A stretch of 43,296 bases of DNA, taken from positions 1 to 43,296 of the IMG/VR virus record IMGVR_UViG_3300008050_003461. The stretch is one strand, 5' to 3'. Positions 1-43,296 of the stretch are shown here, in pieces. The position numbers and the translations under genes are program-made. The notes beneath the pieces were generated by a model. The model saw only the letters and a list, made by a program, of their open reading frames with translations, was not told the origin of the DNA and ran no database searches. This DNA is from a virus. Each line of letters starts with the position of its first letter. Within the stretch, counting starts at the first letter, position 1.

Positions 1-183
1 CGCATGAGCAATCATTGCGGGGAGCATACCTTCACCGCAACCTATGTCTAAAACTCGTAATCCTGTCCAATCGTGCTGACCAACTATTGACCATGCTTCA
101 TGAAACACATTACATGTAAAAAAGGTATCAGAACCACCTTTAAATACTTCATTATATTTTTCTTTTAATTCTTTATTTTTCAT
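1..183 (-). CDS. Class I SAM-dependent methyltransferase, N-terminal part (runs off left edge)
   Basis: Reading the minus strand from the ATG at 183 gives an open frame of 61 residues to the window edge. It contains VLDIGCGEG at about residues 45-53, the glycine-rich motif I that binds S-adenosylmethionine in class I (Rossmann-fold) methyltransferases. The start overlaps the stop of the upstream glycosyltransferase as ATGA, so the two are probably translated together. It is the last visible gene of the sugar cluster, and methylation of a sugar or glycan is a reasonable inference, but the acceptor cannot be told from this fragment. The rest of the gene, including any substrate-specific part, lies outside the window. 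Confidence 0.75.
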   Translation of the reverse strand, partial: MKNKELKEKYNEVFKGGSDTFFTCNVFHEAWSIVGQHDWTGLRVLDIGCGEGMLPAMIAHA

Positions 184-905
184 ATTCTGGGTTCATCTCC
201 AGTATATTTTGGTCTTATGTGTCTAACAACAGAATATGGATTCATTACATACTTTGCTTTATCTCTTACTCGTAAAGACCATTCTAAATCTTCTGCATCT
301 CCATACATCAATTCTTCGTTTAAAGGATTTTCTTCCATAAACTTTTTCTTTGCTACCCAATATGAACCAGAAATATAAGAATAATTTGATGCATCTGCAT
401 CACTATAATCTATAAATCCTCTCTTTGGATAATTTGGATGGTCCCATGAAATCCAATCACGAAATCTATCCCCCCATATATTTTGAACAACATTCATACA
501 AATATCCCAATCGTCTCCAAATTTTAAAAACCCTTCATACCATCCTGTCATAAATGCATGATAATCGTGAAAGTAAACTATATTTTCATACTTTGCTTTT
601 TCTGTTAATAGATTTTTCTTTTTAGTAATCCACCCACCCTGATTAATCATATTTTCGTCACACCATTGTTTCCCTTTCCCCACCATTCCTATTTCTTCAT
701 CAAAAGGAATGTGAACAATGTCTTCTCTGTTATGAAGGGAATATGTGTGTCTTCCCTCTGAAACATGTGGTCCTCCGACAATAATGATTTCGTACTCTGG
801 TATGTTTTGTTTTCTTATAGATTCAACCATACAACGAACCCTGTCTTGCCAAGCAAAACAAGATTGGGATGCGGGTGCGGTTGTCATAGCAAAAGTAAAA
901 TTCAT
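180..905 (-). CDS. GT-A-fold glycosyltransferase (family 2-like)
   Basis: A 241-residue protein. The N-terminal half alternates short strands and helices as in GT-A nucleotide-sugar transferases: residues 38-46 read YEIIIVGGP, and FHDYHAF near residue 113 sits where a DxD-type metal site would be. A later GDAEDLEWSLR (about 202-212) resembles the acidic 'ED' motif that family 2 enzymes use as catalytic base. No membrane segment or signal peptide is visible, so it is probably cytoplasmic. It overlaps both neighbours by four bases (ATGA), as do most genes in this cluster. Donor and acceptor are unknown. The family call rests on motif layout and is moderately sure. Confidence 0.75.
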   Translation of the reverse strand: MNFTFAMTTAPASQSCFAWQDRVRCMVESIRKQNIPEYEIIIVGGPHVSEGRHTYSLHNREDIVHIPFDEEIGMVGKGKQWCDENMINQGGWITKKKNLLTEKAKYENIVYFHDYHAFMTGWYEGFLKFGDDWDICMNVVQNIWGDRFRDWISWDHPNYPKRGFIDYSDADASNYSYISGSYWVAKKKFMEENPLNEELMYGDAEDLEWSLRVRDKAKYVMNPYSVVRHIRPKYTGDEPRI

Positions 906-1651
906 ACTTTACATCCACTCCCACCATTTCTTTTACAACCCGCCTTACCACCACAACATCTTGATTTTTTGGATATATTATCTTTTGTGTATAAATATTC
1001 AGCATATGCAAAATCTTGCTCTGTGTCGATGTCTATTGCTTCCTTTTCAGTAACTTCGTATACATAAGGTCTTTCTCCAACCAAATCACCATTCATCATA
1101 CATTCTTTTGTGGTTATAATTCCCCCAAAACAAACACCCATAATGTCTGTTAAATCTTGACTGTTTGGTTGCTTGCCTGCCTCATAATTTAACGGTCTAA
1201 ATCCACCCTCTTCGTTTGTCAAAAGATGATGGTTCATTAGATATCCTGCCACAAGATTTTGGTCAAAATCATTTTCTTTGTATAATTTAATCATACTATT
1301 ATAAGTAGAAATGCCCATAAAAGGATAACAAACACTAGCAGATAAAATATAATTAGAATCATATAAACAAGAAGATTCAGCAACATGTTTATATAAATCA
1401 CTTGGTTCTGTATAGTCTTGTGCATATTCTGTATTTCGCTCTGCCCATTCAATGTTCATATCTTTTGCTATTTTCAATGCTGTTGGACAATCACTATTCA
1501 AAACAATTCTGTCTATATTCTTCACTGCTAATAATTGTTCAATTTTATTAACAAGCAAGGACATTTTAGGGTTTCCAAACTTTCTAATATTTTTATTTAA
1601 AACTCGTTTAGAACCCCTTCTTGTCATTATAAGTGCTGTAATTTTTTTCAT
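902..1651 (-). CDS. neuA: Acylneuraminate cytidylyltransferase-like (CMP-sialic-acid synthetase family), Cys-rich tail
   Basis: A 249-residue protein that begins ALIMTRRGSKRVLNKNIRKF, closely matching the nucleotide-binding signature of CMP-sialate and CMP-KDO synthetases, whose usual form is ARxGSKRxxxKNI. Family members activate a nonulosonic acid by forming its CMP derivative for a later transferase. The internal SASVCYPF region and the late EAIDIDTEQDFAYAE (Asp-rich, about 207-221) also fit the family, and the length is typical. Oddly, the last 20 or so residues form a small tail with five cysteines plus many Lys and Gly, which the enzymes normally lack. A sialyltransferase-like gene lies downstream of regA in the same cluster (3978-4574), which supports a CMP-sugar pathway. 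The exact sugar is not known, and no NeuB-type synthase is visible in the window. Confidence 0.8.
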   Translation of the reverse strand: MKKITALIMTRRGSKRVLNKNIRKFGNPKMSLLVNKIEQLLAVKNIDRIVLNSDCPTALKIAKDMNIEWAERNTEYAQDYTEPSDLYKHVAESSCLYDSNYILSASVCYPFMGISTYNSMIKLYKENDFDQNLVAGYLMNHHLLTNEEGGFRPLNYEAGKQPNSQDLTDIMGVCFGGIITTKECMMNGDLVGERPYVYEVTEKEAIDIDTEQDFAYAEYLYTKDNISKKSRCCGGKAGCKRNGGSGCKV

Positions 1652-2226
1652 ATATTCCTTCCGTGAACACCAATATGCTTTTGTTCTTTTTTTGCTTGCA
1701 TATCACAAACAGTAGATAGCCAAATCATATGAATATTTTCAACAACATTATATTCTTTGGAATCCACCCAAAAATTTAAATTTCCTATTTTCTGTAAACT
1801 ATTATTTTTATCAAATCCAGTAAATGTTATAATTCTACTTCCGTTGGACTTGACATATTCTGCTGCATTAATAATATTTTCGGATTCACCCGAAGAACTA
1901 ATAAACACATAACAATCCTCATATCTTCCATATAAATGAACAAATCTCTTCATTGAATTTTCATATCCAAAGTCATTTGCATATGCAGTAATGACACTAG
2001 AATCATTAAATGCTAAACAAGGAATGTCTAATTGGTTTGTAAAATCTAATGCTGCATGGGTAGCAATGGTATTGCTTGCACCATTACCAAAAAATAACAT
2101 CTTGGAATGAAAACTTCTAAAAAAGGATATCATTTCCCCCATATCTTGTATTTTTGAATATAAAGAATCTGTGTTCAATAATATTTTATAATAATCTAAT
2201 CTATTTTTAATCCACTCTTTCATCAT
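1648..2226 (-). CDS. SIS-domain phosphosugar isomerase-like protein
   Basis: About 192 residues forming a single SIS (sugar isomerase) domain. The phosphosugar-binding loop reads FFGNGASNTIATHAALDF, similar to GmhA sedoheptulose-7-phosphate isomerases, and a second loop reads VFISSSGESENII, the Ser-rich phosphate-binding motif of SIS proteins. GmhA/KdsD-type enzymes isomerise keto- and aldose-phosphates at the start of heptose or KDO pathways. I prefer an ATG start at 2226 (a second ATG is at 2223) behind an AGGA ribosome site; a longer frame would need TTG at 2238. It overlaps the oxidoreductase upstream by 20 bases and the cytidylyltransferase by four. The substrate is not known. Confidence 0.82.
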   Translation of the reverse strand: MMKEWIKNRLDYYKILLNTDSLYSKIQDMGEMISFFRSFHSKMLFFGNGASNTIATHAALDFTNQLDIPCLAFNDSSVITAYANDFGYENSMKRFVHLYGRYEDCYVFISSSGESENIINAAEYVKSNGSRIITFTGFDKNNSLQKIGNLNFWVDSKEYNVVENIHMIWLSTVCDMQAKKEQKHIGVHGRNI

Positions 2227-3175
2227 ATATCCTATCAATTATTTTCATAAGTTTCAATGCATCTGTAGAAGAACCAATTGTTACGGGAGAATCGCTCTTA
2301 ATAGACCCAAAGAAGTATTTTACTTCCGATTCCCAAGACTCATCTACAGAATACTCCATACGGTTCTCAGAACTCCATATAGCAACGGGGCTTACACTTC
2401 TGTTAGTTGCTTCTGTTAATATTTCTTGTCCATATGTACCTGATGGTGTTTTCAATCCATTTAATACCATATACCCCTTTTCAAAAAATATCTCCAATGC
2501 AAACAAATGCCTCCACTGTGTCATAGTAGAATGTAAGGATGCTGCTACTCCTGTTTTGTTATTTTTGAATATAGAAAATACATTATCTTCTATACCTTCC
2601 AAATTCCAAAAATTATTAGATATGATAGAATGTACTTCATCAAAATCTTCTGCAATATAAAGAAATAAATCTAACATATGAATACCTTGGTCTATCAATA
2701 TACCTCCGCCAGATAATTCTTTTTTTGACCTCCATCCATTAAAAAAACTTTTATCTGAACTTTTACCGTAACGACCTCTCATCCAAAGAATATTACCATA
2801 TTTATTATTATCAACTGCGTTTTTTATATATTTTATACTTTTATGGTGTCTGTGATTGAAACCATACATTAGTTTCCCCACACATTTTTTTTCAGTTTCT
2901 ATTACCTCTAAAACTTCGTCCGAATTAAATGCTGGTGGTTTTTCACAAAAAACATGTTTTCCTGATTCTAATGCACGAATTGTTAATTCTTTATTAATAT
3001 AATTTGGTGTGCATATAAACACTGCATCTATCTCTTCATCACCCAATAAAAGGTCTATAGAACTATTGTTTTTTAGAGGGTCGCACATAGACGATACAAA
3101 ACCCCCATTAGAAATTATTGCATCTTTTCTGATTTTACCCATCTTTCCATTTCCAATAATAGCACAGTTAATCAT
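2207..3175 (-). CDS. Gfo/Idh/MocA-family NAD(P)-dependent oxidoreductase
   Basis: A 322-residue protein with an N-terminal Rossmann fold: the dinucleotide loop IGNGKMGKIRKDA is at residues 7-19, followed by VFICTPNYINKE and the diagnostic GKHVFCEKPPAF (about 88-99), whose Glu-Lys-Pro is the hallmark of this family. The C-terminal half carries GGGILIDQGIHMLDLFL, matching the conserved Asp/His region of the substrate domain. Family members oxidise or reduce hydroxyl groups on sugars and nucleotide sugars. It overlaps the downstream sugar isomerase by 20 bases and the upstream dehydrogenase by an ATGA. The pairing with the SIS and cytidylyltransferase genes suggests work on one sugar precursor; this is inferred. 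Confidence 0.9.
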   Translation of the reverse strand: MINCAIIGNGKMGKIRKDAIISNGGFVSSMCDPLKNNSSIDLLLGDEEIDAVFICTPNYINKELTIRALESGKHVFCEKPPAFNSDEVLEVIETEKKCVGKLMYGFNHRHHKSIKYIKNAVDNNKYGNILWMRGRYGKSSDKSFFNGWRSKKELSGGGILIDQGIHMLDLFLYIAEDFDEVHSIISNNFWNLEGIEDNVFSIFKNNKTGVAASLHSTMTQWRHLFALEIFFEKGYMVLNGLKTPSGTYGQEILTEATNRSVSPVAIWSSENRMEYSVDESWESEVKYFFGSIKSDSPVTIGSSTDALKLMKIIDRIYDERVD

Positions 3176-3981
3176 AATGACTCCACTAATAATGAATTTA
3201 TAAACAACAACAAATCATCAGAAGAACTTTTTAAAAACTCTTCATTTGTACTAGCAATGTGTGGTGTCATATAAAATCCATCATCTATAAATTCTTTTAA
3301 TTTTCCATCATATGGTTCATTCCAAAAAACATCAAACGCTGCTCTAATCTTATTATTTTTGATTGCATCATACAACGCATCTTCAGAAACAATATCACCT
3401 CTTGCAGTATTTATAAGAGAAGAACCTTGTTTCATCCACGATAATTTTTCCGAATCAAGGAAACTTTTATTATCATCAGAGGAAGGAATGTGTAAAGATA
3501 TACAATCTGCTTCAATAAACAAACCTTTTAAATCATCATAATTATTATCTAAAACATCAAAAGTATCTACTTGCATAAAACTATTCATCTTCTGTTGAAC
3601 CAACTTTCCAATGTTTCCCATACCTATCACTAAAAGAATATAGTCAGAAAATAATTTCCTGTTATTCTTTTCCCATCTATCTACACATCCAACAGAAGAA
3701 TATAACATCTTCATTATAAGATAACATGTAAAATTAGCGGTTTCTTCATATATGAAATGAGTGGTGGACTCAGAAGGAAATCCAACCTTTATATTTCTTT
3801 CCTTTGCCTTTTCAAACGGTACATTATCCCTTCCAACTCCTACACGAAATATTCCTTTAGCGTTTGGAAAATCGTCCAACGAAATGTGTTTACTTCCCAT
3901 AAGAATAACATCTGCGTTTTCTTTATCGTTTATTGTATCAATATAACCATCTAATGTTTTTGTATTTGACCATATATTCAT
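3172..3981 (-). CDS. D-isomer-specific 2-hydroxyacid dehydrogenase
   Basis: A 269-residue protein related to phosphoglycerate/lactate dehydrogenases. FRVGVGRDNVPFEKAKERNI (about 45-64) matches the family's substrate-side loop, VIGMGNIGKLVQQKM (about 137-151) is the NAD-binding glycine motif, and SLINTARGDIVSEDAL carries the catalytic Arg. An acidic residue and a His (in TPHIAS, near residue 240) complete the usual Arg-Glu-His set. It is shorter than typical members (about 310-330) because the N-terminal segment is reduced. The start is an ATG overlapping the upstream stop (ATGA). Reduction of a 2-keto acid or oxidation of a sugar acid in the same pathway as the neighbouring oxidoreductase is likely but unproven. 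Confidence 0.88.
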   Translation of the reverse strand: MNIWSNTKTLDGYIDTINDKENADVILMGSKHISLDDFPNAKGIFRVGVGRDNVPFEKAKERNIKVGFPSESTTHFIYEETANFTCYLIMKMLYSSVGCVDRWEKNNRKLFSDYILLVIGMGNIGKLVQQKMNSFMQVDTFDVLDNNYDDLKGLFIEADCISLHIPSSDDNKSFLDSEKLSWMKQGSSLINTARGDIVSEDALYDAIKNNKIRAAFDVFWNEPYDGKLKEFIDDGFYMTPHIASTNEEFLKSSSDDLLLFINSLLVESL

Positions 3982-4574
3982 TGTAAAACCAAATTCTTTC
4001 TTTTCTCAAAAGTATAACTTGATATTATATGAAACATCTTTTCTGGATATAAATCAATCATAGACATCAAATATTCATAAGTCAATTCTGTATTGTGACC
4101 ACTTATTTTTGTAAGGTTACCGTCTTTATCATAAGTACCATCTTCCCACAACCACTTAACGGAAAGGTCAAACTCATCATTATCAAAGTAGTACATCCTA
4201 TTATCTACTTGAAACAAATCAAAACCTATTAGTGAGATTTTATCGAATTCGGAATTAGTAACATATTCATGAAACGCCAATATGCCTGTTGATGGGTCTA
4301 AATCTTTATATTTAAATGATTCTCTAACAGGAGAGCCAGAACCCGTATCAATAGTACGAATAATACCCAATCGTTTTCTTTCTTCTTTTGTATATGGTGT
4401 AGATGTTCTGTTTGCATAATCATAATGAACTCTGTTTCCAATATACTTTTCATATTTATTATTAAAAATTGGTCTACCACAAGCAACTATTGTGTCAAAC
4501 TTGTCAATAAATGTTTTTGAACATTTTTTTACGCTAGGACCTTTTCCAATAATTGCGACTGATTTCTTACGCAT
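3978..4574 (-). CDS. Sialyltransferase-like glycosyltransferase (GT29/GT42-type fold)
   Basis: A 198-residue protein. The start, VAIIGKGPSVKKC at residues 6-18, followed by FDTIVACGRP and then STGILAFHEYV and ISLIGFDLF, reproduces the motif order of CMP-sialic acid-using transferases: a G(N/K)GPS nucleotide loop, a central SxG segment, then a strand ending in GxD. GT42 enzymes of Campylobacter and the eukaryotic-type GT29 family share this order. A DUF115-like motif-A protein is an alternative. The CMP-sialate-synthetase-like gene in the same cluster could supply its donor. It overlaps the upstream GT17-like gene by 46 bases, one of the longest overlaps here. A clear second catalytic His cannot be assigned by eye, so activity is inferred. 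Confidence 0.62.
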   Translation of the reverse strand: MRKKSVAIIGKGPSVKKCSKTFIDKFDTIVACGRPIFNNKYEKYIGNRVHYDYANRTSTPYTKEERKRLGIIRTIDTGSGSPVRESFKYKDLDPSTGILAFHEYVTNSEFDKISLIGFDLFQVDNRMYYFDNDEFDLSVKWLWEDGTYDKDGNLTKISGHNTELTYEYLMSMIDLYPEKMFHIISSYTFEKRKNLVLQ

Positions 4575-5326
4575 GTAGGTAATACCTCACTATTCATTTC
4601 CAATTCTCTAATTTTAAAATCAACACCATCATCAAAAGGATATGTTTTATTTTCTATTGCTTTTTTTAACAATTCTTCATTTGCACAAAACCGATATCTA
4701 GGATGACTATATGTATAAAGTTTATATACCATTTCCTCTGGAGTCATACACCAAGAAAAATGACAACCCACCTTATTAGCCACAATCTTGCCAACATCTC
4801 TAAAATTACAGGGATATTGACCCCTAAATATACCATATTTAGTTGCAATAGGAGAAACAAAATCTTTATCTTCCCATAAATAATTCATCTTATAGAAAAA
4901 TTGGTGTAAATTTAGTCTCACAACATCATTGATTTCGACCTCGCTTAAAATATAATCATACGATTCTCCATAAATAATCTCATCTGCATCAACAGAAAAT
5001 ATGATATCCTCATCATCAAATACCAAATTTGTCATAAATGAACTTCTCATGACTGGTTCGTTTATTTGATGAATAGAATTTTCATCGTTGTGTGCCTCTA
5101 CAACATCTTCGCTAATATCACAAGGAAGATATATAATTTTATCTTGAAGTTCCTCTGGAAACAGATGTTTATATTCTTCAAATATAAACTTCCTTGGTTC
5201 TCCTGTGTGTGTTCTATTATACTCACATATAATAAATTTATCTATATGATTATAAGATTCTATGAGGTTCATCACCAAAAACTTAATCTCATGAGGTACA
5301 TAAAAATATGTCTTCAAATATATCAT
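4529..5326 (-). CDS. Glycosyltransferase family 17-like protein
   Basis: About 265 residues from the ATG at 5326, which overlaps the upstream stop as ATGA and has GGAG just before it; a longer frame would need TTG at 5338. The body matches GT17 (the family of eukaryotic beta-1,4-mannosyl-glycoprotein N-acetylglucosaminyltransferase, also common in giant viruses and phages): an early FIICEYNRTHTG, the metal-binding VDADEI at residues 112-117, and a late GCHFSWCMTPEEMVYKL corresponding to the family's G-W/C-H-F-S block. It probably transfers a sugar such as GlcNAc, but the acceptor is unknown. Its 3' end runs 46 bases into the next gene. Confidence 0.78.
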   Translation of the reverse strand: MIYLKTYFYVPHEIKFLVMNLIESYNHIDKFIICEYNRTHTGEPRKFIFEEYKHLFPEELQDKIIYLPCDISEDVVEAHNDENSIHQINEPVMRSSFMTNLVFDDEDIIFSVDADEIIYGESYDYILSEVEINDVVRLNLHQFFYKMNYLWEDKDFVSPIATKYGIFRGQYPCNFRDVGKIVANKVGCHFSWCMTPEEMVYKLYTYSHPRYRFCANEELLKKAIENKTYPFDDGVDFKIRELEMNSEVLPTCVRNQSQLLEKVLA

Positions 5327-6045
5327 ATCAATCTCCAAATACTATAATCTTTATTTCCACCATTATATAAATCCAACCAAAATTTATCCTTTAACCTCGC
5401 TCTACTTTCTACCCACTCTTTGTTGTGTATTATTTTCTTTTCTTTTCCTATAAATCCCGCACAAATACAAAAAGTAGATGGACTAGAGATTATATAATCA
5501 CACTCGGTCATTGTATTAAAATCATAAGCATATTTGCTTCTATCGTTTGTATTCTCTCCCAAACTATAAGATATTTTTTCTTTTTGTAGATGCTCCTTAA
5601 CCAATCCAAACGCCGGTAATGTCTCATCGTCTGTAAAAATAATAATATTACTAACTCTATTCCTTATTGATTCTATTGCTTCTATGTAATAATTTCCACT
5701 CAAAATTGCGTTATTGTTCCATTCGTGAAAATCAGTACCCCTAAAATGTATAGCCACACTAATACCCTTGACATATTTTTTTATTTTAAGTTTGAAAACA
5801 TCTCTTGTTGGTATAGTATTCCAATCAAAAAATACTTCTCCTAAACAGGGTGGTAGATTGTGTGTTGGTGGTTTTTCTATTGTCCACATCTCACCAGAAA
5901 ACATTTTATATCCGTCCCAAGGAAAACAACACCACCTGTTAGAAAAATCTTTTGCTGCAAGTTGAACAAGGTTGTTGAAATATAAAATTCTATTACCAAA
6001 TCCCCAATCAGAAGGCATAGAATCTATTGATATTACTGGTTGCAT
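5323..6045 (-). CDS. Alpha-1,2-fucosyltransferase-like glycosyltransferase (GT11-like)
   Basis: About 240 residues from the ATG at 6045, chosen because a strong purine-rich ribosome site (GGAAAGAGGGTGG) lies directly upstream; a TTG at 6066 would add seven residues. VAIHFRGTDFHEW resembles the H-x-R-R-x-D donor motif of GT11 and related GDP-fucose transferases, and DFNTMTECDYIISSPSTF matches their second motif, where a conserved Ser-Thr-Phe follows an N/S-rich strand. The first Arg of the usual pair is replaced by Phe here, so donor choice may differ. The GDP-mannose 3,5-epimerase elsewhere in the window makes GDP-sugars a plausible donor class. It overlaps the gene upstream by 13 bases. Confidence 0.6.
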   Translation of the reverse strand: MQPVISIDSMPSDWGFGNRILYFNNLVQLAAKDFSNRWCCFPWDGYKMFSGEMWTIEKPPTHNLPPCLGEVFFDWNTIPTRDVFKLKIKKYVKGISVAIHFRGTDFHEWNNNAILSGNYYIEAIESIRNRVSNIIIFTDDETLPAFGLVKEHLQKEKISYSLGENTNDRSKYAYDFNTMTECDYIISSPSTFCICAGFIGKEKKIIHNKEWVESRARLKDKFWLDLYNGGNKDYSIWRLI

Positions 6046-6731
6046 TTCCACCCTCTTTCCTTCCAATAATCATACAAAAAAGAACGAATATCATTATGTG
6101 TTGGTGTTTTCCATGTTGCGTGTTGGTCTACACCAAGAGTGGGGTTGATATCGCCCCAATTATCTTTCTCTTGTATTGTTTGTGTAGGTAGATATGTTTC
6201 TATGCCACCGTGTATCTGACAAGAAGCACAAAAATGTATATCCTCTCCGTTATCAAAAGTAGGAGCAGGTTCTCTCCACATATAATTTATCCAAGAAGTT
6301 TTAAAAAACCAACAATGACCAACTATGTCACACTTAATGGGATTATCATTAAACATACCATCACATAACCCACACCCAAACCCATTATGGTTTCTACAAT
6401 TTGCACCAACAATACAATTTTTTTCATCACACAATTCTTTGCAATGAGAAAGCCAATTATTAGCAGGTATTGTATCATCATCAAAAATGGCAGTATATTC
6501 AGAATCAAATAATAGAGGTAAAGTAAATCTTCCGTGAAACTTAAAATTCATATCTTTTGAATGAACATGTTTAAATTTGTATTTGATTTTCAGTTTTGAT
6601 ATATCAATATGAGATTCGTTTTGATAAACATATACATCACCAATATTTGCTGTTTGGTTTGATATTGCATCTAGTTGTTCTTCAAGATTATCTCTTTTCC
6701 AAACAGTCAATATAATATTTATATCATCCAT
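6033..6731 (-). CDS. GT-A-fold glycosyltransferase
   Basis: About 232 residues from the ATG at 6731 (a TTG at 6746 gives a longer, less likely frame). It begins with a strand-helix pair (NIILTVWKRDNLEEQLDAI) typical of GT-A enzymes. TAIFDDDTIPANNW holds the Asp-x-Asp metal and nucleotide site near residue 88, and FDNGEDIHFCAS near residue 165 is the likely catalytic acidic motif. A Cys/Gly-rich stretch between them (NHNGFGCGLCDG) is unusual. It resembles glycosyltransferases scattered through T4-like marine phages and the C-terminal domain of exostosins. It overlaps both neighbours by a few bases, so it belongs to the same transcript. Substrates are unknown. Confidence 0.75.
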   Translation of the reverse strand: MDDINIILTVWKRDNLEEQLDAISNQTANIGDVYVYQNESHIDISKLKIKYKFKHVHSKDMNFKFHGRFTLPLLFDSEYTAIFDDDTIPANNWLSHCKELCDEKNCIVGANCRNHNGFGCGLCDGMFNDNPIKCDIVGHCWFFKTSWINYMWREPAPTFDNGEDIHFCASCQIHGGIETYLPTQTIQEKDNWGDINPTLGVDQHATWKTPTHNDIRSFLYDYWKERGWKCNQ

Positions 6732-7503
6732 AAAAATTTTCCACAATCATCTTAGTAGTATCGAATGAACCTTTTCTTGAACAATTTTCCTCATACCAAT
6801 CTCTACCGTTTTTTGATAAACTATTCCACTCTTCTTCGGTAATATTTTCTACAATGTCTAAAACATCTTCTGGTGTATTTGCTGTAAGATAGTGTACACC
6901 TTCTGTCATGGGTCTGTAAAAATCAAGACTGCAACCCTCTGTATAAATTGGAACTGTTCCTAATCCAAGATATTCAATTTCTCTATTGCACTTTGGACCA
7001 TATCCCGGCAATACCAATCCAAATTTTGAATGTCTCACCTTGTCTAAATATTCTTCTTGTGTGTATGGATACCTAGTATCAGCCGATGCTATAGGCATAC
7101 TAAACAATTCTACACCACACGACCAATCGTAACGAACTCTATTTTTGTGCTGTATTTGGTTTTCAATTTTTCCTAAAAATATAGAAGATATGTTTCTATC
7201 ATAATATGATAATATACCCTTCTCTATTTCTTTTTCTAACTTCTTAGGATGTCTAGACCAAAAAATCCAAGGAAAACAATTTTCACAATTTTTTTGCATA
7301 TTTGAAAACAGTGCATAATTCCACCTTTCTGGTAAAAAATCAAATCTGGCATACTCATATAAAAGAATATTACCCACACCACCTATCCAACAAAATCTAT
7401 CATTACTTTCTTCTATTTCACAGTAATCAGACTCTTCCCACATTCCCAATAACTCTCGGAATGTGTCTCCCTTATGACACGAATGGTTTAGATATATTTT
7501 CAT
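6724..7503 (-). CDS. Exostosin/GT47-like glycosyltransferase
   Basis: A 259-residue protein starting at an ATG at 7503. The C-terminal third carries RHSKFGLVLPGYGPKCNREI followed by EYLGLGTVPIYTEG, the signature by which exostosin-family (GT47) and some GT10-like GT-B enzymes bind a nucleotide sugar: 'S-K-F-x-L-x-P-x-G' then 'R-x-x-E-x-L-x-x-G-x-x-P-V/I'. The N-terminal half, with FPWIFWSRHPKKLEKEI, is not clearly assignable. It overlaps the next gene by eight bases and the previous one by 32. Donor and acceptor are not known; the family call is good. Confidence 0.75.
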   Translation of the reverse strand: MKIYLNHSCHKGDTFRELLGMWEESDYCEIEESNDRFCWIGGVGNILLYEYARFDFLPERWNYALFSNMQKNCENCFPWIFWSRHPKKLEKEIEKGILSYYDRNISSIFLGKIENQIQHKNRVRYDWSCGVELFSMPIASADTRYPYTQEEYLDKVRHSKFGLVLPGYGPKCNREIEYLGLGTVPIYTEGCSLDFYRPMTEGVHYLTANTPEDVLDIVENITEEEWNSLSKNGRDWYEENCSRKGSFDTTKMIVENFYG

Positions 7504-8383
7504 TATAATAAAAATTTCGCATGTTTGAATTATTATTAAATAATTCTTTCATTTTCTTTGCTACTTCGTTGTCAACATTCAACAATTTTTTGGTAATTTT
7601 TCCTCTAGCATCACTAGGTTCGCCAGCCCATTTTGTAACATCATTTTCTTCAATAATAGATAATACCATATTTTGCTGAGATGTCAATACAATACTGTTA
7701 TATTGATTGTTTTTTATTTCTGTGCATGGGAAACTTGCGTGTTTCTTTTGGTCGTCAATGGGACAATCTAAAAAATGTTTTTCTAAATAAGTTTTATCTT
7801 GTATATTTATAAAGGTATTCGTCATAAGATATTGGTCTTGTGCCCAAGGCAAATCTGATTTGTTGTTATAATAATCATCAAATGTTTTTGGTAGGTTTGG
7901 TATATGTTTTGGTTTGAATCCAGACAACCCACCCAACATATCACAACCCTGTTCGTGATAATGGTTGATATTAGACCTCATAGTTTGAATATGGTAATTA
8001 TCACTTTCTTCAAAAAACTTAGTGCAAAGAACCTCGTTTCTGTTTGGTAAAGAATCAACATCTCTTGTAAAGAAACATCCCACATCAGAATCCCAACAAG
8101 GCATCATTCTCCACAACATAGGTTCAGATGTGGTTTTATATTGTCTTTCTATTATTCTAACATCACAATTTGCAACCCTAAAAATTTCAAACAAAGGGTG
8201 GTATTGTGTACTATCTGTTGTATAAATTCTTACACTGATATTAGGATACAGTATAGAATTCATTATCAACAAACTAGGTATATTGTACCAATATCGTCTG
8301 GAATCCATTCTGTTTTCATCCCATATTCTGTGAGAATGCATAACAATAGGTTCAAATATACAATATGAAATAACTGTATTCAT
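7472..8383 (-). CDS. Putative glycosyltransferase with DxD motif
   Basis: A 303-residue protein starting with ATG at 8383, which overlaps the upstream stop (ATGA). The N-terminal part (RYWYNIPSLLIMNSILYP then VRIYTTD) and GCFFTRDVDSLPNRNEV, with a Asp-Val-Asp near residue 109, look like a GT8-like GT-A core with a metal-binding DxD. GGLSGFKPKHIP further on may be part of the acceptor site. I do not recognise a named family; similar proteins of unknown function occur in T4-like marine phages. Its position inside an unbroken run of glycosyltransferase genes is the strongest support for the role. Confidence 0.6.
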   Translation of the reverse strand: MNTVISYCIFEPIVMHSHRIWDENRMDSRRYWYNIPSLLIMNSILYPNISVRIYTTDSTQYHPLFEIFRVANCDVRIIERQYKTTSEPMLWRMMPCWDSDVGCFFTRDVDSLPNRNEVLCTKFFEESDNYHIQTMRSNINHYHEQGCDMLGGLSGFKPKHIPNLPKTFDDYYNNKSDLPWAQDQYLMTNTFINIQDKTYLEKHFLDCPIDDQKKHASFPCTEIKNNQYNSIVLTSQQNMVLSIIEENDVTKWAGEPSDARGKITKKLLNVDNEVAKKMKELFNNNSNMRNFYYNENISKPFVS

Positions 8384-9063
8384 TTTATATTTTCAATTTC
8401 AAAATTTTTATTTCTTCTTTCTTCAAACACTTTTCCGTCTTTTTGATACATTTCTTTATTTTCATTTCTTGCATGTAATTCGTCAAATGGTTCATTTGTC
8501 CATTCGTGTCTGAACAAGCAAACAGAGGAAATTGCGAGTTTATTTGACATAAGACATGATAATGTCATTTCATTATCACAAAATAATGAAGTATATGATG
8601 GATGGTATAAATAACCAAAAGATTCATACAAATTCCAACCAATGACAGGAAGAGTCATTAAAAAATCATTTTGTGGTCTAAGTCCATCATAAAACTTAAT
8701 CGCACCATTCATGTTTGGAAATTTATCGTTCATTCCTTCTACTATAATATCATCAAAAGCCTCAAAACAAGGAACCATATCATCAGATAATAACAAAATA
8801 ATGTCTGCGGTTTCCCCCTCAAGATTTGCATTACATGCTTCAACTTTTGTTTTAGAATTTCCGTAATGATATATTAAATCTACCTTTAAACCATCCAACC
8901 AGTTTCTAATTTCGGAAGTATTCATCGTAGAATCATCTTCGTCCATTGTTATAACAAACCTAATATCGTGCTTTCCTGATAGATATTTTATAGTTTTTTC
9001 AAGGACATGTTTAAATTTGTCTGGGCGATTTCTTGTTGGGAATTTTATCAATAATTTAGTCAT
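8380..9063 (-). CDS. Glycosyltransferase family 2-like protein
   Basis: A 227-residue protein, first gene of the sugar cluster in transcription order, 18 bases after regA. The start LLIKFPTRNRPDKFKHVLEK is typical of family 2 GT-A enzymes, which begin with a strand ending in P(T/S)xxRP. FVITMDEDD and ILLLSDDMVP carry acidic metal sites, the latter equivalent to the DxD. The late CLFRHEWTNEPFDELHARNE supplies an H-E-W segment where an acceptor-site base would lie. There is no clear ribosome site before the ATG at 9063, so translation may be coupled to regA. Substrates are unknown. Confidence 0.72.
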   Translation of the reverse strand: MTKLLIKFPTRNRPDKFKHVLEKTIKYLSGKHDIRFVITMDEDDSTMNTSEIRNWLDGLKVDLIYHYGNSKTKVEACNANLEGETADIILLLSDDMVPCFEAFDDIIVEGMNDKFPNMNGAIKFYDGLRPQNDFLMTLPVIGWNLYESFGYLYHPSYTSLFCDNEMTLSCLMSNKLAISSVCLFRHEWTNEPFDELHARNENKEMYQKDGKVFEERRNKNFEIENIK

Positions 9064-9081
9064 AATAAAAATAATATTTTT

Positions 9082-9489
9082 CTATTTGCTATTTCCTATA
9101 TGATATTTGGGAATAAGTTCCCATTTATCCTTTTCCTGATATGATAGAATCTTTATCTGAGCAATACTTGCTTGATTTTTATAATCCTCATCTTCCAACG
9201 GTTCCAACAAACCCCATTCTTCTAATAATTTCACTATGGTATTTCTTCTTGAAATATCGTTTTCAGATATATCAGATTCTAAACCATCAAGAAAAAATAA
9301 TTCCTTAAAATGCATAATAGCATAACGACCTCGTTTATGTAAAATATGACAGGATTGATATAATTTATTTTCTTTTCTTGATGATATTCCTATTCGAGTT
9401 AGGGTTTCTTTCACTTTCAAAAAATCATCCTCATTCAACAATTCAATTTCTATACCCAATCCCTGAAAAATATCTTCCAATTCTTCCAT
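9082..9489 (-). CDS. regA: RegA translational repressor of early genes
   Basis: A 135-residue homologue of T4 RegA, the RNA-binding protein that blocks translation of many early mRNAs by covering their start regions, including its own. DDFLKVKETLTRIGI (about 21-35) and LYQSCHILHKRGRYAIMHFK (about 43-62) are nearly the same as in T4, as are the YHIGN end and the ISRRNTIVKLLEEWGLLEPL segment. It is slightly longer than T4 RegA (122) because of a 15-residue acidic N-terminus. It follows gene 62 as in T4, but the next gene downstream is a sugar transferase rather than DNA polymerase gene 43. A 16-base palindrome lies in its short leader. Confidence 0.96.
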   Translation of the reverse strand: MEELEDIFQGLGIEIELLNEDDFLKVKETLTRIGISSRKENKLYQSCHILHKRGRYAIMHFKELFFLDGLESDISENDISRRNTIVKLLEEWGLLEPLEDEDYKNQASIAQIKILSYQEKDKWELIPKYHIGNSK

Positions 9490-9524
9490 TATAATTCTCT
9501 TTCACTAAAAATATGCTTATTATT

Positions 9525-9540
9525 ACTACATATATGTAGT
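9525..9540. repeat. 16-base perfect palindrome in the regA leader
   Basis: ACTACATATATGTAGT reads the same on both strands and lies 36 bases before the regA start, right after the gp62 stop. In mRNA it could fold into a five- or six-pair hairpin with a TATA loop. No T-run follows on the minus strand, so it does not look like a terminator. A processing or RegA autoregulation site is possible. Confidence 0.5.
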
Positions 9541-9542
9541 CT

Positions 9543-9917
9543 TTAGAAATTTTCAGGAATCATATCTCTTATTTTTTGAATATCTTCTTCGGAAATAATA
9601 GATAATATATCTTTTGCTTTCTTATTAGAATATCCATATACTTTCTTAATTAATTCTAAATCTTTGTATTTTTCCTCTTTAAACCACTTACTAAATCTCT
9701 TTCTTTTACGAACAGAAAATCTAAGATAGTCAAAATGTAATCGTTTTTCTATTTGATTTAGACGATTCATCTCATTAGAATAAAAAATAGTATCCGGAAA
9801 ATAAGAAAGACATCTGTTTATAATAAATGGAACATATTCCTTTTCTGCCAAATCGTCACCATCAAACAAAGATTCTTTTGAATAATTTATTGCTGTTAAA
9901 AAATCACCTAATTTCAT
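9543..9917 (-). CDS. gp62: Clamp-loader small subunit (gp62-like)
   Basis: A 124-residue protein between co-chaperonin and regA, in the T4 position of gene 62. In T4, one gp62 with four gp44 subunits opens and closes the gp45 sliding clamp on DNA. The best match is HFDYLRFSVRKRKRFSKWFK (about 61-80), which parallels the T4 segment with F-N-Y-L, basic K-R and K-W spacing, and an upstream I-N-R-C-L-S-Y-F-P like the T4 N-A-L-S-Q-F-P. It is much shorter than T4 gp62 (187), lacking part of both ends. The call depends heavily on gene order. It overlaps the upstream gene by ATGA. Confidence 0.85.
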   Translation of the reverse strand: MKLGDFLTAINYSKESLFDGDDLAEKEYVPFIINRCLSYFPDTIFYSNEMNRLNQIEKRLHFDYLRFSVRKRKRFSKWFKEEKYKDLELIKKVYGYSNKKAKDILSIISEEDIQKIRDMIPENF

Positions 9918-10210
9918 CTGTCTAATATAGCAATAATATGCTCTCTTCTAATAACATCAAAGTCATCATGTGTTCCAATTCTGCTTCTGGCATCATATAA
10001 AATCGTATCACCTTCTTTGAAATTTACTGTTGGAATTTCTCCATTGGAAATTGGAAGTCCACTTCCCATAGAAATAATTTTTGCTTCTGCAAAGGTACTT
10101 GAAAGTACCTGACTCTCTTTATAGATGATACCTCCTTCTGATACCTTCTCTTCATCATAATCGAATTTTTCTACAATAATAAAATCACCCTGTGCTTTTA
10201 CTTTACTCAT
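9914..10210 (-). CDS. GroES-like co-chaperonin (Cpn10; functional counterpart of T4 gp31)
   Basis: A 98-residue protein with the full GroES layout: an N-terminal GDFIIVEKF strand, the mobile loop region EEKVSEGGIIYKES with the Gly-Gly-Ile that docks onto GroEL, the roof segment GLPISNGEIPTVNFKEGD, and a C-terminal EHIIAIL strand. T4 encodes gp31 for the same purpose: it replaces host GroES so that GroEL can fold the large capsid protein gp23. This copy looks more like a bacterial GroES than gp31. It is placed between the two clamp-loader genes with ATGA overlaps on both sides, so it would be made with the replication proteins rather than late. Confidence 0.92.
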   Translation of the reverse strand: MSKVKAQGDFIIVEKFDYDEEKVSEGGIIYKESQVLSSTFAEAKIISMGSGLPISNGEIPTVNFKEGDTILYDARSRIGTHDDFDVIRREHIIAILDR

Positions 10211-11154
10211 TTAAAATTTACCTCCATCATAAGTTCTATTAAACATGCTGTTGTATTTATCTCCGTGTCTGCTACAAACGCTTCTTTGTATTGGTACTCT
10301 GCTAAAATAAGGATACTTGCGGGTATGCTATGTGGTGACAAATAATCTTTCAAATAATCATATATCTTTCTAAAAATTTGAGTTTGGTCATTATCAAGAT
10401 TTCTTACAACCCACTTTCTAACATTTGCAAAATCTTTTTTCTTCATATATCCCATTAAATCCTTAATCTCAATTTCACCCAACTGATTCAATATACCAAT
10501 ATCGATTGTACCCGATACAGAATATCTTTGGAGTTCATTTAAAATTCTTCTAAAGTCTGGAAAATGTTTCATTATCATTTCAACTAAAACTTTATCCTCG
10601 TATGAAACTTCTTCTTCATCCAAAATATATTTTATTCGTTCTAAAAATGTTGATGCTAATTTTGGTTTTTCATCAACAGGAATAGAAAACTCAACACCTG
10701 TACATCTAGAATGGATAGGCTTAATAATTCTGTTTTTGTAATTACATGTAATGATAAATCTACAATTTTTAGAAAATTCTTCTATTGCACCCCTAAGTGC
10801 AGGTTGAATACTTTGAGCATTACTATAATCAAATTCATCAAGTATCACTACCTTTTTTGCAGATGATAAAGAAATGGTACTAGCAAAATCTCTAATTGTT
10901 GTGCGAAGTGTGTCAATGTTTCCTGATTCTGAGCAATTAATCAAAATCCAATCTGCTTGCAATTCATTACATAATGCCTTTGCAACGGTGGTTTTTCCAC
11001 ACCCTGCTTTACCAGAAAACAAAAGGTTTTGTGCTTCTCCGCTTTTCACCATATTTTTAAATGTGGTTTTTATGTCAATAGGAAGAATACACTCATTAAT
11101 TGTTTGGGGTCTATATTTTTCAACCCACAAAAACTCTTTCACCAATTCAATCAT
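10207..11154 (-). CDS. gp44: Clamp-loader large subunit (AAA+ ATPase, gp44)
   Basis: A 315-residue AAA+ ATPase, the length of T4 gp44 (319). WVEKYRP at 10-16 is the family's N-terminal signature, GKAGCGKTT (48-56) is Walker A, VILDEFD (103-109) is Walker B, ITCNYKNRIIKPI contains the sensor 1 Asn, and SRC at 149-151 is the arginine-finger motif shared with RFC subunits. With gp62 it uses ATP to load gp45 onto primed DNA. The start at 11154 has AAGGA upstream. The T4 order 45-44-62-regA is kept, but an epimerase and a co-chaperonin have been added within it. Confidence 0.96.
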   Translation of the reverse strand: MIELVKEFLWVEKYRPQTINECILPIDIKTTFKNMVKSGEAQNLLFSGKAGCGKTTVAKALCNELQADWILINCSESGNIDTLRTTIRDFASTISLSSAKKVVILDEFDYSNAQSIQPALRGAIEEFSKNCRFIITCNYKNRIIKPIHSRCTGVEFSIPVDEKPKLASTFLERIKYILDEEEVSYEDKVLVEMIMKHFPDFRRILNELQRYSVSGTIDIGILNQLGEIEIKDLMGYMKKKDFANVRKWVVRNLDNDQTQIFRKIYDYLKDYLSPHSIPASILILAEYQYKEAFVADTEINTTACLIELMMEVNFK

Positions 11155-11170
11155 AATAAAAAATTATCCT

Positions 11171-12136
11171 TTATTTTTTGTTGTTCACTTGTTCTTCTAT
11201 CCATTTATATGTTTTTTCAATTCCCTCTCTTAGTGGTTTAGAGGGAGACCATCCTAATTTTTCTTTGATTAGTCTATTGTCAGAATTTCTTCCGCGAACA
11301 CCCAACGGTCCCGTTTTATTGTCTATTGTAATGTCTTTTCCAGAAATGTCAATAATCATTTTCGCAAAATTATTAATACTAACCATTTCATCCGACCCAA
11401 CATTCAACGGTCCGTGTTCATCAGAATTCATCAATATCAACGAACCCTCGATACACTCATCAATATACAAAAAGGAACGAGTCTGTAACCCATCTCCCCA
11501 CACCTCTATTGTGCCACCGTCCTTCGCCTCAGCAACCTTTCTACAAAGAGCAGCAGGTGCTTTTTCTCTACCACCATCCCATGTTCCTTCTACACCAAAT
11601 ATATTGTGGTATCTAACTATCTTTACATCCAATCCGTGGTTCCTCATGTAAGACAAATACAGCCTCTCTGAGAAGAGTTTCTCCCAACCATATTCACTGT
11701 CTGGGGCTGCGGGATAAGCACTGTCCTCGGTGCAATTTGGATTGTCAGGGTCTAATTGATTATATTCAGGATAAACACACGCCGAAGAAGAATAAAACAC
11801 CCTGTTTACATTATTTTTGTAACACCTTTCAACCATATTCAAGTTCACTAATGAAGAATTATGCATAACCTTTGCATCATGTTCTCCTGTAAATATATAT
11901 CCAGCACCGCCCATGTCTGCTGCCAACTGAAATACTTCGTCAATTTGTCTATCAAATAAACTATCACATACTTCGGGATTTCGTAAATCACCCAACACAA
12001 ATCGGTCTGCCGGAGATTCACTAAAATCTGGGTATTTCACATCACAAACACACACCCAATGTCCCTGTTCTTTTAATATTTTTACTAAATGGCTTCCAAT
12101 AAAACCACCTCCACCGCATACGATAATATTTTTCAT
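11171..12136 (-). CDS. GDP-mannose 3,5-epimerase-like NAD-dependent epimerase
   Basis: A 321-residue extended short-chain dehydrogenase/reductase. GGGGFIGS (8-15) binds NAD, and YGWEK supplies the catalytic Tyr149 and Lys153. It is unusually close to plant GDP-mannose 3,5-epimerase: LAADMGGAGYI, SSACVYPEY (with the catalytic-type Cys120), RYHNIFG, GGREKAPAALCRK (Lys192 in the catalytic position), WGDGLQTRSFLYIDEC and GSDEMVSIN all match that enzyme, which makes GDP-L-galactose and GDP-gulose from GDP-mannose. The call is therefore more specific than a generic sugar epimerase. It has a strong AAGGAGG ribosome site inside the end of gene 45. It probably feeds the glycosyltransferase cluster downstream. 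Confidence 0.9.
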   Translation of the reverse strand: MKNIIVCGGGGFIGSHLVKILKEQGHWVCVCDVKYPDFSESPADRFVLGDLRNPEVCDSLFDRQIDEVFQLAADMGGAGYIFTGEHDAKVMHNSSLVNLNMVERCYKNNVNRVFYSSSACVYPEYNQLDPDNPNCTEDSAYPAAPDSEYGWEKLFSERLYLSYMRNHGLDVKIVRYHNIFGVEGTWDGGREKAPAALCRKVAEAKDGGTIEVWGDGLQTRSFLYIDECIEGSLILMNSDEHGPLNVGSDEMVSINNFAKMIIDISGKDITIDNKTGPLGVRGRNSDNRLIKEKLGWSPSKPLREGIEKTYKWIEEQVNNKK

Positions 12137-12138
12137 AT

Positions 12139-12843
12139 TTATCCTCCTTCGTATTTTGAATCTGATTCCAATGCAATATAATATTGTAAACCTAAATCTT
12201 TATGGACAAATTTACTAACAACATCTTTACAAATGAATACAGAATAACTTCCTTGAAATAATTTTAAATTTTCTACTTTATAATAAAACTCAAACGAATC
12301 ATTATTTTCGTTTTTACCAAGACATACAATATAACTATTAGTTGTGGATGTTTTTTTATCCAAAACAACTAATTCTATAATTCCCTCATCATTTGAACGA
12401 ATACACAAATCTGTAAGTTGTAAAACAGAAGCGGCTTTCATAATTTCGTTAAAATTATCTTCCGACAAATCAAAACTAACAGCAACTTCTGGCATTTTAA
12501 TTTCTTTTTTGAGTGTAGTAAGAAGAGAAGGTTCACTATAATAAAAATGTACAGTGCCTCCATTATCACCTTCAATGTCCACATAATTATCATAAAATGT
12601 AAATTTTGGTTTATTGAATAAAGAGATTGTTCCTAAAAATTTATTCAAATCCCAAATACCAAAATTAACAGGAAATGTTTCATCTACTGTTGCTTCTCCT
12701 ATCACATTCTTTGCCGGTGTGATTGTCGAAATATTATTTCCTTGTTTAATTAATAGATTTGAATTCAACAAAGAAAAGTTTTTCAATATATTTAGTGTTG
12801 TTTTCGATAGTTCCATAGTATTTTTTTCCATAACAATTGTCAT
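12139..12843 (-). CDS. gp45: Sliding clamp / DNA polymerase processivity factor (gp45)
   Basis: A 234-residue protein aligned with T4 gp45 (228) from MELSKTTLNILKNFSLLNS, with the matching FGIWDLNKFLGTISL block, FEFYYKVENLKLFQGSY and the LQYYIALESDSKYE end. Three copies form a ring that tethers DNA polymerase to DNA; in T4 the same ring moves along DNA to activate late promoters through gp55 and gp33. The ATG at 12843 has GGAG eight bases upstream and is preferred over two later in-frame ATGs. The next gene upstream is a small basic protein and then RNase H. Confidence 0.95.
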   Translation of the reverse strand: MTIVMEKNTMELSKTTLNILKNFSLLNSNLLIKQGNNISTITPAKNVIGEATVDETFPVNFGIWDLNKFLGTISLFNKPKFTFYDNYVDIEGDNGGTVHFYYSEPSLLTTLKKEIKMPEVAVSFDLSEDNFNEIMKAASVLQLTDLCIRSNDEGIIELVVLDKKTSTTNSYIVCLGKNENNDSFEFYYKVENLKLFQGSYSVFICKDVVSKFVHKDLGLQYYIALESDSKYEGG

Positions 12844-12856
12844 AATTTATTCTCCA

Positions 12857-13039
12857 TTATTTATTAAAATAATCATAATCCGTGATGTCGTCATACATTC
12901 CTTGTTCCAAGTCTTTTAACATTTTCTTTTTGATATGTCGGTTTGCTCTTTTCTTATTCTTTCTTGTTTCTTTTTTTCTAATATCCTCAATATTATCCTC
13001 AAATTTTTGTTTATTTTTTCTCTTCTTCTTATTGGACAT
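12857..13039 (-). CDS. Small, highly basic conserved-type phage protein of unknown function
   Basis: A 60-residue protein that I do not recognise. More than a third of it is Lys or Arg in the first 45 residues (for example NKKKRKNKQKFEDN and KKETRKNKKRANRHIKKK), followed by an acidic, aromatic tail ending DDITDYDYFNK. No hydrophobic segment is present. It starts at an ATG that shares one base with the rnh stop (TGATG) and ends 13 bases before gene 45. A nucleic-acid-binding role is suggested by charge only. Small genes in this spot vary among T4-like phages. Confidence 0.7.
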   Translation of the reverse strand: MSNKKKRKNKQKFEDNIEDIRKKETRKNKKRANRHIKKKMLKDLEQGMYDDITDYDYFNK

Positions 13040-13872
13040 CAAAAATCCTCAATGTTTTCCATAAAAATTTTCAATTTATGTTCTATGAAATAATTCAATA
13101 AATTATTTCTTTTTCTTTCTATTGGTTTTTCATATTCTTTAATAATTTTATTTTCATATTCTTCTGGAATAAAGTTTAAATCCACCAAAGATTGATTCCT
13201 TTTCCAATTATCTTTTTTTGACCATTCATCCAAATTATTAAAAATATCCTCAACAATATTCTTTCTGCATGAATTTTGTCTTTTTTCTTTATTTATAATC
13301 GCATCATCATCTGAAAGAATGTTTGGAATACCGTCAGAAGAATCTCCTCTAATAATATGGTCAATCAAAAAATGTTCTGGATTTTCACACACCATAAATT
13401 CATCCTTATGTGGACTATATTGCTTGACATTTGGATACCTTTGTAATTGTTGAAAATCCTTATCACTAGATATTATTAAAATATCTTCTTTGACATAATT
13501 ATGCTTTGTTATAACAGCAATTATATCATCTGCTTCTGTTTTTTCAACCTCTAAATGTTTATATGGCAATTCTTTTTCTAATTCTTCCAACAAAGAATGA
13601 ATCATTTTGTATGCCTTATCCCAATCCATGTCGGATTTTTCTCTTGCTTTTTTCCTATTAGATTTGTAATTTGAAAATATATCCTTTCTCCAATAATTTC
13701 TATTATCATGACATATAATCAATTCCCCATAATTTTTGTAAAATTTATTCCTATAATATCTATATGATTCTAGTACAAGAATACGAAACATATCCATATT
13801 CATATCAGAAGACTCTTTCAACATCTTATACAAACAAGCAATCATTATTTGATTATTATCAATAAGTATCAT
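13039..13872 (-). CDS. rnh: RNase H / 5'-3' exonuclease (T4 rnh-like, FEN-1 family)
   Basis: A 277-residue FEN-1-type nuclease. The acidic active site is visible in order: LIDNNQ near the N-terminus, LIICHDNRNYWR about residue 52, KTEADDIIAVI about 111-121, LIISSDKDFQQLQRYPN about 132-148 and GDSSDGIPNIL about 175-185. T4 RNase H removes RNA primers and adjacent DNA from lagging-strand fragments at forks running with gp45 and gp32. The length is a little under the T4 protein (305). The C-terminal region is Lys- and Asn-rich and not closely conserved. It overlaps both neighbours by one to four bases. Confidence 0.93.
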   Translation of the reverse strand: MILIDNNQIMIACLYKMLKESSDMNMDMFRILVLESYRYYRNKFYKNYGELIICHDNRNYWRKDIFSNYKSNRKKAREKSDMDWDKAYKMIHSLLEELEKELPYKHLEVEKTEADDIIAVITKHNYVKEDILIISSDKDFQQLQRYPNVKQYSPHKDEFMVCENPEHFLIDHIIRGDSSDGIPNILSDDDAIINKEKRQNSCRKNIVEDIFNNLDEWSKKDNWKRNQSLVDLNFIPEEYENKIIKEYEKPIERKRNNLLNYFIEHKLKIFMENIEDF

Positions 13873-14297
13873 GTAAAACTACCGCCATCTACAATATCAG
13901 GGGTTATTTCTTTCCAACCAGAATTTTCATGTAGAGGTCCCATACCAATATCAATATCTTGATTTGCCAAATATGTTTTATTGTTATAAGAAACAATATC
14001 ACCTTCTTTATATTGAATATACTCACCAGAACTATCTACAACACGAAATAGACCCCTATGTCTATTATTTTTATCGTCTACTTCTCTTATCGTATTTTTG
14101 ACAGATTCTTCCAAAGATTCTATATGAAAAATCAACCTCATGATAGAAACAGTTTCTGTTGATAAAGAAGGATATTGTTTTATAATTTTTCCATCAGACC
14201 AATTTTTATCCAATATCAATCCGCGAATAACATCATATCCACTGTCTCCGTGTTCTTTAGATACTTTATTCCAAATCCACCAATCGCTAAAAAACAT
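13869..14297 (-). CDS. Hypothetical protein with Trp-rich N-terminus and small beta-type C-terminal module
   Basis: I chose the ATG at 14297 (142 residues), which shares one base with the glutamine synthetase stop (TAATG); an upstream ATG would need a 46-base overlap. The N-terminal part (MFFSDWWIWNKVSKEHGDSG) is aromatic, and residues about 20-60 look like a helical sigma- or HTH-like segment (GLILDKNWSDGKIIKQYPSL). The C-terminal 50 residues, with YIQYKEGDIVSYNNKTYLA and a later SGWKEI, match the pattern of small carbohydrate-binding modules seen in phage structural proteins and chitinases (W/Y, G-D-x-V, Y, W). Function is unknown. Confidence 0.6.
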   Translation of the reverse strand: MFFSDWWIWNKVSKEHGDSGYDVIRGLILDKNWSDGKIIKQYPSLSTETVSIMRLIFHIESLEESVKNTIREVDDKNNRHRGLFRVVDSSGEYIQYKEGDIVSYNNKTYLANQDIDIGMGPLHENSGWKEITPDIVDGGSFT

Positions 14298-15397
14298 TAT
14301 ACTGTTACCAATTCTTCTTCTTTGGTTGGTAATGTGACACATCCACTAATATATAAAAACGCTTTATATGGGTCTATGTTTGCAGATGGTCGTCTGTCCT
14401 CAATGTGTCCCCTATATTCATTGTTTATTGTTGAATGTGGAATACGAACAGATGCCCCTCTATCAGACTCTCCATAGGTAAACTCAGCAACATCTGATGT
14501 TTCATGTTCTCCTGTCAATCTTCGTTCATTACCACTTCCGTAGTATTCAACATGTTCAGAATGAGACTCTTTTAGCATTTCACAAATCTCTGTGACATAT
14601 TCTTTTCCGCCTTCTTCCCTCATCTTTTTATCAGAGATGTTAATATGACAACCAGAACCGTTCCAATCACCTTCTACTGGCTTAGGGTCATATGAAATAT
14701 ACTTTTCGTGTGCTTCTGCCAATCTATTAAGAATATATCTTGAAACCCACAGTTGGTCTGCACAAGAAATTGCAGGTGCAGGACCAAGTTGATACTCCCA
14801 CTGCGACTTCATAACTTCTGCATTCGTGCCATTGAAATTGATTCCCGATTGTATGCAGAACTGTGCATGGGTTTCAACAATTCTTCGGTGTGTGTTTATG
14901 ATGTGTTTACCACCAACTCCACAATAATATTTACCTTGCGGTTCAACAGAATCACCATAATCCCAACCATCAGGGTAGTTTGTGAGGGAATCCACCAATA
15001 AATATTCTTGTTCAACACCAAACCAAAGGTCGTTTTGGTCTTCCAATTCATTAACAAAATCTCTAAGTTTTGCCCTATTATTGGATTCGTGTGGTGTGTC
15101 ATCTGTATTGAATACTTCACATAAAACTATGTAAGAAACATTATCTCGTTGATTGTTTGAAAAGGGGTTTCCAAAAAATCTAACAGGCTTCAAAATCAAA
15201 TCGCTATTTAATGATTCTGATTGATTGGTACTAGAACCGTCAAACGACCATTGTGGGATTTGCTTCATCACATCCTCAAATGAGATGGGTTTTTCTTCAT
15301 CTCCAAATTCAATAGGAATATATCTAGTTTTGCTTCTGATGTTATTATCATCATATCCATCAATCCAAACATATTCTAGTTTTGCTAATTTTCTCAT
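14297..15397 (-). CDS. glnA: Glutamine synthetase, type II (eukaryotic-like GSII)
   Basis: A 366-residue enzyme that joins ammonia to glutamate using ATP. It has the full GSII signature in order: QWSFDGSSTNQS (49-60), FGVEQEY (126-132), GKYYCGVG, NGTNAEVMKSQWEYQLGP (189-206), DPKPVEGDWNGSGCHINIS (237-255), NERRLTGEHET (290-300), RGASVRIP (313-320) and EDRRPSANIDPY (333-344). This is the dimer-of-pentamers family of eukaryotes and some bacteria, not the GSI form common in bacteria, and no adenylylation site is expected. Metal-binding Glu and ATP-site residues appear intact, so it is probably active. It stands at the head of the rnh-45-44 operon with its own promoter-like spacer. It could serve host nitrogen flow during infection. 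Confidence 0.96.
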   Translation of the reverse strand: MRKLAKLEYVWIDGYDDNNIRSKTRYIPIEFGDEEKPISFEDVMKQIPQWSFDGSSTNQSESLNSDLILKPVRFFGNPFSNNQRDNVSYIVLCEVFNTDDTPHESNNRAKLRDFVNELEDQNDLWFGVEQEYLLVDSLTNYPDGWDYGDSVEPQGKYYCGVGGKHIINTHRRIVETHAQFCIQSGINFNGTNAEVMKSQWEYQLGPAPAISCADQLWVSRYILNRLAEAHEKYISYDPKPVEGDWNGSGCHINISDKKMREEGGKEYVTEICEMLKESHSEHVEYYGSGNERRLTGEHETSDVAEFTYGESDRGASVRIPHSTINNEYRGHIEDRRPSANIDPYKAFLYISGCVTLPTKEEELVTV

Positions 15398-15435
15398 TAC
15401 GACTTATTCTCCTTTATAGAAATTCACTTTACATT

Positions 15436-15468
15436 TATGTATACTACCAAAAAATAATAAAATGTCAA
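15436..15468 (-). promoter_or_regulatory. Putative sigma-70-type promoter for glnA
   Basis: On the minus strand TTGACA (15468-15463) matches the -35 consensus perfectly, and TATACA (15443-15438) is a partial -10, 19 bases apart. The same spot also reads TATACATA, the form seen before three late genes. The glnA ATG lies about 40 bases further on, after AAGGAG. Confidence 0.45.
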
Positions 15469-15470
15469 CA

Positions 15471-17183
15471 TTATTTCTTTATTTTACTAAAATTACCTTT
15501 TTTAACAAATTCAATATAGTTATCAAATTTGTCTGTCATACCTTCTTTATGTGAGATAACAAACACATTAGATTTGTTTCCAATACTTTTTATAATCCCC
15601 AGAAACTCTTCTGTTCCTGTCATATCTAACGAACTATCAAACACTTCATCCAGAATCAATATGTTACAATTGACACTATTCTTCATTCTTGACACATCTC
15701 TCCACGCCAATAGTAAAGACAAATCTATTCTTAGTCTTTCTCCTTCACTGAAACTCTGATATGTAAACTCGTCTCGGTATCTGCTTTTTATAGTTTCATT
15801 GAAATTCTCGTCCAACTCAAACAAACAAAAGAAATCTAAATCTTTCAAATATCCATTTATTAGTTTATTCATTACCGGAAGGTATTGCTTTATAATTTTT
15901 GATTTGATTCCACTGTCCTTCAATAAAGTAGCAGCAATTTCATAATAATGTTTATCGTCTATATGTTCTTTTCGTTCGTTTGTTTCTCCGACACCCTCTC
16001 CAACCAACTGTTGAAGTATGTCGTTTTCTCTATCAACTTCAACAGATTCGTTTAAAATGTATGTGATGTTGTCTTGAAGTTTGCTGATATATTGATTATG
16101 TGATGTAATAATGTTTTGATTTTTACTTATTTCTCTTTCAAGGTTACCTATTTCATATAGTGTTTTGTTTATATCACTCAAACGAGATTCTACATTCTTT
16201 ATCTCGGTTGCTATATCATCCAACCCACTTTCAATTTCATCTTTTCTTTTTGTTTTTTCATATATTGCACATGTCTTGTGTTCTTCATTTATATCTTGTT
16301 TGCATGTTGGACAATTGTCTATACCATCAAAGAATTGTATTTCTTTCTTTATTCTTTTTATGTTGTTTTTCATTTGCTTTTCAAGGTCTTCAATTTTTAG
16401 CAATTTATTTTCAACACCATCTTTATCATAAATACTGTCCATCAATATTGATACTTTTTCTTCATAATCTTTAATATTTTCTTGATTATTTACCATTTGT
16501 TCCTTGATATCTTGAATCTCTTTCTTATTGTTGTCTACTGAATCAATAGACTTCTTCTTCAACTTGTTGATATATTCTTTTTTTGTTTCTATTTTTTCTT
16601 TAATGATTTCCAGTTTAGTGTCTATATTTTTTATTTGTTCTTTGGTCTGTTGTATTCTGCCTTTAATGAGAATATTCATCACAGAGAACACATTGATGTC
16701 CAATAAATCTTCTACGACAGAACGCCTATCCGCAGCAGTCAGTTGCATAAAAGGAATATAATTAGACGAACCCAATATAACAACTTGACAAAATGCTTTA
16801 TATGTCATTTTCAATATATGTTCTTCAAGGATTTTCTGGTAATCTTTAGACCTTGATTCTTGAGGGAGCATAATATCATTTTTATAAATTTCAAATTCTT
16901 TTGGTTTCAAACCCCTGCGAACAAAATAATTATCCGAACCTATAGAAAATTCTATTTCAACCATACAATCTTTGTTGTTTATAGAATTTGTCAACTGTGG
17001 TATATTTACACCACGAAAAGACTTACCAAACAACACAAAAGTCATAGCATCCAAAAATGTTGATTTACCAGAACCATTAATACCACTAATAAGAGTGGTA
17101 TTGTATTTGGTTAAATTAAACTCAGTAAAGTTATTTCCGTATGAAAGAAAATTCTTCCATCGTATTTTAGATAAAGTTATCAA
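15471..17183 (-). CDS. gp46: Recombination endonuclease subunit gp46 (Rad50/SbcC-like ATPase)
   Basis: A 570-residue SMC-type ATPase, close to T4 gp46 (560). GINGSGKST (34-42) is Walker A, a long coiled coil with many Lys and Glu spans about 190-430, and CPTCKQ near residue 290 is the zinc hook. FSEGERLRIDLSLLLAWRD is the ABC signature and ILILDEVFDSSLD (about 505-517) is Walker B. With gp47 it resects DNA ends for T4-style recombination-dependent replication and degrades host DNA. It overlaps gp47 by ATGA, and a 73-base spacer with a promoter follows it. Confidence 0.96.
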   Translation of the reverse strand: MITLSKIRWKNFLSYGNNFTEFNLTKYNTTLISGINGSGKSTFLDAMTFVLFGKSFRGVNIPQLTNSINNKDCMVEIEFSIGSDNYFVRRGLKPKEFEIYKNDIMLPQESRSKDYQKILEEHILKMTYKAFCQVVILGSSNYIPFMQLTAADRRSVVEDLLDINVFSVMNILIKGRIQQTKEQIKNIDTKLEIIKEKIETKKEYINKLKKKSIDSVDNNKKEIQDIKEQMVNNQENIKDYEEKVSILMDSIYDKDGVENKLLKIEDLEKQMKNNIKRIKKEIQFFDGIDNCPTCKQDINEEHKTCAIYEKTKRKDEIESGLDDIATEIKNVESRLSDINKTLYEIGNLEREISKNQNIITSHNQYISKLQDNITYILNESVEVDRENDILQQLVGEGVGETNERKEHIDDKHYYEIAATLLKDSGIKSKIIKQYLPVMNKLINGYLKDLDFFCLFELDENFNETIKSRYRDEFTYQSFSEGERLRIDLSLLLAWRDVSRMKNSVNCNILILDEVFDSSLDMTGTEEFLGIIKSIGNKSNVFVISHKEGMTDKFDNYIEFVKKGNFSKIKK

Positions 17184-18226
17184 ATCGCCAAAGACTCCAT
17201 ATATAATTCCTTTATTATCTTTTTCATTTTATCTTTATTGTGAATCTCTTTCATTGTGTCTATTTCGTTATTAATAATTGTAACAGTATCTTGTGTCAAA
17301 TCAACTATTTCTTCCTTAGTCCAATCAGAGGTATCGATATCTTCGACTGTTGTGATTTTAGCAACACCAGAATTATCAAGAGCATCTATAAAAGAATCAA
17401 AAGAGATTGGATATTTTTTACACTCAATATAAAGTTTTACATAAGAATCCTTATAAATTTCAAAATCTTTCTTATTAACTTTAATTTCTCCTGATTCATC
17501 ATTATATCGCAAAGTATGAAACATCTTATATGGGTTTGGTATAAACTCAAGACTTCTATTGGAAGTATCAAATATATGGAACCCCTTCACTTCATCCAAA
17601 TCTGCAAAGGTTATTTGATATTGTGTTCCCAGATAATATATGTTATCCTTTTCCTGTCTACAATGAAAATGACCAGATAATACTTGCTCAAAGCGTTTGA
17701 ATATTTTTGCATCCAATCCACCACTAAACTTCATTCCCCGCATAACCTGATAACCATTCAATTCTAAATGACCTACAAGTATAGGAGAAGAAACTGTCTC
17801 AATAAACTTCATTGATTCATCATAGTTTTCTTTGTTTATCCAAGGCAGAAAAGCAACAGAAAGACCATCAAAATCCACCACAGTAGGAGTTTCGTGTACT
17901 ATAATATCATTACCAAATAGTTCTTTTGGAGAATTTACTTTATTGCTATTACGATAATATACATCATGGTTTCCTAATATACAGTGTAGTGTGATATTAT
18001 TGTCTTTTAATTTGTTGATAAATCTTTCTCGGAATTGATTTAGTATGCTAAAATTAACAAACTTTCGTCTGTCCATCAAATCTCCCGCATGGATAATAGT
18101 ATCAATGTTGTTTTCTTTTAAATATGTAAAAAATATATCATCAAAAAATTTCATGAAGTAATCAAAAAATAACTGCGAGTCACCCCTCGCAGATATATGA
18201 GAATCATTTATCAGTGCTATCTTCAT
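17180..18226 (-). CDS. gp47: Recombination endonuclease subunit gp47 (Mre11/SbcD-like nuclease)
   Basis: A 348-residue metallophosphoesterase, close in length to T4 gp47 (339). The five phosphodiesterase motifs are intact: NDSHISARGDSQ (about 7-18), HAGDLMDRRKFVN (about 45-57), GNHDVYYRN (about 84-92), LVGHLELNGY and GHFHCRQE. It cuts DNA with gp46. I prefer the ATG at 18226, which has AGAGG about nine bases upstream and begins MKIALINDSH; an ATG three codons earlier is too close to that site. Its 5' end overlaps the late sigma gene by 23 bases, so translation is probably coupled. Confidence 0.95.
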   Translation of the reverse strand: MKIALINDSHISARGDSQLFFDYFMKFFDDIFFTYLKENNIDTIIHAGDLMDRRKFVNFSILNQFRERFINKLKDNNITLHCILGNHDVYYRNSNKVNSPKELFGNDIIVHETPTVVDFDGLSVAFLPWINKENYDESMKFIETVSSPILVGHLELNGYQVMRGMKFSGGLDAKIFKRFEQVLSGHFHCRQEKDNIYYLGTQYQITFADLDEVKGFHIFDTSNRSLEFIPNPYKMFHTLRYNDESGEIKVNKKDFEIYKDSYVKLYIECKKYPISFDSFIDALDNSGVAKITTVEDIDTSDWTKEEIVDLTQDTVTIINNEIDTMKEIHNKDKMKKIIKELYMESLAI

Positions 18227-18791
18227 TTTTTTCATCCTCTAAAACAGAATCAAGTGTACCCTTTTTATTAGAATTCTTTTTCTTTTTTGGTGTAAACTTT
18301 TTCACATCATTATTATTAAGATTAAAATGTTCTAATAAAATTTCTTTATCTTCTTTTTCCTTATTATCAAAATAATTTTCTCGATAATAATTAGTCAATA
18401 TTCTTTCTTTATCTTTCTCTTGTATATACTTATATTTAATATATGATTGTTTCTTTTCTTTTTCTATTCGTCTCAAAAACGCATAATAAATTATTTGTGT
18501 AAAATATGAAAATGGATTTTTAGATTTATCGGGGTCAAAATTGTGTGCATATAATAAACAGTTTTCTATCCCATCTCCTATCATCTCTTCCCTGTATGGG
18601 TAGTTCATAAAATTTGGTCTATATGACAAATGCTCTGCTATCTTTAAAAAACATTCCCCAATATATTCTGTTATTGGTGGTCTACTTTCATCAGTGTTTT
18701 CTGCTTCTTTAACTAAAATTTTCCATTCTATCATTGCCTGATAAAATTCTTTGTTATTTACATATTCTCTAGTTTCTTTTTTTTTAGCCAT
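18204..18791 (-). CDS. gp55: Late-transcription sigma factor (gp55)
   Basis: A 195-residue homologue of T4 gp55 (185), the sigma factor that directs host RNA polymerase to TATAAATA-type late promoters with the gp45 clamp. NFDPDKSKNPFSYFTQIIYY (about 84-103) and the following AFLRRIEKEKKQSYIKYKY match the core-binding and promoter-contact region of T4 gp55. The C-terminal 40 residues are rich in Lys, Asp and Glu and do not obviously end with the hydrophobic clamp-binding motif of T4 gp55. The presence of TATA(A/C)ATA boxes before the late genes in this window agrees with a working gp55 system. Confidence 0.94.
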   Translation of the reverse strand: MAKKKETREYVNNKEFYQAMIEWKILVKEAENTDESRPPITEYIGECFLKIAEHLSYRPNFMNYPYREEMIGDGIENCLLYAHNFDPDKSKNPFSYFTQIIYYAFLRRIEKEKKQSYIKYKYIQEKDKERILTNYYRENYFDNKEKEDKEILLEHFNLNNNDVKKFTPKKKKNSNKKGTLDSVLEDEKNEDSTDK

Positions 18792-18830
18792 TTTTATCCA
18801 TATTAAATTATTCCTATATTTTATTCAATT

Positions 18831-18858
18831 ATTATATTATATTAAAATTATATTGCAA
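18831..18858 (-). promoter_or_regulatory. Possible sigma-70-type promoter upstream of gene 55
   Basis: In the 70-base spacer before gp55 the minus strand has TTGCAA (18858-18853), then TATAAT (18836-18831) 16 bases later. The -35 is weak and the stretch is very AT-rich, so the match may be chance. Confidence 0.28.
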
Positions 18859-18861
18859 GAA

Positions 18862-19446
18862 TTATTTTAAATATTCTTCGGGGTCAATCTCCCAATCTGT
18901 CCATTTGTTTCCAAAATCTTCTCTATCCTGTTCATCACCTGTATAAATATCACTTATATTTTCACCGTCACCATATAATAAACCATTCATAATTTCATCA
19001 AGAACAAACGGGGGCAACTGTATATTTGTTAATAGTATATGCTTTAAATAATTCATTAGATTTGGAATATAATCATCTATCGGTTCTTCATTTTTTGTTG
19101 TTTCATCATCTGTTATTTTATCATCAGGAGAAAACACTATTTTGTTTTCTGTTGGGTCTAAATCTTCTTTCTCTTTTTCTAAATCATATAATTTAGATGC
19201 TGAATTATCCGGTGTCAAAAAAGTGGCAATATGGTTTTTTGGAATTTCAACAACGATTTCATTTGTAAATTGTAACCAATCTTTTAATATAGTAATTTCT
19301 TTTTTTTGTCCAAATGCATCGAAAGACATACTAGATTTGAATACCATAGGTCTTTCAATAATATATCTACCTTTTTTTTGACCCAATATTTTGGTAATTA
19401 TATCTTCACCGCTTCGTAATTTTAATATTCTATATGAGGTATTCAT
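18862..19446 (-). CDS. Protein with Sm-like N-terminal domain, unknown function
   Basis: A 194-residue protein not recognised as a named T4 gene. Residues about 5-65 (YRILKLRSGEDIITKILGQK, then GRYIIERPMVF and a later VVEIPKNHIATFL) have the strand pattern of Sm/Lsm RNA-binding folds: a G-E-x-I-I turn, a Y-I-I-E-x-P strand, then an Ile-Pro-x-x-x-I strand. The middle is acidic and low in complexity, and the C-terminus ends in a conserved-looking NKWTDWEIDPEEYLK. Similar proteins occur beside uvsW and gp55 in marine T4-like phages. The acidic-hydrophobic tail resembles clamp-binding ends of late-transcription factors, but that is only a suggestion. No gp33 gene is otherwise seen here. Confidence 0.72.
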   Translation of the reverse strand: MNTSYRILKLRSGEDIITKILGQKKGRYIIERPMVFKSSMSFDAFGQKKEITILKDWLQFTNEIVVEIPKNHIATFLTPDNSASKLYDLEKEKEDLDPTENKIVFSPDDKITDDETTKNEEPIDDYIPNLMNYLKHILLTNIQLPPFVLDEIMNGLLYGDGENISDIYTGDEQDREDFGNKWTDWEIDPEEYLK

Positions 19447-19457
19447 TTATAATCCCT

Positions 19458-20948
19458 TTATAATTGAACGAATATGTTTTCATAATCAAACATCTCTCTT
19501 TCATATATTTTAATTCTCTCCTGTAAATGTCTGTATGTGTGGTTTACATACTTCAAATATCTAAAATCATCACTTATATCATAAAGTTTTACTTTATTTT
19601 TTGTGTTTGTCCGTCTTAATCCTCGTCCAATAGACTGCAACACACGAATAACAGAACGAGATGGTGATGCAAACACTATATTATTTATATTTTTTATATT
19701 TATTCCCGTAGAACATGTTCCATATGATGCTACTAAAACAGCATCTGTTTCTTTATCAAGAATGTGTCGAATTTCTTCTCTTTGTTCAACATCAGTTTTT
19801 CCGTGAATAAGAAATACTTTTTTGTTTTGACATTTGCTTTTTATATTTTTATGTAAAGGAATCCCATGCTCCTGAACATAATTGAACAGTATTAATGTAT
19901 TTCCTTTTATTTTGCAGCACAAATCAATCAAAAAAGTATTCCTCTTATTACTATTTATCAACCATTTTATCTCATCATTATAAGAAACTCTTTTATTTTC
20001 TAATATTTCTTTAGGTGTGTATTTTAGAGTTATACACTCTATTTTTAAAGTGGAAAGTAAATCCTTTTTCATTAAATCTTTTGTGTTTGTCACTTTATAA
20101 ACCCGCCCAAACAAACCCTCTATCACCAATTTATGTGTCAGAGAATCATCTAATGTTCCAGTAGTACCAACACGATACGGACAATTCTTCAATTTTGTCA
20201 TTATTCCTGTTAGAGATTTTGCTTTAAATAAATGACACTCGTCTCCAAATACAGCACCAAATTGGTGAAAATATTTTTCTGGCATTTTATACAAACTCTG
20301 CCAAGTAGATATAACTATATTTTTATCTGTATCTTTACTCTTTCCAGAAAAAATGGTGTGACAGTTTGTATCCACATCCCAGCCTAGTTTTTCTGAATAA
20401 TCCTTAAAATCATTATACATCTGAGAAACCAATCCTGTAGTGGGAACGATAATTAATATTTTTTTATCCTTTGATATAATATCACAATAATATCTCATTA
20501 AAGAATAAATTATCAAAGATTTTCCTGACCCCGTAGGAGACAAAAGTAAACATCTATTTTTGTTTATGGAGGTTGTGATTGCATCAACTTGATGCTCATA
20601 CGGGGTAAAGGGGAGTTTTAAATAATTTTTTAGATATTTAATAATATGTTCATTTGATATATTATTTTCTTTTACATCAAAATTGTGAATTTTTATATTA
20701 TAATTTCTATCTTTGATAAACTGGGCAACATAATCTAATAAACCCGCATATATTGTCCTTGTGTGTAGATTAAACAATCTGATACGACCGTCCCATAATT
20801 TGTTTTTGTATGCGGGAGTATATTGGTAATTTGGAACCTTAAATGTGAAATAGTCCGATAATTCTTTTGCCAATCCCTTTTCACAACCTATCTTAATAAA
20901 TACATCGTTATATGGATATATTTCAATGGTGTCATAATCATACTCCAT
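19458..20948 (-). CDS. uvsW: UvsW RNA-DNA/ATP-dependent helicase
   Basis: A 496-residue superfamily 2 helicase, the length of T4 UvsW (503). FTPYEHQVDAI (about 114-124) is the Q-motif-like entry, PTGSGKS (138-144) is motif I, PTTGLVSQM is Ia, DECH (236-239) is motif II, GTTGTL is motif III, and QSIGRGLRRT near 440 is motif VI. UvsW unwinds R-loops and branched DNA, shutting off origin-dependent replication and supporting recombination. It overlaps uvsY by 11 bases, and its C-terminal part ends VNHTYRHLQERIKIYEREMF as in related phages. Confidence 0.96.
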   Translation of the reverse strand: MEYDYDTIEIYPYNDVFIKIGCEKGLAKELSDYFTFKVPNYQYTPAYKNKLWDGRIRLFNLHTRTIYAGLLDYVAQFIKDRNYNIKIHNFDVKENNISNEHIIKYLKNYLKLPFTPYEHQVDAITTSINKNRCLLLSPTGSGKSLIIYSLMRYYCDIISKDKKILIIVPTTGLVSQMYNDFKDYSEKLGWDVDTNCHTIFSGKSKDTDKNIVISTWQSLYKMPEKYFHQFGAVFGDECHLFKAKSLTGIMTKLKNCPYRVGTTGTLDDSLTHKLVIEGLFGRVYKVTNTKDLMKKDLLSTLKIECITLKYTPKEILENKRVSYNDEIKWLINSNKRNTFLIDLCCKIKGNTLILFNYVQEHGIPLHKNIKSKCQNKKVFLIHGKTDVEQREEIRHILDKETDAVLVASYGTCSTGINIKNINNIVFASPSRSVIRVLQSIGRGLRRTNTKNKVKLYDISDDFRYLKYVNHTYRHLQERIKIYEREMFDYENIFVQL

Positions 20949-21372
20949 TGGTAAATTTTATCCAATCTATTGCTTCTCTAATTAACCATTGTCTATTAAT
21001 TATCATTTTTATGACATTTTCCAAATAATCAACTTTTGATTTTTGATATTCCATTTTCCCCTTTATGGCTAGGATATCCTCATCAGAATCTATAAATTTT
21101 TCAATATCTTGTTTCAATAACTTGAAATCAAATTGTTCCCAGCCAAACCCTTCCAATTCTTCTTGACTTAGTTTTCCTGTGTAATACAACCACTTATATT
21201 TCCTCATTCTCTTAAAATCGCTATCATATTTGAAATATATCAATTTTTCATCATTGAGGATGATAATATATTTATTGTGTAGTTGAGGGGTTTTTATTGC
21301 TTCTTTATCCAACTCAGTGTGGTCAATTTCTATGTCGGTTTCCACTTGTTTTCTTATATCTTCTAATCGCAT
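20938..21372 (-). CDS. uvsY: UvsY recombination mediator
   Basis: A 144-residue homologue of T4 UvsY (137), which helps load the UvsX recombinase onto gp32-covered single-stranded DNA. MRLEDIRKQVETDIEIDHTE at the start matches T4 (MRLEDLQEE...DxxIDxTxL), followed by a Leu-Lys-rich helix and a C-terminal helical segment with a WLIREAIDWIKF end. It heads the recombination operon uvsY-uvsW and is preceded by a well-formed sigma-70 promoter, unlike the late genes to its right. UvsX itself is not in the window. Confidence 0.93.
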   Translation of the reverse strand: MRLEDIRKQVETDIEIDHTELDKEAIKTPQLHNKYIIILNDEKLIYFKYDSDFKRMRKYKWLYYTGKLSQEELEGFGWEQFDFKLLKQDIEKFIDSDEDILAIKGKMEYQKSKVDYLENVIKMIINRQWLIREAIDWIKFTNGV

Positions 21373-21383
21373 AATAACTCCTT

Positions 21384-21407
21384 AAATGTGAGTATTATAT
21401 CACATTT
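21384..21407. promoter_or_regulatory. Inverted repeat around the uvsY -10 box (operator-like)
   Basis: AAATGTGA and TCACATTT form a perfect 8-base inverted repeat spaced by eight bases that include the TATAAT -10 box of the uvsY promoter. The TGTGA/TCACA arms resemble CRP half-sites, but the spacing is 8, not the 6 of CRP. A repressor or activator site is plausible. Confidence 0.45.
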
Positions 21408-21422
21408 ATCAGAAAAAATCAA
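21394..21422 (-). promoter_or_regulatory. Sigma-70-type promoter for uvsY
   Basis: Minus strand: TTGATT (21422-21417), then 17 bases, then a perfect TATAAT (21399-21394). The -35 overlaps the gp3 stop. Transcription would begin close to 21387 and reach the uvsY ATG at 21372 through AAGGAG. Confidence 0.6.
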
Positions 21423-21964
21423 GTGTTTAATGGAACAATATCATAACTTCTGTATTGAAATGTTGCTGTGGCTAAAACCGGTTCTGGGTCTGCAACAGCC
21501 GAATCGAAATCAATACCACCAATATTTACAGGGAAAACTCCCTTATATTGAACAGAAAGAATAGGTCTATATGCACTCGACATTATTATCATTTCCGCAT
21601 CTGTTTGTTGTTGTTTCTTGGAAACATTTTCAGTGAAATTTTCCATCGACCCCATCGACTTCATCCAATCAAAAATTTCTAACCAGTTTTTCATATTTTC
21701 ATCAACTATAAAAGAAATCTCTAATACACCAAAATCATACAATGTTCCTGCTAGTTGAAGTCTTGTTCCATATTTCGTTGGTTGTTCTACAATACCAAAA
21801 TCCAACGAGGGTATATTTGCTTTTTGACAAAAGTATGTCACATATGGAATTCTATCAATTGAAAATTTAAAAGAATTATTTAGTAAATAATTATCTGTGC
21901 TTGGTTGCCTATTTGATGCAACTTCATAATCTTTATTTGTTCCAAAAGTATATCCAATAGACAT
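21419..21964 (-). CDS. gp3: Tail completion and sheath stabiliser protein gp3
   Basis: A 181-residue protein, the length of T4 gp3 (176), which caps the tail tube and terminates the sheath. FIVDENMKNWLEIFDWM (about 85-101) matches the T4 motif F-I-V-D-E-x-x-x-x-W-x-x-x-Y/F-x-W-M, and DPEPVLATATFQYRSYDIV (about 158-176) matches its DPAL-x-C-T-A-T strand. Other segments (FSIDRIPYVTYFCQKANIP) fit the tail-tube fold shared by gp3, gp19 and gp54. Its position after gene 23 and before uvsY agrees with cyanophage gene order. It has its own late-type TATACATA box and an AAGGAG site. Confidence 0.85.
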   Translation of the reverse strand: MSIGYTFGTNKDYEVASNRQPSTDNYLLNNSFKFSIDRIPYVTYFCQKANIPSLDFGIVEQPTKYGTRLQLAGTLYDFGVLEISFIVDENMKNWLEIFDWMKSMGSMENFTENVSKKQQQTDAEMIIMSSAYRPILSVQYKGVFPVNIGGIDFDSAVADPEPVLATATFQYRSYDIVPLNT

Positions 21965-21984
21965 TATAACAATTCTCCTTATAA

Positions 21985-21992
21985 TATGTATA
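21985..21992 (-). promoter_or_regulatory. Late-promoter-like box before gene 3 (TATACATATTAT)
   Basis: TATACATA, followed by TTAT, differs from the T4 late consensus TATAAATA at one base. It sits right after the gp23 terminator T-run and 21 bases before the gp3 ATG. The 12-base form TATACATATTAT recurs before gene 13. Confidence 0.5.
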
Positions 21993-22022
21993 AAAAGAAA
22001 GGGAGTCCTTTTCGGGACTCCC
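21991..22022 (-). terminator. Rho-independent terminator downstream of gp23
   Basis: On the minus strand GGGAGTCC, loop CGAAAA and GGACTCCC form a perfect eight-pair stem, followed by TTTCTTTTT. It lies 29 bases after the gp23 stop and would separate the strongly expressed capsid gene from gp3. Confidence 0.85.
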
Positions 22023-22050
22023 TAACTTATGATTACTATATCACTCTATC

Positions 22051-23472
22051 TTATGTACCTGAACCACCGTGTAGGTTTAGGATTCGGAAGATTCGATAGT
22101 ATTGGTTCTTACGAACAGTGAGTGTTTCACCGTCTGGTGTACCGTTGTTTGTAGGACCGGTTGTAACGAATGGGTTACTTACCATACCGTAACGAGTCTT
22201 GAACCCGATTTTTGGTTGGAAGGTGTTTTCACCAACTGCACGAACCATTTGTAGCGGAACATATGGGCAGTAGAACAGTCCTGCATCGTATGGGCTGCTA
22301 CCTCTATACCCAACACACGCATAATTCGTTGGAACATTAACAGAGTATGATGTTGAATTAGCAGTTGCATATGGGTCAATATAAACTTTATACTTACCAT
22401 TGAGAACACCTGCAAAAGTATTACCAGTATCATCAATGTTAAGATTTACATTCAACGCAGGGGAGATGTTTAGGAATCCACCCATTGCTAAGGCTGCTGC
22501 TGTATCTGCATCACAGATGACGAAGTTGCCCTTTCCTCTACGAGTTTGCTTCGCAATAACATTGGCTTCTCGTTCGATTTGGAACATGAGACCACGCCAT
22601 CGTTCTGCACTCCATCGACCATCTGAGTCATTCAGAATGTCGTAGATACCACCCACAGCCACTGGATTATATGGAGGTCCTACTGCTGCACCCATGTACG
22701 TCAAGTCCTTCTGTTGGCAACCAAGTTTCGCAACACCATAGATGGTACGAACAATTTCTCGGTTGATTTCAGCAAGAATTTCTGTGCTGAGAATGTTTGC
22801 TAGTTCTGTTTCGGCATCAATACCGTGAACTGCTTTCAAGTCTTGTGCTAGTTCTGTGGTATATTCTGCTTTCAATGCACGGGTCTTAGCAGTTACAGAT
22901 GTTCGTTCGATGCTGAATGCCATTTCTTTGAATGTATATCCAGTACCACCAAGTGATTCTGCTGCTTGTCGTCCCATACCCTGTCGAATACTAATATCAC
23001 CAGCAGTATAACCCAAGAATGGGTCAAATGCTTGTGCGGCTGTTTGACCACCTGTACCACCAAGATTACCCACTTCATCGAACAGTGCTTCGTTTGTACC
23101 AGTACCATCGTCTTCATATTGTGCTTTAAGAGCAAAGATAAGACCTGTTGGGGCACTCATTGGTTGTACACCTGCAATATCGTATGCGATAAGATTAGGC
23201 ATAGCACGACGAACAAGACTGATTAGAATTGGGTCATAACCACCCATCGGTCTTTGTTCACCACCAACACCCTTTAAACCAGAATCAGTAGCAACATTAA
23301 GAGGTGCTTCTTGTAGGTTTTCTTCTCGTAATGCTGATTCTTGGTTTTCTAAAAGTGCTGCGGTTACCTTCTTTCGATAACCGTCTTCTATTGTTGCGAC
23401 ATCAGTGTGGTCTAAAATGGGTGACCATTTTTCTACCAATGTGTCGTATGGTGTAGTTTGACTAAAATTCAT
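22051..23472 (-). CDS. gp23: Major capsid protein gp23
   Basis: A 473-residue capsid protein (T4 gp23 is 521). The N-terminus TPYDTLVEKWSPILDH and the region RRAMPNLIAYDIAGVQPMSA are the conserved start of T4-type capsid proteins, and the C-terminal half (GKYKVYIDPYA, then YVPLQMVRAVGENTFQPKIG) matches the family core. NLQEAPL near residue 55 fits the prohead protease consensus (L/I)-x-E, so the mature protein probably begins at about Ala56 after cleavage by gp21. It precedes an efficient terminator, as expected for the most abundant virion protein. The start has AAGGAGAG upstream. Confidence 0.97.
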   Translation of the reverse strand: MNFSQTTPYDTLVEKWSPILDHTDVATIEDGYRKKVTAALLENQESALREENLQEAPLNVATDSGLKGVGGEQRPMGGYDPILISLVRRAMPNLIAYDIAGVQPMSAPTGLIFALKAQYEDDGTGTNEALFDEVGNLGGTGGQTAAQAFDPFLGYTAGDISIRQGMGRQAAESLGGTGYTFKEMAFSIERTSVTAKTRALKAEYTTELAQDLKAVHGIDAETELANILSTEILAEINREIVRTIYGVAKLGCQQKDLTYMGAAVGPPYNPVAVGGIYDILNDSDGRWSAERWRGLMFQIEREANVIAKQTRRGKGNFVICDADTAAALAMGGFLNISPALNVNLNIDDTGNTFAGVLNGKYKVYIDPYATANSTSYSVNVPTNYACVGYRGSSPYDAGLFYCPYVPLQMVRAVGENTFQPKIGFKTRYGMVSNPFVTTGPTNNGTPDGETLTVRKNQYYRIFRILNLHGGSGT

Positions 23473-23511
23473 TTTTATTCTCTCCTTGTGAGTTTATTAA
23501 ATTCTTCTCTA

Positions 23512-23519
23512 TATCTATA
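23512..23519 (-). promoter_or_regulatory. Weak candidate late promoter before gene 23
   Basis: TATAGATA lies 40 bases before the gp23 ATG on the minus strand. It differs from TATAAATA at one base, but the following bases do not match the TATA(A/C)ATANTAT form, so this is tentative. Confidence 0.28.
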
Positions 23520-23531
23520 TTTTTCTATATT

Positions 23532-24785
23532 TTAAGAAATATGATTGTCTCGTTTATTTTTCATGGTACGACCAAGTGTTGACATATATGATTGCATCGA
23601 TTTGGTCATATCCACTAATTCTTCTTTATCTCCATCAAAATCAAAACTGGAAGAGCCTTCTGGTGGAAAATAACTTTCTTTTATAATATTCAATTTATCT
23701 TGGAATTGCTCTTCACTATCAAATTCTATACCTTCTGATAATGTTCTTAGTTTCTCGACTTCGATATCAGACAATCCACTTGAACACTCTGTAAATGCTT
23801 CTTCACATTTACTGCCAAGAACATCTTTTCTTAAATTAATATTGTTTCTAATTTCATTATCTAGTCGTTCTCCTAATTCTTCTATCTTGCTTTCATAATC
23901 ACCAAGAATGTCATATTTTTCATCCGGAATATCAACATAGTTGGATTCAAACAATCCTTTAAGTCCAACTAAGAAATTCTCTGCTACATCCGCACGAATA
24001 CCGTTTTCGATTTCAAGTTTGTTTTCTTTCATCCACTGTTCAGCAACATATCCTAAATAATCGTCTAATTGTTCTGCTAAATCGGACGAAACTGTCTTGA
24101 TACCTTCTTCAAGTTTAATTTTATATACTTCTTTAATTTCTGCTTCAATAACATTAACTCTTTCATTAATAGCAGTTTCAAAAATAACTGTTGCCTTATC
24201 CTTAAACTCTTCTGATAATTCTTCACCTTGAAACATAACTTCGATATGCTCTTTCGCGGGAATTACCAACTTAGGGTCTTTTTTACCCTTTGCTTTTCCT
24301 TTGATGCCAGCCTTGTTCTTACCAACTTTACCTTCTGTACCTTTATCAGTGTCAATCTTTGCACCCTTGCCGGTTGCATCTTTATATAGATTAGGGTCTT
24401 CCTCTGATTTGGTGTCAAGAGTTTTTGTTTCAGAACCTTCTTTTACTTCATCGTCATCATCGTCATCATCACCATTCTTACCATTCTTACCATTCTTACC
24501 GTTCTTTTTCTTCAACCAAGGAGGTAGTTCGCCCTCATCGACTTCTTCTTCTTCATCGTCATCATCGTCATCATCGTCTTCGTCTTCATCAGAATCTTCT
24601 TTTACTTCCTCTTCATCATCTTCATCTTCATCATCGTCATCGTCATCTTCTAAGATGGTTTCAAGGTCAAAATCTTCTAAATCATAATTATCCTCAATAA
24701 CCTCTTCGGTTTTGATATCATTTTCTTCAAGCAATTCTCCGGCGAGAATTCTTCGTGCTGTTTCAACTGGGTCAATATGTTCCAT
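23532..24785 (-). CDS. gp22: Prohead core scaffolding protein gp22, with long acidic insertion
   Basis: A 417-residue protein, half as long again as T4 gp22 (269). The conserved scaffold part is the C-terminal 250 residues: FKDKATVIFETAINERV, YLGYVAEQWMKENKLEIENG and AENFLVGLKGLFESNYVDIP are characteristic helical segments of gp22 that fill the prohead and are later degraded by gp21. Residues about 40-130 instead form runs of Asp and Glu broken by PPWLKKKNGKNGKNGKNG, a 9-base DNA repeat. Such a long acidic tract is not in T4 gp22. A late promoter immediately precedes the gene. Confidence 0.93.
   Translation of the reverse strand: MEHIDPVETARRILAGELLEENDIKTEEVIEDNYDLEDFDLETILEDDDDDDEDEDDEEEVKEDSDEDEDDDDDDDDEEEEVDEGELPPWLKKKNGKNGKNGKNGDDDDDDDEVKEGSETKTLDTKSEEDPNLYKDATGKGAKIDTDKGTEGKVGKNKAGIKGKAKGKKDPKLVIPAKEHIEVMFQGEELSEEFKDKATVIFETAINERVNVIEAEIKEVYKIKLEEGIKTVSSDLAEQLDDYLGYVAEQWMKENKLEIENGIRADVAENFLVGLKGLFESNYVDIPDEKYDILGDYESKIEELGERLDNEIRNNINLRKDVLGSKCEEAFTECSSGLSDIEVEKLRTLSEGIEFDSEEQFQDKLNIIKESYFPPEGSSSFDFDGDKEELVDMTKSMQSYMSTLGRTMKNKRDNHIS
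24471..24506. repeat. Tandem 9-base repeat inside gene 22
   Basis: Four copies of accattctt (the last reads accgttctt) run without gap and encode repeated Lys-Asn-Gly in gp22. Flanking trinucleotide-like tcatcg runs encode the acidic tract. Both kinds of tract may change length by slippage. Confidence 0.85.
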
Positions 24786-24824
24786 TGATGGTACTCCTTG
24801 ATGGTAATTTATACTTACTTTCTT

Positions 24825-24858
24825 ATATTATTTATACATTTTGTATTTTTAGGATAAA
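24825..24858. repeat. 34-base promoter cassette, copy 1 (gp21 end / gp22 leader)
   Basis: The plus-strand run atattatttatacatttt is identical to the copy at 30606, and the following ttttaggataaa matches as well, with only a short variable stretch between. On the minus strand it contains TATAAATA and overlaps the gp21 stop. Confidence 0.75.
24829..24836 (-). promoter_or_regulatory. T4-type late promoter for gene 22 (TATAAATA)
   Basis: A perfect late box TATAAATA, followed by ATAT, lies 44 bases before the gp22 ATG and overlaps the gp21 stop. It would be read by gp55-containing RNA polymerase. Confidence 0.75.
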
Positions 24859-25494
24859 ATCTTCAAATATACTCAACGTATTTGTTTCCATATCTTTTCT
24901 TGATATGGTTTTGATTATTTGTTGATATTGCTCTATTTGTTTCTGTTCCAATACTCCATTATTCCAAATCCATTCTGAACCTTCCATAATACCGTTCACA
25001 AATGCATTTGGAGCAGATGGGTCTGCCACTATATCTACAGCAGCCAGCATAAAATCACTTTGTACTTCATTGATTCCTTCTTTATTTGCTTTTAACGAAC
25101 CCATCCCTCTTGATGATACACCTAATTTTGCACCTTCATCTATAAGGTTTTTGGCAATCTTACCCATAGGTGTATCCATAATTTTAGCCTTACCTATAAT
25201 ATCTCGACCCTCAACATGTAAAGATTTGATAATATGAGAAACCCTATCAAGATTTACTGTTGGTCCTTGCGGGTGATTTAATTCTCCCATTGCTCTATTT
25301 TTGTTCACATAACCTTCATTATATCTTTTTACTTCATTCTCTAAAATAGCCTTAGGATACATTCTACCATTTCTATTTTTAATATCAGATTGCATAAAGA
25401 CACCTTCAATATAATAAGTTTTCTTTTTATTATCTTCTTTACTTGTTTCAATTAAATATTGAACATCTTCTGTCATTTCTGTTATCAGTTTCAT
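24832..25494 (-). CDS. gp21: Prohead protease gp21
   Basis: A 220-residue serine protease close to T4 gp21 (212). The catalytic triad is visible: His74 in GELNHPQGP, the Ser of GVSSRGMG (127 or 128) and Asp158 in VADPSAPNAF. IEGVFMQSDIKNRNGRMYP near the start is the usual N-terminal strand pair. It cuts gp22, gp23 and core proteins after (L/I)-x-E during head maturation. The ATG at 25494 directly follows a TAA belonging to a frameshifted continuation of the previous gene. Its last codons form part of the gene 22 promoter cassette. Confidence 0.96.
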   Translation of the reverse strand: MKLITEMTEDVQYLIETSKEDNKKKTYYIEGVFMQSDIKNRNGRMYPKAILENEVKRYNEGYVNKNRAMGELNHPQGPTVNLDRVSHIIKSLHVEGRDIIGKAKIMDTPMGKIAKNLIDEGAKLGVSSRGMGSLKANKEGINEVQSDFMLAAVDIVADPSAPNAFVNGIMEGSEWIWNNGVLEQKQIEQYQQIIKTISRKDMETNTLSIFEDFILKIQNV

Positions 25495-25907
25495 TTATTC
25501 TACCCCAAGACTATTTTTTGACTTTTCTAATTTACGGTCTCTTTGTTTACGAAGTCTATCGTCTATCTTTTTTTTTTATCCTCATCAACATTTTTACCTT
25601 TGACCTTCTTGTTAATGACTTTCCTTCTATTTTTTAGATAATCATCAGATTCATCCGAATCTCCATCATTATCAATATCAGCATCGCCTTTGCCTACTGG
25701 GTCAAGGGTTTCACCAGAATCATCTTCTGAGTCATTGTCTTTATCTGTTACTTTTGCTTTCTTTGCTTCAAATACACTAGGAGAAATTTCTTTATATTTG
25801 TTTTCCATTACTTCTACCATTTTGGCAAATAGCAATTGCTCCGTAATTTCCTTTGCTTTAATCAAGTCTCCTCGACTCAAAAACTTAATAATATCATTTG
25901 AAATCAT
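25495..25907 (-). CDS. gp67: Prohead core protein (gp67-like), apparently interrupted by a frameshift at an A10 run
   Basis: The first frame (ATG at 25907, AAGGA upstream) gives 114 residues and a TAG at 25565-25563. The N-terminus IIKFLSRGDLIKAKEITEQL and the following acidic stretch resemble T4 gp67: a short helical unit N-D-L-x-x-A-R-K, then SVFEAKK and a Glu/Asp-rich tail. Ten A residues (25577-25568) stand just before the stop. If one A is read twice (-1 frame), translation continues for about 24 residues, KIDDRLRKQRDRKLEKSKNS then LGVE, and stops at 25497-25495, one base before the gp21 ATG. That exact fit suggests programmed slippage or a one-base homopolymer error; I cannot tell which. 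Confidence 0.72.
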
Positions 25908-26505
25908 CTTTATTTTCCTTTGCAAAATTTAATACATTATCATACACTTCTTGTGACTCAAATATATTATTTTCCATACTTGTTCTATTATTATTATGTA
26001 GGGAATTATGAAGTCTAACTAGAAGAAATGCAGAATCTTCGTCTAAAACCACAATATTTCCGTCTCTCAACATCACTTCCTTTTCTATTCCACTACTAGT
26101 AACACTATCAAGAATACTATGAAAATCAACATCTTCTCGTACTGCTTTCATGTCCTTAGATAAATGTGAGACCAACTCGTTTGTATCCTTATCAAGACCA
26201 CTAATACTGACTGTATCATTTTTTATATGAAATTTCTTTTTCTCAACTCCCATTTTGGTAATTGCTGATACAAACTTCTTTGCAGCAGAAGAATTTTTAA
26301 AATGATAATTGCTTGGTTTAATACTTTCTTTTACTACATCATCAGTAGATTCAACATATTTCATAGAATCAAAAGAAACCTCATCCCTTTTTGTTTGAAG
26401 TTGTGTATCAATTTTATCGATAACACCTGACCTAAATGCGTTCTGAAAGGTATCCATATTTTTCTTTAATGCTGCATCTAGCATTTTGTTTACATAATCG
26501 TTCAT
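25894..26505 (-). CDS. Prohead core-type protein, gp68 position
   Basis: A 203-residue protein between gp20 and the gp67-like gene, where T4 has 67 and 68. Its start, DAALKKNMDTFQNAFRSGVI then DKIDTQLQTKRDEVSF, has the short helical 'A-F-x-x-x-V/I-x-x-K-I-D' pattern of prohead core proteins. The middle has SSAAKKFVSAITKMGVEKKK; the end is acidic with a NNNR-rich linker. It shares one base with the gp20 stop (TAATG). A core or capsid-associated role is inferred from place and pattern; a direct family match is not clear. Confidence 0.62.
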   Translation of the reverse strand: MNDYVNKMLDAALKKNMDTFQNAFRSGVIDKIDTQLQTKRDEVSFDSMKYVESTDDVVKESIKPSNYHFKNSSAAKKFVSAITKMGVEKKKFHIKNDTVSISGLDKDTNELVSHLSKDMKAVREDVDFHSILDSVTSSGIEKEVMLRDGNIVVLDEDSAFLLVRLHNSLHNNNRTSMENNIFESQEVYDNVLNFAKENKDDFK

Positions 26506-28070
26506 TAGTAATCTTCTCCTTTGTTGTCCCCTTCATCGTCTCCATCATCAATTTTTCCTTCTTGGGTTTCTTTTTTAATTTGATTATTAATTTCTTTTAT
26601 ATCTTGTTCTGATTGACCTAATACATTCTTTCTGACATACTCAATAGAATAATATTTACCAATATACTCATCTAAATCTCTAAGTATCTCCATCCTCTCT
26701 CTCATAATCTCACTTTCTTTTAATTCTGTGAAATATGAATCTTTCTTATATACAAAAGAAATATCTTTATAAACAGAAAGCCAATCTTCTTCTTTAATAA
26801 TTCCTTTCAGAATCAATTGAACTTTCAGTAATTGTAAGAACAAATCGGAAAATCTTCCTCGTAAACGGTCAATCCACTTATAAAATTTTACTTCATCTCT
26901 AGTGATTTCTGCGGAACGACCCATATTAAATCCTGTATCAGTTTCAATTCTCGAAACTGGAACATTCAATGCACGATAAAGTTTCTTTACAAGATAATTA
27001 ACATCTTCCATTTCACCAAGATTTTGACCACCGTCAAGAGTGGTAATCTCTGTTCCTCTACCACCTTCTCTTCGTGGAAGCCAAAAATCTTCAAGCATGG
27101 ACATATGTCGTCTACCATCAGAAATTTCACCCGTGCTTGCATTATATTCTATTTTATTTTTATATCGATTCATAATATCTCTAAGATATTGTTCTGCTTT
27201 TTGTTTTGGTAAATTACCAACATCGATATAAAATATTCTTCTCTCTGGTGCCCTAGATATTCTGTAAATTACAACAGCATCTTCAATTTGTCTTAGCATA
27301 TTTAACGGTCTAATTGCTTTCTGTAAATAACCAACAACTCTTTTTGTTCCACTATCCACAACACCCGAATGAACATAACAAATAGAATCGGGTGCAATTT
27401 TTAATCCGGATTGTGTGGTTGGGGTCATTGTGTTTTGGTCGGTGTCAATATAAAGGAAAAACTCTTCTACACTTTTGACAACAGGAACTATCACACCATC
27501 CTTATTCATATTTTCCTTTTCGACCTTCTTAATTTTTTGTATCTTTATGGGGTCAATAGGACGAAGTTCGGTTATTCCCTTTTTTGGATTTTTATCATCA
27601 ACCATAATATGATAATATAATTTACTATCTACATACCACCTTCGGAATATATCAGTACCTTTATTTTTAAAATTGAGAATACCCATAATATTATCAAATT
27701 CTACTTCTATTTTTGATTTAATAGAATCTGATATTCCTTTAACACTATCCAAATTAATTTCTACTGGTTTATTATCATCGTCTATAACAATAGAATCATT
27801 TATGATATCTGTTAATGCCATATCAACTTCTGGAAACAATGCCATAGAACGAAATCTTCTGATGAGGTCATTCTCGTTTTTGATTTCTCCAGAAAAATCA
27901 ACATATGTACCAAAAAGACCCCCACCACCTGGAATTTCAAAACTTCCATCGTAACTATCAGGAGCAACAAAAGATTTAGCATTTTTATTCCTCTCTATTT
28001 CAGAGGAAGTGGGTCTTGGGGATTCTTTTCCCTTTTTACCGATAGTAAAACCAAAGAGGTCAATAGGCAT
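26505..28070 (-). CDS. gp20: Portal vertex protein gp20
   Basis: A 521-residue portal protein (T4 gp20, 524). The region DLIRRFRSMALFPEVDMALT, the repeated RPIDPIKIQKIKKV and the GYLQKAIRPLNMLRQIEDA segment are hallmarks of T4-type portals, with SAEITRDEVKFYKWIDRLR near the C-terminal crown. Twelve copies form the ring at the head vertex through which DNA is packed by gp17 and which starts prohead assembly. The C-terminus is acidic. It overlaps the next gene by one base; a perfect palindrome lies just before its start. Confidence 0.96.
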   Translation of the reverse strand: MPIDLFGFTIGKKGKESPRPTSSEIERNKNAKSFVAPDSYDGSFEIPGGGGLFGTYVDFSGEIKNENDLIRRFRSMALFPEVDMALTDIINDSIVIDDDNKPVEINLDSVKGISDSIKSKIEVEFDNIMGILNFKNKGTDIFRRWYVDSKLYYHIMVDDKNPKKGITELRPIDPIKIQKIKKVEKENMNKDGVIVPVVKSVEEFFLYIDTDQNTMTPTTQSGLKIAPDSICYVHSGVVDSGTKRVVGYLQKAIRPLNMLRQIEDAVVIYRISRAPERRIFYIDVGNLPKQKAEQYLRDIMNRYKNKIEYNASTGEISDGRRHMSMLEDFWLPRREGGRGTEITTLDGGQNLGEMEDVNYLVKKLYRALNVPVSRIETDTGFNMGRSAEITRDEVKFYKWIDRLRGRFSDLFLQLLKVQLILKGIIKEEDWLSVYKDISFVYKKDSYFTELKESEIMRERMEILRDLDEYIGKYYSIEYVRKNVLGQSEQDIKEINNQIKKETQEGKIDDGDDEGDNKGEDY

Positions 28071-28087
28071 AATATAATTCCTTTCGT

Positions 28088-28107
28088 GTTGATTTTATAA
28101 AATCAAC
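28088..28107. repeat. 20-base perfect palindrome between genes 19 and 20
   Basis: GTTGATTTTATAAAATCAAC is palindromic and lies between the gp19 stop and the gp20 start. On the plus strand a short T-run follows, on the minus strand it does not, so a terminator for the minus-strand genes is not convincing. It could be a protein site or RNA-processing hairpin. Confidence 0.45.
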
Positions 28108-28112
28108 TTTTA

Positions 28113-28622
28113 TTATACACCGCCGCCAGTCCAATAATCATAATGTAATGTTACTGTAAATTCGGCAATGGTGTCCACTGTTTCATAATTCATATCGATT
28201 GTTCCAACTTCAGTTGGAAATACATTAATAAAAGTATATGTACCGTTTTCATGGTCTGTTCCATCTGGTTTAATTGCGGTTACATTCCACTCCTGTCCCA
28301 ATTGAACGTCTTGCGTAATTTCAACATGGTCATTAAGTGTATTCATCCATTTATTGAATGCAGACCGAATTGGAAAACCATCAGATGCAAGAACGGTCAC
28401 TGTCCATTCTGTAAAAGTTCTATCGCCTGGTCTTTTAATTTTTCTACCCTTATATGGAACTTCAACAACTCCTAATGTTGAAGCAGGTAGTGTTGCTGCT
28501 TTAATGAAAAAATCTACCTGTTCAGTCGTAGCACCACCCGAAGGAAAATTACCTTCTACTCTGAATAGTGTTGGTCTTACGCCTTGACCGAATTGTTGTG
28601 CAAACTCTGAAATATTAGCCAT
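28113..28622 (-). CDS. gp19: Tail tube protein gp19
   Basis: A 169-residue tail tube subunit, like T4 gp19 (163). PTLFRVEGNFPSG at the start, DFFIKAATLPASTLGVVEVP (about 37-56), and IDMNYETVDTIAEFTVTLHY near the end match the T4-type tube proteins, which share a beta-barrel with gp3 and gp54. Hexamers stack to form the tube inside the sheath. It has an AGGAG site and a TATACATA late box just upstream, so it may also be made from its own promoter in addition to read-through from gene 18. Confidence 0.95.
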   Translation of the reverse strand: MANISEFAQQFGQGVRPTLFRVEGNFPSGGATTEQVDFFIKAATLPASTLGVVEVPYKGRKIKRPGDRTFTEWTVTVLASDGFPIRSAFNKWMNTLNDHVEITQDVQLGQEWNVTAIKPDGTDHENGTYTFINVFPTEVGTIDMNYETVDTIAEFTVTLHYDYWTGGGV

Positions 28623-28650
28623 GAAATGTTTCTCCTAGTGTTTTATATAC

Positions 28651-28658
28651 TATGTATA
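28651..28658 (-). promoter_or_regulatory. Late-promoter-like box before gene 19 (TATACATAGTAT)
   Basis: TATACATA, followed by GTAT, lies 29 bases before the gp19 ATG and just after the gp18 stop. It fits the TATA(A/C)ATANTAT form found before genes 3, 13, 18 and 22. Confidence 0.5.
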
Positions 28659-28662
28659 TCTC

Positions 28663-30534
28663 TTATGTTATGATTTCGTTAAAAATTGCATCGCTTCTTA
28701 ATACTGTGAAGTTAAGTTGAATATAATTGATTGATTTTGCTGGTTTGATGAAAATATCAGCAATAAATTCATTATTATCAATCACCTGACCAGTATTATT
28801 GGACTCATCACATACAACCCTAAAATCAGTAATACCTCTTTGAGATTGTACTCTTCGTAAATATGGATTTACTGTACTAACAAATGACCTTCTTGTGAAC
28901 GCATCATTAAATTCAAAGAGATTATATTTTGCAGCAGTTGCAATTGCTTTTTCTAAATGAATCATCAGCCGCCTGACATTAATTCTATCAAGTGCAGTTG
29001 CTCGTCTTTGCATTGTCTTATCACCAAACAATACTGTTCCATCACCAGGGAAAGTTGTAACAGGGTTAATACCTGCTGAATACAATTCGTCTCGTTCTGC
29101 TTTAGTTGGATTTAGTGATAGTTTTACTACGCCTTGAATCTTTCCTCGATTGAATCCCGCAGGAGAGAACCAAGGGTCTGTTGTATTTTCTGTACGAACA
29201 ACAAGTCCTGCAATATCTGGATTTAGAGGAACCCAACGATTTGTATCATTATAGGTATCGTAAGTATATTTCCAACCACTATCCATTACGGCATAAGAAC
29301 TTGAAACACTCAAAGTATTATTTCTATAATTTACAACACTTGTAGGACCTGAATACCCACCCAACGATGAATCATAAGAAACATCATTATATTCGTCACC
29401 TGCTGGGGAAGAAGGTGGTGAAAGGAATGCAACACAATCTTTTCGGTGTTCTGCAATATCAACAAGGTGTCTTGAAATTAGTTCGTTTCCTGCACCTGCA
29501 ATCAAAAGGTCAACATCCACAAATTCGGGGTCTCTAAAATGCTTATTCCATGCTTCGATTACACTGTACACATTTGGATTGTCTGCCGAAGTTGCAATTG
29601 CATCTGTTGCTGTACCTTCATACGGCCAAGTAACACCTGAACCAGAACCTGATGAAAACCTCCAAGATGGGGTTTCTGTAAAATTCGTACCTCTACCAAA
29701 ATAAGAGCCAAACGGTCCTGATTCTGTTGTTGTCGCCATCACACCATGTTCTTTTATCGGTCCTGATGTCTCTGATGTCCAACTTGGGTCACCTGTAGTA
29801 CCTGCATGCCAAATACTTCTGTTTGTACTTGCTTCGATATGAATATATGAAGAATTATTATTAATAACATCTTTATAATATAAACTTTGTCCTACTGTGT
29901 CACTAACACCTTTCCATCTGGAAAGACCTTGCCACTTTTCAAGAACATCACCAGATGCACCAAAATAACCCAAAGTATCAATAACAGCAATGTGACATTC
30001 GTCCAGTGTGCTGCCTGGTATACCCGTTTGTAAAACACCACCAAGATTACTTTCATATACCGCTTGTGTGGTTGTTGGAGCATAGGTAAATATTGATTCT
30101 CCTTGTGAAGTCAAAGGCTCTGTTTGTCCGTTATTCCATGTAAGAAGTCGTAGTGAGTTTCCTTTTGTTCCGGGACTTGTAGATGATAATCTTGCAGAAG
30201 TTGCACCACTCAAAACATAGGCAGATGTTGCACCTGAATATGCACTTGTACCAGGATTTCCTGCTATTCTGCTTTCGTCTACTCTAACTACTTTTAATTT
30301 GTCTCCATATTTCAAAAAGTTTGAAGCACAAAACCAATCAACACCTCGTTCATCTGGACTTGGTGGACCAAAAACTGCGTGAAGTTCTTTCTCGCTACTA
30401 ATTTGTACTACCGTATCAATCGGTCCCCAATCAAACCTACCAACAAATGCTGCTGTTGTGTTTGATGTAGAGGGAATAATTGCACTCAAGTCTTTTTCGA
30501 CTACTCTTACTGCTGGGCTAACACTAAATGGCAT
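28663..30534 (-). CDS. gp18: Tail sheath protein gp18
   Basis: About 623 residues (T4 gp18, 659) from the ATG at 30534, which has AAGGAG upstream; an 11-residue extension to 30567 lacks such a site. MPFSVSPAVRVVEKDLSAII and TTAAFVGRFDWGPI are the conserved N-terminus of contractile sheath proteins, and RTENTTDPWFSPAGFNRGKI, DGTVLFGDKTMQRRATAL and RINVRRLMIHLEKAI are typical of the conserved C-terminal half. The middle is the variable surface domain. It forms the contractile tail sheath. A perfect late box precedes it by 76 bases. Confidence 0.96.
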   Translation of the reverse strand: MPFSVSPAVRVVEKDLSAIIPSTSNTTAAFVGRFDWGPIDTVVQISSEKELHAVFGPPSPDERGVDWFCASNFLKYGDKLKVVRVDESRIAGNPGTSAYSGATSAYVLSGATSARLSSTSPGTKGNSLRLLTWNNGQTEPLTSQGESIFTYAPTTTQAVYESNLGGVLQTGIPGSTLDECHIAVIDTLGYFGASGDVLEKWQGLSRWKGVSDTVGQSLYYKDVINNNSSYIHIEASTNRSIWHAGTTGDPSWTSETSGPIKEHGVMATTTESGPFGSYFGRGTNFTETPSWRFSSGSGSGVTWPYEGTATDAIATSADNPNVYSVIEAWNKHFRDPEFVDVDLLIAGAGNELISRHLVDIAEHRKDCVAFLSPPSSPAGDEYNDVSYDSSLGGYSGPTSVVNYRNNTLSVSSSYAVMDSGWKYTYDTYNDTNRWVPLNPDIAGLVVRTENTTDPWFSPAGFNRGKIQGVVKLSLNPTKAERDELYSAGINPVTTFPGDGTVLFGDKTMQRRATALDRINVRRLMIHLEKAIATAAKYNLFEFNDAFTRRSFVSTVNPYLRRVQSQRGITDFRVVCDESNNTGQVIDNNEFIADIFIKPAKSINYIQLNFTVLRSDAIFNEIIT

Positions 30535-30605
30535 ATGATTCTCCTTGTGTCTCTTATAAATATACACCTGTGCTGGTGTAATAGGTTCTAATTATATTAT
30601 CTCTG

Positions 30606-30638
30606 ATATTATTTATACATTTTCACTTTTAGGATAAA
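30606..30638. repeat. 34-base promoter cassette, copy 2 (gene 17-18 spacer)
   Basis: Almost identical to the stretch at 24825-24858, with one gap and a few changes in the middle. Here the whole cassette is noncoding, whereas in copy 1 the part matching ttttaggataaa encodes the end of gp21. Confidence 0.75.
30610..30617 (-). promoter_or_regulatory. T4-type late promoter for gene 18 (TATAAATA)
   Basis: A perfect TATAAATA, followed by ATAT, in the 109-base spacer between genes 17 and 18, with the same flanks as the gene 22 promoter. The spacer holds nothing else that I can identify. Confidence 0.75.
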
Positions 30639-30643
30639 TATAA

Positions 30644-32329
30644 TTACCATCCATTTTGTATCGAAGAATCTCTATGTCCTTCACTGTACCATCTATCTTC
30701 TCCATCCCATACACTCTCGTTTTCCTCACTTCCATTATTTATAAAACCAAACGGAGACATATCCTCTTCTAGTTTGGTAATTTTATCTTCGTAAATAGAT
30801 GTCCGTATATCAATATTTGTAAGATTCATAAAATATTCTTGCCTAGACAACCAAGAAAACAGAACTAGAGACATCACCAAATCGTCTGTATGTCCGTCAT
30901 CTGCTTCAAAAGAATTTCTTTTTGCAACAAAAGTTATGAGTTCGTTGATTGTGTCTGCATCTTCTACGATGAGTTTATCTTCCTCTAATAGACTTTTTAA
31001 GACGGAGCAACCTAATTTTTTAACATAAGAAGTAGTTTTTACCCCCAAAAAGGAACCACCCGAACCAAAACCACCACTCACAGTCTGTCCTTTTCGTCCT
31101 TTTATAGATACCTGTATCACATTGGCATATTCTAAATCGGTGTATAGAACATCTGCTACCTGACTACCAATATCATTGATTTCCACCAAACAATAAGATT
31201 CGTTATATTGTTCACATACTCTTTTTATTACTGTAGGGTAAACCATAGGGGAAATTATATTATTTCTATATTTTGCTACTACTTTATATGGCATAGAAGA
31301 AAAATCAATAATTGTAAATGCACTATAATCTAGTCCCTGTCCTCTTGAAGTATCAACACAACAAACATACATGTGGTCTTCTTGGGGTTCTTCATAAATA
31401 TCTAATCCTTCTTTGTGTGATATTATGGGTTTTACCCATGCAAGAGATTTTAGTTTGTACGAAGATATAAGGGTATGTTGTGAACCGATGAAATCACATT
31501 CAAATTCTGACTGAAACTGTTGTTCGTTGGTATTTGCAACTGTTTCTTCTCTCCACTTATCATCTCTACAAGGACCACCAGGATACATCGGAACCTGTCT
31601 CCAATGAACCTCAATAGGAATATATTCATTTTTTCCTTCTTGTCCTTCTTCTTTTGTTGCACCCCTCCAATAATGATAAAACATATTCAAACCGTTAGGG
31701 GTCGATACCATCAAAACTTTCGTTGACTGTCCTGATGTAATTGTTGGATATACAGAACTAAAAAACTCTTCTGCTACATTATTTGGGACATGGGCAAATT
31801 CATCAAGGAAAATACAATTGAACGAACCACCACGAATAGCACTTGCAGATGTTGAAGAAGCAATAATCTTAGAACCATTTTCTAATTTAATATTTCCTTT
31901 ATTCCATTCTACAATTCCTTGTTGTATCCATAATGGTAAATATTCATATGCGAGTTTCATTCTACTAAGAATTTCTCTTGCTGTTGCTTGTTTATTTGCA
32001 AGAACAGCAACCGTCATATCTTGATTGAATAAAATATAATGAAGAAGGTATGCAATTATAGTTGTACTTTTTCCAGATTGCCTCGGAAGTTTCGCAATAA
32101 CAAATCTATTATTATGTACTTTATCTACAATTTCTTCTTGAAAATCATAAAGATTAAATGGAACCAAACCCTCATCAAGAGAAACAACCTTAATATATTT
32201 TTTTATAAAATAAATAGGGTCCTTAGAACATTTGATATATTCTTTTACCTGTTCCTCGGTAAACTTAACAGCAATTCCTGCCGCTTTGAGATTTGAATTT
32301 CCTAAATATCCTTCTTTTTTCCTACTCAT
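30644..32329 (-). CDS. gp17: Terminase large subunit gp17
   Basis: About 561 residues from the ATG at 32329 (T4 gp17, 610); an upstream frame to 32356 would use poor starts and overlap more. The packaging ATPase has Walker A LPRQSGKST (81-89) and Walker B CIFLDEFAH (172-180), then SVYPTITSGQSTKVLMVSTP with the coupling motif. The nuclease half has CVDTSRGQGLDYSAF, LVEINDIGSQVADVL and DDGHTDDLVMSLVLF, which carry the acidic metal site that cuts concatemeric DNA. It docks on the gp20 portal and fills the head. It overlaps gp16 by eight bases. Confidence 0.97.
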   Translation of the reverse strand: MSRKKEGYLGNSNLKAAGIAVKFTEEQVKEYIKCSKDPIYFIKKYIKVVSLDEGLVPFNLYDFQEEIVDKVHNNRFVIAKLPRQSGKSTTIIAYLLHYILFNQDMTVAVLANKQATAREILSRMKLAYEYLPLWIQQGIVEWNKGNIKLENGSKIIASSTSASAIRGGSFNCIFLDEFAHVPNNVAEEFFSSVYPTITSGQSTKVLMVSTPNGLNMFYHYWRGATKEEGQEGKNEYIPIEVHWRQVPMYPGGPCRDDKWREETVANTNEQQFQSEFECDFIGSQHTLISSYKLKSLAWVKPIISHKEGLDIYEEPQEDHMYVCCVDTSRGQGLDYSAFTIIDFSSMPYKVVAKYRNNIISPMVYPTVIKRVCEQYNESYCLVEINDIGSQVADVLYTDLEYANVIQVSIKGRKGQTVSGGFGSGGSFLGVKTTSYVKKLGCSVLKSLLEEDKLIVEDADTINELITFVAKRNSFEADDGHTDDLVMSLVLFSWLSRQEYFMNLTNIDIRTSIYEDKITKLEEDMSPFGFINNGSEENESVWDGEDRWYSEGHRDSSIQNGW

Positions 32330-32819
32330 CTTTAACCTCATCACTATCAACATCAATTATAGGTAATGAACTATGCTTATGTTTACTTCTAGATTGGTTT
32401 ATCAAATCTTGTAAATCATTCGTAGAACCAACATATATTGAATTGTTGGTTGTGTTATTTGTTATTTCCATTTCTTCTTTACGAATGGTTTTCATTTGTT
32501 GATGAAGATTCATTAGGTCTTTATTCATTTCGGAAACAGTCTTTAACATCTGAGATGCAACTTCATATGCTCTTGGTGCATCACTCTCCGTTGCAACATC
32601 AATAATACCATCAATAGCATCTTTCCCTGTGGATATAAGATTTTTGATATTTCCTCTTACTTGATTATAATCAATTTCTAAATCTTTATCCAGTTTTTCT
32701 TTAGATACAGGTAAATTTGTTTCTTTTTTTACAATGTTTGTTTCTTTTGCTTGTTCTTTTTCATAACTTACATCCAATGCATCAGACAACTTTTCATTAA
32801 CGCTTTTCTTTTCTTTCAT
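32322..32819 (-). CDS. gp16: Terminase small subunit gp16
   Basis: A 165-residue protein, the length of T4 gp16 (164). The central helical region IDYNQVRGNIKNLISTGKDA then DGIIDVATESDAPRAYEVAS matches the T4 family, where it forms a coiled-coil ring that recognises phage DNA and stimulates gp17. N- and C-terminal parts are charged and variable. It starts 15 bases after the gp15 stop and overlaps gp17 by eight bases, as the two subunits usually do. Confidence 0.93.
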   Translation of the reverse strand: MKEKKSVNEKLSDALDVSYEKEQAKETNIVKKETNLPVSKEKLDKDLEIDYNQVRGNIKNLISTGKDAIDGIIDVATESDAPRAYEVASQMLKTVSEMNKDLMNLHQQMKTIRKEEMEITNNTTNNSIYVGSTNDLQDLINQSRSKHKHSSLPIIDVDSDEVKDE

Positions 32820-32834
32820 ATTTTCACCATTTTT

Positions 32835-33749
32835 TTAAGAACTCGGTGGGTTATATGTCGCTGAAGGATATGTGTTTCCATAAGTATCAATATAATCCTG
32901 TGTCCATTGCCATGCACCATAAGTTGAACCTGTTGGTCCAATTGCACTAGCACCTCTAGTATATATGTTAGCAAATGTTGTGTAATCTGTAAATGTTCCA
33001 CCTGTAAGAGCAGAACCATAAGAAGGTCCACTAACACCAACATCAACTCTACTCAATGCACCTGTTGGACCTGAACGTAGATATTTCTCATCATCTGTTG
33101 TAAAGTCGAAGAATGTAGTTTCTGTTTTAAGTATAACACCACCCTTACGAATAGGTCCATACACATATGATTTTACTGTAAAATCAAGTTGAGTAGTAAT
33201 ATTTCTTCTTATATCAAATTCGCCTTCATAGTCTTCTTCAATATTAACACTATTCAAAATAATAGGAATATCAACCTTCTTATTAATATCATTAAAATTC
33301 ATAGTAACAGTAAATTCCGGAGTAAAGTAGGGAAGAACCTGTTCGATGATTTGCAGTGCATCATTCATATTTCTAACAAATCCATATAAAGAAAAATCAA
33401 AATTATATGGAACCTCTGCATAATTATATGACATCGCTCCACCGGTAGCACCTGATAAGTTGGTTCTCCTGCGATTCATTGTATTTCGTTTTCTTGCAGG
33501 GTCATATGCAATAGTTGTTATTTCAAAACCCATTCTGGGTAAAGTAATCATAACCTTTGTGGTGTCGGATATAGAACTACTTTCTTCTATTCTTCTAAGA
33601 AACTTTTCTTTTGGACCATAAGATAAAGGGACACGAATAAACTGTTTTGTTCCTCCTGAATTGGTATGTTCCAATCGAATATCGTTGAACAACGAACCAA
33701 AAGCAACAACTAATTTTCTAATAGATTCGTTATAGAATGGTCTAAACAT
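32835..33749 (-). CDS. gp15: Tail sheath stabiliser / tail terminator gp15
   Basis: A 304-residue protein (T4 gp15, 272). MFRPFYNESIRKLVVAFGSL then FNDIRLEH, VPLSYGPKEKFLRRI, ITLPRMGFEITTIAYDPARK and FDFSLYGFVRNMNDALQIIE are the family's conserved parts. A hexameric ring of gp15 caps the sheath and tube and attaches the tail to the head neck. The C-terminal 60 residues are Gly/Thr/Tyr-rich and extend beyond T4 gp15. It shares one base with the gp14 stop (TAATG). Confidence 0.94.
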   Translation of the reverse strand: MFRPFYNESIRKLVVAFGSLFNDIRLEHTNSGGTKQFIRVPLSYGPKEKFLRRIEESSSISDTTKVMITLPRMGFEITTIAYDPARKRNTMNRRRTNLSGATGGAMSYNYAEVPYNFDFSLYGFVRNMNDALQIIEQVLPYFTPEFTVTMNFNDINKKVDIPIILNSVNIEEDYEGEFDIRRNITTQLDFTVKSYVYGPIRKGGVILKTETTFFDFTTDDEKYLRSGPTGALSRVDVGVSGPSYGSALTGGTFTDYTTFANIYTRGASAIGPTGSTYGAWQWTQDYIDTYGNTYPSATYNPPSS

Positions 33750-34678
33750 TAATATCCCCCCTCACTGAAGGGGTCAGTTTCCGTAAAGTCGAATATATTA
33801 TCTGTGTCTACATCCCATTCTAAATCTTCATTATCACCAGAACTTTCATCATCCTCTGGGTCTTGAATAATTATAGTAGTTGTAGTGTCTGTTCCTGTTA
33901 GCAAATATTCCGCAGCAGAATCCATACCTACTATACTATCGTTTGAAGAACCTGTAGATAGAGTACCATCTAATCCTGTAACATATAAAAGTTTATTATC
34001 AGCATCCCAATTCGTAATTTGTCCTGTTACATCAGCATCTGCATATGTTCCACCACTAATGTTGGAAATTTGGAATACGGTCTCACCTTCAATAAAATTA
34101 GTATAAGTAGAAGAACTAACCTGTGTTCCTAATGAAAGTCTAATTTCATATACTTTTCTTTCTTCATCTATAATATCAACATCATCGATTCCTGTTTCAA
34201 TTTCCATAGACTCATCATATGCAAAGGTTTCACATGTTAATTTATAAACAAATAATTTACCCAACTGATAAAATGGATTTTCATGTTCTACAAAATTAAT
34301 TTCAAATAATGTTTTACTCAACGGAAAATAAACCAAATCACCTTCTCTTGGTCTATCAATAGATGTAAGAGTTGTAATCTCTTTTTGAAACCTTTTTTTA
34401 GATATAAGCAATTCTACTTTATCTTTTATTTGTAATCCATATTTAGATAATAAATCACCTTCACCCTCAAACCCATCAATAGACTGTATAAACATCTCCA
34501 ATTCAAATCCATTTTGAAATTTAGATATTCTATCTTCTCCAAAAATATCATCTTTGGATATAATATCCCTTGGAATGTATATCATATCTCTTCCCATTGT
34601 TTTTATAATCTCAATGGTAAGGTCTTCAATAACATCGTGTTCACCAGAATAGTCTTTAAAATATTTATTTCGAGCCAT
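33749..34678 (-). CDS. gp14: Neck protein gp14
   Basis: A 309-residue protein (T4 gp14, 256). The N-terminal half carries MGRDMIYIPRDIISKDDIFG, FELEMFIQSIDGFEGEGDLL, REGDLVYFPLSKTLFEINFV and FYQLGKLFVYKLTCETF, the pattern of T4-type gp14, which with gp13 completes the head-neck and joins it to gp15. The C-terminal 120 residues (SSSTYTNFIEGETVFQISNI and later an acidic tail) are longer than in T4 and appear domain-like. It lies between gp13 and gp15 as expected. Confidence 0.92.
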   Translation of the reverse strand: MARNKYFKDYSGEHDVIEDLTIEIIKTMGRDMIYIPRDIISKDDIFGEDRISKFQNGFELEMFIQSIDGFEGEGDLLSKYGLQIKDKVELLISKKRFQKEITTLTSIDRPREGDLVYFPLSKTLFEINFVEHENPFYQLGKLFVYKLTCETFAYDESMEIETGIDDVDIIDEERKVYEIRLSLGTQVSSSTYTNFIEGETVFQISNISGGTYADADVTGQITNWDADNKLLYVTGLDGTLSTGSSNDSIVGMDSAAEYLLTGTDTTTTIIIQDPEDDESSGDNEDLEWDVDTDNIFDFTETDPFSEGGY

Positions 34679-34680
34679 TT

Positions 34681-35484
34681 TTATCCAACCGTAAAGTCAA
34701 TAGGAAGTTCATATTCTAGTAATACTTTTTCTTCAATCCTTATTACATCTTCATTTGCTTCTGAGAATATTTCTGCACCTCTCATAGATACACCTCCCGG
34801 CATTTGTATACCTTCAAACTTTGACATATTTGCACCCCACTGTCTTTTAATAAGAGCAGTGACATATTCTTTTAAAAGTCTATCATTATATATTTCTATC
34901 CATGTGGTGGGGTCTAATTTAGAATATGCTTCTATTGTTAAATAAGTATCACCTGCGGTTACTTCCTCTGACCAATCCATATCAACATAAAGTCTATTTG
35001 TAACCTTATTAAATCTTATACTTTTCTCTGGTTCAAAAAGTTGTTCAATTAAACCAATATATCTTTTTGCAGAATCATAAGATGCAAGTCCCATTGATGT
35101 ACTATTTCCAAGATTTCTGTTAATTCCAAAATAGTCATTTAATGCCATTTGATATTTCACATTAAACATATTTGCTTGATTTTCACCAAACCTAAACAAC
35201 CTACGAACACTAAGAATATTTGAACCATTTGGTGGTCCTGTATAACCTGCCCCCGCAGTCAATCCAGATGTATTGATATATCCATTTGAAACATCGTCTG
35301 ATGTAACTTTGTGTGTATAATAGTGAAGTTCTACACCATCAAAATGTCTTTCCGCAAAAAATTGAAGTGCATCATCCACTCTTTCCACAGCCTGTTGATA
35401 ATCTACATTTATATCAACTACCGGTTTTCCTAGTCTTCTAAGTGCATATTCAATTAGTGTATCTGCTGATGTGGGTACTGCCAT
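34681..35484 (-). CDS. gp13: Neck protein gp13
   Basis: A 267-residue protein (T4 gp13, 309). TLIEYALRRLGKPVVDINVD at the start, QFFAERHFDGVELHYYTHKV, MALNDYFGINRNL and DPTTWIEIYNDRLLKEYVTA are family features, as is the end segment RIEEKVLLEYELP. gp13 sits under the portal and is needed to seal the filled head and attach the tail. It is the first gene of the neck-terminase-tail run and has a late-type box and terminator immediately upstream, which marks it as the start of a transcription unit. Confidence 0.93.
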   Translation of the reverse strand: MAVPTSADTLIEYALRRLGKPVVDINVDYQQAVERVDDALQFFAERHFDGVELHYYTHKVTSDDVSNGYINTSGLTAGAGYTGPPNGSNILSVRRLFRFGENQANMFNVKYQMALNDYFGINRNLGNSTSMGLASYDSAKRYIGLIEQLFEPEKSIRFNKVTNRLYVDMDWSEEVTAGDTYLTIEAYSKLDPTTWIEIYNDRLLKEYVTALIKRQWGANMSKFEGIQMPGGVSMRGAEIFSEANEDVIRIEEKVLLEYELPIDFTVG

Positions 35485-35502
35485 ACAAAAATCTCCTCAT
35501 AA

Positions 35503-35510
35503 TATGTATA
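35503..35510 (-). promoter_or_regulatory. Late-promoter-like box before gene 13 (TATACATATTAT)
   Basis: TATACATA followed by TTAT, with GAGGAG just downstream, nearly identical to the sequence before gene 3. It lies 19 bases before the gp13 ATG and directly after a terminator hairpin. Confidence 0.5.
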
Positions 35511-35515
35511 AGGAA

Positions 35516-35541
35516 AGAAAAAACCCCAAAAAATAAGGGGT
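35516..35541 (-). terminator. Rho-independent terminator between the Cys-rich gene and gene 13
   Basis: Minus strand: ACCCC, a 9-base loop, GGGGT, then TTTTTTC. The stem is only five pairs, but the T-run is good and the position after a stop codon is apt. Confidence 0.65.
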
Positions 35542-35555
35542 ATTCTTCTACTTCG

Positions 35556-36023
35556 CTATATTTCCCTTTTCTTGGGTTTTGGTGATTCTGGAACATCATG
35601 AATATTTACTTTAATTTTTTTGATATCCTCTGTGAGCATTTGTTCTATATAATATCTTCGTGTGACTGGACTTTCTGCTTCGTCCGGTTCACTTTCTTCA
35701 TAATTAGAAAATCCTGGCATCTGTAAAGGACAACCAAGTTTTGGATAGTCCAATTTACTATATTCATCGCCCTCGGACACCAACCAAGTTCCTTTTCTGT
35801 CTCCACACCCACATCCACCACAGAAACTTTTGTTGCCGTCTTTTTCACTATTTTTGAGATATTCACATTCTGGTAAATCATTACCATCACCGAAACAACT
35901 AATAACCCTGAGTTGTTTTGTTGGTTTGTCTATTTTGTTGTTGGACAATCCACGAGATAATATAGACTTTGCAAAATTCTTTGCCATTCCTACTTTTTCA
36001 GAAATAGACTTTTTCTCACTCAT
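35556..36023 (-). CDS. Small Cys-rich protein of unknown function (possible metal-binding)
   Basis: A 155-residue protein I do not recognise by family name. Cys43, Cys53, Cys68, Cys71, Cys73 and Cys98 fall in SCFGDGNDLPECEYLKN, then SFCGGCGCGDRKGTW, then YPKLGCPLQMPG; this spacing would suit a zinc or iron-sulfur site. The first 35 residues are basic with Ala and Ser, the last 50 are charged. It lies between the giant GACC/LRR gene and gp13, beside a terminator. Comparable small proteins occur next to neck genes in marine T4-like phages, but no role is known. Confidence 0.68.
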   Translation of the reverse strand: MSEKKSISEKVGMAKNFAKSILSRGLSNNKIDKPTKQLRVISCFGDGNDLPECEYLKNSEKDGNKSFCGGCGCGDRKGTWLVSEGDEYSKLDYPKLGCPLQMPGFSNYEESEPDEAESPVTRRYYIEQMLTEDIKKIKVNIHDVPESPKPKKREI

Positions 36024-36062
36024 ATAAATTTAATCCTTTTCAATTATAAAAATTATACCACA

Positions 36063-39000
36063 CTATTTATCAATGTCAACATCCAAAACTATAAATCTTC
36101 CACTTCCGTTCCATAAATTCATTATCTCATTATATTTATCCAAAGAAAGTGTTCCTGAAATATTTCTAGCAGAAACTTCTAATATATGTCCTATTGGATA
36201 ACTTTTTGGTTTTGTGAACACAGAATGACTAAACAATTCATCTATATCTTCTATTACTGTTCCGCTTATATTTAAATATTCAATATGCCCTTTATTGGAA
36301 GTAGAATAAGCATCTGCTGGTTTGGGCAATTCAATTTTTTTCAATTTACCATTACCACTCAAATCTATATGTTTTAGATTTAAGAATGCATTTCCATATT
36401 CATCATAATTTCCAAACTCACCAACATCCCCCCACTCTTCTTGGGAAGATACACCCAAATTAATAAAGGGAAGTTCTGTGTTTGTTATTACCAAGAAATT
36501 CAATTCTGTCATTTCTTTATTTCTACCAAGAGAAAATTCCATTTGATTGAGTTTTGTAGAATCTCTTAAAATGAGTTGTTTAAGTTTGACTGAATTTTTC
36601 AATTCTATACCTCTACCCAATGCACAACCAGACAAATCCAAATATTCCAACACAGGAACATTCAATATCAATTTTTTATTATTGTGTAAATCTTTATTGT
36701 TTGATGCAAACAAAGAAGTCAGTTTGTTATATTTTATATTTTTGGTATCTAGTGTTTTGATTTCATTATCAGACAACAACAACCGTTCAATGTTTGGTAT
36801 TTTATACATTGGGAAATCTTCTTGTGCATTAGGATACCCCGAACGAGCCAACCATTCTGTTCCAGAATTAGCACCTAATTTATTATCTTGAACCCAAATT
36901 TCTCTAATATTATTACTTTTTGGTATATCTAATCTATATAATTCATTATTATTTAAATGAAGGGTTTCTATTTTTGTCAAAGAAGAAGCATTAAAATATT
37001 GCATGGGTGTACAAATAACATCAACAGATGAATCCGCAGCAACAATAGTTTTTATTTTGTTTCTTCGTTTTTCTCTTTTTTCTAAATCTTTGGAAAGATA
37101 TACACCAATATAATAACCAACCATACCTGTACATTGTTGCCAATCATATTCATCATTATATTCGTTTCTACCGTTTCCGTATCTAGCAGGATTTATTACA
37201 AGTTTATTTAAGTTTGGTAACTCGGAGAAAAATACTTTAGAATGATAATATGGTTCAAATACATTTGACAAATCTACATCATCAGGTGTACGATATTTTC
37301 TAGTCAACCAAAGTTGAGTTATGCTATTTTTATATTTTTCAAAAACCTTATCATTTCCGTTTATCATTCCCCAATCAAAACGATTATTATTGTTATGAGA
37401 TTTTATGTTATAATATCCCTGAATATACTGATAACTTGTTGGGTCTGTTGGAAGAGGAAGTGCCTCTACCAATGGTTCATTTCTACCATCATGAATTTTA
37501 TATAAAATATTATTTTGTACATTATTAGATTTAGAATATAAAGATTCATCTGGAACATTTATTGGTTTATTTTCAATATCAACAAAACCAAAGAAGGGAA
37601 CAGAAAAACTCATATCGTTTGTGTTGGTTCTTCCAATTAACAATGGTTTGTATTTAATTTTTCTTTTATTCTTAAATGCAGCCGCAATAACCGCACAAGC
37701 ATCACAAGCACCACATTCTTCAGACCAAGTATCTCCAGAACAGGAACGGTCTGCACAATTCCAATGAATTGCATCATAGTGGTCTGGGTCTTGTCCTGGA
37801 CCATCTGTGGGCATTTGAACACATCCGATGTTCATACAAGGAACATCACCCATATAATAACCACCCAATTTTAGACACTGTTCCATAGGCCATCTAGCAC
37901 ACGTTTCCGTATGAGGATTACAACAAGAACCAAATGTAGGACAATGTCGACAATCACCATTGCCTTGATAATCAGATTCTAATCTACCTCTCAAACCAAA
38001 ACCTGCCATGATACCTTTTCCCATGTTACGCCATCCAAACCAATTCTCTCTATTTGAAGTTCTACATTCAGGACACCCTATACCACACGATGGATGTCGG
38101 TCTACACAATAGTCTATACCACCATATGCTCCGTTCTTTAAAGGTGTGCCAATATGCTCAGGAAAATTACCCCAAACTCCATTCATTGTATCACTAAAAT
38201 AGGGATGATTCCAAGGAGTTGACCATTCTCTGGGAAGAACATCCCAATGGTGAAGCATTCCCCCTTCATTATTTTGTCCAAAGTAACCGGGGTGGCAGGT
38301 CGAGTATGGTGGGGTACCGTACTTCGAGTAATAATAACTATCAAATTCAAAATACGAATTACATTCTTGCCACATATCACAAGGACGAGTGTTCCAAAAT
38401 GCACCACTGTACCAGATAGGCAATTCCTCATCGGGGTCAGGAAAATCGTAACTCCCAAAAGTACAATCGCCTTTTGGGAAAAATGTATAACAAGCATTTG
38501 AAACATTTGGGTCTGGATGTGACACACCATATTCTGAATTACATTCAGGATAATTTACTAAGCCTTCTGGGTCACCTTCCCATAGTGGACAATTAGGGCT
38601 GTCTAAGTAGTCATCAAGAACATTTGCTTTACAATCAATCCCACCTTCTGTCACACCATCATCCCTCAATATAGGTCCCCATTTATTTAACAAATCACAT
38701 TCTTCTTTTGTTACATAACAACAACTTGCTTCATAGAAAAAATCAGGTTCGCATGGTCCACCAAAGCCAGCACCAGGTAATGGCGGCCAAGGGCGGGTGG
38801 TAGTGTTGTGTGGGTCTAAGTGGGCACTTCTGTGACAATCACAACATGCACCCTTTCCTAAAAAATCTGCATCGCAGGCATCGCAACTGTAGTCGTCCTG
38901 TGTTGTATGTGAACAACTTTTTCCATAACTGTTGTATGGATTAACTCCTATTCTTCCACTATTATCAGACCAGATACAATGTGTTTCCATATTCGGATAT

Positions 39001-42000
39001 GAATAATCTTCTCTTCCAACATTTTTACAACTACTGCCTCTCCACGGAGGTGGTTCTTGTCCTGGTCCATATCCACAATCTGGTTGGCTCGATTGCAAAT
39101 TACATACATCACAACTATCAGGGGGTTGGGTGTCGGGGGTACCGTCAGAGCCATCTACTTTGCAATAACAACACGGAGCAATATCCGCAGTACATGCTAG
39201 TGAGGTTCCAAATCCACTACCGGCAACCCAATCATCACAAAATGTTGATGGTCCCATCCATACAGAATGACCGTCTTCAGACCAATTTAAATTATCACAT
39301 TCAACTTCACCTTCCTGACATGGGGCACATTCTTCTTTTGTTTTGTTATCATCACAACTTTCCGTGCCAGCCGCCGCACACAAAGGGGAACAACACGCAC
39401 CTGTTTCTGCATCACATGGGCATCCAGAACACCAAGTTGCAGGGAGATATTCATCTTCGCTAACACCACAATTACTTGGAAGAGTAGAACGAACGTGACA
39501 TCCTTCTTCTTGAAAATCAACAGTTTCTTGATAAGTTTCAAAAGTTAGACAACATCCATACTCTATATCTACACAATCATGTGTAGAATCTTCACAACAC
39601 GCACGACATACTGCTCCAAGATTTGTTATATCACCATCAGCAAAAGCATGAACAGTATAACCACAATAATTACAGTACACTTGTCCTTGCGTATATGTGG
39701 AGTCACCCTCATAACTAGTATCACAACTTGTCCCACTATATTGAGGTTTACCGCCGTCTGCAATGCAATCTGCTGGATGCAAATCTTCACATATAAAATA
39801 TCCATTGTCTAAATGTTTACAACATGGCCTACAATCGGGACAAACACTTGTTTCACAATCTACACATAATGAACCACATGGGTTATCTACACAGAGTGTT
39901 CCTTCCAACCAATTGTCAGAAGAACAAATTTTCTGTGTAGTCATAGAACATGTACCATCAACAGCACAACATGCTCCAATTAATCCTTGGTCATCACATA
40001 CGTATGTCTCTACCGAGCAAGTTGGGTCATCCGTGCAAGAGGTTGATGAACTCCACACAGCAGGCGCAAAACAACAATCGTTCTTGGGTACCCCTTCTGT
40101 ACAACTGTCTCCCATACAACAAATACCTTGGTGACAAACACTGTCATCAGCACACAATGTATCGTCACCGGCGTATACACCACCTAATGCCGTACAATCA
40201 TCAGGATGTAAAGTGTCGAGGCAGGTGCCATCTGTCATACAACAAGCACCTGTTGGGTCAACAACACTTCTTACTCCAGCAGGACAACAAGTCGTGTCAC
40301 ATCCATAGAAACATCCCGTACAGTTTGATAATTCTGTTTCTGTACAACTACCACCTGGTCCCTGTTGTAATTCTGTCGGACATTCAGAACCACTGCAACA
40401 TGCACCGACACAATCTTCGGGTTCTCCACAATCGCTTATTCCAGAACTTCTTATTTCTGCACATCCCGAAGATACACAAGGATTGTTTATATTCCAACTG
40501 TCTGAAACATTTTCAAAAGGTAAGCCATCACAACCTGTAAATGTTCCACCTAATATTTTACATTCGTTTTGTGTTATTGCTGGTATACATTTTCCGTGCC
40601 AACAACAACTTCCTCTATTTCTAGAATACGGACAATCACAATCTTCACACCTTCCATCGTTTATATTAACGTAAACTGATTCTGTATTATTAATACCAAA
40701 ATCTATTAAATAATCAGATGCAAAATCTCTATCTAAGTGTTGAGAAGAAACATCAAAAGAATCTAAACATCTGTCTGTACCATATTCCTTAATGGTTTTA
40801 TTTTCTTTATTATATCCTGCTATAATTACATCACTAGTTTTATTGCAACAAGGAACAGTATCACAATTATATTCACAATTCAATCCACTATAAAAAATAC
40901 CATTTAATTCTATACATTGTCCTCTACTAGTAAAAGAACAACCCAATTCATGACAACACGCACCAATTTCTTGAACCGAACAATTAAAACCTGGGGATTC
41001 GCAAGGTTGGTCAAATCTAATTCCAACATAATTTTCTGCTGGTGGACATGGGTCATTTTCTCCTATATTTTGACAACCAATATATGAACCGTCTCTTTGC
41101 CATATACAACAGGAATCTGTTACGAATATAGAATCCTTACAGGGATATCCTGTCTCTTCATTACATTCTTCGTCTTCATGAAAAAGCGTTGTTATATCTT
41201 TATTGTTTGCAGCAATTTGTTCGCAATGATATATTGTGGTATTATCACATTTTATAAATTCTCCGCTTGAAATGTTAAACTGACAACATGCACCATTACT
41301 ACCAAAACCACAATCTCCATAATATTCACAACAATCTATATCATCACAACTTGATTGTTCGTTACTCCACAATCCACCAAGAGCAATACATCTACTATTA
41401 GAAGTAACATAACAATTATAATCAACTATAAATGGTTTAACATCAGGGTCTTCCACACCAAAATATTCTGGAATACAACAAGTACCTTTTTTATTATCAA
41501 TAGGCGGAACGCAAAAAAATCCATCAACACTTGTTAAAGTACCACAAGTAGAACCAGACACCCACGCTGCACCACCACTTCCGCCAGGTGGTTCATTTAA
41601 ACAATCTCCACAGGTTATACCATCAGAACAATATGTTATACCATTGAACGGATGATTTCCAAAACAACAAGAACCTGTCGGCCAAGAGCAAGGCCAAGAT
41701 GAACTAAATGTACTTCCGTCCCCGCAAGAACTACCCGAACCACCCCAAAGACCATTAATTATAGAACAGTCGCCCGCAGTATATCCATTTGGATAATTTT
41801 TATCATCGGGACTCAGGCAATTTCCTTCAAGACAACACGAACCGTGTGCAGTTGCTCCCGTAACTCCACAACCACCCGCAGAATTTATTTCTGAACATGT
41901 GGATAGAGGTCCTCTAGGAACACCACCAACATTCAAACATTCACAGGGTTTTAAATCTTTACATACACCAGACCAACTATAATCACCACTAACACCTTTA

Positions 42001-42356
42001 ATATAATTTCCCATACAACATGCTTGTAAATAGGCGGTAGAATCTTCACAACAATCTGATGACAAACAATCGAAATCTTTACCTTTCCATTCACCATCCC
42101 TACATCCACAACCCTCTTCTGTTGTTATATAACAAAAACCATGTTCATCACAACAAACGCCATAAACAAAACCAGAATCAAATCTATATGAACAAGGATT
42201 ATCAGAACAAAGTTGACCTGCATAAAAATCACTATCGCTTGGACAGAGACTTAAAGATGTATCTGTACAATTACCCAGTGCATCACAACACGCACCCATT
42301 AAAGTTGTTGGGTCAACACCTATTCCACCAGACCTTGTTCTAAACTGAATACTCAT
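36063..42356 (-). CDS. Giant Cys-rich GACC-repeat protein with C-terminal leucine-rich-repeat domain
   Basis: A 2,097-residue protein. Residues about 20-1565 are an array of cysteine-rich modules; by hand count about 178 Cys fall in this part (roughly 11%). A typical module reads GACCMTDGTCLDTLHPDDC then TALGGVYAGDDTLC: a GACC/GSCC start, a short 'G-x-C' hairpin, a 'C-x-x-x-G-G' segment and a closing Cys. Modules vary widely in spacing. Residues about 1570-2097 hold a different domain with leucine-rich repeats such as IETLHLNNNELYRLDIP and LEYLDLSGCALGRGIELKNS. There is no signal peptide or membrane segment. It overlaps the upstream Cys-rich gene by ATGA. Place and build suggest a tail or head fibre, whisker or adhesin, but this is inferred. 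Confidence 0.9.
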   Translation of the reverse strand: MSIQFRTRSGGIGVDPTTLMGACCDALGNCTDTSLSLCPSDSDFYAGQLCSDNPCSYRFDSGFVYGVCCDEHGFCYITTEEGCGCRDGEWKGKDFDCLSSDCCEDSTAYLQACCMGNYIKGVSGDYSWSGVCKDLKPCECLNVGGVPRGPLSTCSEINSAGGCGVTGATAHGSCCLEGNCLSPDDKNYPNGYTAGDCSIINGLWGGSGSSCGDGSTFSSSWPCSWPTGSCCFGNHPFNGITYCSDGITCGDCLNEPPGGSGGAAWVSGSTCGTLTSVDGFFCVPPIDNKKGTCCIPEYFGVEDPDVKPFIVDYNCYVTSNSRCIALGGLWSNEQSSCDDIDCCEYYGDCGFGSNGACCQFNISSGEFIKCDNTTIYHCEQIAANNKDITTLFHEDEECNEETGYPCKDSIFVTDSCCIWQRDGSYIGCQNIGENDPCPPAENYVGIRFDQPCESPGFNCSVQEIGACCHELGCSFTSRGQCIELNGIFYSGLNCEYNCDTVPCCNKTSDVIIAGYNKENKTIKEYGTDRCLDSFDVSSQHLDRDFASDYLIDFGINNTESVYVNINDGRCEDCDCPYSRNRGSCCWHGKCIPAITQNECKILGGTFTGCDGLPFENVSDSWNINNPCVSSGCAEIRSSGISDCGEPEDCVGACCSGSECPTELQQGPGGSCTETELSNCTGCFYGCDTTCCPAGVRSVVDPTGACCMTDGTCLDTLHPDDCTALGGVYAGDDTLCADDSVCHQGICCMGDSCTEGVPKNDCCFAPAVWSSSTSCTDDPTCSVETYVCDDQGLIGACCAVDGTCSMTTQKICSSDNWLEGTLCVDNPCGSLCVDCETSVCPDCRPCCKHLDNGYFICEDLHPADCIADGGKPQYSGTSCDTSYEGDSTYTQGQVYCNYCGYTVHAFADGDITNLGAVCRACCEDSTHDCVDIEYGCCLTFETYQETVDFQEEGCHVRSTLPSNCGVSEDEYLPATWCSGCPCDAETGACCSPLCAAAGTESCDDNKTKEECAPCQEGEVECDNLNWSEDGHSVWMGPSTFCDDWVAGSGFGTSLACTADIAPCCYCKVDGSDGTPDTQPPDSCDVCNLQSSQPDCGYGPGQEPPPWRGSSCKNVGREDYSYPNMETHCIWSDNSGRIGVNPYNSYGKSCSHTTQDDYSCDACDADFLGKGACCDCHRSAHLDPHNTTTRPWPPLPGAGFGGPCEPDFFYEASCCYVTKEECDLLNKWGPILRDDGVTEGGIDCKANVLDDYLDSPNCPLWEGDPEGLVNYPECNSEYGVSHPDPNVSNACYTFFPKGDCTFGSYDFPDPDEELPIWYSGAFWNTRPCDMWQECNSYFEFDSYYYSKYGTPPYSTCHPGYFGQNNEGGMLHHWDVLPREWSTPWNHPYFSDTMNGVWGNFPEHIGTPLKNGAYGGIDYCVDRHPSCGIGCPECRTSNRENWFGWRNMGKGIMAGFGLRGRLESDYQGNGDCRHCPTFGSCCNPHTETCARWPMEQCLKLGGYYMGDVPCMNIGCVQMPTDGPGQDPDHYDAIHWNCADRSCSGDTWSEECGACDACAVIAAAFKNKRKIKYKPLLIGRTNTNDMSFSVPFFGFVDIENKPINVPDESLYSKSNNVQNNILYKIHDGRNEPLVEALPLPTDPTSYQYIQGYYNIKSHNNNNRFDWGMINGNDKVFEKYKNSITQLWLTRKYRTPDDVDLSNVFEPYYHSKVFFSELPNLNKLVINPARYGNGRNEYNDEYDWQQCTGMVGYYIGVYLSKDLEKREKRRNKIKTIVAADSSVDVICTPMQYFNASSLTKIETLHLNNNELYRLDIPKSNNIREIWVQDNKLGANSGTEWLARSGYPNAQEDFPMYKIPNIERLLLSDNEIKTLDTKNIKYNKLTSLFASNNKDLHNNKKLILNVPVLEYLDLSGCALGRGIELKNSVKLKQLILRDSTKLNQMEFSLGRNKEMTELNFLVITNTELPFINLGVSSQEEWGDVGEFGNYDEYGNAFLNLKHIDLSGNGKLKKIELPKPADAYSTSNKGHIEYLNISGTVIEDIDELFSHSVFTKPKSYPIGHILEVSARNISGTLSLDKYNEIMNLWNGSGRFIVLDVDIDK
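37661..42297. repeat. Array of divergent GACC cysteine modules (coding repeats)
   Basis: The modules begin with GACC, GSCC, GTCC, GICC or similar and recur every 35-70 residues through the first three quarters of the giant protein. They are diverged at DNA level, so the repeat is old or under varied selection rather than a recent tandem copy. Confidence 0.8.
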
Positions 42357-43296
42357 TTATTATCTTTCCTAGTTTGTCCACCTGATGATGATGTATTCCA
42401 ACCCTGATTTTCTTTTATGTTGCTTTTTTTCCATCTACCACCTAACGCATTTTCACAGTAATTTTTATCACACCCCATTATAATTGACCCATCCTGTAAT
42501 CTACATCTTCCTGTTGTATTATTTATATTAGTTCCTATAGAAAAATTATTAAAAATATTATCTGTTTGTATAATATTATTTCCATGTAACCCCTTACAGT
42601 TTATTTCTTCACATTTTATATCGGTATATACAACACCACCAAATGCATTAGATAAAGTTTCTTCTTGTCCTTTGGGTATTGTCATATTTATACAACTTTT
42701 TCCTAAAAGATTCTTATTAGACCCCAAACATATTGAAATGTTTTGTAATTTAATATTTCCTTTTCCGCTAAATGTATCACAAATACCGGACATACCACCA
42801 TTAGGAATAAATCTTTCAACGTATGAAAGACCTCTGTCTAAAACGTATTCGTATATATCCGAAACCTTAATTTCATTTTTACCATCACATATTACACCAA
42901 ATAATTTTGGTAGCCTGTTTGGTGTGATTATTCTTTTTCGGAAAATTATTTCTTCAACAACATCATCAGAATTTCTAAATGGGAATTGATTACAAACATC
43001 ACAATCTACCGCCTCTGAACCAATACAAGCACTATTCGCTCCCATAAATCCACCACCTTGTGCTAAACATTCAAGCGATGTCATAGGACCTTGACATGAT
43101 TCGGCAGAAAGACAACACGCACCAGTTACTACTACTTCTTCACAATCTATAAGCGAACAGAAACTGCCATCTCCATGATATACTCCTAGTGCAGCACAAT
43201 CTTCACGAACCATGTCATTTACACATTCAATAAACTCCCCACTCTCATATAGACAACATGCACCTACTGCTAATTCTCCACACGGATTGGTACAAG
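42353..43296 (-). CDS. GACC-repeat protein, 3' part (runs off right edge)
   Basis: The frame is open from the window edge to the stop at 42353; reading from the edge gives CTNPCGELAVGACCLYESGE and then CVNDMVREDC, so the first Met at 43213 is internal and not a start. Two GACC modules at the N-terminal side are followed by about 190 residues of different make-up (EIIFRKRIITPNRLPKLFGV and later Asn-rich NNIIQTDNIFNNFSIGTNIN) and a last Cys-rich unit TGRCRLQDGSIIMGCD ending in Gly-Gly-Arg-Trp. It overlaps the giant gene by ATGA, so the two are one operon. It is probably a related fibre-type protein; length and start lie outside the window. Confidence 0.85.
   Translation of the reverse strand, partial: CTNPCGELAVGACCLYESGEFIECVNDMVREDCAALGVYHGDGSFCSLIDCEEVVVTGACCLSAESCQGPMTSLECLAQGGGFMGANSACIGSEAVDCDVCNQFPFRNSDDVVEEIIFRKRIITPNRLPKLFGVICDGKNEIKVSDIYEYVLDRGLSYVERFIPNGGMSGICDTFSGKGNIKLQNISICLGSNKNLLGKSCINMTIPKGQEETLSNAFGGVVYTDIKCEEINCKGLHGNNIIQTDNIFNNFSIGTNINNTTGRCRLQDGSIIMGCDKNYCENALGGRWKKSNIKENQGWNTSSSGGQTRKDNK

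Follow-up and report, generated by a model that had tools for sequence, protein, structure and literature searches.

A giant cysteine-rich protein with a leucine-rich repeat end, a probable host-attachment protein of an uncultured marine T4-like phage

Results

The giant gene and its orthologues

The window analysed here, a single viral record of 43,296 bases, carries a giant gene whose product is probably a virion-associated host-attachment protein, that is, a tail or baseplate fibre or an adhesin, of an uncultured marine T4-like myovirus; its location on the virion is one that we infer. The gene lies in a host-recognition locus, and the cysteine module in its product elsewhere occurs chiefly in giant, apparently secreted proteins of Planctomycetota, which together make a disulfide-braced attachment fibre probable. 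The features of the locus are collected in Table 1.

The original prediction of a single gene of 2,097 residues proved exact in its coordinates. The frame is intact on the minus strand and takes up 14.5% of the window, against the 15% or so first estimated. The cysteine-richness noted at the outset stands, with the count corrected from about 178 to 181 (8.6% of residues), nearly all of them within residues 21–1545. The N-terminus contains no signal-peptide-like segment, as had been claimed, when judged by a hydrophobicity test as distinct from a trained predictor. The stop codon of the gene upstream, which encodes a second GACC protein, overlaps the ATG of the giant gene as ATGA (42356..42353), which makes translational coupling of the two probable. 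The counterpart of this second protein in the related locus L088 starts with collagen-like GPTGPT repeats.

Table 1. Features of the giant gene and its surroundings in the window
Feature	Position	Strand	Remarks
Terminase large subunit (gp17)	30644..32356	-	<=58% identical to marine Synechococcus phages
gp15-like tail sheath stabiliser	32835..33749	-	PF16724, 1e-68
gp14-like neck protein	33749..34678	-	PF11649, 9e-38
gp13-like head-tail adaptor (gp13/Ad2)	34681..35484	-	phrog_211, 2e-32
155-aa protein	35556..36023	-	six conserved Cys (CGGCGCGD motif); beside gp13 in 51 relatives
Giant GACC/LRR protein gene	36063..42356	-	2,097 aa + stop; ATG start, no internal stop
LRR C-terminal domain, residues about 1789-2097	36066..36992	-	Pfam LRR_4 and model/Foldseek; proposed receptor-binding tip
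Conserved beta-rich region between stalk and LRR, residues 1560-1788	36993..37679	-	low to medium model confidence
Cys-rich region, residues 21-1545	37722..42296	-	175 Cys; GACC modules and degenerate relatives; proposed disulfide-braced stalk
GACC module, strict six-Cys spacing (PTFGSCCNPHTETC...)	37815..37940	-	
GACC module, strict six-Cys spacing (GLIGACCAVDGTC...)	39870..39986	-	
GACC module, strict six-Cys spacing (DPTGACCMTDGTC...)	40128..40259	-	the module modelled, pLDDT 89.6
GACC module, strict six-Cys spacing (QEIGACCHELGC...)	40857..40973	-	
GACC module, strict six-Cys spacing (TLMGACCDALGNC...)	42186..42305	-	
Conserved N-terminus, MSIQFRTRS...	42297..42356	-	common to same-slot proteins of other phages; proposed virion anchor
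Second GACC protein, C-terminal part	42353..43294	-	313 aa, cut by window end

Full-length orthologues of 2,124 residues with 190 cysteines are present in L088 and L089, a near-identical pair, and partial ones in L003, L005, L006 and L087. Comparison of the window with L088 reveals that 52% of residues are kept overall and that 165 of 177 cysteines (93%) are retained (Fisher p about 5e-35); the corresponding values are 83% for tryptophan, 73% for glycine and 41% for histidine. The estimates of dN and dS are 0.41 and about 1.6, their ratio being approximate because dS is near saturation. These comparisons indicate that the gene is under purifying selection and is functional.

The repetitive composition and the metagenomic origin of the contig might lead one to regard the open frame as a repeat expansion under little constraint or as an artefact of assembly. 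This is refuted by the independent contig L003, in which the C-terminal third is 100% identical over the 545 residues queried, by the L088/L089 pair, and by the purifying selection and the conservation of cysteines. For the same reasons we treat the frame as a functional gene.

The cysteine-rich region and its module

The giant protein contains 8 literal GACC motifs, 15 of the form G[ASTVI]CC and 27 CC pairs; in 500 shuffles of the same composition G[ASTVI]CC occurs 0.46 times on average and at most 3 times. Since only five modules fit the strict six-Cys spacing, and 15 G[ASTVI]CC motifs are counted, the dozens of GACC modules first described are an overstatement. Four of the modules in the protein pass E<0.01 with a module HMM. 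Beyond the five strictly spaced modules the region consists of cysteine-rich sequence that is degenerate or of another kind. Over the phage loci the module has the consensus G-x-C-C-x(4-5)-C-x(7-8)-C-x(12-13)-C-x(3-4)-C, and the giant protein conforms to this same pattern as it defines the Planctomycetota module.

Profile searches and structure predictions for the module and the C-terminal domain, proposed earlier as a check, were carried out and gave a predicted six-Cys fold unit and a leucine-rich repeat (LRR) fold, respectively. With 56 phage modules as the alignment, AlphaFold places a single module in a compact 44-residue strand-strand-helix-strand arrangement (pLDDT 89.6), and by prediction the module is thus a unit of folding. 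A Foldseek search of the PDB with this model returned no significant match, a 44-residue query being weak for such a test, and phmmer found no match in the PDB for the whole giant protein.

The C-terminal domain

The LRR domain recognised at the end of the protein in the original prediction is confirmed by a Pfam LRR_4 match above the curated cut-off (E=1.2e-6; 29 bits versus 27) and by the model. In the AlphaFold model of the C-terminal 538 residues, computed from eight sequences, the pLDDT is about 80–95 over most of the repeat; the mean is 70, and the part before the repeat is mostly poor. In the PDB, Foldseek aligns this model with a wide range of LRR proteins (best E 1.7e-4), SDS22 and LRRTM2 among them at E<=1e-3; the model also matches LRR proteins in viruses. 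The predicted fold is clearly that of an LRR, a fold that does not tell the ligand. LRRs occur in non-structural proteins too. The phrog_7816 match of the giant protein is to an LRR family to which PHROG assigns no function. A XopL-like identity was considered and rejected, as this sole NCBIfam match is sub-threshold and reflects the LRR repeat alone.

Genetic context

Downstream of the giant gene the order is 155-aa gene, gp13/Ad2, gp14, gp15, terminase and sheath. The gene had been placed where T4 has genes 12 and wac, before gene 13, and this position is borne out, with the 155-aa gene alone standing between the giant gene and gp13. No relative of the 155-aa protein turned up in a scan of bacterial genomes. 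The window stops short of the baseplate block, and the baseplate side was read from the 123-kb relative G002. There, genes for the baseplate wedge (phrog_261, phrog_219) and for a tail fibre (phrog_4492) precede the cluster, in which collagen-like and GACC proteins follow one another as far as the 155-aa gene and gp13. Genes occupying this slot before gp13 bear the label 'tail fiber' or 'virion structural protein' in cultured cyanophages. A variable island between VrlC and gp14 has been named the 'host recognition cluster' in pelagimyophages and cyanomyophages (PMC7029224). Lying as it does between baseplate genes and gp13/gp14, the slot of the giant gene belongs, by gene order, to the host recognition cluster found in marine T4-like phages.

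Proteins in the same slot of related phages

A search with gp14 gave 80 relatives, and in 39 of these the slot is visible. It holds a cysteine-rich protein in 36, or in 37 if the orthologue in L006 is counted, which failed the filter solely for having one CC. The proteins adjoining the 155-aa gene mostly begin with MSIQFRTRS or a close variant. In the BLAST comparisons of the cysteine-rich stretches composition correction was off, which may inflate matches; the N-terminal matches start at residue 1 on both sides.

The ends of these proteins vary. LRR ends are found in the window's group and in L027, L029 and L037, and seven slot proteins have Lcl_C-like (PF07603) ends, recognised by weak matches below the cut-off (best 1e-3); a neighbouring protein has an Lcl_C match at 2e-5, also below the cut-off. 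L010 combines the window's LRR with another N-terminal part (E 1e-82), and in L037 a domain inserted before the LRR matches tail fibre and baseplate-wedge/tail-fibre-connector families (E about 1e-10). Variable, exchanged C-terminal domains on a common base are likewise a mark of the host recognition cluster, and such a base with exchangeable ends is, at the sequence level, the pattern of phage adhesins.

Except for the L037 insert, neither the giant protein nor its relatives match annotated fibre families. Searches with tblastn of 50,697 cultured-phage records, using the giant protein, three relatives and the 155-aa gene, gave no match, and no trimerisation motif or chaperone was identified. 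The giant protein matches no T4 gp12 or fibritin profile in Pfam or PHROG at E<=1. The original prediction accordingly survives in part: an attachment role at the gp12/wac slot is supported by the cluster locus, the swapped ends and the L037 fibre domain, and a match to T4 gp12 or fibritin themselves is not. For the extracellular sensor that was suggested as another role we found no evidence.

The protein might instead be a secreted or lysis-released matrix or adhesive protein that is no part of the virion, made late, oxidising outside and acting on debris, particles or competing phages. Its composition is typical of extracellular matrix proteins, it has no signal peptide, and some genes of host recognition clusters do not encode virion parts (PMC7029224). 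We nevertheless consider this unlikely in view of the coupling, the synteny with baseplate and neck genes, the common N-terminus with its swapped ends, and the tail-fibre domain of L037.

The GACC module outside phages

A scan of 84,980 bacterial and archaeal genomes (species) for the GACC module yielded 57 matching loci, of which 51 are titled Planctomycetota, Phycisphaerae, Phycisphaerales or related; L106, titled Alphaproteobacteria, belongs in the genome collection to the same class as the Phycisphaerae loci. Two rows of the scan alignment (A5) had artificially altered tails; the hits were confirmed against its unaltered first row, a module of the window protein, and a second profile (A6), made of natural sequences only, gave the same result. 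A profile built from phage modules alone detects at least 149 copies in one marine Phycisphaerales genome. Of 81 sampled Phycisphaerae, 14 contain the module, with tens to over 100 copies in some; the other 67 give none, which shows the profile to be specific. From these searches the module appears, outside phages, almost only in Planctomycetota.

The cellular GACC proteins are large and repetitive. In the hydrophobicity test an N-terminal hydrophobic segment is present in 44 of 50 of them versus 3 of 36 phage proteins, all three of the latter arising from over-extended starts, and the cellular proteins are apparently exported or secreted.

These results bear on the possibility that the cysteines serve, in the reducing cytosol, as metal ligands (Zn, Fe or Fe-S) and that the protein is an intracellular factor such as an assembly scaffold or a metal store. 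T4-like virions do assemble in the cytosol, and the CGGCGCGD cluster of the neighbouring 155-aa protein could be a metal site. Yet bacterial proteins with signal-peptide-like N-termini use the same module, the six-Cys spacing of the unit is even and fixed, and histidine is poorly conserved beside cysteine. With the same cysteine pattern in exported proteins and histidine so little kept, metal binding is the less likely use of the cysteines, and we rate an intracellular metal-binding factor as very improbable. Of the routes proposed at the outset, folding after lysis with disulfide formation thus fares better than metal binding.

Discussion

Proposed mechanism

We propose that the attachment protein would be synthesised late, from the structural operon and together with the second GACC protein. 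Lacking a signal peptide, it would be made in the cytosol in the reduced state and would join the tail through its conserved MSIQFRTRS end. After lysis, paired cysteines would oxidise to give a rigid, protease-resistant stalk of ~44-residue six-Cys units and related cysteine-rich sequence, a step supported by cysteine conservation and by the presence of this module in cellular proteins that are apparently exported. The C-terminal LRR would contact the host surface, as the exchange of ends among same-slot phages suggests, its place being taken in other phages by other ends, several of them Lcl_C-like.

A possible host

These phages are probably not cyanophages, since psbA, a cyanophage core gene (PMC3037559), is absent from ten related phage records, most of them incomplete. 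A tentative reading, which we consider rather unlikely, is that their hosts are Planctomycetota, from whose surface proteins the GACC module was acquired; the fibre would stick to a GACC coat of the host by like-to-like contacts or mimic it, and the LRR or Lcl_C end would give specificity. The near-confinement of the module to Planctomycetota among 84,980 species, its tens to over 100 copies in some of their genomes and the lack of psbA are in its favour. Set against it, searches of 392 Planctomycetota genomes by terminase or DNA found no GACC-carrying phage relative, and the GC contents are far apart (33% in the phage, 52–71% in three cellular GACC loci). A common module does not prove infection of Planctomycetota. 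The MAG G271, which contains T4-like phage contigs, was rejected as a host link; it has no GACC modules and says nothing for the GACC family.

Significance

Should the giant protein prove to be a virion fibre, attachment stalks in marine T4-like phages would be assembled from a disulfide module that no export route serves to oxidise, and the cytosolic solubility and post-lysis maturation of such a protein would become testable. Through the module these phages are connected with Planctomycetota, a group about whose phages little is known, and a ready host hypothesis is at hand. The analysis also gives a name to many giant genes, a large class in ocean viral metagenomes, that lack annotation, and it describes a small cysteine-rich unit, predicted to fold, that has no PDB match.

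Comparison with known systems

The closest parallels in position are the fibres encoded in the host recognition clusters of pelagimyophages and cyanomyophages (PMC7029224); their genes too lie between the baseplate block and gp13/gp14, in a variable multi-gene cluster. Collagen-like and YHYH-type domains are reported in those clusters (PMC7029224), and the GACC relatives have collagen-like repeats and a tail-fibre domain; the main texts of PMC7029224 and PMC3037559, however, make no mention of proteins rich in cysteine or leucine. T4 gp12 and fibritin (wac) share the gene-order position upstream of gp13 and differ in architecture. Lcl_C (PF07603) proteins, identified by weak matches, share the slot and the N-terminus in several relatives, whereas the window protein ends in an LRR. 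The GACC giants of Planctomycetota (Phycisphaerae) have the same six-Cys module and similar size and numbers of Cys and GxCC; they carry signal-peptide-like N-termini, whereas the phage protein lacks such an N-terminus and has an LRR at its other end. A literature search, which took in few subscription journals, found no paper on GACC modules or LRR phage fibres. The position and probable role of the giant protein are therefore of an already known kind; what appears from the sequences to be new is the proposed disulfide-module stalk in a phage attachment protein, its LRR end, and the link of its module with Planctomycetota.

Genes around the giant protein's slot

The 155-residue protein with six conserved cysteines is encoded between the slot of the giant GACC/LRR protein and the gene for the head-tail adaptor gp13, both in the window and in 51 relatives of the clade. 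Searches of cultured phages and bacterial genomes found no relative; the protein is possibly a metal site or an assembly factor.

Upstream neighbours of the giant's orthologs in two related phage loci, L088 and L009, resemble invertebrate-type (destabilase) lysozymes in their C-terminal part, which carries the motifs ESxC, CGPYQI, YMRRY and HNGGP. The L088 protein matches PDB entry 8bbu (phmmer, E=5.6e-4), and the likeness in L009 is drawn from motifs only. Collagen-like, GACC and i-type-lysozyme-like parts are combined in one phage protein. The window's copy, P0002, which is cut by the window end, is without the lysozyme-like part.

Features located in the window and in related phage loci
Feature	Location	Details
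GACC-rich giant	L157:2869-6957	1,363 aa, 156 Cys
Lcl_C (PF07603)-like ends	L054:2-2305; L054:6008-8557; many further relatives	
155-aa protein	window 35556-36023	six conserved Cys, motif CGGCGCGDRKGTWL
Upstream neighbours of giant's orthologs	L088:177-3677; L009:1-2280	i-type-lysozyme-like C-terminal part
Two tandem tail-sheath-like genes	L088:15627-18869; L089:12470-16360	
Nucleotide-sugar epimerase	window 11171-12136	phrog_540, 2e-80

GACC modules and other features

The further GACC-rich giant, in phage locus L157, lies within the baseplate block near a gp25-like gene, outside the fibre cluster. Some marine Phycisphaerales genomes, such as that containing L107, hold at least 100 GACC modules each, and the modules are absent from most other members of the class; this is a large, patchy expansion in secreted-type proteins.

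The window's epimerase gene, near those for the clamp loader and exonuclease, may be a surface-sugar gene. Several host-recognition-cluster proteins of T4-like phages have Lcl_C-like ends. In L088 and in L089 the two tail-sheath-like genes are consecutive, both starting with MPFSVSPSVTVIEKDLS; the window has one such gene.
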